Below are positions 1 to 37,684 of a stretch of 37,684 bases of DNA, in pieces. The DNA is from an uncultured Anaerolineales bacterium. Lineage in GTDB: Bacteria > Chloroflexota > Anaerolineae > Anaerolineales > Villigracilaceae. Below the pieces are notes generated by a model, which made no database searches, was not told the DNA's origin, and was given only the letters and a program-made list of their open reading frames with translations. The stretch covers positions 1-37,684 of the forward strand of contig CASGHD010000103.1 of the NCBI GenBank assembly GCA_949319575.1, written 5' to 3'. Each line of letters begins with the position of its first letter. Within the stretch, counting starts at the first letter, position 1. A program made the position numbers and the translations under genes.

Positions 1-561
1 GGTCATTGGCGGATTCCTCGCGGGCGCCACCGGGCGCGCTCGTGATCGCCACCGCGTTATTCTATGGCTATCTGTTGCTCTCCGGGATTTCTGTAGCAGA
101 GGCATCTTCACACGAGACTTGTAGCCTGCGTACCCTTCCCCAAACTTTTTCTCCAAGTATGCCTCTTCGTGTTCGATCACCAGTTTGTTCATCAATGGGA
201 TAAATATCAGCACAAGCGGAATCCCCCACACATTCCCAAACGCGAGCGGGAAGCTGATCAGCATAAAAACCATCCCAAGATAGATCGGGTTGCGCGTGAA
301 GCGATAGATTCCCGTTGAGACGATGCTCGTCACCGACCCATGCGGATTCAACGTCGTGCGCGCCTTCGTAAAAGCGTACAACGAAAACATGCCGAGCAGA
401 AAACCGATCCCTGCCAGCCCAAGCCCGAAATTCTTGAACAGCGGCGAAACAGCAATTGGCAATACGATAAACCTACCCAGCAGGTAAGCAACCGCGATGT
501 GAATCACCAGCAACACAGGCGGGTGGATTTTCACGCTCGCATGATCTTTATGTTCACTCAT
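1..561 (-). CDS. isoprenylcysteine carboxyl methyltransferase (ICMT)-like membrane protein, partial
   Basis: The minus-strand frame is open from an ATG at 561 to the window edge. A GGAG Shine-Dalgarno (572-575) lies 10 nt ahead of the ATG. The product starts MSEHKDHASVKIHPP and has about four hydrophobic segments. It carries the family signature of ICMT/PEMT-like methyltransferases: a GIYRFTRNPIYLGM stretch followed by an IEHEEAYLEKKFGEGYAGYKSRV stretch (abbreviated here as the EHEEAYL..F.GYAGYK motif). Such proteins methylate membrane-associated substrates with S-adenosylmethionine; the substrate here is unknown. After YKSRVK, where family members normally stop within a few residues, the frame continues with about 35 low-complexity, Arg-rich residues to the edge. 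That may be a frameshift, a damaged 3' end or a natural extension. It is upstream of nothing else visible and lies downstream of the E2 gene on the same strand. Confidence 0.75.
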   Translation of the reverse strand, partial: MSEHKDHASVKIHPPVLLVIHIAVAYLLGRFIVLPIAVSPLFKNFGLGLAGIGFLLGMFSLYAFTKARTTLNPHGSVTSIVSTGIYRFTRNPIYLGMVFMLISFPLAFGNVWGIPLVLIFIPLMNKLVIEHEEAYLEKKFGEGYAGYKSRVKMPLLQKSRRATDSHRITRWRSRARPVAPARNPPMT

Positions 562-581
562 AACTCAATTCTCCAATTCTC

Positions 582-646
582 TGGTCTCGATACGCTCCTC
601 GCTCACGCTTCGACTTCGCTATCGCTCCGCTCAGCGCGACAGGGCT
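582..646. repeat. dispersed GCTCAGCG/CGATAGCGA-type repeat
   Basis: In the 144-bp gap between the E2 stop and the ICMT-like start lies a stretch containing CTTCGACTTCGCTATCGCTC and CCGCTCAGCGCGACAGGGC. A related stretch (GCGCTGAGCGGAGTGACGAG, then CGATAGCGAGGAACGAAGTC) is at 10238-10278. It looks like one member of an intergenic repeat family. On both sides of it (564-581 and 660-720) runs pyrimidine-rich DNA built from CTCCAATTCTC units. Confidence 0.5.
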
Positions 647-705
647 ACTTGACCGCCAATCTCTAATCTCCAATTCTCTATTTCTCTAATCCTCACCCAT
701 TACCC

Positions 706-1959
706 TCAACTCCAATTCTCCAGCGTCTCCTTCACCTTCATCAAAAAGTTATCCGCCAACGCGCCATCCAGTATCCGATGATCGAATACAAACGAGAGAT
801 ATATCATCGGGCGGATGGCAATTGCGTCATCAATGACGACCACGCGCTTCTGCATCGCGCCGACTCCCAGAATTCCACATTGGGGCTGGTTGATGACGGG
901 ATACGCAAACAACGACCCGCTGATGCCGTGATTAGTCAGCGTGAACGTGCCGCCTTTCACTTCATCCGTTTGCAATTTCTTTGTGCGAGCGCGATTAGCG
1001 AGGTCATTCACCGAGCGCGCCATTGCCAATAAAGACAGATCATCAGCATTCTTAATAACAGGAACGATCAATCCATCCTCCCCAAGTGACGTCGCCATAC
1101 CGAGATTGACCGCTTTGTGAACCAGCACGCCTTCGTCCGACCATGACGAATTGACGATGGGATAACTTTTCAACCCCGCGACAATCGCCGTCATGAAATA
1201 TGCCGTGAACGTGAGGTTGATTCCATCGCGTGAGAAAATTTCCTTGTTGGCAGAGCGATGCTTCGCCACGCGCTGCATATCCGCTTCCATCACTGTCAAC
1301 ACATGCGGCGACGTGTGCTTGCTCATCACCATATGCTCCGCAATGGATTTACGAATGGGGGAGAGTTTGATTAGGGTTCCAGGTTGAAGGTTGGAAGGTT
1401 GGAAGGTTGCAGGTTGTGCCGCTTGACCCTTCGACAGACTCAGGGCAGGCTCTTCAACCTTTGACTTTCGACCTTCAACATAATCCAGCACATCGTTTTT
1501 TGTGATTCGTCCATTCAAACCCGTGCCAGCCACGTTTTGTAAATTCACCCCATGCTCCGCCGCGATCTTTGCAACAACGGGGGAGATAAAGCCCAAATCG
1601 GTCGAAGGTCTCATGTCAAAGGTCGCAGGCGCTTGCGCAGACTTTTGACTTTCGACTTTTGACTCAACTTTCGACGCCGTGACACTTGAAACTTGACTAC
1701 TTGAAACATCTACACTCTCCCCCGCCTTCCCAATGAACGCCAACACCGCCCCCACCTTCGCGGGCAAACCTTCCTCCGCCATGATCTTCAACACCGTCCC
1801 AGACGCGGGCGCGGGGATTTCCGTGTCCACTTTGTCAGTGTTCACCTCAAGCAAAGGCTCCAACTCTTTGACCGAGTCGCCTTCTTTTTTCAGCCATTTG
1901 ATTACAGTTACTTCTTCAACGCCTTCGCCTAATAATGGGACGAGTACTTTTGTTGCCAT
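706..1959 (-). CDS. 2-oxo acid dehydrogenase complex E2 (dihydrolipoamide acyltransferase)
   Basis: This 417-residue protein has three recognisable domains. Residues 1-78 form a lipoyl domain with the NTDKVDTE motif, so Lys43 is the expected lipoylation site. Around residues 121-162 is the peripheral subunit-binding domain (FISPVVAKIAAEHGV, then GTGLNGRITKNDV). The C-terminal 220 residues are the catalytic acyltransferase core ending in DHRILDGA, with the active-site His and Asp-Gly. It transfers acyl groups from the E1 thiamine cofactor to CoA; pyruvate or branched-chain oxo acids are both possible substrates. A GGAGA Shine-Dalgarno precedes the ATG. The fused E1 gene lies upstream on the same strand, with one small gene between. 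Both interdomain linkers are odd: the DNA is repeat-like (GACTTTTGACTTTCGAC units; GGTTGGAA units; a CCCTTCGACAGACTCAGGGC repeat). No E3 subunit is visible. Confidence 0.95.
   Translation of the reverse strand: MATKVLVPLLGEGVEEVTVIKWLKKEGDSVKELEPLLEVNTDKVDTEIPAPASGTVLKIMAEEGLPAKVGAVLAFIGKAGESVDVSSSQVSSVTASKVESKVESQKSAQAPATFDMRPSTDLGFISPVVAKIAAEHGVNLQNVAGTGLNGRITKNDVLDYVEGRKSKVEEPALSLSKGQAAQPATFQPSNLQPGTLIKLSPIRKSIAEHMVMSKHTSPHVLTVMEADMQRVAKHRSANKEIFSRDGINLTFTAYFMTAIVAGLKSYPIVNSSWSDEGVLVHKAVNLGMATSLGEDGLIVPVIKNADDLSLLAMARSVNDLANRARTKKLQTDEVKGGTFTLTNHGISGSLFAYPVINQPQCGILGVGAMQKRVVVIDDAIAIRPMIYLSFVFDHRILDGALADNFLMKVKETLENWS
1427..1452. repeat. CCCTTCGAC..CTCAGGGC repeat inside the E2 linker
   Basis: The plus strand reads CCCTTCGACAGACTCAGGGC followed by AGGCTC. 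In the E2 reading frame it encodes ALSLSKG within the linker between the subunit-binding and catalytic domains. A sister copy, CCCTTCGATAAACTCTGGAC, is at 36760-36779, and diverged relatives occur at 24661-24712 and 10301-10345. Just before it, 1380-1416 is a run of degenerate GGTTGGAA units. Confidence 0.7.
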
Positions 1960-1971
1960 GGTATCTCCAGA

Positions 1972-2019
1972 GTGATCAGTTATCAGTAAACAGTAATCAG
2001 TGACAAGTTATCAGTCATC
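1972..2019. repeat. degenerate heptamer repeat (TNANCAG)n, left arm
   Basis: Seven-base units run TGATCAG, TTATCAG, TAAACAG, TAATCAG, TGACAAG, TTATCAG. The 13-mer CAGTAATCAGTGA (1991-2003) has an exact inverted copy at 2498-2510, so the two arrays flank the small four-helix-bundle gene in opposite orientation. Confidence 0.75.
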
Positions 2020-2466
2020 GGTGTTTTCATCGTCGGATTCTGTGAAGTAGACAGCGGCTTCTTCGCGCACCGAACGAGGTGGTTCGCCGCAGAACATGTC
2101 GGCTTTGTCCATCATGCCGTTCAACATCCGCCCAATTTCGAGGCATTTCGCAACCAAGTGGTCGTTTGTCTTTTGATCAATGTACTCACAATCTAATGCC
2201 GTGCCAATCCAATGTTGTGTTTCCATTTGCTCGCCATCGGAGTCTGTCAGTTTACTGATGAAATGTTTTTCGTAACGCCGCTTTGCCCATGATTCTGCGA
2301 TGTTCGCTCCGATCGCGCGTGATGAACGACGAACTTGATCGGTCAAAGAGAATTTTTCGTCCCGTGGAAAGGATTGGGAAAGTTCTTTGATCTCTTTCGC
2401 CATCGCTCGACATTTCTGATAAACAATCAAATCCCGAAAACTCTCCGCATGTTTCAAACCACTCAT
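2011..2466 (-). CDS. four-helix bundle protein (S23/TIGR02436-like)
   Basis: The 151-residue product has the hallmarks of the four-helix bundle family first seen in 23S rRNA intervening sequences: SFRDLIVYQKCRAMAKEI near the N-terminus, then FSLTDQVRRSSRAIGANIAE and a third and fourth amphipathic helix. It also carries an acidic tail ending DDENTDD. Molecular role is not established for the family; members are small, probably oligomeric and nucleic-acid associated. I chose the ATG at 2466 because an AAGGAG Shine-Dalgarno sits 5 nt ahead; an upstream GTG at 2487 lies inside the heptamer repeat. The gene interrupts the E1-E2 gene pair and is bounded by inverted heptamer arrays, which suggests a mobile or repeat-borne cassette. 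The Avd-like protein of the retroelement at 13252 belongs to the same broad fold. Confidence 0.85.
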   Translation of the reverse strand: MSGLKHAESFRDLIVYQKCRAMAKEIKELSQSFPRDEKFSLTDQVRRSSRAIGANIAESWAKRRYEKHFISKLTDSDGEQMETQHWIGTALDCEYIDQKTNDHLVAKCLEIGRMLNGMMDKADMFCGEPPRSVREEAAVYFTESDDENTDD

Positions 2467-2483
2467 CTTAACTCCTTTACTGT

Positions 2484-2514
2484 TCACTGATCACTGTTCA
2501 CTGATTACTGCTCA
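2484..2514. repeat. degenerate heptamer repeat, right arm (inverted)
   Basis: Read on the minus strand the units are GAGCAG, TAATCAG, TGAACAG, TGATCAG, TGAACAG. TCACTGATTACTG at 2498-2510 is the exact reverse complement of 1991-2003. The repeat ends at the last codons of the E1 gene (stop at 2512). Confidence 0.75.
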
Positions 2515-4911
2515 CTTAATCACCGGATACCGCCCCGGATCAACCTCATTCATCATTTCATACACCGCGTCAAAGATCGTCTCCGCATTCGGTTTGCTCC
2601 AATAATCTCCATCGCTTCCATACGCGGGACGATGCGCTTTGCCTGATAAAGTTCTCGCTGGAGAATCCAAATGGAAATAGCCGCCTTGTTTCTCGATGAC
2701 TTCCTGCATCATGTACGCGGACGTTCCACCAGGCACATCTTCGTCCAAAAACAAAACGCGATTGGTCTTCTTCAGCGACTCAACAATCTTGCCATGAATA
2801 TCGAACGGCAACAGCGACTGCACGTCAACAACTTCAACTTCAATTCCAACTTTAGATAATTTCTCCGCCGCGTCTAAAGCGATGCGACAGCACGCGCCGT
2901 ATGTGACAACGGTCACATCGCTTCCCTCGCGGATCACCTCAGGCACGCCGAGCGGAACGGTGAACTCGCCAATGTTATCGGGCACGCGCTCTTTTACGCG
3001 ATAACCATTCAAGACTTCAACAACCACAGCGGGTTCATCTGATTTCAACAACGTGTTGTAAAAACCTGCGGCGCGCGTCATATCGCGCGGGACCAGCACA
3101 TTCATGCCATGCAAAAGATTAATTAACCCCGCCATCAACGAACCTGAATGCCAGACGCCCTCCAAACGATGACCGCGCGTGCGGACGATCACAGGCGCGG
3201 CTTGTCCGCCTGCGGTGCGCCAATGCAATGTCGCAAGATCATCCGACATAATTTGCAGCGCGTATAAAATGTAATCGAGATATTGAATTTCACAAATGGG
3301 TCGCAGTCCGCGCATTGCCAAGCCGATCGCCTGCCCCATGATCGTCGCCTCGCGGATGCCCGTATCGCTCACACGCAGCGCGCCGTATTTTTCCTGCATC
3401 CCTTTGAATCCTTGATTCACATCGCCGAGAAAACCAACATCCTCGCCGAACGCGATCACGCGCGGGTCGCGCTCCAGAATCGAATCGAACGCGGCGTTGA
3501 TCACTTCAAATCCCATCATCGTCGGCGACGAGCCCGAATAGGCGGGCTTGACCTCCGCAACTGAAACAGCCGTCCCGTCGTAAAGATGCGAGCCGTATCG
3601 CGCCTCGTTGATCGCATCCTGTTCATTTTTCCATTGGATTAAAATTTGTTTTGATGGATTCGCCTCATCGCGCAGGATTCGCAACGCCTCATGCGCCGCG
3701 CTGTGGACATCCCGCCTCGCCACCGACGGGAGATTTGCCAGCCGCTCTTTGAGCCGACTCAACGCTTCGGCATGACTCGAACTGCCCGCGATCTCATCCA
3801 GCATATCCATCACCTGACCGCGCTCCTCGAGGATCGGATTCAAATACGAGTCCCATGCGATCTTGCGGATGTTCTCGACGATCTCGTAATCTTCGCTTTC
3901 CCATTGTTTGAATTCTATTTCGGTTGCGATCTTATTTTCGAGCATCCACGCTTTCATTTTGTGAACGCCGTCGAATTCCTCTTCGAACTTCAATCGCTCG
4001 GCAGATTTATAGCGCTCGTGTGAACCGCTCGTGCTGTGACCTTGCGGTTGTGTGACCTCGGTGACATGCACCAGCGCGGGGACGTGTTCTTCGCGCGCGG
4101 TTTGAGATGCGACGCGAAATGTTTCGAGTAACGCGGGATAATCCCATGCCCTAACGCGATACAGATCGAAGCCATCATTTGATTCTGGTTTTCGCTTGAA
4201 ACCTTCCAACAGGTCGCCTATGTTCCCCTTGACCATTTGATACTCGTTCGGCACCGAGATGCCATAGCCGTCATCGTAGATCGTGATGATCGCGGGCGCT
4301 TTCAACACGCCGATCGCGTTGACCGTTTCCCAAAACATCCCCTCCGCAGTGGATGCGTTGCCGATACTTGCCCACGTGACCTCGTTGCCGTTGCGCGAAA
4401 ATTGGGTGAATTGTTTGAGTTCATCGAGTCCGCGATACAGCACGGATGCGTACGCCAGCCCGACCGTGCGCGGCATCTGTGTGCCGGTGGGTGACACGTC
4501 TGCGGCGGTGTTGTACAACTCGGTCTGGTTTTTCCACGAACCGTCGGCGTTGAGGAAACGGTTGGCGAAATGCGCGTTCATCGAACGCCCGCCCGTGTTG
4601 GATTCGTGCTCCACATCCGCGTGGGCGTACAACTGGGCAAAAAATTCCTGAATGCTCATCACGTTAAGCATGAACATCCAGGTCTGGTCACGATAATAGC
4701 CTGAGCGCCAATCTCCCTTGCGGAAGTGACGCGCGATGGCGATATTGATGATCTCTTTGCCGTCCCCAAAAATGCCGAACTTCGCCTTGCCGCTCAACAC
4801 CTCGCGCCGCCCGATAAGCGAAGCCTGCCTGCTTTGGTAGGCGAGGCGGTAATCTTTGATGATCTCTTCTTTGTCGAGGGGGAGGTCAACCGTACCCTTC
4901 TTCTTGGGCAT
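2512..4911 (-). CDS. fused 2-oxo acid dehydrogenase E1 alpha/beta subunit
   Basis: This 799-residue protein joins an E1-alpha half (about residues 1-440) and an E1-beta half (about 460-799), which are often separate genes. The alpha half has the thiamine-diphosphate/Mg region WASIGNASTAEGMFWETVNA followed by IYDDGYGISVPNE. It also has the phosphorylation-loop-like STSGSHERYKSAERL. The beta half has GEDVGFLGDVNQGFKG, a transketolase-type pyrimidine domain and a transketolase C-terminal domain (VVDVQSLLPFD, LDEDVPGGTSAYM). It decarboxylates a 2-oxo acid and acylates the lipoyl arm of the neighbouring E2. An AGGAGA Shine-Dalgarno precedes the ATG. A TATAAT hexamer 29 nt upstream may be its promoter. 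The oxo-acid specificity cannot be read from the sequence. Confidence 0.93.
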   Translation of the reverse strand: MPKKKGTVDLPLDKEEIIKDYRLAYQSRQASLIGRREVLSGKAKFGIFGDGKEIINIAIARHFRKGDWRSGYYRDQTWMFMLNVMSIQEFFAQLYAHADVEHESNTGGRSMNAHFANRFLNADGSWKNQTELYNTAADVSPTGTQMPRTVGLAYASVLYRGLDELKQFTQFSRNGNEVTWASIGNASTAEGMFWETVNAIGVLKAPAIITIYDDGYGISVPNEYQMVKGNIGDLLEGFKRKPESNDGFDLYRVRAWDYPALLETFRVASQTAREEHVPALVHVTEVTQPQGHSTSGSHERYKSAERLKFEEEFDGVHKMKAWMLENKIATEIEFKQWESEDYEIVENIRKIAWDSYLNPILEERGQVMDMLDEIAGSSSHAEALSRLKERLANLPSVARRDVHSAAHEALRILRDEANPSKQILIQWKNEQDAINEARYGSHLYDGTAVSVAEVKPAYSGSSPTMMGFEVINAAFDSILERDPRVIAFGEDVGFLGDVNQGFKGMQEKYGALRVSDTGIREATIMGQAIGLAMRGLRPICEIQYLDYILYALQIMSDDLATLHWRTAGGQAAPVIVRTRGHRLEGVWHSGSLMAGLINLLHGMNVLVPRDMTRAAGFYNTLLKSDEPAVVVEVLNGYRVKERVPDNIGEFTVPLGVPEVIREGSDVTVVTYGACCRIALDAAEKLSKVGIEVEVVDVQSLLPFDIHGKIVESLKKTNRVLFLDEDVPGGTSAYMMQEVIEKQGGYFHLDSPARTLSGKAHRPAYGSDGDYWSKPNAETIFDAVYEMMNEVDPGRYPVIK

Positions 4912-4940
4912 TTGTTTCTCCTGAGGTGAATGTTGAGGGG

Positions 4941-4946
4941 ATTATA
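4941..4946 (-). promoter_or_regulatory. candidate -10 box of the E1/E2 genes
   Basis: The minus strand reads TATAAT here, followed by about 29 nt including the AGGAGA ribosome site and the E1 ATG at 4911. No convincing -35 lies 16-18 nt upstream, where a GC-rich repeat (4963-4976) sits instead. Confidence 0.45.
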
Positions 4947-4962
4947 ACAAATGGAGGATATT

Positions 4963-5021
4963 GCAGGGGCGCGGCGAAACAGTCAATCGTCAAACCCATT
5001 CGATACCCGCCGTGCCCCTAC
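4963..5021. repeat. REP-like inverted repeat at the RAYT 3' end
   Basis: GCAGGGGCGCGGCG (4963-4976) is complementary, with two mismatches, to CGCCGTGCCCCTAC (5008-5021). The inner arm, read on the minus strand, begins GTAGGGGC, and its TAG is the stop codon of the transposase gene. This arm resembles the arms at 5251-5344 and 36011-36031. Confidence 0.7.
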
Positions 5022-5623
5022 GGTTTGATATTCAACGGGTTATCATCATCTTCGCCCCACATCATCGGATTGGATTCGATGTAATTTGTTGTGTTTTGCA
5101 AATCCCGTTCATTACGGATTACGTGTTCGTGGTAATTACGTTGCCAGATCGGTGTTCCATTCAACGACGGAAATTTCCACAACCGTTTGGTCACGCGAGG
5201 TTTGAATTGTGAAATGACCGCGCCCAACGACATGGGTTTCGGTCCGCGGGGTAGGGGCGACCCGTCAATGCCATCGGTGTTCGTGGGAAGCAATGGCGTT
5301 TCGCCCGCGCGCGTCACGGTTAAACCCTGGCGGGTCGCCCCTACGATTGGTCGGAAAATCAAAATCCCATGCGCATGGTTTGGCATGATAACAAACGCGC
5401 CCAATTCGATGAATTGGAATCGTTTTGGTAATTCCAACCATTCCCATTGAACAATTTCGCCATACCGATTCAATTTCATCTCCCCATTCACCACCTCGCC
5501 AAACAAACATTCGCGGCGCCACGCGACGATGGTCACATAATACGCGCCTGCTTGTGAATAATCATATTCGGGCAAACGAATCGAACGACGATGATGTTTT
5601 TGAGGTTCAAATTTGGATGGCAT
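5018..5623 (-). CDS. REP-associated tyrosine transposase (RAYT, Y1/HUH family)
   Basis: The 201-residue protein is a Y1-type single-strand transposase. The HUH metal site is in VIMPNHAHGILIF (His-x-His), and the catalytic Tyr is expected in WQRNYHEHVIRNERDL, followed by the family ending NYIESNP. The N-terminus RRSIRLPEYDYSQAGAYYVT is also characteristic. RAYTs cleave and join palindromic REP elements. Between the two motifs, residues about 94-124 are encoded by a 94-bp inverted-repeat element (5251-5344), and the stop codon is supplied by another REP-like arm. It starts 20 bp from the divergent aminotransferase gene, with TATAAT exactly 6 nt before its ATG and no Shine-Dalgarno. It is a single-copy-looking domesticated transposase rather than an IS: no terminal repeats of an IS200 type were seen. 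Confidence 0.88.
   Translation of the reverse strand: MPSKFEPQKHHRRSIRLPEYDYSQAGAYYVTIVAWRRECLFGEVVNGEMKLNRYGEIVQWEWLELPKRFQFIELGAFVIMPNHAHGILIFRPIVGATRQGLTVTRAGETPLLPTNTDGIDGSPLPRGPKPMSLGAVISQFKPRVTKRLWKFPSLNGTPIWQRNYHEHVIRNERDLQNTTNYIESNPMMWGEDDDNPLNIKP
5251..5344. repeat. REP-like inverted repeat inserted within the RAYT gene
   Basis: GTAGGGGCGACCCG (5251-5264) and CGGGTCGCCCCTAC (5331-5344) are perfect 14-bp inverted arms around a 66-bp centre. The element keeps the transposase frame open and encodes an insert (VGATRQGLTV ... GSPLPRG) between the HUH and Tyr motifs. Confidence 0.85.
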
Positions 5624-5643
5624 AACCCGATTATACTTACAAC
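5624..5643. promoter_or_regulatory. overlapping divergent promoters, both apparently leaderless
   Basis: In the 20 bp between two divergent ATGs, TATAAT on the minus strand (5635-5630) is 6 nt from the transposase ATG. TATACT on the plus strand (5632-5637) is 6 nt from the aminotransferase ATG. The two -10 boxes overlap in the octamer ATTATACT. Neither gene has a Shine-Dalgarno sequence, so both mRNAs probably begin at or next to the ATG. Confidence 0.65.
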
Positions 5644-6816
5644 ATGAATCCCCTCCCCATCGTGCAAACGCAAATCCCGCCTGATGTGATTGACCTCGGC
5701 TTGGGCAACCCGCCGCTTTCGTTGTTGCCGCTTGACCTCATCCGCGATTCCGCGCAACAGGCGTTATCGCAAAACGACAATTCCATTTTGCAATACGGCG
5801 TCGAGCAGGGCAATGGATATTTCCGCGCGGCGTTGGCGAATTTTCTCAGCGACGGCTATGGATTTTCTGTGAACCCTGAAAACTTATTCATCACCACAGG
5901 CATCTCGAACGGACTGGATCTGATTTGCAGTTTCTTCACCAAAGCGGGCGATACGATTCTTGTCGAGGAGCCTTCCTATTTTTTGGCATTGCGAATTTTT
6001 GCCGATCACGGATTGAACGTCGTCTCCGTTGCGACAGATGAAAACGGACTCGTCCCCGCCTCTCTCGAAGAGAAACTGGCTGGTTCGCCTCCGAAATTCC
6101 TTTATCTCATCCCGACCTTTCAAAACCCCACAGGCTACACCCTCACGCAGGAACGCCGCGAACAGATCGTGCGACTCGCCGAAAAGCACAACTTCCTCAT
6201 CGTGGCAGACGAAGTGTATCAATTATTGAATTATTCTGAACAACCGCCCAAACCCTTCGGCGCATTTGTCGAATCGGAAAATGTTATCTCGCTAGGATCA
6301 TTCTCAAAGATTCTCGCGCCTGGACTGCGCCTCGGCTGGATGCAGGCTCACGCAAACATCATCAACCGCTTCGCCAACAGCGGACTCATGGACAGCGGCG
6401 GCGGATTGAATCCGTTCACATCCGCGATTCTGCGCGGGGTGATCGAATCGGGCGGGTTGAAAAGCAACATCGGCAAACTCAAGTCGCAGTACGCGAATCA
6501 GATCGCAGTCATGGATGAAGCGTTGCGTCGCCATCTTCCCGAAGCCAAATATGAAGTCCCGCATGGCGGATATTTCTTCTGGTTGCAATTCCCCGATCAA
6601 ATGGACATCGGCGCGCTTCGCAAACAAGCAGGCGCGTTCAACGTGGATTTCCGCCAGGGCGCGTTGTTTTCGAGTAGCGGCGGGTTGAAAAATTATATGC
6701 GCTTGTGTTTTGTCTATTACGAAGCGGACAAAATCGAAGAGGGCATTCGCCGTTTGCGCGAACTTTATTTATCCAAAAGGTCTTTCACTGCGGCGTACAC
6801 ATCCACCATGCCGTAG
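5644..6816 (+). CDS. PLP-dependent aminotransferase, class I/II (2-aminoadipate/MocR-type fold)
   Basis: The 390-residue protein is a fold-type I aminotransferase. Visible motifs are TTGISNGLDLI (cofactor phosphate loop), PTFQNPTGYTLT (the conserved Asn-Pro-Thr-Gly), VADEVYQLL (Asp and Tyr contacts to pyridoxal phosphate) and SLGSFSKILAPGLRLGW, in which the Lys forms the Schiff base. The Arg binding the substrate carboxylate is likely in NYMRLCF. The closest well-known families are the LysN-like and kynurenine aminotransferases; the true substrate is unknown. It is divergent from the transposase and convergent with the subtilase, whose last 52 bp overlap its own 3' end. The ATG at 5644 follows a -10-like box by 6 nt. 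Confidence 0.92.
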   Translation: MNPLPIVQTQIPPDVIDLGLGNPPLSLLPLDLIRDSAQQALSQNDNSILQYGVEQGNGYFRAALANFLSDGYGFSVNPENLFITTGISNGLDLICSFFTKAGDTILVEEPSYFLALRIFADHGLNVVSVATDENGLVPASLEEKLAGSPPKFLYLIPTFQNPTGYTLTQERREQIVRLAEKHNFLIVADEVYQLLNYSEQPPKPFGAFVESENVISLGSFSKILAPGLRLGWMQAHANIINRFANSGLMDSGGGLNPFTSAILRGVIESGGLKSNIGKLKSQYANQIAVMDEALRRHLPEAKYEVPHGGYFFWLQFPDQMDIGALRKQAGAFNVDFRQGALFSSSGGLKNYMRLCFVYYEADKIEEGIRRLRELYLSKRSFTAAYTSTMP

Positions 6817-9119
6817 CCGTATGCGGCATTCGGCATACCGCCCTCGAAACATCCGGACGATGTGTCTCCGCTGTAGGGTTGCGCGGTTTCGATGATGAGT
6901 TGTTCAGTGCGGTCGATATCGCCGATGAGGGAGGGGTCCGCAGACCATAGCAAGGCAACCACTCCAACAAGGTGAGGTCCTGCCATCGAGGTGCCGCTGG
7001 CGAATCCATATCCGCCGCCCGGTGTGGAGGAGAAAATATCCACGCCCGGCGCGACGATGTCTGGCTTACTGCGACCGGAGCCATCGGCAGTGACGGGACC
7101 CCGACTGCTGAAGGGAGCCATATTCCCAAACTGATCGATGGCTCCCACCGAAAAGACCGAGTCGTACAACGATAACGGCGCGTTGACTGTGTTGCAACTC
7201 GGTCCGTCGTTGCCAGCGGAAACCACCACGAAGATGCCCGCATCGCGCAAGTGATTCGCGCCGTACAGCAGGGCGTTGGGGTCGCATCCTTCAAGTTCGG
7301 GGCACCCCCATGAATTGTTCAATACATCGGCGGCGCGGGTTGGGTCGCCATCGGTGAAGGGGTTGCCGCCCTGCGGAAACGGGGCAAGCATGAACTGCAT
7401 ACAATCCAGGTACAAGGCGGGGTTGGCAAGATTGCGATTCAAATTGACACAACCGATCCACGTTGCGCCGGGCGCGATGCCGATCCCGTTTTTCCCAAGG
7501 ATCGTGCCGAGCGTGTGCGTGCCGTGACCGCCGTCATCATAAGGGGATGGTTTTTGATTCCACGGGTCGAACCAGTTGTAATCGTCGCCTGATGCGTTGC
7601 CGCGATAGCGCTCCGCAAGTTCGGGGTGAGCGCCATCCACGCCGCTGTCTGACTGCCCGACGACGATCCCCTCGCCCGTTGCGCCGAACTCGCTCCACAC
7701 TTTGTCCGCGCCGATCATCATCACGTTCCATTGCACATTGCTGGGAGGGCTTTCCGCAACGCCGCTCATCGCCAGCGCTTCCACCGCAGGCGCCGGGCGC
7801 AAGCGCGGGCTGGGGATGACGCGATCCACCTCCGGGCGGGTTAACAGGAACAGCCGCGCAAGCGCGCCGCCGCGCACTTCCAAAGCGTTGACGAGGTAAT
7901 ACGGCGTGTACTCGACGCCAACCGCATCGAAGGCTTCCCGCAAGCCAGCCTGCGTTTGGTTCGCATGATCGGTGAGCGTCTGATATGCGGCAATCCGGCG
8001 CTCGTCGATGCCCGCGATCTGACGGATGCTCGATAAATCCGCTTGGTCTTTGAGGATGACGAAGAGACGGTCGCCGTAAAACCCAGGGCGCCCGACGAAG
8101 AAAAATAGCAGGATGACGATTAGCCACGCCGCGCCGGCGCCCACCCACCCCAGCGCGCGCCTCACTCCGGACGGGGAGCCTGATCCGGCTACCAGACTCA
8201 CAACCAGCCCGACGACCCCAACCGCCAGCCCCAACCCGATGGCAATGCCCACCGCCTTGGAGGCAAGCGCAAGAATATCGCCGAGCACGATGGTCAATTC
8301 GGTGGGGTCGAAAAATACCAAGCCCGCCCAGCACAGCAAGCCGACGAGGATCATTCCCGCCACGCGCGAGGGCATCACCGTGGCAACGGCTAACGCAAAC
8401 GGCGGAAGGATGGCAAGCAGAATCAATTGCGAGCCGTCGTAGCCGAGCGCGGAACCCAACAGGGATAACGTCACCCCGATACCGAATGCATCGAGGAGCT
8501 TATTCCCAGTGGTAGATTCCATCGTGAGCGCGGCGCACAACCCGAGCGACAACCCCGCCAGCAAAGCAAGGAGCATGTCTGGCGGAGAGCCAAGCGCTCC
8601 GTAGACTGCGAACGGGGCAACGCCAAACGCCGCAAGGAAAAAAGCCGTGGAAATTTTCCCCGCGCGCCAATCCAGTTTGATCCCGCGAACCCGCGCAAGG
8701 ACGAATGCCGCGACAAGGCAGATCAAAATCTGGAGGAGGAAACCAGCCTGGTCGTTGTTCGGACCGAGCAAGCGCAACGTCAACGACGGGAAGGCAATCA
8801 ACGAAGCGCCCAGCCAGCCGGCGTAGACCGGCGTGAAGCGGTCATCGCTGGTGAAGCGCCATAACGCGAAAATGATTCCCGAAAGTAGAATCGCCTGAAC
8901 TGCCAGCCCGATCAGCCCGAACCAGGCGAGGTTCGAAAGACTGCCGGAGGCGATCGCCGATTGCTCCATGGACCAGAGCGTAAAATGGTACATAAACGAA
9001 CAAATCGGCATGAAGATCGCCAGCAACAGGAATAAAACCAGCGCGCCCGTCGAGCGATTCGTTGGCGCGGGGTCGGGGATCGTTGGCACAGGTTGATCGA
9101 TGTGTGTTTCGTCTGTCAT
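6765..9119 (-). CDS. polytopic membrane protein with C-terminal subtilisin-like (S8) protease
   Basis: The 784-residue product starts at the ATG of MTDETHIDQ, with GGAG 5 nt upstream; the same frame is open for 85 more codons but that part contains a strong hairpin and lacks a ribosome site. The N-terminal 340 residues hold about ten hydrophobic segments. They are followed by a propeptide-like region (FVILKDQADLSSIRQ...). The peptidase S8 domain has all three catalytic residues: Asp in QSDSGVDGAH (about 491), His in GGHGTHTLG (about 530) and Ser in SGTSMAGPH (about 710), plus the oxyanion Asn in VVSAGNDGPS. It probably displays the protease outside the membrane. Fusion of a subtilase to such a long membrane region is uncommon. 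Its 3' end overlaps the convergent aminotransferase gene by 52 bp. Confidence 0.9.
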   Translation of the reverse strand: MTDETHIDQPVPTIPDPAPTNRSTGALVLFLLLAIFMPICSFMYHFTLWSMEQSAIASGSLSNLAWFGLIGLAVQAILLSGIIFALWRFTSDDRFTPVYAGWLGASLIAFPSLTLRLLGPNNDQAGFLLQILICLVAAFVLARVRGIKLDWRAGKISTAFFLAAFGVAPFAVYGALGSPPDMLLALLAGLSLGLCAALTMESTTGNKLLDAFGIGVTLSLLGSALGYDGSQLILLAILPPFALAVATVMPSRVAGMILVGLLCWAGLVFFDPTELTIVLGDILALASKAVGIAIGLGLAVGVVGLVVSLVAGSGSPSGVRRALGWVGAGAAWLIVILLFFFVGRPGFYGDRLFVILKDQADLSSIRQIAGIDERRIAAYQTLTDHANQTQAGLREAFDAVGVEYTPYYLVNALEVRGGALARLFLLTRPEVDRVIPSPRLRPAPAVEALAMSGVAESPPSNVQWNVMMIGADKVWSEFGATGEGIVVGQSDSGVDGAHPELAERYRGNASGDDYNWFDPWNQKPSPYDDGGHGTHTLGTILGKNGIGIAPGATWIGCVNLNRNLANPALYLDCMQFMLAPFPQGGNPFTDGDPTRAADVLNNSWGCPELEGCDPNALLYGANHLRDAGIFVVVSAGNDGPSCNTVNAPLSLYDSVFSVGAIDQFGNMAPFSSRGPVTADGSGRSKPDIVAPGVDIFSSTPGGGYGFASGTSMAGPHLVGVVALLWSADPSLIGDIDRTEQLIIETAQPYSGDTSSGCFEGGMPNAAYGYGMVDVYAAVKDLLDK

Positions 9120-9575
9120 GCTGACTCCATATATTGGCAGTGCGGCAACATTCACGTTGCCACGCCCAGGCAAGATAGCAGGCTTTATCGGCAATACTCC
9201 AAAAACCGTTTTTGGACGCTGAATACGCAGATTTGATTTCCGATAGTCGGTAGTCCGCGAAAGTTCAGGCGACAGTTCGCTTTGCTTGGCAAAGCGTGTC
9301 GCCTGTCTTGACCAGTGTGACTGCGTCAGGAGCTCGTTTTCGTGAACTACGGATAGTCTATTGTACCCTTCCAAGCGAATCGAACGATCTGTAGGGCAAG
9401 GTTTTGCAGATCAACAATTAAACCGAGCAAAAATCGCAATGTGAATTTTTTGCAAACTTCGCCCAATTCGCGCCATTCGCGTTAAAAAAGCGTCGAATGG
9501 GTATTTTGCCATTCACTGGTTATGATTAGAAACACAGGCGCAAAGTGAGATTTACGCTACTCCAAATAAAACCAC
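9120..9575. other. 456-bp gap with hairpins, upstream of the subtilase gene
   Basis: No gene seen. Next to the subtilase start is a small hairpin (GGCAAC 9144-9149 with GTTGCC 9156-9161). A larger one is at 9266-9305. The rest (9306-9570) is AT-richer DNA with CGCCCAATTCGCGCCATTCGCG-like units (each under 12 bases repeated) and no readable promoter. Confidence 0.6.
9266..9305. terminator. strong stem-loop in the gap (terminator or leader structure)
   Basis: CAGGCGACA (9266-9274) pairs with TGTCGCCTG (9297-9305). Inside, CGCTTTGC (9278-9285) pairs with GCAAAGCG (9289-9296) around a TTG loop, with a 3-nt bulge on one side: 17 perfect pairs in all. There is no clear U-run, so a role as terminator of the upstream YczE-like gene is only one option. 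Confidence 0.5.
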
Positions 9576-10220
9576 TCAGTCTGCGGTTGCGTCCAACGCC
9601 GCAGGCTCCGGCTGGTGCGGCGTTACGTTGAGCAGTTTGAACGCCCACTGCACCGATGGACCGATCAGGATCGCAAACACCAGCGTCCCCACCCCCAGCG
9701 GACCTCCCAACAGCCAGCCGATGGTGACGACAACGAGTTCCAAAATTCCCCTCGCCACGCGGACGCTCAACCCCGTGACGCGATGGATCGCCAGCATCAT
9801 GCTATCGCGCGGACCGGCGCCCGCATCCACTCCAATGTAGACGGCGGTTGCCAATCCCTGAATCAAAATTCCCGCGAGAAAGAACACAATTTGCAAAACG
9901 AGAGTACCTTTCGCGGAGGGAATTAACCACAGGCACAGATCCAGCCACGGACCGATGCTGAGGATATTTCCCAATGTGCCCCAACCCACTTTTTCGCGCA
10001 TTGCCAGCGCGAGGATCAGCACGGTAAACCCAACGAAGACGGTCATCCTGCCGATGGTGATTTTGAATATGTCTGCCAGCGCGATCTCGAATACCAGCCA
10101 TGTGCTTGTTCCCAGGTCGCCGCGGATCAGTAGCGCGAGCGCGAGCCCATAAAGAAAGAAGCCGAATTGAATGACAAGAAAGTCACGGGGGAAGGTCTTC
10201 CAGCGAATTGGTTTGAGCAT
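9576..10220 (-). CDS. YczE/YyaS-like (COG2364) integral membrane protein
   Basis: This 214-residue protein has five hydrophobic helices and the family's glycine-rich loops, notably IRGDLGTSTWLVFE near residue 33 and YIGVDAGAGPRDSMMLAI near residue 128 (the GxGPRD motif). The family is of unknown biochemical function. GGAG lies 4 nt ahead of the ATG. It is divergent from the GNAT gene, with a repeat-containing gap between them. Confidence 0.82.
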   Translation of the reverse strand: MLKPIRWKTFPRDFLVIQFGFFLYGLALALLIRGDLGTSTWLVFEIALADIFKITIGRMTVFVGFTVLILALAMREKVGWGTLGNILSIGPWLDLCLWLIPSAKGTLVLQIVFFLAGILIQGLATAVYIGVDAGAGPRDSMMLAIHRVTGLSVRVARGILELVVVTIGWLLGGPLGVGTLVFAILIGPSVQWAFKLLNVTPHQPEPAALDATAD

Positions 10221-10235
10221 GTGTCTCCTGTGTTT

Positions 10236-10348
10236 CGCGCTGAGCGGAGTGACGAGCGATAGCGAGGAACGAAGTCAAAACGCAGGCATTCAGGCAACAT
10301 GCCCTTCGACTGCGCCGCCAACGAACCGCGGCTCCGCTCAGGGCGGTG
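10236..10348. repeat. dispersed repeat in the divergent gap
   Basis: GCGCTGAGCGGAGTGACGAG with CGATAGCGAGGAACGAAGTC (10238-10278) resembles 582-646 in reverse orientation. CCCTTCGACTGCGCCGCC and GGCTCCGCTCAGGGCGG (10301-10347) resemble split halves of the CCCTTCGAC..CTCAGGGC repeat. Confidence 0.5.
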
Positions 10349-10373
10349 TGAATTGAGATATTATCACCCATGA

Positions 10374-10379
10374 TAAACT
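10374..10379 (+). promoter_or_regulatory. -10-like box 6 nt before the GNAT start
   Basis: TAAACT is followed by 6 nt (TGCGCC) and the ATG at 10386. No Shine-Dalgarno is present. The geometry equals that at 5624-5643, supporting a leaderless transcript. Confidence 0.5.
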
Positions 10380-10385
10380 TGCGCC

Positions 10386-10838
10386 ATGCACAAAATATTT
10401 GCGACGCATCGAGATCAATTCACTATCAGCGCCGATCCTTCCCGCCTCGATGTGGATACCATCTGCGATTTTTTCACGCGCTCCTATTGGGCGAAGGGAC
10501 GTCTACGCGAACGAACGGAACGCGCGCTGGCTAATTCACTGGTGTTCGGGGTATACGATGGAGAAAAACAAATCGGTCTCGCGCGCGTGGTCACCGATTA
10601 CGCGGTCTTCGCCTATCTTTGCGATGTTTTTATTCACGAAGACTATCGCGCGCACGGGCTCGGCAAGTGGTTGATAGAAACCGTTCATAGTCATCCCGAT
10701 CTGCAAGGTCTGCGCCGCTGGACTCTTGCCACGCGCGACGCGCACGGGTTATATAAACAATTCGGCTGGGACTCTTTGGGAAATTCTGAACATTGGATGG
10801 AAATTTTCCGCCCGTTCGCGGAAGAGGGAAGAGATTAA
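10386..10838 (+). CDS. GNAT-family N-acetyltransferase
   Basis: The 150-residue product is a compact GNAT enzyme. Motif A is VFIHEDYRAHGLGKWLIETV (about residues 79-98), with the R-x-x-G-x-G/A pattern that binds acetyl-CoA pyrophosphate. Motif B follows in WTLATRDAHGLYKQFGW, the usual 'LYKQFGW' ending of YitI/Eis-like small GNATs. The acyl acceptor cannot be predicted. It probably begins with a leaderless start (see 10374-10379). The FAD oxidoreductase follows 56 bp downstream on the same strand. Confidence 0.9.
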   Translation: MHKIFATHRDQFTISADPSRLDVDTICDFFTRSYWAKGRLRERTERALANSLVFGVYDGEKQIGLARVVTDYAVFAYLCDVFIHEDYRAHGLGKWLIETVHSHPDLQGLRRWTLATRDAHGLYKQFGWDSLGNSEHWMEIFRPFAEEGRD

Positions 10839-10894
10839 GTTGTCGCTTCGTCAGTATGGTGAGTTCGTTATCACTGACTGAAGGAAGGACAACC

Positions 10895-12073
10895 ATGAAA
10901 CACTACAAGTACTTGATCGTCGGCGGCGGGCTGGCAGGCGACGCGGCGACGCGCGGCATCCGCGAATTGGACGCGGACGGTTCCATCGGGCTTATCAGCG
11001 CGGAACCCGACGCGCCGTACATGCGACCGAATCTTTCGAAGGGGTTATGGAAGGGACGCCCTCTCGAAAAGATCTGGCGTAAGACCGAGGAACGCGCCGA
11101 ATTGTTGCTGGGTCGCGCGGTCACATCACTCGATACAACGAAGAAAACAGTGAAGGATAACAAGGGCGGCGAATATACCTACGATAAGTTGTTGGTCGCC
11201 ACCGGCGGCTCGCCAATCCGTTTGCCGTTCGGCTTGGTCGACATCACCTACTTCCGTGACCTGCAGGATTACCAGCGCCTGCGAAAAATGGCGGATGAAA
11301 AGAATCGCTTCGTCGTTATCGGCGGCGGGTTCATCGGTTCAGAGATCGCCGCCGCGCTCACGATGGCTGGCAAACAAGTGACGATGATCTTCCTCGAAGA
11401 CGCCATCGGCGGACGCGTCTTCCCCACCGACCTCGCGCGCCACCTGAACGATTATTATCGCGAAAAAGGCGTGGATGTGATCGCAAACGATTCAGTGACG
11501 AGCATTCAAATGGACGGGGATCACCTCACGGTCCAAACGGGAAGCGGTCGCGTCATCGACACGGACGGAATCGTCGCTGGAATCGGAATCCGCCCGAATG
11601 TCGCGCTGGCGCAGGAGGCGGGGTTGAACGTCGAGAACGGAATCGTCGTGAACGAAAGCCTGCAAACATCCGCTCCCGATGTGTTCGCGGCGGGCGACGC
11701 GGCTAACTTCTTTCACATTGCATTGGGAAAACGCGCGCGCGTGGAGCATGAAGACAATGCCGTCGCGATGGGCAAACTCGCGGGCAGGAATATGGCGGGC
11801 GCAAGCGAGACGTTCACTCACATCCCATTGTTTTATTCAGATTTATTTGACCTGGGGTACGAAGCCGTCGGTGAAATGAACAGTCAAATGGAAATTGTCC
11901 CCGACTGGGATGAGCCATTCAAAAAAGGCGTGATCTATTATCTCGCCGACGGGCGCGTGCGCGGGGTGTTGCTATGGAATGTGTGGAAAAAACTAGGCGA
12001 AGCCCGCGCCCTGCTGATGGAAAAAGGGCCGTTCAAAGCGGAGGAGTTGATGGGGAGAATTAAAGGCGAATGA
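10895..12073 (+). CDS. FAD-dependent NAD(P)H oxidoreductase, ferredoxin/rubredoxin reductase-AIF type
   Basis: The 392-residue protein has two Rossmann dinucleotide sites: YLIVGGGLAGDAATRGI for FAD at the N-terminus and VVIGGGFIGSEIAAALTMAG for NAD(P)H around residue 145. The FAD-closing motif is DVFAAGDAANFF near residue 270. The C-terminal dimerisation-like domain matches AIF/ferredoxin-reductase relatives. It likely passes electrons from NAD(P)H to a small redox partner, not encoded nearby. The ATG at 10895 is preceded by AAGGAAGGA, so I prefer it to the longer frame opening at 10793, which overlaps the GNAT gene. A perfect inverted repeat follows the stop. Confidence 0.9.
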   Translation: MKHYKYLIVGGGLAGDAATRGIRELDADGSIGLISAEPDAPYMRPNLSKGLWKGRPLEKIWRKTEERAELLLGRAVTSLDTTKKTVKDNKGGEYTYDKLLVATGGSPIRLPFGLVDITYFRDLQDYQRLRKMADEKNRFVVIGGGFIGSEIAAALTMAGKQVTMIFLEDAIGGRVFPTDLARHLNDYYREKGVDVIANDSVTSIQMDGDHLTVQTGSGRVIDTDGIVAGIGIRPNVALAQEAGLNVENGIVVNESLQTSAPDVFAAGDAANFFHIALGKRARVEHEDNAVAMGKLAGRNMAGASETFTHIPLFYSDLFDLGYEAVGEMNSQMEIVPDWDEPFKKGVIYYLADGRVRGVLLWNVWKKLGEARALLMEKGPFKAEELMGRIKGE

Positions 12074-12081
12074 CGATAGAG

Positions 12082-12120
12082 GATGGACGATTGACGATGG
12101 TCTATGGTCAATCGTCCATC
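12082..12120. terminator. 14-bp perfect inverted repeat between convergent genes
   Basis: GATGGACGATTGAC (12082-12095) and GTCAATCGTCCATC (12107-12120) form a perfect stem with an 11-nt loop. It lies 9 bp after the oxidoreductase stop and 7 bp before the end of the convergent hypothetical gene. It could stop transcription from both sides, although no U-run follows. The sequence is also built of heptamers (GACGATA, GAGGATG, GACGATT, GACGATG), like other repeats here. Confidence 0.6.
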
Positions 12121-12126
12121 GTTGTA

Positions 12127-12933
12127 CTATGCTAACTTCTGCGGATACCCAATCCCCGTCGCTTCATCATGCAGTTGAACCACCTCGGGCAGGGAATGAC
12201 TCGCGCCGACTTGCTCAACGAACTTGCATACGCTGAAGTTGCGGCTCAAGCGTTCATATTCCGATAACCAACTCTGAAACTCGCTCTCATTCCCCTCGCG
12301 CGGATATTTCACTTTGTAACCGCGAAGCCTCATGCGCGAAGGTTTCGGAGTCAATCGCGCTCGGTAACAGTTTTGCTTGACGCACAACATCGTATACAGC
12401 GGATCGCAGTTGAATTCGTCCATCATCATTTTGGTTTGCGAATCGCGCGGATCGAAGTCCCTGCCCAACACGATCACTCTCGCCCCTTGATACGTTTCGT
12501 ACATGCGGAAACCGTATTGGCTGTATTTTGCCGCCGCCAGATTTTTAACCATATCGAAAATTTCGGCTTTGCGCGAGCGTTTGTCTTTCATCTTTTTGAA
12601 TAGCCCGCCCAACCCGCCAGTCTCTTTAGGTTTGTCAATGTCGAGGATCATCGTCTTCTCGACGTTTAACACTTGCGCTCCATAGCGATTCCGCGTGATG
12701 ACCGCGTGATCGTCAATGCTTTGAAGTATTTCCTCACGAATCTCTACTTCGTAATCTTCGAAGAGTTGCTTCTCCCCTGCGATCTTGCGCTGGATCTTTT
12801 CCGCCTTTTCAAGCGCGGCTCTGCGTGCATCTTCCACAGAGACGTTCGATCCACCGTAGCAGGTGATTTCCCCTTTCCGCCCATCAATGAAGATGGTTTG
12901 TTTTTCGACGGTCCAGTGTTTGTAGATTTTCAT
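12127..12933 (-). CDS. conserved hypothetical protein (possible primase-like fold)
   Basis: I do not recognise a named family for this 268-residue protein, although it looks like a widely conserved soluble protein. An AAGGAG Shine-Dalgarno precedes the ATG. It begins MKIYKHWTVEKQTIFIDGRK, has a helical charged segment (residues 34-66), then MILDIDKP near residue 95 and FRMYETYQGARVIVLGRDF near residue 142. The spacing of an hhhDhD strand followed by a 'QGARVIV' strand recalls the catalytic core of archaeo-eukaryotic primases, but this is weak inference. The C-terminal half has Cys residues (FNCDPLYTMLCVKQNCYRARL) and many basic residues. It lies directly downstream of the retroelement template on the same strand. 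A shared transcript with the DGR is possible, but a functional link is not shown. Confidence 0.7.
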   Translation of the reverse strand: MKIYKHWTVEKQTIFIDGRKGEITCYGGSNVSVEDARRAALEKAEKIQRKIAGEKQLFEDYEVEIREEILQSIDDHAVITRNRYGAQVLNVEKTMILDIDKPKETGGLGGLFKKMKDKRSRKAEIFDMVKNLAAAKYSQYGFRMYETYQGARVIVLGRDFDPRDSQTKMMMDEFNCDPLYTMLCVKQNCYRARLTPKPSRMRLRGYKVKYPREGNESEFQSWLSEYERLSRNFSVCKFVEQVGASHSLPEVVQLHDEATGIGYPQKLA

Positions 12934-13114
12934 TTCGCGATTCTCCTTGGTATTCCAAGTATGTATTCGTTGCCCAACTCAGGGAGAACCCAGGAGTCAG
13001 GCAGATTGTATATTTGCCTGAGACAAGCCTCAAGCAGGGAGCAAGCCAGCCGATAGTTTTGCCTCGACCGCCGTTCATGAACGGACAGCGCTACTGGCGA
13101 AGGAAAGATATTGT
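12934..13114 (-). other. DGR template-RNA 3' spacer (non-coding)
   Basis: This 181-bp stretch follows the template repeat on the sense strand and precedes the hypothetical gene. No gene seen. It holds a perfect 14-bp palindrome CCGTTCATGAACGG (13071-13084). It also holds a 7-bp stem with one G-U pair, GCTTGAG / CTCAGGC, around a 6-nt loop (about 13017-13036). In studied DGRs the RNA flanking the template is structured and needed for cDNA priming, so this is the likely equivalent (inference). Confidence 0.5.
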
Positions 13115-13232
13115 GGAGAGAACGAGCCGAAAACCGACATTGTTGTTGAAGTTGTTCGGATTGTTCCTGTTACGAACAGCACAGCGGACATTGTTTCGAT
13201 TGTTGTTCCACGCGCCGCCGCGCAACACGCGC
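13115..13232 (-). repeat. DGR template repeat (TR)
   Basis: This 118-bp copy matches 14706-14823 (constant offset 1591) with 20 mismatches. Every mismatch is an A in the TR sense (minus) strand. The sense strand has 28 adenines, all within 13140-13207; the outer 25 bp on each side are adenine-free and identical to the VR. Read in the VR frame it encodes [15 protein letters not shown] and later [14 protein letters not shown], with 13 AAC or AAT codons. Any base at the two adenines of such a codon cannot create a stop. It begins 19 nt after the Avd stop codon. Confidence 0.97.
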
Positions 13233-13251
13233 TCTCTTGGCTTGTCCCTTT

Positions 13252-13590
13252 TTATTGACTTGATTTCTTCCAACCTCCAAGTAAACGCCCGATTTCAACC
13301 AGTAACTTTGAAGCGTGTTCGTATTGATTCAATTTCATAATGTCAAGATCTTTGCACAGTCGCAAATGCTGGCGCAAGAGGGCAAGTTGCACATCAGCCT
13401 CGTCCAGTAATCGAACGCGGTCTTTTTTGGACAGCCCTGCCTTTGTCAGTGTTTCTTGAAAATCAAGTATGTGGCGTATCACACGTTCGCCAATGCCAAA
13501 CCGATGAACGCGCGGAAATTTGTTAGCTTGTGGAATCAACCAAAGGACAAGATCGTACGTGCGTGAAAAAATGGGAGACTCTTGCATCAT
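13252..13590 (-). CDS. avd: Avd-like accessory protein of the retroelement (four-helix bundle)
   Basis: The 112-residue product resembles the DGR accessory variability determinant: [21 protein letters not shown] is followed by a basic segment [12 protein letters not shown], then helices [22 protein letters not shown] and [20 protein letters not shown]. In known systems Avd forms a basic pentamer that binds the reverse transcriptase and template RNA. I chose the ATG at 13590, whose first base overlaps the last base of the RT stop (TGATG), implying translational coupling; an ATG three bases later is also possible. The open frame extends 24 codons further upstream but inside the RT gene. The template repeat starts 19 nt after its stop. 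Confidence 0.9.
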
Positions 13591-14639
13591 CAAAGCATAT
13601 AACGACCCAGAACAGACCGCCGTAAGCCATAGGTATCTCCCCATGCGGCATGGGCAGACCACGAGCGGGCAGAGTCATCCAACTTCTTTCGTTCGATTCG
13701 AAGCCCAGCCCACTGTTGATATAAATATCGAAACCGCCGCTGAAAAGCGATACCGCGCTTCTTCTTCAATCGGCGATAACTGGGAAAGATACGGAAACCG
13801 AGAAAGGGAACGCCCGTCTCCACAGGGTATATCTGTGGTTCATGCAAGGTCATCTTTAATTTTTCGACACGGTTGAGAATTTTCTCCTTCCATGCATGTA
13901 AAATTTCCTTATCATTCCCAAACAACAAAAAGTCATCCACATAACGAAGGTAGCCATCTACGCGAAGTTCGCGTTTTACAAAGTGATCGAACGCGCTCAA
14001 ATAGACATTGCCCCAAAATTGCGAGGTGAGGTTCCCAATGGGTAAACCGCGCGGACGGGAGGCAGAAAACAAATCGTCCCCTGCAAACCATTTCATTTGA
14101 TAGGATTCGGTTTGCGCGCGAACGCCTGAGCGCAGGATCAAATCCACAATTTCCAGCACACTCGCATCATCCACATGCGCCGCGATCTTTTCCCGCAGAA
14201 TGGCATGGTCTATGCTCGGAAAGAACTGTTCCACGTCGCATTGCAGTACATATTTGTATTTTCGGGCAAACTGAGACGCGCGCAAGATGGCGCGATGCGT
14301 CCCCTTGTTTTTTCGATTGGCATAGGTGTCAAATGTGAAACGCCTCTCCCAATCGGGTTCGAGCAAGTTACACAAGGCGTGATGTACCACACGATCTCGA
14401 AAGGGCGCGGCGGAGATCAATCGTTTTTTCGGTTCATGAATGTAAAAGTTTGTGTAATCTCCGGGTTGCCACGTTTTAGAAACTAATTCGGTTTGCAATT
14501 GAATCAATTCCTCTTCCTGATTGTATTCAAAACCAGCCACGCTTGCCTTGCCGCGCTTGCCTTTGCGCGCTTTTCGGTAGGCTTCATACAAATTTGTAAA
14601 CGAACAGAACTTATCATACATCTCGCCCATATCAACCAT
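13590..14639 (-). CDS. DGR-type reverse transcriptase
   Basis: The 349-residue protein has the retron/DGR reverse transcriptase motifs in order: a basic N-terminus (FTNLYEAYRKARKGKRGK), FRDRVVHHALCNLLEP, catalytic Asp135 in VLQCDVEQFFPSIDH, GLPIGNLTSQFWGNVYL (about 198-214), the active site LRYVDDFLLF (Asp235 and Asp236) and VPFLGFRIFP. The [L/I]GN-x-TSQ motif is typical of DGR enzymes rather than group II intron ones. There is no maturase or HNH domain. It would copy the template RNA into cDNA with errors at adenines. It starts 49 bp after the target stop and overlaps the Avd start by one base. Internal ATGs at 14630 and 14621 are alternative starts. Confidence 0.95.
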   Translation of the reverse strand: MVDMGEMYDKFCSFTNLYEAYRKARKGKRGKASVAGFEYNQEEELIQLQTELVSKTWQPGDYTNFYIHEPKKRLISAAPFRDRVVHHALCNLLEPDWERRFTFDTYANRKNKGTHRAILRASQFARKYKYVLQCDVEQFFPSIDHAILREKIAAHVDDASVLEIVDLILRSGVRAQTESYQMKWFAGDDLFSASRPRGLPIGNLTSQFWGNVYLSAFDHFVKRELRVDGYLRYVDDFLLFGNDKEILHAWKEKILNRVEKLKMTLHEPQIYPVETGVPFLGFRIFPSYRRLKKKRGIAFQRRFRYLYQQWAGLRIERKKLDDSARSWSAHAAWGDTYGLRRSVLGRYML

Positions 14640-14667
14640 CCATTTTAAAAATTTGATTCAGAAATCA

Positions 14668-14681
14668 GAATCCAGAGATTC
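14668..14681. other. small inverted repeat just downstream of the VR
   Basis: GAATC (14668-14672) and GATTC (14677-14681) flank a 4-nt loop, beyond the target stop codon and 24 bp from the VR end. Some DGRs have a short hairpin or cruciform near the VR end that promotes homing. This one is short, and the surrounding CAGAA-unit DNA is repetitive, so the assignment is tentative. Confidence 0.3.
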
Positions 14682-14687
14682 AGAATT

Positions 14688-17465
14688 TCAAGAACTTCTA
14701 TCGGGGGAGAGAACGAGCCGAAAACCGACAACGTAGAGGAAGAAGCTCGGATCGTGCCTGCCACGAACAGCACAGCGGACATAGAACCGACTGTAGCCCC
14801 ACGCGCCGCCGCGCAACACGCGCATCGAACCAGACGCAGGACCAAGCGGGTCTTTAATTTGCCGATCTGCGCGCTGAGCGTACACTTCATCATCGTACCA
14901 GTCCGCGCACCATTCCCATACATTTCCAAGCATATCCAATGCGCCATAGTCGCTCGCGCCGTTGGGGTACATACCCACAGGCGACGTGCGATTCAATTTT
15001 TCAGGCGTTTTTTCATCCGCGTTGTTCGATAACGTTCCATCCCAAACATTGCCCCAAGACCAAATGGAATTTCGCGCGCCTCGCGCGGCTTTCTCCCATT
15101 GGGCTTCGGTAGGTAAATGATAATTTTTATTCGTTACTTGGCTTAACCAGTTGCAATAGGCTTCGGCTTCGAACCACGCGACGCCGACAACAGGCAAGTT
15201 GGGAGTGTTCCATTGCGGGTCTTCCCAAAAATACGGTTTGTCCCGCAATTCAACGGGCCTGCCTGCCAGCCAGTCCTTATAATCTTGGCGTACTTTTTCA
15301 TCTTCGATCCATGAAAGATCGGCATCAAACTTCCCTGTCCGCCACTGCCAGCCGTCGTCGCTCCAAAAATTTTTTTCCTCATACCCTTTGGCTTGATAAA
15401 ACGCGGCATATTCCATGTTCGTCACGGGATATTTACCAATGGAATATTCAGATAGATATACGGCATGCGACGGTTCTTCATGGCCCCATGAACTTGTTTC
15501 CTGCTCTTTCAGTATTTTCTTCTCTTCTTCGCTGGTTCCCATGCGGAACTCGCCTACAGGGATCGAGACGCAATCGGGCTCAAGCGGGTTGAGGCGCGGG
15601 TCGCCTAACGCGCCCAACGCCATCCCTAAATTGAATCTGGGACGCACATCGACACGCGGCGGACTAGAAATTAGCAATTCTGTCATTTGTGGCGCAATTT
15701 TTTTCACTATATCTTGGAATCTGAGTTTTTCAGAAATGTCTGCGAGCGCCAAACCTGCCACATACAATGCGCGTGATTTTCCTTCTTCACTTTTGCCCAA
15801 ACCAGAATCAGAAATTTGTAAAACAAAGCGGCTGGCTTTGTTTTCACCTTTAATAGCCAAATAACCAGCGGCTAAACGCAAGGCTTCATACCATCGGTCA
15901 TTTTCGATGTTTTCTCGTAAAAACGCCTCTAACTTTTCCTGCGGATACTCTTCGGCTACGTACCTGCCCGCCAAATATTCTTGGAAGGTGGCATGAGTAT
16001 AAAAACCATAATTATCATCTACCGATTCGAGCAATCCGCCCCGCCCAGCCACATCGCGTAAAAATGCTCTTGTCGTTCGCTTGGCTTCAACTTCTTCACT
16101 TCCGAAACGTTTCCAAATAAATTCCACCAAATCATCTTCAAGCAGGGCATCCTCTTTCTTGTCGAGCAATTCAAAAGCAATCCAGGCAAGTCTATCCCGC
16201 CGCACGGTCCAGTCCATACCGCCTGTTTTTTCCAGTTCCTTGGCTTCTTCATCGCCTTTGTAGCGTTCAGTTAATAAGACCTCAACCGCATCCTCATATA
16301 ATTTAGCGCGCTTTTTGGGCAATTCATCTCGGCTGTAATGCACCATGGCAAAGATCGTTACCATTAAAGGCGTGGTTGCTAATTTTTTCACAGGCTCTTC
16401 ACTGTCATCAATTCGTGATGACAGGTCTTTGGTTTTTCGGCGGGCTTCATGTAAATCATCCGCAAGCGCGGCTTTGTACCACAATTCAATCAACTCGTTG
16501 CGTTGCGCTTTTGTTAAACTTTGCACCTCCACATTTTGGAAACCGCGCATCTGTTGGGCAATTTGAATCGCCGAAGGGCGTGAAGTTAATAAGCAATATA
16601 AATTGGGACCATCAAATTCCGCCAGAAATTCTTCTACCGCTGAACGAATAGCGGGGCGGTCTTCACGGTCCACTTCATCTAAACCATCCAATAACAACAA
16701 ACAGCCTTTTCCTAGATGCGTTTTTATGAAATCAACGTCTACATCTACTGAAGCATGATGGTCTGCAAGATATTCAGCCATGAAATTCAAAAGGGTTTTG
16801 GATGAACGACTGCATTTATTTTTTTCACAAAACGAAGCGTAGGCCCTTAATGGGAGAAAAAACGGCACGAGCGGTTTCCCGCCTAATGATTTTATTAATT
16901 CTTTTTGTTCGTCAGATAATTTTTGTTTTAGCAACGCTTTAGCGCAAGCCAACCCCGCCCATTGCAATAATGTGCTTTTGCCTGAACCCGCGACGCCAAT
17001 GACCGCCAACCTCCGCGATTCTTTTGCCGCTTCACTTAATTGGATGGACTCATTTTGAGAGCCCAATCTTGGTCTTCCGCGAATAAATTCTTGCGCTTGC
17101 GCCTTTTCTGTTATATCTTCGGTTAAGTTGTCTTTTGCGCTTTTTTCAGATAAAACACGCACCGAAATATAGGCTTGGTCTAATTGCGCCGGTTCAATTC
17201 CCTTCGCGCGCGTTGGGGGTAATCCGCGAAACTTAAAATAACTATAGGCTTTGCTGGCTTGCTCAAGATAGGCGCGGGTGGCGTCATTGATGTCAACGCG
17301 TTTTAGAATCCGTTCAGCATCGTCCTGTCCCCACTGTTCGAATAATTTTGCGATCCCGCCGCCATACGCGCGCAGTAAAAATACAGCGGCAATGGCAATC
17401 CCCAATGGAATCGCATACCATTGATATAGAATGAGAAAATCTACAAGGGCTTGCAAGTCAGTCAT
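14688..17465 (-). CDS. DGR target: membrane-anchored NACHT NTPase with C-terminal SUMF1/FGE-like variable domain
   Basis: The 925-residue protein has, in order: one transmembrane helix (about 9-33); a linker; a NACHT/STAND NTPase with Walker A GVAGSGKST (157-165), Walker B LLLLDGLDEVD (256-266) and LLTSRP (292-297); a helical region with HATFQEYLAGRYVAE; and a formylglycine-generating-enzyme/SUMF1-like C-type-lectin-fold domain from about residue 635 (IPVGEFRMGT, YPVTNMEYAAF, LPTEAQWEKAARG, MLGNVWEWCADWY). The last part, residues about 882-920, is encoded by the VR. The FGE-like fold is the usual scaffold for DGR-diversified ligand binding; enzymatic sulfatase activation is not implied. Likely role: an ATP-dependent signalling switch triggered by a rapidly changeable sensor (inference). 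A GAGGG ribosome site precedes the ATG. Confidence 0.95.
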   Translation of the reverse strand: MTDLQALVDFLILYQWYAIPLGIAIAAVFLLRAYGGGIAKLFEQWGQDDAERILKRVDINDATRAYLEQASKAYSYFKFRGLPPTRAKGIEPAQLDQAYISVRVLSEKSAKDNLTEDITEKAQAQEFIRGRPRLGSQNESIQLSEAAKESRRLAVIGVAGSGKSTLLQWAGLACAKALLKQKLSDEQKELIKSLGGKPLVPFFLPLRAYASFCEKNKCSRSSKTLLNFMAEYLADHHASVDVDVDFIKTHLGKGCLLLLDGLDEVDREDRPAIRSAVEEFLAEFDGPNLYCLLTSRPSAIQIAQQMRGFQNVEVQSLTKAQRNELIELWYKAALADDLHEARRKTKDLSSRIDDSEEPVKKLATTPLMVTIFAMVHYSRDELPKKRAKLYEDAVEVLLTERYKGDEEAKELEKTGGMDWTVRRDRLAWIAFELLDKKEDALLEDDLVEFIWKRFGSEEVEAKRTTRAFLRDVAGRGGLLESVDDNYGFYTHATFQEYLAGRYVAEEYPQEKLEAFLRENIENDRWYEALRLAAGYLAIKGENKASRFVLQISDSGLGKSEEGKSRALYVAGLALADISEKLRFQDIVKKIAPQMTELLISSPPRVDVRPRFNLGMALGALGDPRLNPLEPDCVSIPVGEFRMGTSEEEKKILKEQETSSWGHEEPSHAVYLSEYSIGKYPVTNMEYAAFYQAKGYEEKNFWSDDGWQWRTGKFDADLSWIEDEKVRQDYKDWLAGRPVELRDKPYFWEDPQWNTPNLPVVGVAWFEAEAYCNWLSQVTNKNYHLPTEAQWEKAARGARNSIWSWGNVWDGTLSNNADEKTPEKLNRTSPVGMYPNGASDYGALDMLGNVWEWCADWYDDEVYAQRADRQIKDPLGPASGSMRVLRGGAWGYSRFYVRCAVRGRHDPSFFLYVVGFRLVLSPDRSS
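14706..14823 (-). repeat. DGR variable repeat (VR)
   Basis: This is the C-terminal coding repeat of the target. The TR asparagines are here replaced: NNN by GYS, NN by FY, N by G, NN by HD, NN by SF, NNN by LYV, while Trp, Arg, VRCAVR, Pro, Phe and VGFRLVLS are kept. A 20th change is silent, in an Arg codon. The VR ends 15 bp before the stop codon. The adenine-free 25 bp at 14706-14730 is the likely initiation-of-mutagenic-homing segment. Confidence 0.97.
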
Positions 17466-17699
17466 ACGGCTACCCTCTCTTCATTATTATTTCACAAAGT
17501 ATTAACTCGCCTTACGCAAGGTCATTAATGGTCGAGAGATTTTCTTTCTGTGGTGGACTTACCGTCCACGAATGCGCGCGAATAAACGAATTGACCGTTG
17601 TTATTCGTAAATTCGTGGTTTTATTCGTGGACGGTTTTCACCGCTCAGGCAAAACTGCGTAACATCATTTATTAATAGCCTCTCGACATTCAAAAAACT
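17466..17699. other. gap upstream of the DGR target with inverted repeats
   Basis: No gene seen. CCGTCCACGAAT (17562-17573) and ATTCGTGGACGG (17623-17634) are a perfect 12-bp inverted pair, and inner segments (CGAATAAACGAATT against AATTCGTGGTTTTATTCG) extend it to an imperfect 73-bp hairpin. A further pair, GTCGAGAG (17531-17538) and CTCTCGAC (17680-17687), lies outside. The target promoter must lie near 17480-17510 (AT-rich) but I cannot fix it. Confidence 0.6.
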
Positions 17700-17894
17700 T
17701 TACTTCTCATCCCCCAAAGACGAGATCGCCCGCAAGAGACCAAACACCAACATGCCGAGTTTCAATCCCTCGCCGGCGGTGAGGGCGGATTCGCTTTCGT
17801 TCTTCTCCGCGCGGCGGTTGAGCAGTAGCGCGGCGATGAGTCCCGCAAATGCGCCGATGAGGGCGCCGGTGAATAAGGTTTTGCTTTTGTTCAT
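17700..17894 (-). CDS. small membrane protein, hypothetical
   Basis: The 64-residue product has two hydrophobic stretches (LFTGALIGAFAGLIAALLL, and GLKLGMLVFGLLRAI), resembling short YtxH-like or glycine-zipper envelope proteins, but no family is certain. A clear GGAGGA Shine-Dalgarno precedes the ATG. A 31-bp palindrome separates it from the next small membrane protein on the same strand. Confidence 0.65.
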   Translation of the reverse strand: MNKSKTLFTGALIGAFAGLIAALLLNRRAEKNESESALTAGEGLKLGMLVFGLLRAISSLGDEK

Positions 17895-17909
17895 ATATTA
17901 TTCCTCCAA

Positions 17910-17940
17910 GATCTCACAGGTCTCGTAGACCTGTGAGATC
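17910..17940. repeat. 31-bp perfect palindrome
   Basis: GATCTCACAGGTCT (17910-17923) and AGACCTGTGAGATC (17927-17940) flank a CGT centre. It shares the CTCACAGGT/ACCTGTGAG core with the palindrome at 18565-18597, and its size with that at 35016-35048. It may act as a transcript terminator as well as being a dispersed repeat. Confidence 0.75.
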
Positions 17941-17948
17941 TCAATATT

Positions 17949-18368
17949 CTATTTCCTTCCAAAAAACGCTTTGACGCTCGCGCCGATGCCATCGAGGAAC
18001 AGCACGGGCTTGACCGCCATCTCTGTGCCGCGTTTGATGTACACCGCCGCCTTATTGACGTATTCCTGCGCGATGCCGGTGTACTTCGGCGTAATGCCGA
18101 GCAATTGTTTCATCAAGTAGACCAATGCGGTGAGTATGGCGAGCAACACAAGACCGACAACTATGATCGGAACAACGATCCAGATCGTGGAGATCGCCGC
18201 CCAGCGACCTGCGTCGCCGCCTTGGTTGAACGTGGCGATATTGATCAGCGCGATCAACGCGACGAAGAGAATCGCGGTCAACGCGACGGGGAGAATGATC
18301 TGCCACATCGTTTCCCTGCGATGACGTTTATATGATTCGTGAACGGGCTGTGGGATATTGGCTTTCAT
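17949..18368 (-). CDS. two-TM membrane protein, hypothetical
   Basis: The 139-residue protein has two strong transmembrane helices (about residues 22-45 and 60-88, IWIVVPIIVVGLVLLAILTALVYL) and a C-terminal soluble part with AQEYVNKAAVYIKRGTEMAVKPVLFLDGIGASVKAFF. I do not recognise the function. It and the 64-residue protein may be a pair. There is no Shine-Dalgarno; TAAAAT (18381-18376 on the minus strand, with an extended TG) lies 7 nt before the ATG, suggesting a leaderless start. Confidence 0.72.
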   Translation of the reverse strand: MKANIPQPVHESYKRHRRETMWQIILPVALTAILFVALIALINIATFNQGGDAGRWAAISTIWIVVPIIVVGLVLLAILTALVYLMKQLLGITPKYTGIAQEYVNKAAVYIKRGTEMAVKPVLFLDGIGASVKAFFGRK

Positions 18369-18400
18369 TGAGCGTATTTTAGCATATCACGATTTTTTTT

Positions 18401-18467
18401 ACCGCTAAGAGCGCAAAGGGCGCGAAGATTTAAAGCTTTTCTTTGCGGTCTTCGCGTCCTTGGCGGT
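18401..18467. repeat. inverted triplet of nonamer repeats
   Basis: Three direct nonamers, ACCGCTAAG, AGCGCAAAG, GGCGCGAAG (18401-18427), face three inverted ones, CTTTGCGGT, CTTCGCGTC, CTTGGCGGT (18441-18467), around a 13-nt centre. The same unit occurs in frame in the rRNA methyltransferase gene at 37285-37311. Confidence 0.75.
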
Positions 18468-18564
18468 GAAAGAACTTAAACGCGCAGAGCGATTCAGACA
18501 TGCTCGCCCAGGCACGCCAGAACCGCTCCGGCAAAGGAGGTGGACTTGACCGAATTTTTCATCG

Positions 18565-18597
18565 AGACCTCACGGGTTTTAAAAACCTGTGAGGTCT
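18565..18597. terminator. 33-bp palindrome after ftsZ (terminator/dispersed repeat)
   Basis: AGACCTCACGGGTTTT (18565-18580) pairs with AAAACCTGTGAGGTCT (18582-18597) with a single G-T mismatch. It starts 14 bp after the ftsZ stop, the last gene of the dcw cluster, so it may end that transcript. It is also related to the 17910-17940 palindrome. Confidence 0.6.
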
Positions 18598-18610
18598 GAA
18601 TTTTATTTAT

Positions 18611-19771
18611 TTATCTTCGATTCCGCAAAAAGGTTGGGATGTCGAGATCGTCCTTATTCACAGGGGGCAGAGGGGCAGGTTTTGCCTCACCCGGCTGAAC
18701 GTCGGCATGAACCGAGACCGATTCGAGCGGGCGTGAGAATACATCTGCCGTCGTCCGCTTGTTTTCGCGCGTATTCTTTTCCAGCGCGCGACGCGGCATG
18801 GCGCTGCGTTCGAAACCGGTCGCGATCACGGTGATGCGGATGTCGTCGCCCAGGTTCGGGTCGATAACCGCGCCGAAGATCATGTTGACATCGGGGTGAG
18901 CCGTTTCGCGGATGATTGCCGCGGCTTGGTTGACCTCGAAGAGCGTCATGTTCGGTCCGCCGGTAACATTGAATAGCACGCCGCGCGCGCCGTCAATGGT
19001 GATGTCGAGCAGTTTGGAGGAGATGGCATCTTCGGCGGCTTTCTTCGCGCGTTCATCGCCGGTCCCGATTCCGACCGCCATGAGGGCGGCTCCGCCTTCG
19101 GACATGATCGCGCGCACGTCGGCGAAATCTAGGTTGATGAGGCCGGGGATGGTGATCAATTCCGAAATGCCTTGAATGCCTTGATGCAACACGTCGTCCG
19201 CGAGGCGGAACGCGTCTTGCAGTGAGGCGCGTTTATCGGCGATCTGCAACAAGCGGTCGTTGGGAATCGCGATCAATGTATCGGCGTGTTCCTTGAATTT
19301 GCCGATGCCCGCTTCAGCCGACGACGTGCGCCGCCCGCCTTCAAAGGTGAACGGGCGCGTCACAACGCCGATGGTGAGCGCGCCGCTTTCTTTTGCAATT
19401 TGCGCCACGACCGGCGCGGCGCCAGTGCCGGTGCCGCCGCCCATGCCCGCGGTAACGAAGACCATATCCGCGCCTTGCATGACCTTGTATAGTTCGTCAG
19501 CGGATTCTTCCGCGGCTTTGCGCCCCACTTCGGGGTCGCCGCCCGCGCCGAGACCGCGCGTCAACTTATCGCCGAGTCTCACTTGCGTGGGCGCTTTCGC
19601 GTGTTTCAACGCTTGCGCGTCGGTATTCGCGATGATGAATTCAACGCCTTGAATACCTTCATCGATCATGCGATTGACGGCGTTCGATCCACCGCCTCCC
19701 ACACCGATCACTTTGATACGGGCGAACGGTTCTGTTTGTTGCTGGTTGTCTTGCTTATTGGTCGAGTCCAT
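18611..19771 (-). CDS. ftsZ: cell division GTPase FtsZ
   Basis: The 386-residue protein is a complete FtsZ, the tubulin-like GTPase that forms the division ring. The N-terminal loop [16 protein letters not shown] (21-36) and the tubulin signature [15 protein letters not shown] (109-123) bind GTP, and the T7 loop [11 protein letters not shown] carries the catalytic Asp. A variable linker leads to the C-terminal peptide [12 protein letters not shown], which contacts FtsA. GGAGG lies 6 nt before the ATG. It is the last gene of the dcw cluster, 145 bp after ftsA, followed by a palindrome. Confidence 0.98.
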
Positions 19772-19916
19772 GTTGAGCCTCCATCAAACATTGGTTGAAT
19801 GATACTTGCTTTTGATTCCGCGGCGATAAATTTTAAGGGGAATAATTTATCTGCCACAGAGACTCAGAGTCGTAGAGATTACTTTTTCTCTTCTTCTCCG
19901 CATCGTAGCGGCAAGT

Positions 19917-21149
19917 CTACGGCAAAATCCTTCCGACAATTTTCTTGATGTACCCAAAACCCATGCGCGCTTCTCCTTTCCTGCGACGGTCTCTTCCAAT
20001 GCCTGTATCTTCATCCTGCATCGAAAGCGCCCACTGCAACAAACCCACACCGGTGGAATACGCCGGTGATCTCAACCGATCTACAAGCCCGGAGAGATTC
20101 TCCGGTTGCGCCGCGCGGACCGGCATACCCAACACCTCGCTTGCCACGCGACTGATGCCCGGCAAGGCAGACGTGCCGCCGGTCAACACCATGCCCGCGG
20201 GCAGAAGACCGTCATAGCCGGAGCGTTTGATTTCTTGCAGGATCAACCCGAAGGTCTCCGACACGCGCGCTTCGATGATCTCTGCCAGTTCCTGCCGGTT
20301 GATCTGCACAGGCTTGTCCTCTCCAAACGGGCGCACGGAAAAATATTCCTCGATCCCAACTTCGCCACGCGCCGCATGACCCTGTTGCTTCTTCACCTCT
20401 TCGGCTTGCGCGAACGGCAACCGCAGACCATGCGCAATATCCTGCGTGATGTGATTGCCGCCAACCGCAAGCACCATCGTATGCCATACATCGCCGTTGA
20501 CGTAGATCGCCAGATCCGCCGTGCCGCCGCCGATATCGCACACCGCCACACCCATCTGGCGTTCCTGCTCGGTGAGCACGGCTTCGCCGGAGGCAAGCGG
20601 GTTCAACACGAACTCTTGAATCTTCACGCCGCTGGCGCTCACACAATGACGCAGGTTGTCCACTGTGGCGGCGGAGGCGGTGATGATGTGAGCCTCTACT
20701 TCGAGGCGATAGCCGTGCATCCCACGCGGCGAGCGGATGCCATCCTGCCCGTCCACGCTGAACCCGCGCTGGATCACGTGGATGATCTCGCGGTCGTTCG
20801 GGATCGCCACCGCCCGCGCCTGTTCCATAGCATGATTCAGATCATATTGCTCGATCACCTTCCCGTTGACGGCTGATGCTCCACGGCTGTTCACCGACGC
20901 CACGTGCGCGCCGGCAATGCTCACCAGCGCCGAGGTGATCTCTAGCCCCGAAGTGGATTCCGCTTTTTTCACCGAACGAGCAATGGCTTGCGTCGCGGCG
21001 GCGAGATCAACGATGATGCCCTTGCGGATTCCATCCGAAGGCTCGATGCCCACACCCATGATGCGGATGGGATTATCCTCCTCCACGCGTCCCACGAGCG
21101 CGCAAATTTTTGTCGTGCCTACGTCGATGCCTACTACGATTTCTTCCAT
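19917..21149 (-). CDS. ftsA: cell division protein FtsA
   Basis: The 410-residue actin-like ATPase tethers FtsZ to the membrane. Visible are the phosphate-1 loop GIDVGTTKICALVG (8-21), the SHS2/1C domain (about 80-170), VAVCDIGGGTADLAIYVNGD (phosphate 2) and the adenosine motif MVLTGGTSALPGI. The C-terminal amphipathic helix MGFGYIKKIVGRILP would insert in the membrane. An AAGGA ribosome site precedes the ATG. It lies between ftsQ (95 bp gap with heptamer units such as TAGACAG and GTAAACA) and ftsZ. Confidence 0.97.
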   Translation of the reverse strand: MEEIVVGIDVGTTKICALVGRVEEDNPIRIMGVGIEPSDGIRKGIIVDLAAATQAIARSVKKAESTSGLEITSALVSIAGAHVASVNSRGASAVNGKVIEQYDLNHAMEQARAVAIPNDREIIHVIQRGFSVDGQDGIRSPRGMHGYRLEVEAHIITASAATVDNLRHCVSASGVKIQEFVLNPLASGEAVLTEQERQMGVAVCDIGGGTADLAIYVNGDVWHTMVLAVGGNHITQDIAHGLRLPFAQAEEVKKQQGHAARGEVGIEEYFSVRPFGEDKPVQINRQELAEIIEARVSETFGLILQEIKRSGYDGLLPAGMVLTGGTSALPGISRVASEVLGMPVRAAQPENLSGLVDRLRSPAYSTGVGLLQWALSMQDEDTGIGRDRRRKGEARMGFGYIKKIVGRILP

Positions 21150-21244
21150 GTTTCCTTTTTCATTTTCAGCGGCGCCTTCGTGGCGGGAAAACCCGCTCCA
21201 CCGTGTCTACCTGTTTACCTGTCTACGCGCTTACCCATCTACCT

Positions 21245-22201
21245 TCACTGATTCATCCGGTAATACGGCGCGGTTGGGTACGTCACATTGATCAGCGCCG
21301 GGCGAATGCCGCGCTGTGTCAACGAATTCACCATCGTTTCATACACGCGCATCTTGAGTTCCACATCGCTGGCAGTCGCGCCGAAATACGCGCGCCAGCC
21401 TCGGGGATCGTTCCAACCAAACCCGTTGACCGAATCGTACAGGATCACCGCGCCAGGTGGAACGTGATTCGCGAGACCCTTCAACGCCTGCACCATCTCG
21501 ACCGTGATATACGGAGTCGGCGCCAGCGGATCCGTCCCGCCTCCGATCGCGGGGGGGGGTGATTCAGCCACCACCGAAATGAGTCCCACCATTTCGCCGC
21601 GCGGACGATACGCCACACCGTCCTCGGCGATCCATGTGTACGCGCCATTCTGCTCCCAGCGGATGAACGGCTTGCGCTCGACGATGTGCGCCGTGACAAG
21701 GTTCGGCAGGGACACATTCACCTGCACCGCGGAAATCTCGGGGTAATTGAGCAAGAGGCGCGTTTCCAACTCGGAGGGAGTCAATAAAAAGATGGGTTGA
21801 CCCGCAACGCTCATCACCGAATTCAATTCGGCAGGAGTCAAAATCTGATTGCCGGTCACTTGCGCCGCAGATACGCGCAGTTCAGGACGTGTGAACGAAA
21901 AGTACGCCGCCATCCCCAGCGCCACAACCAAAATCAACGTCGCCGTCCGCCCGCCAAACCGCAGTCGCGGAAACTGTATCGTTGGCAGGTGAATCGCCCT
22001 CAGGTTGACGCGCGGCATGGCTAACGCAATATTGAATCGCCGCTTGTTTTGTTTCGGCTTCGGCGCGGGTTTGACGCGCGGCTTTACCGCGCTCAATGGG
22101 CGCGTCGCTTCCCGCGCGGCGCGTTCCATCGACCGGGTGTGTTCGCTCTCGCGCCTCAAACGGACGAGTTCGGCTCGGGACATATATTTTTTGTTGTTCA
22201 T
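21245..22201 (-). CDS. ftsQ: cell division protein FtsQ/DivIB
   Basis: The 318-residue protein has a basic cytoplasmic tail (about 1-95), one transmembrane helix (TATLILVVALGMAAYFSF, about 98-115), a POTRA domain (LRVSAAQVTGNQILTPAEL) and the FtsQ beta domain (VTAHIVERKPFIRWEQNGAYTWIAEDGVAY). It links the division ring to the septal synthase. The start at 22201 overlaps the ddl stop in ATGA; the open frame extends much further upstream but into ddl. A run of nine G (plus strand 21551-21559) codes Pro-Pro-Pro here and is a slippage risk. Confidence 0.93.
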   Translation of the reverse strand: MNNKKYMSRAELVRLRRESEHTRSMERAAREATRPLSAVKPRVKPAPKPKQNKRRFNIALAMPRVNLRAIHLPTIQFPRLRFGGRTATLILVVALGMAAYFSFTRPELRVSAAQVTGNQILTPAELNSVMSVAGQPIFLLTPSELETRLLLNYPEISAVQVNVSLPNLVTAHIVERKPFIRWEQNGAYTWIAEDGVAYRPRGEMVGLISVVAESPPPAIGGGTDPLAPTPYITVEMVQALKGLANHVPPGAVILYDSVNGFGWNDPRGWRAYFGATASDVELKMRVYETMVNSLTQRGIRPALINVTYPTAPYYRMNQ

Positions 22202-23283
22202 GCGCGGCTCCGATAGGTGTGCGATGTTCGGTCTCGTTCTGCTTTGCGCTCGAGCGCCAGTTCGATCAACCGGTCGACGAGTGTTGCATAGGGCAGGTCT
22301 GTGGCTTCCCACAATTTCGGGTACATGCTGATCTTGGTGAAACCAGGGATGGTATTCAACTCGTTGAGGTAAACCTTGTTGGTGTCTTTCTCTACAAAAA
22401 AGTCCACGCGCGCCATGCCCGCGCAATCGATCAGTTGATACGCGCGGACGGCATAAGCGCGGATTTGCTCGGAAACATCCTTCGGCAGATTTGCGGGTAT
22501 GTCCAACCCGGAAGTTCCGTCGATATATTTCGATTCGTACGAGTAAAACTCGCGGCTCGGCAAAACCTCTCCACACACCGAAGCAAGCGGCTCATCGTTG
22601 CCCAGCACGCTGACCTCGATCTCGCGCGCCTCGCTCACGCCGCGTTCGACGAGCACACGCCGGTCGAACGACGCGGCTTCCATCAAGCCTTCGTGCAAAT
22701 CGGAACGGTTATGGCATTTCGTCACGCCAACCGACGAACCAAGGTTGGCGGGCTTGGTAAACAGCGGATACGCGCCGATTTGCTCGGCTTTTTCGATGAC
22801 GGCATTCATATTTTTTTCGATGTCATTGCGCGACGCCAAAACAGACTCGACGATGGGGATATCATTCGCGCGCATCACTTCTTTGAACACGCCTTTGTCC
22901 ATGCCGACGGAGGAACCGGTCACGCCCGCGCCAACATAGGCGACATCTGCCATTTCAAATAATCCTTGAATCGTCCCGTCTTCGCCGAACGTGCCGTGGA
23001 GGAGGGGGAAGTACACGTCAAGCGCGGGATACATGTTACGAGTTACATTGGATGGATCGGGTGAAAGAACAAAGTGTTCGAGACCATCCAACTTTTCACT
23101 TTCAAACTTTCGAATTACATCCTCGCCCGTCAGCCATTGACCTTCCTGTGTGATTCCGATCTGAGTCACATCGTATTTGGCAGGGTCGAGCACAGACAAC
23201 ACCGAACGCGCAGACATGAGCGAAACGTCATGTTCGCCGGAGCGCCCGCCAAAGATTACTGCCACTCGAAGTTTATTTTTCAT
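22198..23283 (-). CDS. ddl: D-alanine--D-alanine ligase
   Basis: The 361-residue ATP-grasp enzyme joins two D-Ala for the peptidoglycan stem. It begins MKNKLRVAVIFGGRSGEHDVSLMSARSV, has the FPLLHGTFGEDGTIQGLFEMADVAYVGAG segment (the HG..GEDG motif), an ATP-grasp core (PLFTKPANLGSSVGVTKC) and the metal/substrate end VDFFVEKDTNKVYLNELNTIPGFT. I prefer the ATG at 23283; a GTG at 23307 would overlap murB by 13 bp. It overlaps ftsQ by 3 bp. Confidence 0.95.
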   Translation of the reverse strand: MKNKLRVAVIFGGRSGEHDVSLMSARSVLSVLDPAKYDVTQIGITQEGQWLTGEDVIRKFESEKLDGLEHFVLSPDPSNVTRNMYPALDVYFPLLHGTFGEDGTIQGLFEMADVAYVGAGVTGSSVGMDKGVFKEVMRANDIPIVESVLASRNDIEKNMNAVIEKAEQIGAYPLFTKPANLGSSVGVTKCHNRSDLHEGLMEAASFDRRVLVERGVSEAREIEVSVLGNDEPLASVCGEVLPSREFYSYESKYIDGTSGLDIPANLPKDVSEQIRAYAVRAYQLIDCAGMARVDFFVEKDTNKVYLNELNTIPGFTKISMYPKLWEATDLPYATLVDRLIELALERKAERDRTSHTYRSRA

Positions 23284-23294
23284 ATCACTAGTCT

Positions 23295-24218
23295 CTATAT
23301 CTGCCACTCGCCAACCATCTCGATCTCCAACTCCAGTTCAACGCCTTGCTTTTCCTTCACCGTCTTCTGCACGAGTTGAACCAATTTGCGGATATCCTCC
23401 GCCCGCGTCGCGCCGTGATTGACGAAGAAGTTTCCATGCAACGGGCTGACTTCCGCGTTGCCGATGCGGGTCCCTTTCAAGCCGGAGACTTCGATCAGGC
23501 GGCCCGCATAATCACCGGCGGGATTCTTGAACATCGAGCCCATGCTGGCGCCCGGCGGCTGGGTCGTTTTGCGATGCGCGCTGAATTGTTGAATCTTGAC
23601 GGTCGCGTCTTCCTTGGTTGAATTCGTCAAACTGAACTCTGCCGAAAGAACAATGGCTTTCAACTCGCCGCGTTTCAAGAGACTCGCGCGATAGCCGTAC
23701 CCCATTTGTTCGACGGAAAATTTCTCGCGCCCGGTTTCGGTCAGCAATTCGGTAGAGAGCAAGCTTCCCGCCACATCACCGCCGAACGCGCCGGCATTGC
23801 CATACACCGCGCCGCCGATGGTGCCGGGGACCGCCGCCGCCCATTCGATGCCGCCGAATCCCTTCGAGGCGCATCGGTTGGCGAGGTTGCTGAACACCAC
23901 ACCCGATTCCGCGCTCACCGAGGGCTGGTTGCCAGCATGAAAGGTAACTTTCTTCGCCCGGTTCAGCACCACCACGCCGCGCGCGCCCTTGTCGCTAACA
24001 AGGAGGTTCGAACCGCCGCCCATCACAAGAAACGGCATATCGTTCTTCCATAAGTATTTGACAACCCGCGCCAGCGCGGCAACCGAATCGACCGTGATGA
24101 AAATGTCGGCGGGACCCCCGATGCGCGCGGAGGTATACGGCGCAAGAGGCACATTCTCTTTCACCATTTCGCCGAATTTGGCGATAAGTAAATCGACGGG
24201 GCGGGCTAGGGCAACCAT
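23295..24218 (-). CDS. murB: UDP-N-acetylenolpyruvoylglucosamine reductase MurB
   Basis: The 307-residue flavoenzyme reduces enolpyruvyl-UDP-GlcNAc to UDP-MurNAc. FAD-binding motifs are TSARIGGPADIFI, LVMGGGSNLLVSDKG and WAAAVPGTIGGAVYGNAGAFGGD. The catalytic proton donor Ser is in ASMGSMFKNP and the catalytic Glu in LELEIEMVGEW. The arrangement fits type II (shorter) MurB. It lies 39 bp after a small charged-protein gene and 11 bp before ddl. Confidence 0.96.
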   Translation of the reverse strand: MVALARPVDLLIAKFGEMVKENVPLAPYTSARIGGPADIFITVDSVAALARVVKYLWKNDMPFLVMGGGSNLLVSDKGARGVVVLNRAKKVTFHAGNQPSVSAESGVVFSNLANRCASKGFGGIEWAAAVPGTIGGAVYGNAGAFGGDVAGSLLSTELLTETGREKFSVEQMGYGYRASLLKRGELKAIVLSAEFSLTNSTKEDATVKIQQFSAHRKTTQPPGASMGSMFKNPAGDYAGRLIEVSGLKGTRIGNAEVSPLHGNFFVNHGATRAEDIRKLVQLVQKTVKEKQGVELELEIEMVGEWQI

Positions 24219-24257
24219 GTTTTTTTGAGTCAGCCAGTTTGCTGGCGCGTTTCCTTT

Positions 24258-24443
24258 CTAGTCATCCTTCTTGTTCAATTTCTCGATCAACTTCTCGACC
24301 GTCTTTTCCTTTGATTCTTTTTCGTCTTCATGGGTCTGTTCCGTTTTCTTTCGACGCGCCTCTTTATCGAAAAAAGAAAGGAGCATCCTCAACGGGGGCA
24401 GGAAGAAGATCTCGGGTTTTTCGTTTTCTTTTTTCTCAGGCAT
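24258..24443 (-). CDS. small highly charged protein in the dcw cluster, hypothetical
   Basis: The 61-residue product (MPEKKENEKPEIFFLPP, then a Lys/Glu-rich helix to the end) has no recognised domain. A GGAG site lies 4 nt before the ATG at 24443, inside the end of the previous small gene, and the two overlap by 8 bp, which supports translation. The charged helical tail suggests a coiled-coil or adaptor role near the membrane (inference only). Confidence 0.6.
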   Translation of the reverse strand: MPEKKENEKPEIFFLPPLRMLLSFFDKEARRKKTEQTHEDEKESKEKTVEKLIEKLNKKDD

Positions 24444-24732
24444 GACTCTCCGCCATTTCCTGAACCGCGGCGCGGGAGAGCGGTTGCGGCGATTCGACAG
24501 CCAGCCCGGCAAACGGGGTTGCCAGCGCCGGGGTTGCTTTCATTTTCTCGATGAGTTGCAACGCGAGTCGTTCGTCTGGATTCCACGAGGGGATGCGCGA
24601 AGGCGCGCCGCGTCCGGCGGTGAGTAAAACCCTCCGCAGGCGAAGCAGGCCCAAGGCGTCGCCTTGAGCGTGTCGCAGGGTCCGGGAGCGCGCGCGCTGA
24701 GCATAGTCGAAGTGAAGCGTTTGTCGGGTCAT
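24436..24732 (-). CDS. small ORF between murC and murB, hypothetical, N-terminus made of a repeat
   Basis: The 98-residue frame starts one base after the murC stop, with GGAGAG in the murC 3' end as ribosome site. The first 30 residues (MTRQTLHFDYAQRARSRTLR ...) are encoded by the CTTCGACTATGCTCAG and CCCTGCGACACGCTCAAGGC repeat copies at 24661-24712, so they may be recent. The C-terminal half, from PDERLALQLIEKMKATPALA to AVQEMAESHA, looks more like a genuine protein. Function unknown; possibly a decayed gene extended by repeat insertion. Confidence 0.5.
   Translation of the reverse strand: MTRQTLHFDYAQRARSRTLRHAQGDALGLLRLRRVLLTAGRGAPSRIPSWNPDERLALQLIEKMKATPALATPFAGLAVESPQPLSRAAVQEMAESHA
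24661..24712. repeat. pair of CTTCGACTA-CTCAG-type repeat copies
   Basis: On the minus strand CTTCGACTATGCTCAG (24712-24697) and CCCTGCGACACGCTCAAGGC (24680-24661) are two diverged copies of the unit seen at 1427-1452 and 36760-36783. They encode the start of the small ORF after murC. Confidence 0.55.
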
Positions 24733-24733
24733 G

Positions 24734-26128
24734 TTATCTCTCCTTCAGGGCTTTTAAAACATCCGCGCAGATCTGGTCGGCATCGCCAGCCGATAGCACG
24801 ATCAACACATCGTTGGGGTGCAAATTCTTAAGTAAATAATCGGTCACTTGCGGGAGCGTGGCAAGGTAACGCGCCGACGGATGCGGCATTCCGCTGACGA
24901 TCTCTGCCGAGGTGAACTCCTGTTTCGGCTCGCGCGCCGCATACACCTCGGTGACGATGACTTCATCGGCATCTTTGAAGGCGCGCGAAAATTCGAGATA
25001 CAACGCCTGCGTCCGCGAATAGGTGTGCGGTTGCCAGACCGCCCAGATGCGGCGTTCGGGGTAACGCGCCCGCGCCCCTGCCAGCGTGGCTTTGATCTCG
25101 GTGGGATGATGAGCGTAATCGTCGAACACGCTGACGCCGTTCGCTTCGCCTCGCAGGTCGAACCTGCGTCCTGTTCCTGTGAATTTGCTCAACGCCTTGG
25201 CGGCTTGCTCGCGTGAAAGTCCCAGCACATCCACGATTGCCAGCGTTGCCAGGGCATTGCGGACGTTGTGCTCGCCCGGCGCCTGCAACGATACTTCCAC
25301 CGATTCAAGCCCGGCGCTCTTCAAATTCGAGGAGGCAACGAAGTCGAATCCGCCGCGTTGGTTGGGCTTCACGTCGCGCGCCATCACCCAGTGCGGGGCG
25401 CTGATGGTGTTATCCATATGCGCGCCATAGGCAACGACGTTCTTGCCGGCTTTGCGAGCATGCGGGATGAGCGACACTGCGCCGGCATCCTCCATGCAGA
25501 CGATCAATGTGCCATCGGCGGGCAGAAGGTTGACGAACGTTTCGAACGATTGTGTCATCGCCTCGAAGGTTGGGAAGAAATCGGGGTGATCGTGTTCGAG
25601 GTTGGTAATCACCTCGATCTGCGGCTTCAACCCGAGGAACATGTTGTCGTATTCGTCGGCTTCGATCACGAACAGGTTGCCTGTGCCGGCGCGGGCGTTG
25701 ACGCCGAGGTTTTTCGCCACACTGCCAATAATGAACGATGGGTCGCGCTTGAGTTCGGTTAACACCCAGGCGGTCATGGCGGTGGTGGTGGTTTTTCCGT
25801 GCGCGCCGGCAATGGCGATGCCGGTCTTCTCTGCCATCAATTCGCCGAGAAAATCCGCGCGTTTGTACACGGGGATGTTCTTCTGCAAAGCCGCCTGTAC
25901 TTCGGGGTTATCGTCTGGGATGGCGGAGGAGCGCACAACCCAATCGGCTCCCGCCACATTGCGGGCATGATGCCCCACGTACACAGACGCGCCCGCCTTG
26001 CGGACTTCCTCGGCAAACGGAGTCAGCGCGCGATCAGAGCCGCTCACCGTGTATCCGCTCTCCAACAGGAGGCGGGCGATGGCGGAAAGTCCGCTTCCCC
26101 CAATGCCGATGAAATGGACGTGTGTCAT
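24734..26128 (-). CDS. murC: UDP-N-acetylmuramate--L-alanine ligase MurC
   Basis: The 464-residue Mur ligase adds L-Ala to UDP-MurNAc. The N-terminal Rossmann site is VHFIGIGGSGLSAIARLL, the ATP loop is GAHGKTTTTAM (108-118), the central domain has EADEYDNMFLGLKP and ITNLEHDHPDFF, and the C-terminal domain has VFDDYAHHPTEIKATL, typical of MurC. I start at the ATG of MTHVHFIG; the longer open frame runs through the CvpA-like gene. It begins 14 bp after that gene. Confidence 0.97.
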   Translation of the reverse strand: MTHVHFIGIGGSGLSAIARLLLESGYTVSGSDRALTPFAEEVRKAGASVYVGHHARNVAGADWVVRSSAIPDDNPEVQAALQKNIPVYKRADFLGELMAEKTGIAIAGAHGKTTTTAMTAWVLTELKRDPSFIIGSVAKNLGVNARAGTGNLFVIEADEYDNMFLGLKPQIEVITNLEHDHPDFFPTFEAMTQSFETFVNLLPADGTLIVCMEDAGAVSLIPHARKAGKNVVAYGAHMDNTISAPHWVMARDVKPNQRGGFDFVASSNLKSAGLESVEVSLQAPGEHNVRNALATLAIVDVLGLSREQAAKALSKFTGTGRRFDLRGEANGVSVFDDYAHHPTEIKATLAGARARYPERRIWAVWQPHTYSRTQALYLEFSRAFKDADEVIVTEVYAAREPKQEFTSAEIVSGMPHPSARYLATLPQVTDYLLKNLHPNDVLIVLSAGDADQICADVLKALKER

Positions 26129-26142
26129 GTTAGTTTGGCAGG

Positions 26143-26673
26143 TTAGATGTAGACGACGATGATGAACACGAAGGCAAGGATGATGGCAAAGTAGATGCCG
26201 GGGTCGCCAAGAAGTTGCGGGGGCATGTACAGCATCATGTTGTTGATCTTGGTAACCAAATTCGGATCTACCGGCGCGGCAATAATCTGCGAAAAAGGAT
26301 ATTTCGCCTTGTCCAAATAGAACAACGCGCTTCCGGCGATGAAATACCCGTTCACGCCGCCGAGCAGGACGCCGATGACAGTATCCTGAAACCGTTCGCG
26401 CACCGCGCGCGATGCCAAATGTTGGATGCTGACCACGGTCTGATAGCCGAAGTACACGAGCACGGTCAGGACGATGATGCGCGACCAAAACAAGTTGATG
26501 TCTGATTCGTCCATTCCGATCACCAACGGAACATATTTCCGCAGGACCTGGTTGATGGCGAGCGCGAGGATGGCGCTGAATGTGACGAGCAGTTCCTTCG
26601 CCCAGCCGCGCATCCCTCCGATGAACCCAAAGAGCAGGACGTACATCCAGAAGACAATATCGATGCTCATCAT
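26143..26673 (-). CDS. CvpA-like membrane protein
   Basis: The 176-residue protein has four to five hydrophobic helices. It begins DIVFWMYVLLFGFIGGMRGWAKELLVTFSAILALAI, the pattern of the CvpA (colicin V production) family, with the conserved 'G..RG...E' feature. Function in the family is unclear; envelope homeostasis is suspected. Its ATG overlaps the murG stop by 4 bp, so it is translationally coupled within the dcw cluster. It sits where some clusters have no gene, between murG and murC. Confidence 0.75.
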   Translation of the reverse strand: MMSIDIVFWMYVLLFGFIGGMRGWAKELLVTFSAILALAINQVLRKYVPLVIGMDESDINLFWSRIIVLTVLVYFGYQTVVSIQHLASRAVRERFQDTVIGVLLGGVNGYFIAGSALFYLDKAKYPFSQIIAAPVDPNLVTKINNMMLYMPPQLLGDPGIYFAIILAFVFIIVVYI

Positions 26674-27761
26674 AGGCTTTTCACTCCTGCCAGTTCGATT
26701 AACGCGCTGGCGATCTTCTCTGCGGCGCGCGGATGCGACAATTCAAACATCGCCGCGCGCATGGATTTCAATTTATTCTGGTTCTCGAACAAAACATTCA
26801 AGGTCATCATCAATTCGGTGTTCAGGCGATGGTCTTCCAAAATGACTGCCGCGCCGCGCCAGGCAAGAAATTCGGCGTTCACTTTTTGGTAACGCCACGC
26901 ATGAGGATACGGCACAAGGATGGATGGCAACCCGAATAACGGGAACTCACCCAACACCGACGCGCCCGCGCGCGTCAGCGCCACATCTGCCGCGGCAAAT
27001 GCCGCGCCCATTTCGTGCAGGTAGGGCATGGCATGGTATACGGCGGCAAGTTCCATTGGCAGTTGTTCGCGCATTTGTTTTACGTATTGCCAATCCGGTT
27101 CGCCGGTCAGGTGAATGACCTCGAACTTGGCGAGCATATCGCGCAGGTGGTTGATTACGGCAAAGTTGATGGAGCGCGCGCCTTTGCTTCCGCCGAACGC
27201 CAGCAGCACGGGCTTTTCGCCGGAGATACCGAGGTGGCGAGTCGCTGTCAGTCGGTCCCACAGTGAGAGGTCGGGACGAAGCGGGTAGCCTGTTTCGCGC
27301 ACCTTCTTTTTAAAGAACTTTTGCGATTGGCTCGTCGTCACGGCGATCACATCCGCATAGCGGGCGAGGGATTTCAACGCCAGCCCCGGCTCAATATCCG
27401 GCGTATAGAGCAGGATCGGTATCGAGGCGCCGGCAATCGCGACCGGCGCCGCCACGTACCCACCGGTGAAGAACATCACATCCGGCTTAAACTCCTTGAG
27501 GATGCGGCGAGCGGCAAAGACACCGCGCCCAAGCGTGAGCAAATTGCCCGGTAGCGCGGAAAGACCGACGCCGTGGAGACCCGCGGCAGGGACGCTGGCG
27601 AAGGCAATGCCCTGGCGTTTCACCAGAGATTCCTCCATGCCGCCCTTGCCCCCCACCCAGAGCGTGTCCACGTCGGTGACTTTAGCCGTCAGCGCGCTGT
27701 GAACGGCGAGCGCGGGATACACTCCGCCTCCCGTCCCTCCGGCGCAAATCAATAACCGCAC
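26670..27761 (-). CDS. murG: undecaprenyl-PP-MurNAc-pentapeptide GlcNAc transferase MurG
   Basis: The 363-residue GT-B glycosyltransferase makes lipid II from lipid I. It opens with MRLLICAGGTGGGVYPALAV (GTGGH-like loop, here GTGGGVYP with the usual His replaced by Gly-Val), then LLAFGGSKGARSIN, and TRAGASVLGEFPLFGLPSILVPYPHA for UDP-GlcNAc binding. The missing His after GTGG is notable, because His in 'GTGGH' is a strongly conserved residue. The start overlaps the ftsW 3' end by 80 bp. Confidence 0.95.
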   Translation of the reverse strand: MRLLICAGGTGGGVYPALAVHSALTAKVTDVDTLWVGGKGGMEESLVKRQGIAFASVPAAGLHGVGLSALPGNLLTLGRGVFAARRILKEFKPDVMFFTGGYVAAPVAIAGASIPILLYTPDIEPGLALKSLARYADVIAVTTSQSQKFFKKKVRETGYPLRPDLSLWDRLTATRHLGISGEKPVLLAFGGSKGARSINFAVINHLRDMLAKFEVIHLTGEPDWQYVKQMREQLPMELAAVYHAMPYLHEMGAAFAAADVALTRAGASVLGEFPLFGLPSILVPYPHAWRYQKVNAEFLAWRGAAVILEDHRLNTELMMTLNVLFENQNKLKSMRAAMFELSHPRAAEKIASALIELAGVKSL

Positions 27762-28929
27762 CGAATGACCTCCATTCGTTTTCTTCGACCTTCGAAACCT
27801 CGCCGCCCTGGCGCGAGATGTTCAACAGGATGCCGATGGCGCAAAATGTGGAAACCAGATTCGAACCGCCCGCGCTGATGAACGGCAGGGCATTCCCGGC
27901 AAACGGCATCAACCCAACCATCACCGCCATGTTGACCGCCGCTTCCAGCCCGATCCAAAAGATCACGCCCGAAGCCAGCAATGTGCCCAGCATATCCGGC
28001 GCGCGGCGAGCCACAACCAGACCGCGCCAGATCAACGCGCCATACAACGCCATCAACAAAACCGTACCGAACAAACCCAGTTCCTCGGCAACGACGGCAA
28101 AGATGCTGTCGGTCGGCGCGAACGGAAGCCCCGTCAACTTGGTATCCGCTTCGCCCAAGCCCACGCCGAACACGCCGCCTTTAATGATCGCCTCGAACGA
28201 ACGCCGCACGTGATACGAGGCGTTGGTCGGGTCCTGGAAGCCGGCAATGAACGAACCGACGCGATCGCGCCCGGTGGCGCTGAATTGCACCACCACCCAG
28301 CCGATGACAAGCGCCAACAACAACAGAAAGATGATCTGTTTGATATCGGCGCCGGCGAGATAAAACAACAGACCGCCGAGGATGAGCACCGTGCCCGCCG
28401 CGCTCAGGTCGGGTTGCAGATAGATCAAGCCGCAGATAATTCCCAAAATCACGCCCAGCGGAATCAAACCGAAGGTCACATCGTGCAGGCTGTGACGCTT
28501 CGCGTACAACCACACCGAAAGATAGATCACCGCGATCAACTTCGCCAGTTCAGACGGTTGATACGAACCATTCAGGAAGGCGCGCACCGCGCCCAGACGC
28601 GCTTCGTTAACGAACAGCACCGCCACCAACAAACCGATCGTGCCAAGCATGGCGAACACGCCTACCTTGCGCCAGATGTGATAATCGAACAACGAAAGCG
28701 CGAACGCGCCAATGATTCCCAAGCCGAACCAACGCATCTGGCGGGCAAACATATACGTCGACGAACCGTATTCATTGAATGAAAAATCGAACGACGCGGA
28801 ATACAACATGATCAAGCCGAACACCGAAAGAGCCAGCACGGTGAGCGCCAACGGCACATCCAACCCGCGGCTAAGACTCTTCGCGAACGAAAAACGAAAA
28901 CGATCATTTACGAAAGTTCTTGAACCCAT
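27682..28929 (-). CDS. ftsW: FtsW-type SEDS peptidoglycan polymerase
   Basis: The 415-residue polytopic protein (about ten helices) is a SEDS glycosyltransferase that polymerises lipid II. The catalytic Asp is in GLIYLQPDLSAAGTVLILG. The extracellular and C-terminal motifs are FAPTDSIFAVVAEELGLFG and GNALPFISAGGSNLVSTFCAIG. It works with the class B PBP encoded upstream. It overlaps murD by 22 bp and murG by 80 bp; the last 27 residues (Arg-rich) are encoded in the overlap with murG. Confidence 0.96.
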   Translation of the reverse strand: MGSRTFVNDRFRFSFAKSLSRGLDVPLALTVLALSVFGLIMLYSASFDFSFNEYGSSTYMFARQMRWFGLGIIGAFALSLFDYHIWRKVGVFAMLGTIGLLVAVLFVNEARLGAVRAFLNGSYQPSELAKLIAVIYLSVWLYAKRHSLHDVTFGLIPLGVILGIICGLIYLQPDLSAAGTVLILGGLLFYLAGADIKQIIFLLLLALVIGWVVVQFSATGRDRVGSFIAGFQDPTNASYHVRRSFEAIIKGGVFGVGLGEADTKLTGLPFAPTDSIFAVVAEELGLFGTVLLMALYGALIWRGLVVARRAPDMLGTLLASGVIFWIGLEAAVNMAVMVGLMPFAGNALPFISAGGSNLVSTFCAIGILLNISRQGGEVSKVEENEWRSFGAVIDLRRRDGRRSVSRARRSQRADG

Positions 28930-30329
28930 GCTCGAAACCTTTCTCCGCGTTCCTCGAAATCTTTGAACTCATCGAAACTCGCGCCGCCCGGTGAAAGCAA
29001 CACCACATCGCCCGGCTTTACGACTTCCGCCGCCTTGAGGACTGCCTCATGCAAACCCTCCACGCGGAAGAACACACAGCGCGTCTCTCCGACGGGGAGG
29101 CTGGCTACAGTTTCCTCGATCTTTTCCGCCGCCTCGCCGAAAAGCACCGCATAGGCGACACGTTCCCGCACGAGTTGCATCAACGCTTCCCAGGGAAGAT
29201 TCTTATCGCGCCCGCCGAGCAACAGCACAATTGGCTCCTCGAACGCGCGCAGGACGGCAATCGTCCGTTCGGGCGCGCTGGCAATCGAGTTGTTGTACCA
29301 GCGGACTCCGTTCCACTCGCGCGCCAACTCCAGGCGATGCGGCACGCCGCGAAAATCCTCCACCGCTTCGACCATCGCCTCCAGCGGAAAGCCCGCCGCG
29401 TGACCGATAGCAAACGCGGCAAGCACATTCGCCACGTTGTACTCTCCGCGCAGATGGATCTTCTCGCGCGGCATGATCGAGACGTTCAACTTACCGTCTC
29501 GCAAATTCAATGATCCCTCGCGCAAGCACGCGCCGTTCAAGCCTTCTTCCAATTCATTCAAACTAAAAACAAATAACTGCCCATTCACGTTGTCGCGCAG
29601 ACTCCACGCGCCTTTGTCGTCGCGCCCCAACACGGCGACATCATCCTTCGATTGAAACTCCAAGATGCGACTCTTCGCCGCCGTGTACGATTCCATCGTG
29701 CCGTGACGATCCAAATGATTGGGCGTAACGTTCAAAATTGCGGCGATATTCGGCGAGAGAGTCATTTGCTCCAATTGAAAGGATGAAAGTTCGAGAACAG
29801 CAACATCCTCGGGTTTCATCTCATCCACGTAATTCAACAGCGGGTCGCCGATGTTGCCGCCAACATGGACAGAAGACAGAACGCGGGAGGCAGACGATTC
29901 CGCGTTCTGCCTTCTGTTTTCCACAGACTTCTTCGCCATGTTACCAACCAACGTCGTTGTCGTCGTCTTGCCCGCCGAGCCGGTGATACCGACCGTCTTG
30001 CACGGCACAACTTCCATGAAGATCTGCGAATCGTTCGAGAGCGGAATCCCTCGCCTGCCTGCTTCAACCACAATCGGCAGCGCGAGCGGAACCCCACCGG
30101 AGAGGCACAACACGTCCGCTGAATCCAACAACTCAAGCGGGTGCCCGCCCAGTGCCCAATCAATTGAATATTTCGCGAGCGATTCGCGCGCGAGGCGAAG
30201 CGCATCCGCGCCGCGCATATCGCTGACCGTGACGCGCGCGCCATGCACTGAAAGCCAACGCGCAAGGGCAAGCCCCTGCCGGGCGGCGCCTAAGATCAAC
30301 ACGCGGGAGTCTTTCCAGTTAGTCTTCAT
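28908..30329 (-). CDS. murD: UDP-N-acetylmuramoylalanine--D-glutamate ligase MurD
   Basis: The 473-residue Mur ligase adds D-Glu. Motifs are VLILGAARQGLALARWL, the P-loop GITGSAGKTTTTTLVGN (114-130), AAILNVTPNHLDRHGTMESY, the ATP-domain end and VLLSPGGASFDEFKDFEERG, the MurD C-terminal signature. Residues about 135-152 (VENRRQNAESSASRV) are encoded by a palindromic repeat (29870-29916) just after the P-loop helix, an unusual in-frame insertion. The gene overlaps ftsW and follows mraY by 45 bp. Confidence 0.96.
   Translation of the reverse strand: MKTNWKDSRVLILGAARQGLALARWLSVHGARVTVSDMRGADALRLARESLAKYSIDWALGGHPLELLDSADVLCLSGGVPLALPIVVEAGRRGIPLSNDSQIFMEVVPCKTVGITGSAGKTTTTTLVGNMAKKSVENRRQNAESSASRVLSSVHVGGNIGDPLLNYVDEMKPEDVAVLELSSFQLEQMTLSPNIAAILNVTPNHLDRHGTMESYTAAKSRILEFQSKDDVAVLGRDDKGAWSLRDNVNGQLFVFSLNELEEGLNGACLREGSLNLRDGKLNVSIMPREKIHLRGEYNVANVLAAFAIGHAAGFPLEAMVEAVEDFRGVPHRLELAREWNGVRWYNNSIASAPERTIAVLRAFEEPIVLLLGGRDKNLPWEALMQLVRERVAYAVLFGEAAEKIEETVASLPVGETRCVFFRVEGLHEAVLKAAEVVKPGDVVLLSPGGASFDEFKDFEERGERFRAWVQELS
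29870..29916. repeat. palindromic repeat in frame in murD
   Basis: CAGAAGACAGAACGCGG (29870-29886) and CCGCGTTCTGCCTTCTG (29900-29916) are inverted with one mismatch around a 13-bp centre. Its units (CAGAAGR, CAGAACG) are heptamers. It encodes a loop after the MurD P-loop helix. Confidence 0.75.
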
Positions 30330-30341
30330 CGTTTTTTACTT

Positions 30342-30358
30342 CGCGCTTCGTAAGCGCG
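30342..30358. repeat. short palindrome between mraY and murD
   Basis: CGCGCTT (30342-30348) and AAGCGCG (30352-30358) flank a CGT loop in the 45-bp gap, 13 bp before the murD start. It could attenuate transcription or affect murD translation. Confidence 0.45.
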
Positions 30359-30374
30359 CGCTACGCAATAGGTT

Positions 30375-31367
30375 CTACACCAACGCCAATCCCATGCCGA
30401 TCATCGCGGCAAGCAGACCGATCAACCAGAAACGTTGCACGATCTGCGTTTCGCTCCAGCCGAGCAGTTCAAAGTGCAAATGGATCGGCGCCATCTTGAA
30501 GAACCGCTTGCCCCTGGTAAGGCGGAAGTACGCAATCTGGATCGACACACTCAACGCCTCGCTCAACGGGATGACCGCGATCACGAGCAACAGGGGCCAT
30601 TGACCGGTCATCAGCGCCACCACGGCAAGCGTGGACCCGAGCGCCATCGAGCCGGTATCGCCCATAATCAATGCGGCGGGATGCGCGTTGAACCATAAGA
30701 AACCGAATAACGCGCCAACAATGATGAAACAGAACTGCGCGAGATAGACCTGCCCGCTGATGAGCGCCACGCCGCCAAATGCGGCAAACGCGGTGGCAGA
30801 GATCAACCCGGCGAGACCATCCAACCCATCGGTAAAGTTGACCGCGTTCGATTCGCTCACGATCACAAACGCGGCGATGGGAATGTACCACCAGCCAAGT
30901 TCGATCTCATGGCGATACCCGGGCAGGAACATATCCGGCACGAGGAGCATGTACTTCAACACAACCGCCGTGCCCACGGCAAGGACGATCTGCGCCAGAA
31001 ATTTCGTGCGGATGCGCATCCCGTCGCCGCGACGTTTGCCGCGAATGCCTTCCCAATCGTCCAGCGCGCCTAACACGCCGAAGGAAACCATCACGATCAG
31101 CGGGATCAACACCGAACGCCCGGTCACATCCAAACCGATCAACGCCGCGGCATTGAGCAAACCTGTCAACAACAACACCGGCAGGATGAACAACACGCCG
31201 CCCATGGTGGGTGTTCCCATTTTGATGCGATGCTGGTCCGGCTCCTCCACGCGTATGATCTTGCCGATCTTGAAGTGCCGCAACATGCGAAGCAACGGCA
31301 TGCCCCAGATCACCGTCATCACGAACGAAAACATCGCCAGCCCGAGCACCAACGCGGAGTGACTCAT
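30375..31367 (-). CDS. mraY: phospho-MurNAc-pentapeptide transferase MraY
   Basis: The 330-residue polytopic enzyme makes lipid I. It shows the N-terminal EEPDQHRIKMGTPTMGGVLFIL loop, the Asp-rich catalytic motif AVNFTDGLDGLAGLIS, the FLWFNAHPAALIMGDTGSMALGS motif with the metal-binding Asp, and the basic/His loop MAPIHLHFELLGWSETQIV near the C-terminus. About ten helices are visible. It overlaps the end of murF by 4 bp. Confidence 0.97.
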   Translation of the reverse strand: MSHSALVLGLAMFSFVMTVIWGMPLLRMLRHFKIGKIIRVEEPDQHRIKMGTPTMGGVLFILPVLLLTGLLNAAALIGLDVTGRSVLIPLIVMVSFGVLGALDDWEGIRGKRRGDGMRIRTKFLAQIVLAVGTAVVLKYMLLVPDMFLPGYRHEIELGWWYIPIAAFVIVSESNAVNFTDGLDGLAGLISATAFAAFGGVALISGQVYLAQFCFIIVGALFGFLWFNAHPAALIMGDTGSMALGSTLAVVALMTGQWPLLLVIAVIPLSEALSVSIQIAYFRLTRGKRFFKMAPIHLHFELLGWSETQIVQRFWLIGLLAAMIGMGLALV

Positions 31368-32785
31368 GAGCGCGCCTCCAACGCGTTGGTGATACGCTCC
31401 ATGCGCAAACCGTGCGAACCTTTGATCAACACCACATCATCCTTCGATAAATTCGCATTCAGCCAGCCCACCAGCGGTTCGAGCGTGTCGAACTCCACCA
31501 CTGACGATTTTTTCATGCCAGCTTTACGCGCCGCCTCGGCGATGATATGCGCGCGCTCGCCCAGCGTGAGCAACGTCCCCGCCACTTGGGCGGCGCGTAA
31601 GCCGACCATCTCGTGCCCGCCTCGTTCATACGGACCGAGTTCGAGCATGTCCCCAAGGACGGCGATCTTCCTGCCATCCAACTCATCGAGTAAATTCAAC
31701 GCGGCAAGCATCGATTCCGGAGACGCGTTGTACGTATCGTCCAACAGCAATGCGCCGCTCTCACTGCGCACTGCCGCAAGCCGCAATTGCGTATGGCTCT
31801 GGCTCAAGCCTTCCAGAATTTCCTGCCAGTTCATCCCTTCCACCAAGCCTACCGCCGCGGCGCGCAACGCGGTATGCACCGAATGCCGCCCGATCAACGG
31901 GATCTTCACATGCAAGGTTTCGCCCTGGTAATGAATCCGAAAGCGGATTCCCTCCAAGCCCAGCCCCTCCACCTGGTCTGCCCACAGATGCGCTTCGGGA
32001 GACAAGCCATAGAAGAAGATTTGCGCCTTCGTCTTTTCTTCCATCTTGCGCACCCACGCGTCGTCGAAGTTGAGGATTGCCACGCCCTCGGGGGCCGGCG
32101 GCAACGCCTGAACCAATTCCGCTTTGCCCCGCGCAATGGCTTCCTGCGACCCGGCGCGTTCGGCATGGACGGTTCCCACGTTCGTCAACACGCCCACTTG
32201 AGGCAGGGCAATATCGCACAAAAAGGCGATCTCGCCGGGCACGTAGAATCCCATTTCCATCACCGCGCGTTGGTGACCTTCACTGAGGCGCAACACGGTC
32301 ATCGGCAAACCGATCTCGTTGTTGAGGTTGCCGGGGCTTTTCAATGTGCGGAAGCGGGTGGCGAGCACCTCGGCGATCATCTCTTTGGTGGTTGATTTGC
32401 CCACGCTCCCCGTCACGCCGATGATGCGCAGGTTCAACTTGCGCCGCCAGAAACGCGCGATCTGTTGCAATGCGGTGACGGTGTTCTCCACTCGCAGGCA
32501 CAGCGGAACGCTGTACTCTTGGGCGGCGACAGAGGCCGGGGTAGCGGCGCGCAGGTCGAAGGTCCGGAAAGAAGCGTCCGCGTCTTTCTGAGTTAAAGCA
32601 AAAGACGCCCCCCGCTTGAAGGCTTCGTCGATGAAGTCGTGCCCATCCGCTTTTTCGCCGGGGATGGCAACGAACAGAGACCCGGGAATCACGTGGCGCG
32701 AATCGATCACCGCTTCGGTGATTACCGTAGCAGTGGCGGGACGGGTACCCGCGAGGGCTTCGACGGCGTCGGCGATAGTCAGCAT
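31364..32785 (-). CDS. murF: UDP-MurNAc-tripeptide--D-Ala-D-Ala ligase MurF
   Basis: The 473-residue ligase adds D-Ala-D-Ala. The P-loop is IIGVTGSVGKSTTKEMI (121-137), with VLTNVGTVHAERAGS and the MurF-type C-terminal LLLDDTYNASPESMLAALNLL, then IAVLGDMLELGPY. The N-terminal IDSRHVIPGSLFVAIPGEKADGHDF is typical of MurE/MurF. I chose the ATG at 32785, one base after the PBP stop region; a longer open frame runs into the PBP gene. It directly follows the PBP gene, where murE is expected but missing. Confidence 0.95.
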   Translation of the reverse strand: MLTIADAVEALAGTRPATATVITEAVIDSRHVIPGSLFVAIPGEKADGHDFIDEAFKRGASFALTQKDADASFRTFDLRAATPASVAAQEYSVPLCLRVENTVTALQQIARFWRRKLNLRIIGVTGSVGKSTTKEMIAEVLATRFRTLKSPGNLNNEIGLPMTVLRLSEGHQRAVMEMGFYVPGEIAFLCDIALPQVGVLTNVGTVHAERAGSQEAIARGKAELVQALPPAPEGVAILNFDDAWVRKMEEKTKAQIFFYGLSPEAHLWADQVEGLGLEGIRFRIHYQGETLHVKIPLIGRHSVHTALRAAAVGLVEGMNWQEILEGLSQSHTQLRLAAVRSESGALLLDDTYNASPESMLAALNLLDELDGRKIAVLGDMLELGPYERGGHEMVGLRAAQVAGTLLTLGERAHIIAEAARKAGMKKSSVVEFDTLEPLVGWLNANLSKDDVVLIKGSHGLRMERITNALEARS

Positions 32786-32786
32786 A

Positions 32787-34523
32787 TTATTTTGATGTGA
32801 GTTGCAACCGGACATTATCCGGCGGGATGTTGAGCAGGATGACGGTTTGTTCGGCAACTTTTGAAAAGGTGGGCGCGGCGGTTTGCGAGCCCCAGATCGA
32901 GGAGGTGGGCGCGTTCAACCACACGTAGATCATGAATTGCGGATCGTCCACAGGACCCCAGCCGATGAAGGATGCATTGGTGACGCTTGGATCGTAGCCG
33001 AAATCGGTGGGGATTTGCGCGGTGCCTGTTTTTCCAGCCACGCGATAGCCGGACAATAACGCCTCGGAGGATTCGGCGCTCAGCGATTGCGCCAGCATTT
33101 CGCTCAACGTATGCGCGGTCTGCGATGTGATCGGCGAGCCGCCATATTGCGAAGGCACGTTGTATTGATGCCCATCTCTCAGCATCGAATACAAGATGTG
33201 CGGCGTGACCATTTTGCCGTTGTTGGCGATGGCAGAGGTTGCCATGAGCATCTGTAATGGCGTGGCAGTGACGCCCTGACCGAACGCGTTGGTGCCGAGA
33301 TCGACGTTGTACCAATCTGAATCACCCGGTGTCTTTAGCCTGCCCATCGCCTCCCCTGCCAGGTCTACCCCGGTGGGATGACCGAACCCGAACCGCTCCA
33401 TGTATCCATAAAATATAGTGGGACCCATCTGGGTGGATATCCATGCCATGCACACATTCAACGAATGTTGTAAACAGCCGACCATATTCTGTTCGCCCCA
33501 GGCTTCCTTGTCCCAGTTTTGGATGGTGAATCCGCCCACTTGAATCGAGCCGGTATCCACGTAGGTGGTTTCGGGTTTGACGAGTCCCGCGTCTAGCGCG
33601 GCCGCCATGGTCAGCACTTTCATCACGGAACCGGGCTCGTACGCCGTTCCGATCGATCGATTGTATTGACTGCCGTCGTTATACAGCGAAAAATAATTGG
33701 TGTAATTGTTCAAGTCCATGCGCGGCGTGGTCGACATGGCAAGGATCTCGCCGTTGCGGGGATTCATCACCACGATGGCGCCGTTTTGCGCTCCGTATTC
33801 GATCAGCGCCTCATCGAGAATCGATTCGACCCTGGCTTGCAAGTCGCGGTTCAAGGTCAGGACAAGCGTGGTGCCGTTGGGCACGCGGGGAATTTCTGTG
33901 GCTTTGTTGGGGTCGCGCGGCACCCACACCTGCACCGGGTTACCCGCCAACAAGTCGTTGTATTTTTCCTCAATACCGAAATACCCGCGCCCATCGCGGG
34001 TGACAAACCCCAGCACGTTCGAAGCGAGCGAAGTTTCCGGATAACTGCGTTGGAAGTGCGGTTTGAAGGCAATGCCCTGCAAGCGGAAATCGTTTGCCGT
34101 TTCCAATTGCGCAACCTGCGCCTGCAAGGCGGCGACGGTGTTCGCGTCTACATAATCTTGAATGACCACGTAAGACCACGAGTCCGGCGATTCGGTCAAT
34201 TTCTTGAAGACCTCCTCATACGTCAAGCCGAGGTAGGTACCGAGCGTAAACGCCAGCGCGTCGGGGTCTTCCATCTCGAGCAAACTCACGCCCACTTCAT
34301 ATACGGTTCGGTTTCCCGCCAGCAGATGACCGTTGCGATCATAGATCTCGCCGCGCTCCGGGTAAAACATGCGGAACTCGCCCGCATATTGGTCGCCTTG
34401 TGAGAGGAAGATCGCCGCCTGCTCGCTGTTCTGAATGCGAATCATCTGCACTAGGATCGCCAACGCGACCAGCCCAAACCCGGCAATGAGCGTCATCGAA
34501 CGGAGAGCATACTGCCGTCTCAT
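32787..34523 (-). CDS. ftsI: class B penicillin-binding protein, FtsI-like transpeptidase
   Basis: The 578-residue protein has an N-terminal membrane anchor (about 9-29), a dimerisation/pedestal domain (YPERGEIYDRNGHLLA) and a transpeptidase domain with Ser299-x-x-Lys302 (EPGSVMKVLT), Ser354-Leu-Asn356 (HSLNVCM) and Lys498-Thr-Gly500 (AGKTGTAQ). It crosslinks septal peptidoglycan with FtsW. There is no PASTA domain. The ATG overlaps the ftsL-like stop by 4 bp, and the stop abuts murF. Confidence 0.95.
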   Translation of the reverse strand: MRRQYALRSMTLIAGFGLVALAILVQMIRIQNSEQAAIFLSQGDQYAGEFRMFYPERGEIYDRNGHLLAGNRTVYEVGVSLLEMEDPDALAFTLGTYLGLTYEEVFKKLTESPDSWSYVVIQDYVDANTVAALQAQVAQLETANDFRLQGIAFKPHFQRSYPETSLASNVLGFVTRDGRGYFGIEEKYNDLLAGNPVQVWVPRDPNKATEIPRVPNGTTLVLTLNRDLQARVESILDEALIEYGAQNGAIVVMNPRNGEILAMSTTPRMDLNNYTNYFSLYNDGSQYNRSIGTAYEPGSVMKVLTMAAALDAGLVKPETTYVDTGSIQVGGFTIQNWDKEAWGEQNMVGCLQHSLNVCMAWISTQMGPTIFYGYMERFGFGHPTGVDLAGEAMGRLKTPGDSDWYNVDLGTNAFGQGVTATPLQMLMATSAIANNGKMVTPHILYSMLRDGHQYNVPSQYGGSPITSQTAHTLSEMLAQSLSAESSEALLSGYRVAGKTGTAQIPTDFGYDPSVTNASFIGWGPVDDPQFMIYVWLNAPTSSIWGSQTAAPTFSKVAEQTVILLNIPPDNVRLQLTSK

Positions 34524-34981
34524 GGCTGTTTTGCCCCCCCAAATTTGATCTCCTCATCGAACCATTCGATCAACGACTGTGTGTATGCCTCAGGGATGAT
34601 CCGCTCCGGGTTTGCAACATCCTCTGCCTCAAGCAGGATGGCTGGCTCTGGGGCAACGAAACCTGACACCGCCACATACTCCAACTCGCCGGGTTTGACC
34701 GGGCGGTAGCCAAGCGCGAAGGCTCGCTGTTCCATCACCGCGGTCGAGGTGAGGTCGGCGAGTTGAGTCTCGAGGTCCGCATTGGCGCGCTGAAAGCCTG
34801 TGATCTCGATGCGCAATTCCTGAATCTCGCGTCCCGTCACCGCCGCGCGGGCGGTCACTGTGAGGTACAGCGCGGCGATCATCGAAGCGACGATGACGAA
34901 AAGCAAAAATGCGCCCACATACTGGCGCTGCACGCGCCAGGGGGCTTGTTTGTAAGCATGGATGATCTGTGTTGCTTGCAT
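34520..34981 (-). CDS. ftsL: FtsL-like division protein
   Basis: The 153-residue bitopic protein has a short basic N-terminus (AYKQAPWRVQRQYVG), one transmembrane helix (about 23-43), a coiled-coil segment (TGREIQELRIEITGFQRANADLETQLADL) and the motif RAFALGYRPVKPGELEYVAV common in FtsL-like proteins before FtsI. It would bridge FtsQ/FtsB-type proteins and FtsI. It lies between rsmH and ftsI as in many dcw clusters, which supports the assignment despite low sequence conservation. Confidence 0.85.
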   Translation of the reverse strand: MQATQIIHAYKQAPWRVQRQYVGAFLLFVIVASMIAALYLTVTARAAVTGREIQELRIEITGFQRANADLETQLADLTSTAVMEQRAFALGYRPVKPGELEYVAVSGFVAPEPAILLEAEDVANPERIIPEAYTQSLIEWFDEEIKFGGAKQP

Positions 34982-35015
34982 AACGACCTTTATATTTGGG
35001 CGATTGGTCGGTTAC

Positions 35016-35048
35016 AACCTTGCGAAGGTTCTGAACCTTCGCAAGGTT
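35016..35048. repeat. 33-bp perfect palindrome between rsmH and ftsL
   Basis: AACCTTGCGAAGGTTC (35016-35031) and GAACCTTCGCAAGGTT (35033-35048) flank a single T. It begins 5 bp after the rsmH stop. It could attenuate transcription between mraZ-rsmH and the rest of the cluster. Confidence 0.75.
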
Positions 35049-35052
35049 GAGA

Positions 35053-35973
35053 TTACAATTTTTCGGCAATGCGAAGTTTTGCGCTGCGCGCTCTCGGATT
35101 ATCTTTCGTTTCTTCTTCCGAGGGCAAGATGGGTTTTCGATTTACCTCTTTGATGATCGCCTTGCGTTCCACTTCGTACAATTTTTCGTAAGGCGGATTG
35201 ACCAAATCTTTGCTTTGTTCTCGAAAAAAATCTTTGACGATTCGATCTTCCAACGAGTGGAAGGAGATCACTGCGAGTCTGCCTCCGACGTGGAGGCTTG
35301 CCACGGCTTCGGGTAGCGTTTTCGCCACCGACGCCAACTCGTCGTTCACCGCGATTCGTAGCGCTTGGAACGTTCGCGTCGCGGGATGAACTCGACTCCC
35401 TCGACGGGGGGAAACTGCCTCAATGACTGCGACCAGCTCGCCCGTCGTGTGAAGCGGTCTTGCTTTCACAATGGCTCGCGCGAGTTTGCGAGAGTCGCGT
35501 TCTTCGCCATATTCGTACAGCACGTCCGCAAGCTCGCTTTCGGAATATGTGTTGACGATATCTGCCGCAGTCTGCAACGCGCTCGGACCAAATCGCATGT
35601 CGAGCGGAGCGTCATGTTGAAACGAGAAGCCGCGCTCAGCTGTATCGAATTGCATTGAGGAGGCGCCGAGGTCGAGGAGGATGCCGTCCACCGAATCCCA
35701 TTTGAGATTCGTCAACTGCGCCGAGAGAGTCGTGTAGGAGGCTTGCGCCAGATGGATGCGATGTTCGTAAGGAGCCAAGGTCTCACGAGCGATCGCCAAC
35801 GCCTGCGGGTCAACATCAAGACCCAACAGGCGCCCATCTGGCGCAGATGCCTCCAAAATTCCGCGAGCGTGACCGCCCGCGCCGAGTGTCCCATCCACAT
35901 AGCGCCCTCCGCGACGAGGTTGCAACGAGTGTATAATCTCTTTGTAAAGTACAGGTTGATGCGGTGTGTTCAT
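35053..35973 (-). CDS. rsmH: 16S rRNA (cytosine(1402)-N4)-methyltransferase RsmH
   Basis: The 306-residue enzyme starts MNTPHQPVLYKEIIHSLQP. The S-adenosylmethionine site is GGRYVDGTLGAGGHARGILE, followed by DGILLDLGASSMQFDTAERGFSF and the DMRFGPSALQTAADIVNTYSE segment. The C-terminal part has ISFHSLEDRIVKDFFR and ends PRARSAKLRIAEKL, both typical. It modifies C1402 in the ribosomal P site. The ATG at 35973 is preferred over a TTG at 36018, because the 45 bp between are covered by a repeat. It follows mraZ by about 54 bp. Confidence 0.96.
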   Translation of the reverse strand: MNTPHQPVLYKEIIHSLQPRRGGRYVDGTLGAGGHARGILEASAPDGRLLGLDVDPQALAIARETLAPYEHRIHLAQASYTTLSAQLTNLKWDSVDGILLDLGASSMQFDTAERGFSFQHDAPLDMRFGPSALQTAADIVNTYSESELADVLYEYGEERDSRKLARAIVKARPLHTTGELVAVIEAVSPRRGSRVHPATRTFQALRIAVNDELASVAKTLPEAVASLHVGGRLAVISFHSLEDRIVKDFFREQSKDLVNPPYEKLYEVERKAIIKEVNRKPILPSEEETKDNPRARSAKLRIAEKL

Positions 35974-36010
35974 AACGTAGGGATAATCCTTGCGGTTATC
36001 CAAATTGGAC

Positions 36011-36031
36011 AGGGGCAAGCCCCATCCCTAC
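36011..36031. repeat. REP-like palindrome at the mraZ stop codon
   Basis: On the minus strand the element reads GTAGGGATGGGGCTTGCCCCT; its GGGGC and GCCCC arms pair around a TT. The TAG of GTAGGG is the stop codon of mraZ (36030-36028), just as GTAGGGGC supplies the stop of the RAYT gene. Confidence 0.7.
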
Positions 36032-36477
36032 GATGAAACCGTTTTTGAAAGATCAAGCGTGGCGAAGCGTTGTTGGTTTGCTTCCACATCCTGCAAATTA
36101 TCCATCTGCGATTTCCAATCGGCAGGAGTCCACACTTCAAAGTAATCGCCCTGCCCCGCCACAGTGAGTTCGCCGCTGGCGATGCCGAGGAACTCGCGCA
36201 GGTTTTGAGGAACGAGGATGCGCCCGACTTTATCCACTTCGACAGAATACGCGTTCGAGAGGATGAGTCGGCGCAACATACGGGCGGAGGCGTCTGCCAT
36301 GTTCATGTTGTTGATGCGTTCGTACACTTCTTTGAAGTAGGCATCGGTCATCACCATCAGGCATTTATCAAAGCCTTGTGTGATGAACGCGCCAGCGGCA
36401 AGCAAGTCGCGATAACGCGCCGGGATCATCAGGCGACCTTTGTCATCGAGATTGTGCTGGAACTGACCCAAGAACAT
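36028..36477 (-). CDS. mraZ: transcriptional regulator MraZ
   Basis: The 149-residue protein has two AbrB/SpoVT-like halves: MFLGQFQHNLDDKGRLMIPARYRDLL and YSVEVDKVGRILVPQNLREFLGI, each with the conserved DxKGR(L/I)xxPxxxR motif (the second has the K-V-G-R form). MraZ is a ring-forming DNA-binding repressor of the dcw operon that binds direct repeats at its own promoter. Those repeats are visible just upstream (36530-36553). A repeat supplies the stop codon, so the C-terminus may have been trimmed. Confidence 0.96.
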   Translation of the reverse strand: MFLGQFQHNLDDKGRLMIPARYRDLLAAGAFITQGFDKCLMVMTDAYFKEVYERINNMNMADASARMLRRLILSNAYSVEVDKVGRILVPQNLREFLGIASGELTVAGQGDYFEVWTPADWKSQMDNLQDVEANQQRFATLDLSKTVSS

Positions 36478-36503
36478 TTGTGCTACTTATCCTTTTAACA
36501 GGT

Positions 36504-36526
36504 GAACGCCGGGGACGCCGGCGTTC
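36504..36526. repeat. stem-loop in the mraZ leader
   Basis: GAACGCCGG (36504-36512) and CCGGCGTTC (36518-36526) form a 9-bp stem with a 5-nt loop, between the MraZ operator and the ATG. It may influence leader stability, or be another dispersed palindrome. Confidence 0.5.
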
Positions 36527-36529
36527 CTA

Positions 36530-36553
36530 CCACTTTGTACCACTTTCCCCCAC
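36530..36553 (-). promoter_or_regulatory. MraZ operator: three GTGG repeats at 10-bp spacing
   Basis: Reading the minus strand, GTGGGGGAAA, GTGGTACAAA and GTGGTAGGAA follow each other directly, so GTGG recurs exactly every 10 bp (36553, 36543, 36533). MraZ of other bacteria binds three or four such GTGG/TGGG repeats with this helical spacing upstream of mraZ. The array starts right after the -10 box, so bound MraZ would block transcription start. Confidence 0.85.
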
Positions 36554-36581
36554 ATTATATGCCGTTTGAGCGAAAAATCAA
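36554..36581 (-). promoter_or_regulatory. mraZ/dcw promoter
   Basis: The -10 hexamer TATAAT (36559-36554) is perfect; TTGATT (36581-36576) at 16-bp spacing is a fair -35. Transcription would start near 36547, inside the first MraZ repeat. The leader to the mraZ ATG is about 70 nt, with AAGGA as a ribosome site. Confidence 0.75.
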
Positions 36582-36711
36582 GGTTTTGTAACTTGTTTGG
36601 GCAGTCCCTCTGTTGTCCTATCGGGGTAATTGGTAAGTGGTAATTCGTAATTTTGGAGACTGGAGACTTGAGACTGTCTCGGTTTGGGAAAAGAGGATTG
36701 GAGAATTAGAG

Positions 36712-36738
36712 AATTGACGAATTCATTTATACTGCTTG
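36712..36738 (+). pseudogene. duplicated 5' fragment of the downstream methyltransferase gene
   Basis: TTGACGAATTCATTTATACT followed by GCTTGAA matches the real gene start at 36918-36944 in 22 of 27 positions and would encode a similar start (M-T-N-S-F-I-L-L-E). It then leaves the homology and reaches the CCCTTCGATAAACTCTGGAC repeat, whose TAA stops the frame. Confidence 0.5.
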
Positions 36739-36759
36739 AATTGGGTTGCTGTATCACGA

Positions 36760-36783
36760 CCCTTCGATAAACTCTGGACAAGC
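36760..36783. repeat. CCCTTCGAT..CTCTGGAC repeat copy
   Basis: CCCTTCGATAAACTCTGGAC then AAGC, close to the copy at 1427-1452 (CCCTTCGACAGACTCAGGGC). It follows the duplicated gene-start fragment. Confidence 0.55.
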
Positions 36784-36917
36784 ATTCATGTCGCTCTTGC
36801 CTTAGTACAACCTAAAAAGCGAGACGCTTCGCAGTCTCGCGTTACTGCTATCACTGCGTAAAGTAATTGGTCCCACAGAGATGCTGCGCGATAATTTGTA
36901 ATTGGAGGATTTGAGAA

Positions 36918-37684
36918 TTGGAGAATTTATTTACTCTGCTTGAAGCAACAAAGTGGAAAGACTACGCCCTGCTGGATAGCGGCGATGGCTTGAAGTTGGA
37001 ACGCTTCGGCAAATATGTTTTTGTGCGACCCGAGTCGCAGGCGATGTGGAAACGCGCGTTGACCTCCGAGTGGAAGAACGCGGACGCGGTGTTTGTGCCA
37101 TCGGGCGAGGAAAGCGGGGGGCATTGGGATTTTAAGAAGAAGGTGGAGGAGAGGTGGGAGATGCACTACCCACTCCCCCATTCAAAAAACGGACTGACTT
37201 TCAAAGTGATGACAACTCCCGGTCGTCATCTTGGCGTTTTCCCCGAAGTTGCTTCGCACTGGGATTGGTTTGCAAACTTAATTAACCGCGAAGCGCGCCA
37301 AGAACGCAAAGAAGTAAACGTTTTAAATCTTTTTGGCTACACAGGACTGGCTTCTCTCGCCGCCGCGTCGGCTGGAGCCAAAGTGACCCATGTGGATGCT
37401 TCAAAAAAGTCTGTGAGTTGGGCGCGTGAGAATCAGGAGCTATCTGGCTTGGGCGACATGCCCATCCGCTGGATCGTGGACGACGCGTTGAAGTTCGTCC
37501 AACGCGAAGCGCGGCGCGGAGTGAAATATGACGGCATCGTTTTAGATCCGCCGAAATTCGGGCGCGGACCTAAGGGCGAAGTGTGGGAAGTGTATAAGTC
37601 TTTGCCTGATTTATTCTCGGCATGTCACGAGTGTTTGAGTGACAATCCCTTGTTTGTCGTCACAACGATTTACGCGGTGCGCGC
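36918..37684 (+). CDS. RlmI-like 23S rRNA cytosine methyltransferase (COG1092), partial
   Basis: The frame opens at a TTG with GGAGGA 8 nt upstream and runs off the right edge (255 codons visible). The N-terminal part (YALLDSGDGLKLERFGKYVFVRPESQAMW) is the PUA-like RNA-binding start of RlmI-type enzymes. The Rossmann methyltransferase core has VNVLNLFGYTGLASLAAASAGA, THVDASKKSVSWARENQ and IVLDPPKFGRGP (the catalytic/base-binding DPP-x-F motif). It methylates a C5 of cytosine in rRNA; the exact site is not predictable. Residues encoded at 37285-37311 (NREARQERK) derive from a nonamer repeat inserted between the two domains. Confidence 0.88.
   Translation, partial: MENLFTLLEATKWKDYALLDSGDGLKLERFGKYVFVRPESQAMWKRALTSEWKNADAVFVPSGEESGGHWDFKKKVEERWEMHYPLPHSKNGLTFKVMTTPGRHLGVFPEVASHWDWFANLINREARQERKEVNVLNLFGYTGLASLAAASAGAKVTHVDASKKSVSWARENQELSGLGDMPIRWIVDDALKFVQREARRGVKYDGIVLDPPKFGRGPKGEVWEVYKSLPDLFSACHECLSDNPLFVVTTIYAVR
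37285..37311 (+). repeat. nonamer repeat in frame in the methyltransferase
   Basis: ACCGCGAAG, CGCGCCAAG, AACGCAAAG are three tandem nonamers of the same type as at 18401-18467. They translate as part of N-R-E-A-R-Q-E-R-K-E in the interdomain linker, keeping the frame. Confidence 0.7.

Follow-up and report, generated by a model that had tools for sequence, protein, structure and literature searches.

Whether a bacterium can rewrite the binding tip of its own immune-like switch protein is the question raised by a locus in an Anaerolineales draft genome (one metagenome-assembled genome of 3.65 Mb in 227 contigs, 91% complete), of which we analyzed a stretch of 37,684 nt, here called the window. 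The locus is a complete diversity-generating retroelement (DGR) cassette that can alter the binding end of an NLR-like switch protein with a probable membrane anchor. The original prediction, made from the sequence letters, had placed a target gene with a variable repeat (VR), a reverse transcriptase (RT), an Avd gene and a template repeat (TR) on one strand, and all four were found there, on the minus strand, in the order target, RT, Avd and TR (Table 1). Its proposed extent, 12934-17465, is nearly identical to the unit shared with a genome of another genus, G120. The frame assigned to Avd (13252-13662) is indeed open, but comparison with G120 corrects its likely start to an ATG two bases past the RT stop.

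Table 1. Features of the DGR cassette and its insertion site (window positions)
Feature	Positions	Strand	Basis
DGR target (925 aa) with a hydrophobic helix at the N-terminus, then a NACHT/NLR core and a C-lectin fold of FGE type	14688..17465	-	ORF, Pfam, AlphaFold, fold matches
Predicted transmembrane helix, residues 10-28	17382..17438	-	Hydropathy; similar helix in G120; low AlphaFold confidence
NACHT domain, residues 151-331, Walker A GVAGSGKST	16473..17015	-	Pfam
NLR-like core, residues 56-621	15603..17300	-	
FGE/SUMF1-like domain, residues 629-918, without either FGE active-site cysteine	14712..15581	-	
VR, last part of FGE domain, codons 882-920	14706..14823	-	Repeat search
DGR RT, 349 aa, IGNLTSQ aa 201-207, YVDD aa 233-236	13590..14639	-	ORF, motifs, PDB match, tree
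Avd, likely start ATG 13587	13252..13587	-	NCBIfam NF033474, Pfam bAvd; start from G120 comparison
TR, 28 adenines, 14 mutable codons	13115..13232	-	Repeat search, codon analysis
Insertion of 4766 nt; in G004 and G012 the host genes on either side are separated by 6-7 nt	12934..17699	-	
Cassette common to window and G120 (another genus), 75.8% nt identity	12970..17466	-	Sequence comparison

A base-blind repeat search returned TR and VR as a 118-nt direct repeat of 83% identity. All 20 differences between them fall at TR adenines, and the 90 remaining positions are identical (hypergeometric P 1.5e-16); the substitutions are nine A>G, nine A>T and two A>C. Fourteen residues are variable (13 AAC/AAT codons and one AGG), allowing ~10^15.8 possible proteins, and none of the mutable TR codons can turn into a stop. 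As had been proposed, VR lies at the C-terminus of the target, where it makes up the last part of the FGE domain, which has a predicted C-lectin fold. Pooled over relatives, 842 of 867 TR/VR mismatches lay at adenines (57 pairs in 49 of 80 loci, with 12 pairs dropped and 31 loci without an accepted pair), a figure that is biased because the pair finder favours adenine mismatches; in a base-blind control (47 pairs, 57 targets), mismatch rates were 0.449 for A, 0.058 for C, 0.071 for G and 0.098 for T. Strain-level VR variants were sought in a viral contig collection, with no match. With RT, Avd, the adenine pattern and a C-terminal VR all present, the DGR can be called complete, and its identity and diversifying role are virtually certain.

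Both motifs named for the RT (GNLTSQ and YVDD) are present and, as IGNLTSQ and YVDD, are invariant among 11 RTs of the genus. The best PDB match of the RT was 8ub7 at 4.8e-49, compared with 2.3e-14 for group II RTs, and it matched PHROG 1423 at 9.1e-110. Avd scored 98.1 bits against NCBIfam NF033474 (cut-off 80) and also matched Pfam bAvd, and its structural matches were Bbp7 (4dwl, 2.6e-6) and the Avd that the 8ub7 entry also contains (1.1e-5); the 8ub7 and 4dwl proteins are presumably those of the BPP-1 DGR. In a 38-row RT tree (midpoint root, three long phage branches), the window RT lay among cellular RTs, those of Chloroflexota included, with Nostocales RTs as its neighbours, and five phage RTs together with an Ideonella RT stood apart from the window/Nostocales group with support of 97/92. 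The profile searches suggested as a check thus left the RT inside the DGR group and Avd above its cut-off. Among the best 80 of at least 581 RT relatives in named genomes, 65 are titled Chloroflexota, many of them Anaerolineae. In PADLOC 2023, 81 families matched the RT, and the 25 matches listed all represent different types of RT or Cas1-RT; no family was found for the target (E 0.01) or for Avd.

The two domains predicted for the target were recovered by Pfam, NACHT at 8.7e-12 and FGE-sulfatase at 3.1e-55, and in the AlphaFold model (pLDDT 81.5, pTM 0.79) the protein appears to contain the NACHT core of the NLR fold, as expected of a bacterial NLR. The FGE domain lacks both active-site cysteines of the formylglycine-generating enzyme: in an alignment to T. 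curvata FGE, the positions of the cysteines that we take to be catalytic are occupied by Y891, a mutable codon, and V896. Among 33 aligned targets, which were chosen for NACHT, FGE-sulfatase was matched in 33 and NACHT in 32. The Pfam scan of the window target found no canonical effector domain, and the NCBIfam antiphage NACHT EruA matched it at 25 bits, far below the cut-off of 1000.

The hydrophobic segment at the N-terminus of the target has a modest mean hydropathy (1.82), and AlphaFold places a helix at residues 2-33 with low confidence; the transmembrane helix of the original prediction is on this basis probable. Lysine and arginine are absent on its N-terminal side, and R and K follow on its C-terminal side. 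We compared 36 complete NACHT targets (three of G000, one of G005 and 32 from the 80 named loci). Two N-terminal hydrophobic segments were present in 11 of these and a single segment scoring >=1.8 in four more, the window target among them; one of these four, L027, is doubtful, with charged residues inside the segment. Five others scored 1.63-1.75, and 16 had no segment above 1.6. With such segments recurring among these targets, and a NACHT target predicted to be periplasmic by Dore et al. 2024 (PMC10907252), the case for the membrane anchor as a novelty is weakened. The loop had fewer K/R than both flanks in nine of the 11 two-segment targets, the exceptions being L101 and L025; in L025 the first segment may be a signal peptide, which could account for the misfit. 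This K/R pattern, and the fact that NACHT requires ATP, place the switch and sensor in the cytoplasm, and from the sequences we consider it likely that the sensor faces that compartment, although the periplasmic prediction conflicts with extending the argument to the whole class.

The cassette is flanked by a downstream gene (12127-12933) and a small upstream gene (17700-17894) beside ftsZ. The gap between these genes is 7 nt in G004 and 6 nt in G012, as opposed to 4766 nt in the window. Other cargo occupies the site in G009 (706 nt, including a PIN-domain gene) and G013 (~940 nt, with two ORFs tested that had no Pfam match), and G016 has ~291 nt and gave no match to the small upstream gene. 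The DGR was absent from the site in all five of these congeners, a comparison that left out G015, which also has the downstream gene. Elsewhere, the cassette neighbours a topoisomerase I gene in G120 and a valyl-tRNA synthetase gene in L045. Judged by these alignments, the cassette is a discrete insertion with empty sites in relatives. Rfam returned nothing at gathering score over positions 10000-20000.

The genome carries four DGRs, on contigs C103 (the window), C1, C175 and C35. The target is a KAP-NTPase-FGE protein on C1 and NACHT-FGE on C175. For C35, the TR finds its partner in a NACHT-FGE gene that closes contig C59; of the 18 differences, 17 lie at adenines. Four independent label changes were needed to place these DGRs on an RT tree of 87 rows, which means that none is a recent copy of another. 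Counting this genome, seven of the 18 in the genus gave RT matches at 1e-30.

A search of 152 family genomes with the RT at 1e-140 found only its own genome, G120 and G148 (76% identity), the latter two belonging to another genus; a class-wide search of 396 genomes at 1e-145 returned nothing beyond its own genome. G120 carries the whole cassette, with 18 of 18 TR/VR differences at adenines. The L045 locus, which lies in G148 (the CFX3 genome, by its same FtsZ place), begins within the target, keeps its last 137 residues, and has 17 of 18 differences at adenines. At non-adenine template bases that differ between the three genomes, VR tracks its own TR (13/13, 16/16 and 15/15), and where these bases agree, the VRs follow (75/75, 70/71 and 72/73). 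Concerted change of this kind shows TR-to-VR sequence transfer at the evolutionary level, and turnover of VR at adenine sites between species is likewise supported.

The G120 target, in which a helix like that of the window target is also seen, is 79% identical to it and has a different sensor tip. Identical residues number 21/36 in the helix region and 68/103 in the linker, 175/196 in NACHT (residues 140-335) and 256/287 in HD, and, in the sensor, 181/259 in FGE before VR, 3/14 at mutable codons and 22/25 at other VR codons. Four-fold silent sites are identical at 79/168 in the core, 134/288 in the whole target and 56/163 in FtsZ, with RT (32/84) and Avd (12/34) near FtsZ. Since these sites are far diverged, the switch is held by purifying selection. 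A recent horizontal transfer, which the higher identity of the core (89%) than of FtsZ (79%) might have indicated, is not supported, because silent sites are far diverged in both. By these counts, the whole target seems somewhat less diverged than FtsZ, and the history of the cassette may be either old transfer or old inheritance with relocation.

Across 59 stretches, target and RT families were present in 59/59 and the family taken for Avd in 30, the next ORF families in 7 and 6, and no partner effector travelling with the cassette was seen in the flanks. An apparent target-RT fusion in UTCFX1 (L038/L061, a 1429-aa open frame) was discarded: the VR-TR match consists of two pieces at different offsets, and the target end is out of frame before the frame continues into RT. 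In L063 and L102, the open frame upstream of the RT had no FGE match.

The explanation that we favour, as probably correct, is that the DGR is intact and acts on an NLR-like switch anchored in the membrane, whose sensor tip it diversifies. By analogy with BPP-1, and in keeping with the observed sequence pattern, RT and Avd would make an adenine-mutated cDNA from TR RNA, and this cDNA would replace VR. VR encodes 14 mutable residues, which in the predicted fold lie on a C-lectin face of an FGE domain that has lost its enzymatic function. The sensor would most likely lie in the cytoplasm, held at the inner membrane by one N-terminal helix, and a bound ligand may unlock the NACHT core for ATP binding and oligomerisation, on the model of NLRC4/NAIP. 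The output is the least certain step: N-terminal helices and linker may cluster at the membrane, causing damage, dormancy or death of the infected cell. Such clustering is proposed because no partner effector gene was seen with the cassette, and the helix is an effector candidate of fairly low likelihood. Defence against phage or other intracellular invaders is a reasonably likely role. Against the favoured explanation stand the negative PADLOC result for the target, the EruA match far below cut-off, the Pfam scan without a canonical effector domain, the modest score and low model confidence of the helix, and the periplasmic target of Dore et al.; in addition, bNACHT25 is described as sensing phage indirectly, not via binding a phage protein (PMC12169576). 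A broader conjecture, which we regard as doubtful, is a movable one-protein adaptive immune module, in which a single chain would combine an effector helix acting on the membrane, an NLR switch and a cytoplasmic antigen sensor that hypermutates. It would be carried by a 4.5 kb cassette that occurs at more than one chromosomal location and needs no partner gene, and the several independent DGRs of a genome would amount to a small repertoire.

STAND proteins also act as regulators, and the target might sense a metabolite or surface cue and adjust physiology without cell death. Cyanobacterial DGRs have been tied to regulatory pathways (PMC7517822), which agrees with such a role. We think it unlikely given the NLR-type core and a Pfam scan of the target that found no DNA-binding or kinase domain. 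Kin recognition would have the sensor, in filaments or granules, tell cells of its own line from foreign ones, in the manner of fungal NLR incompatibility, but we know of no cytoplasm fusion as in fungi in these bacteria. The original prediction had raised it, and its surface version is weakened by the charge pattern and the ATP need of NACHT, which put the FGE end in the cytoplasm; it is very unlikely in our estimation, even though Dore et al. 2024 offer it as an alternative and the Chloroflexota that dominate the best named loci are a phylum with filamentous members (PMC10907252).

An extracytoplasmic receptor, with the anchor putting NACHT and FGE outside to bind surface ligands, would accord with Roux 2021, who infer extracellular binding for most membrane-anchored cellular DGR targets (PMC8144416), and with the periplasmic NACHT-CLec target of Dore et al. 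It is highly improbable here, as positive residues follow the helix and none precede it, two-helix relatives mostly have the K/R-poor loop, and a NACHT ATPase outside would lack ATP. That the DGR is a dead relic with a frozen VR is scarcely credible: some relatives have shifted VRs, but the window has intact ORFs and motifs and a TR/VR repeat without differences at non-adenine sites, TR and VR change in concert, and purifying selection is seen.

It is well supported that the cassette belongs to a recently described class, to which our analysis adds detail on anchoring, insertion and concerted evolution. The suspicion that NACHT-FGE targets may be known was correct: the clade 5D DGRs reported by Dore et al. 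2024 have NACHT, nSTAND1 and KAP targets and N-terminal extensions without known domains; filamentous chloroflexi are among their hosts, and a genome may hold several DGRs (PMC10907252). They also propose antigen sensing for NACHT/KAP-CLec targets, so that the predicted sensor of evolvable specificity is supported in kind, and not as a new proposal. Thiohalocapsa PB-PSB1 DGR 3 and its clade, as described there, resemble the window in the NACHT core with a C-terminal CLec VR, several DGRs per genome, KAP targets and N-terminal extensions; the NACHT and CLec domains of DGR 3 are placed in the cytoplasm in its first target and in the periplasm in its second. In contrast to the clade as described, the window has one target rather than the common pair, only one helix at the N-terminus, a cassette in which no neighbouring peptidase was found, and a discrete insertion with empty sites.

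The Bordetella phage BPP-1 DGR shares RT, Avd, TR, adenine mutagenesis and a CLec-type VR with the window, whose target is a cellular switch and not a tail fibre; the window RT is 33% identical to that of BIP-1, a phage related to BPP-1. Unlike TvpA (2y3c), the T. denticola DGR variable protein, an outer-membrane lipoprotein according to Dore 2024 (PMC10907252), the window C-lectin domain forms one protein with an NLR core. NLRC4/NAIP and antiphage bacterial NACHTs likewise have a NACHT-type core ahead of a C-terminal sensor, whereas the window sensor is an FGE domain under DGR diversification and its N-terminus a membrane helix, not a CARD or nuclease. DGR-diversified FGE domains also occur in the predicted VMAP/MoxR ternary conflict systems as outlined in PMC7159879, from which the window target differs in that its Pfam scan found no vWA domain. 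Among the matches listed for literature on DGRs in Chloroflexi/Anaerolineae and on STAND/FGE targets, no title dealt with this locus, and we make no claim of its absence from print.

Cellular DGR targets have almost no tested function. The comparison with G120 splits the target into a switch that is conserved (89%), a sensor scaffold that changes faster (70%) and the mutable codons (3/14 shared), which is the pattern predicted by an evolving-receptor model. Being compact and intact, with no partner gene seen, with empty sites, and with a 79%-identical relative carrying another tip, the cassette makes a good test system, one suited to asking whether bacteria run an anticipatory, mutating NLR-type immunity.

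The intergenic gap on the ftsZ side, which was also compared as loci L129 and L131, looks like an insertion hot spot. In the window this gap is occupied by the DGR, in genome G009 of the same genus it holds PIN-domain cargo, and in G013 it is filled by other cargo. When the same site was compared in two further genomes of the genus, G004 and G012, no cargo was found in the gap. A 67-nt copy of the 3' end of the small gene beside ftsZ was also observed in the G013 gap.

Coordinates of the features discussed
Feature	Sequence	Position
Gene for 268-aa protein	window	12127-12933
ftsZ-side gap	window	12934-17699
Stretch upstream of target	window	17466-17705
KAP-NTPase-FGE gene	L028 (G000 contig C151)	10234-12531

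The 268-aa protein encoded next to the gap is carried by 7 of the 18 genomes of the genus, including that of the window, and had no Pfam, NCBIfam or PADLOC matches at the limits used. Parts of a 240-nt query from the stretch upstream of the target matched the genome at 19 sites, a count that includes the query's own location. By eye, a palindromic element seems to be present in this stretch.

Related DGRs varied in layout. Five (L057, L060, L075, L089 and L106) have two or three VRs, each in its own ORF, paired to a single TR; in L057 and L089, the hydrophobic segment is clear in one NACHT target and weak in the second. Unlike the window, L041, L043 and L044 have the order target, Avd, TR, RT. 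On an Ideonella dechloratans plasmid (L141), RT and avd are each present in two copies, all near one another, with a gene annotated as a phage tail protein a few kb away. In L038 and L061 (both UTCFX1), and in L039 and L054, the VR is offset within the repeat from its own TR, and the end of the L061 target is out of frame. These shifts may be real, or may reflect alleles mixed in assembly.

The KAP-NTPase-FGE gene of L028, which lies close to a contig end, matched none of the four TRs tested. This gene may be the target of an unassembled DGR.
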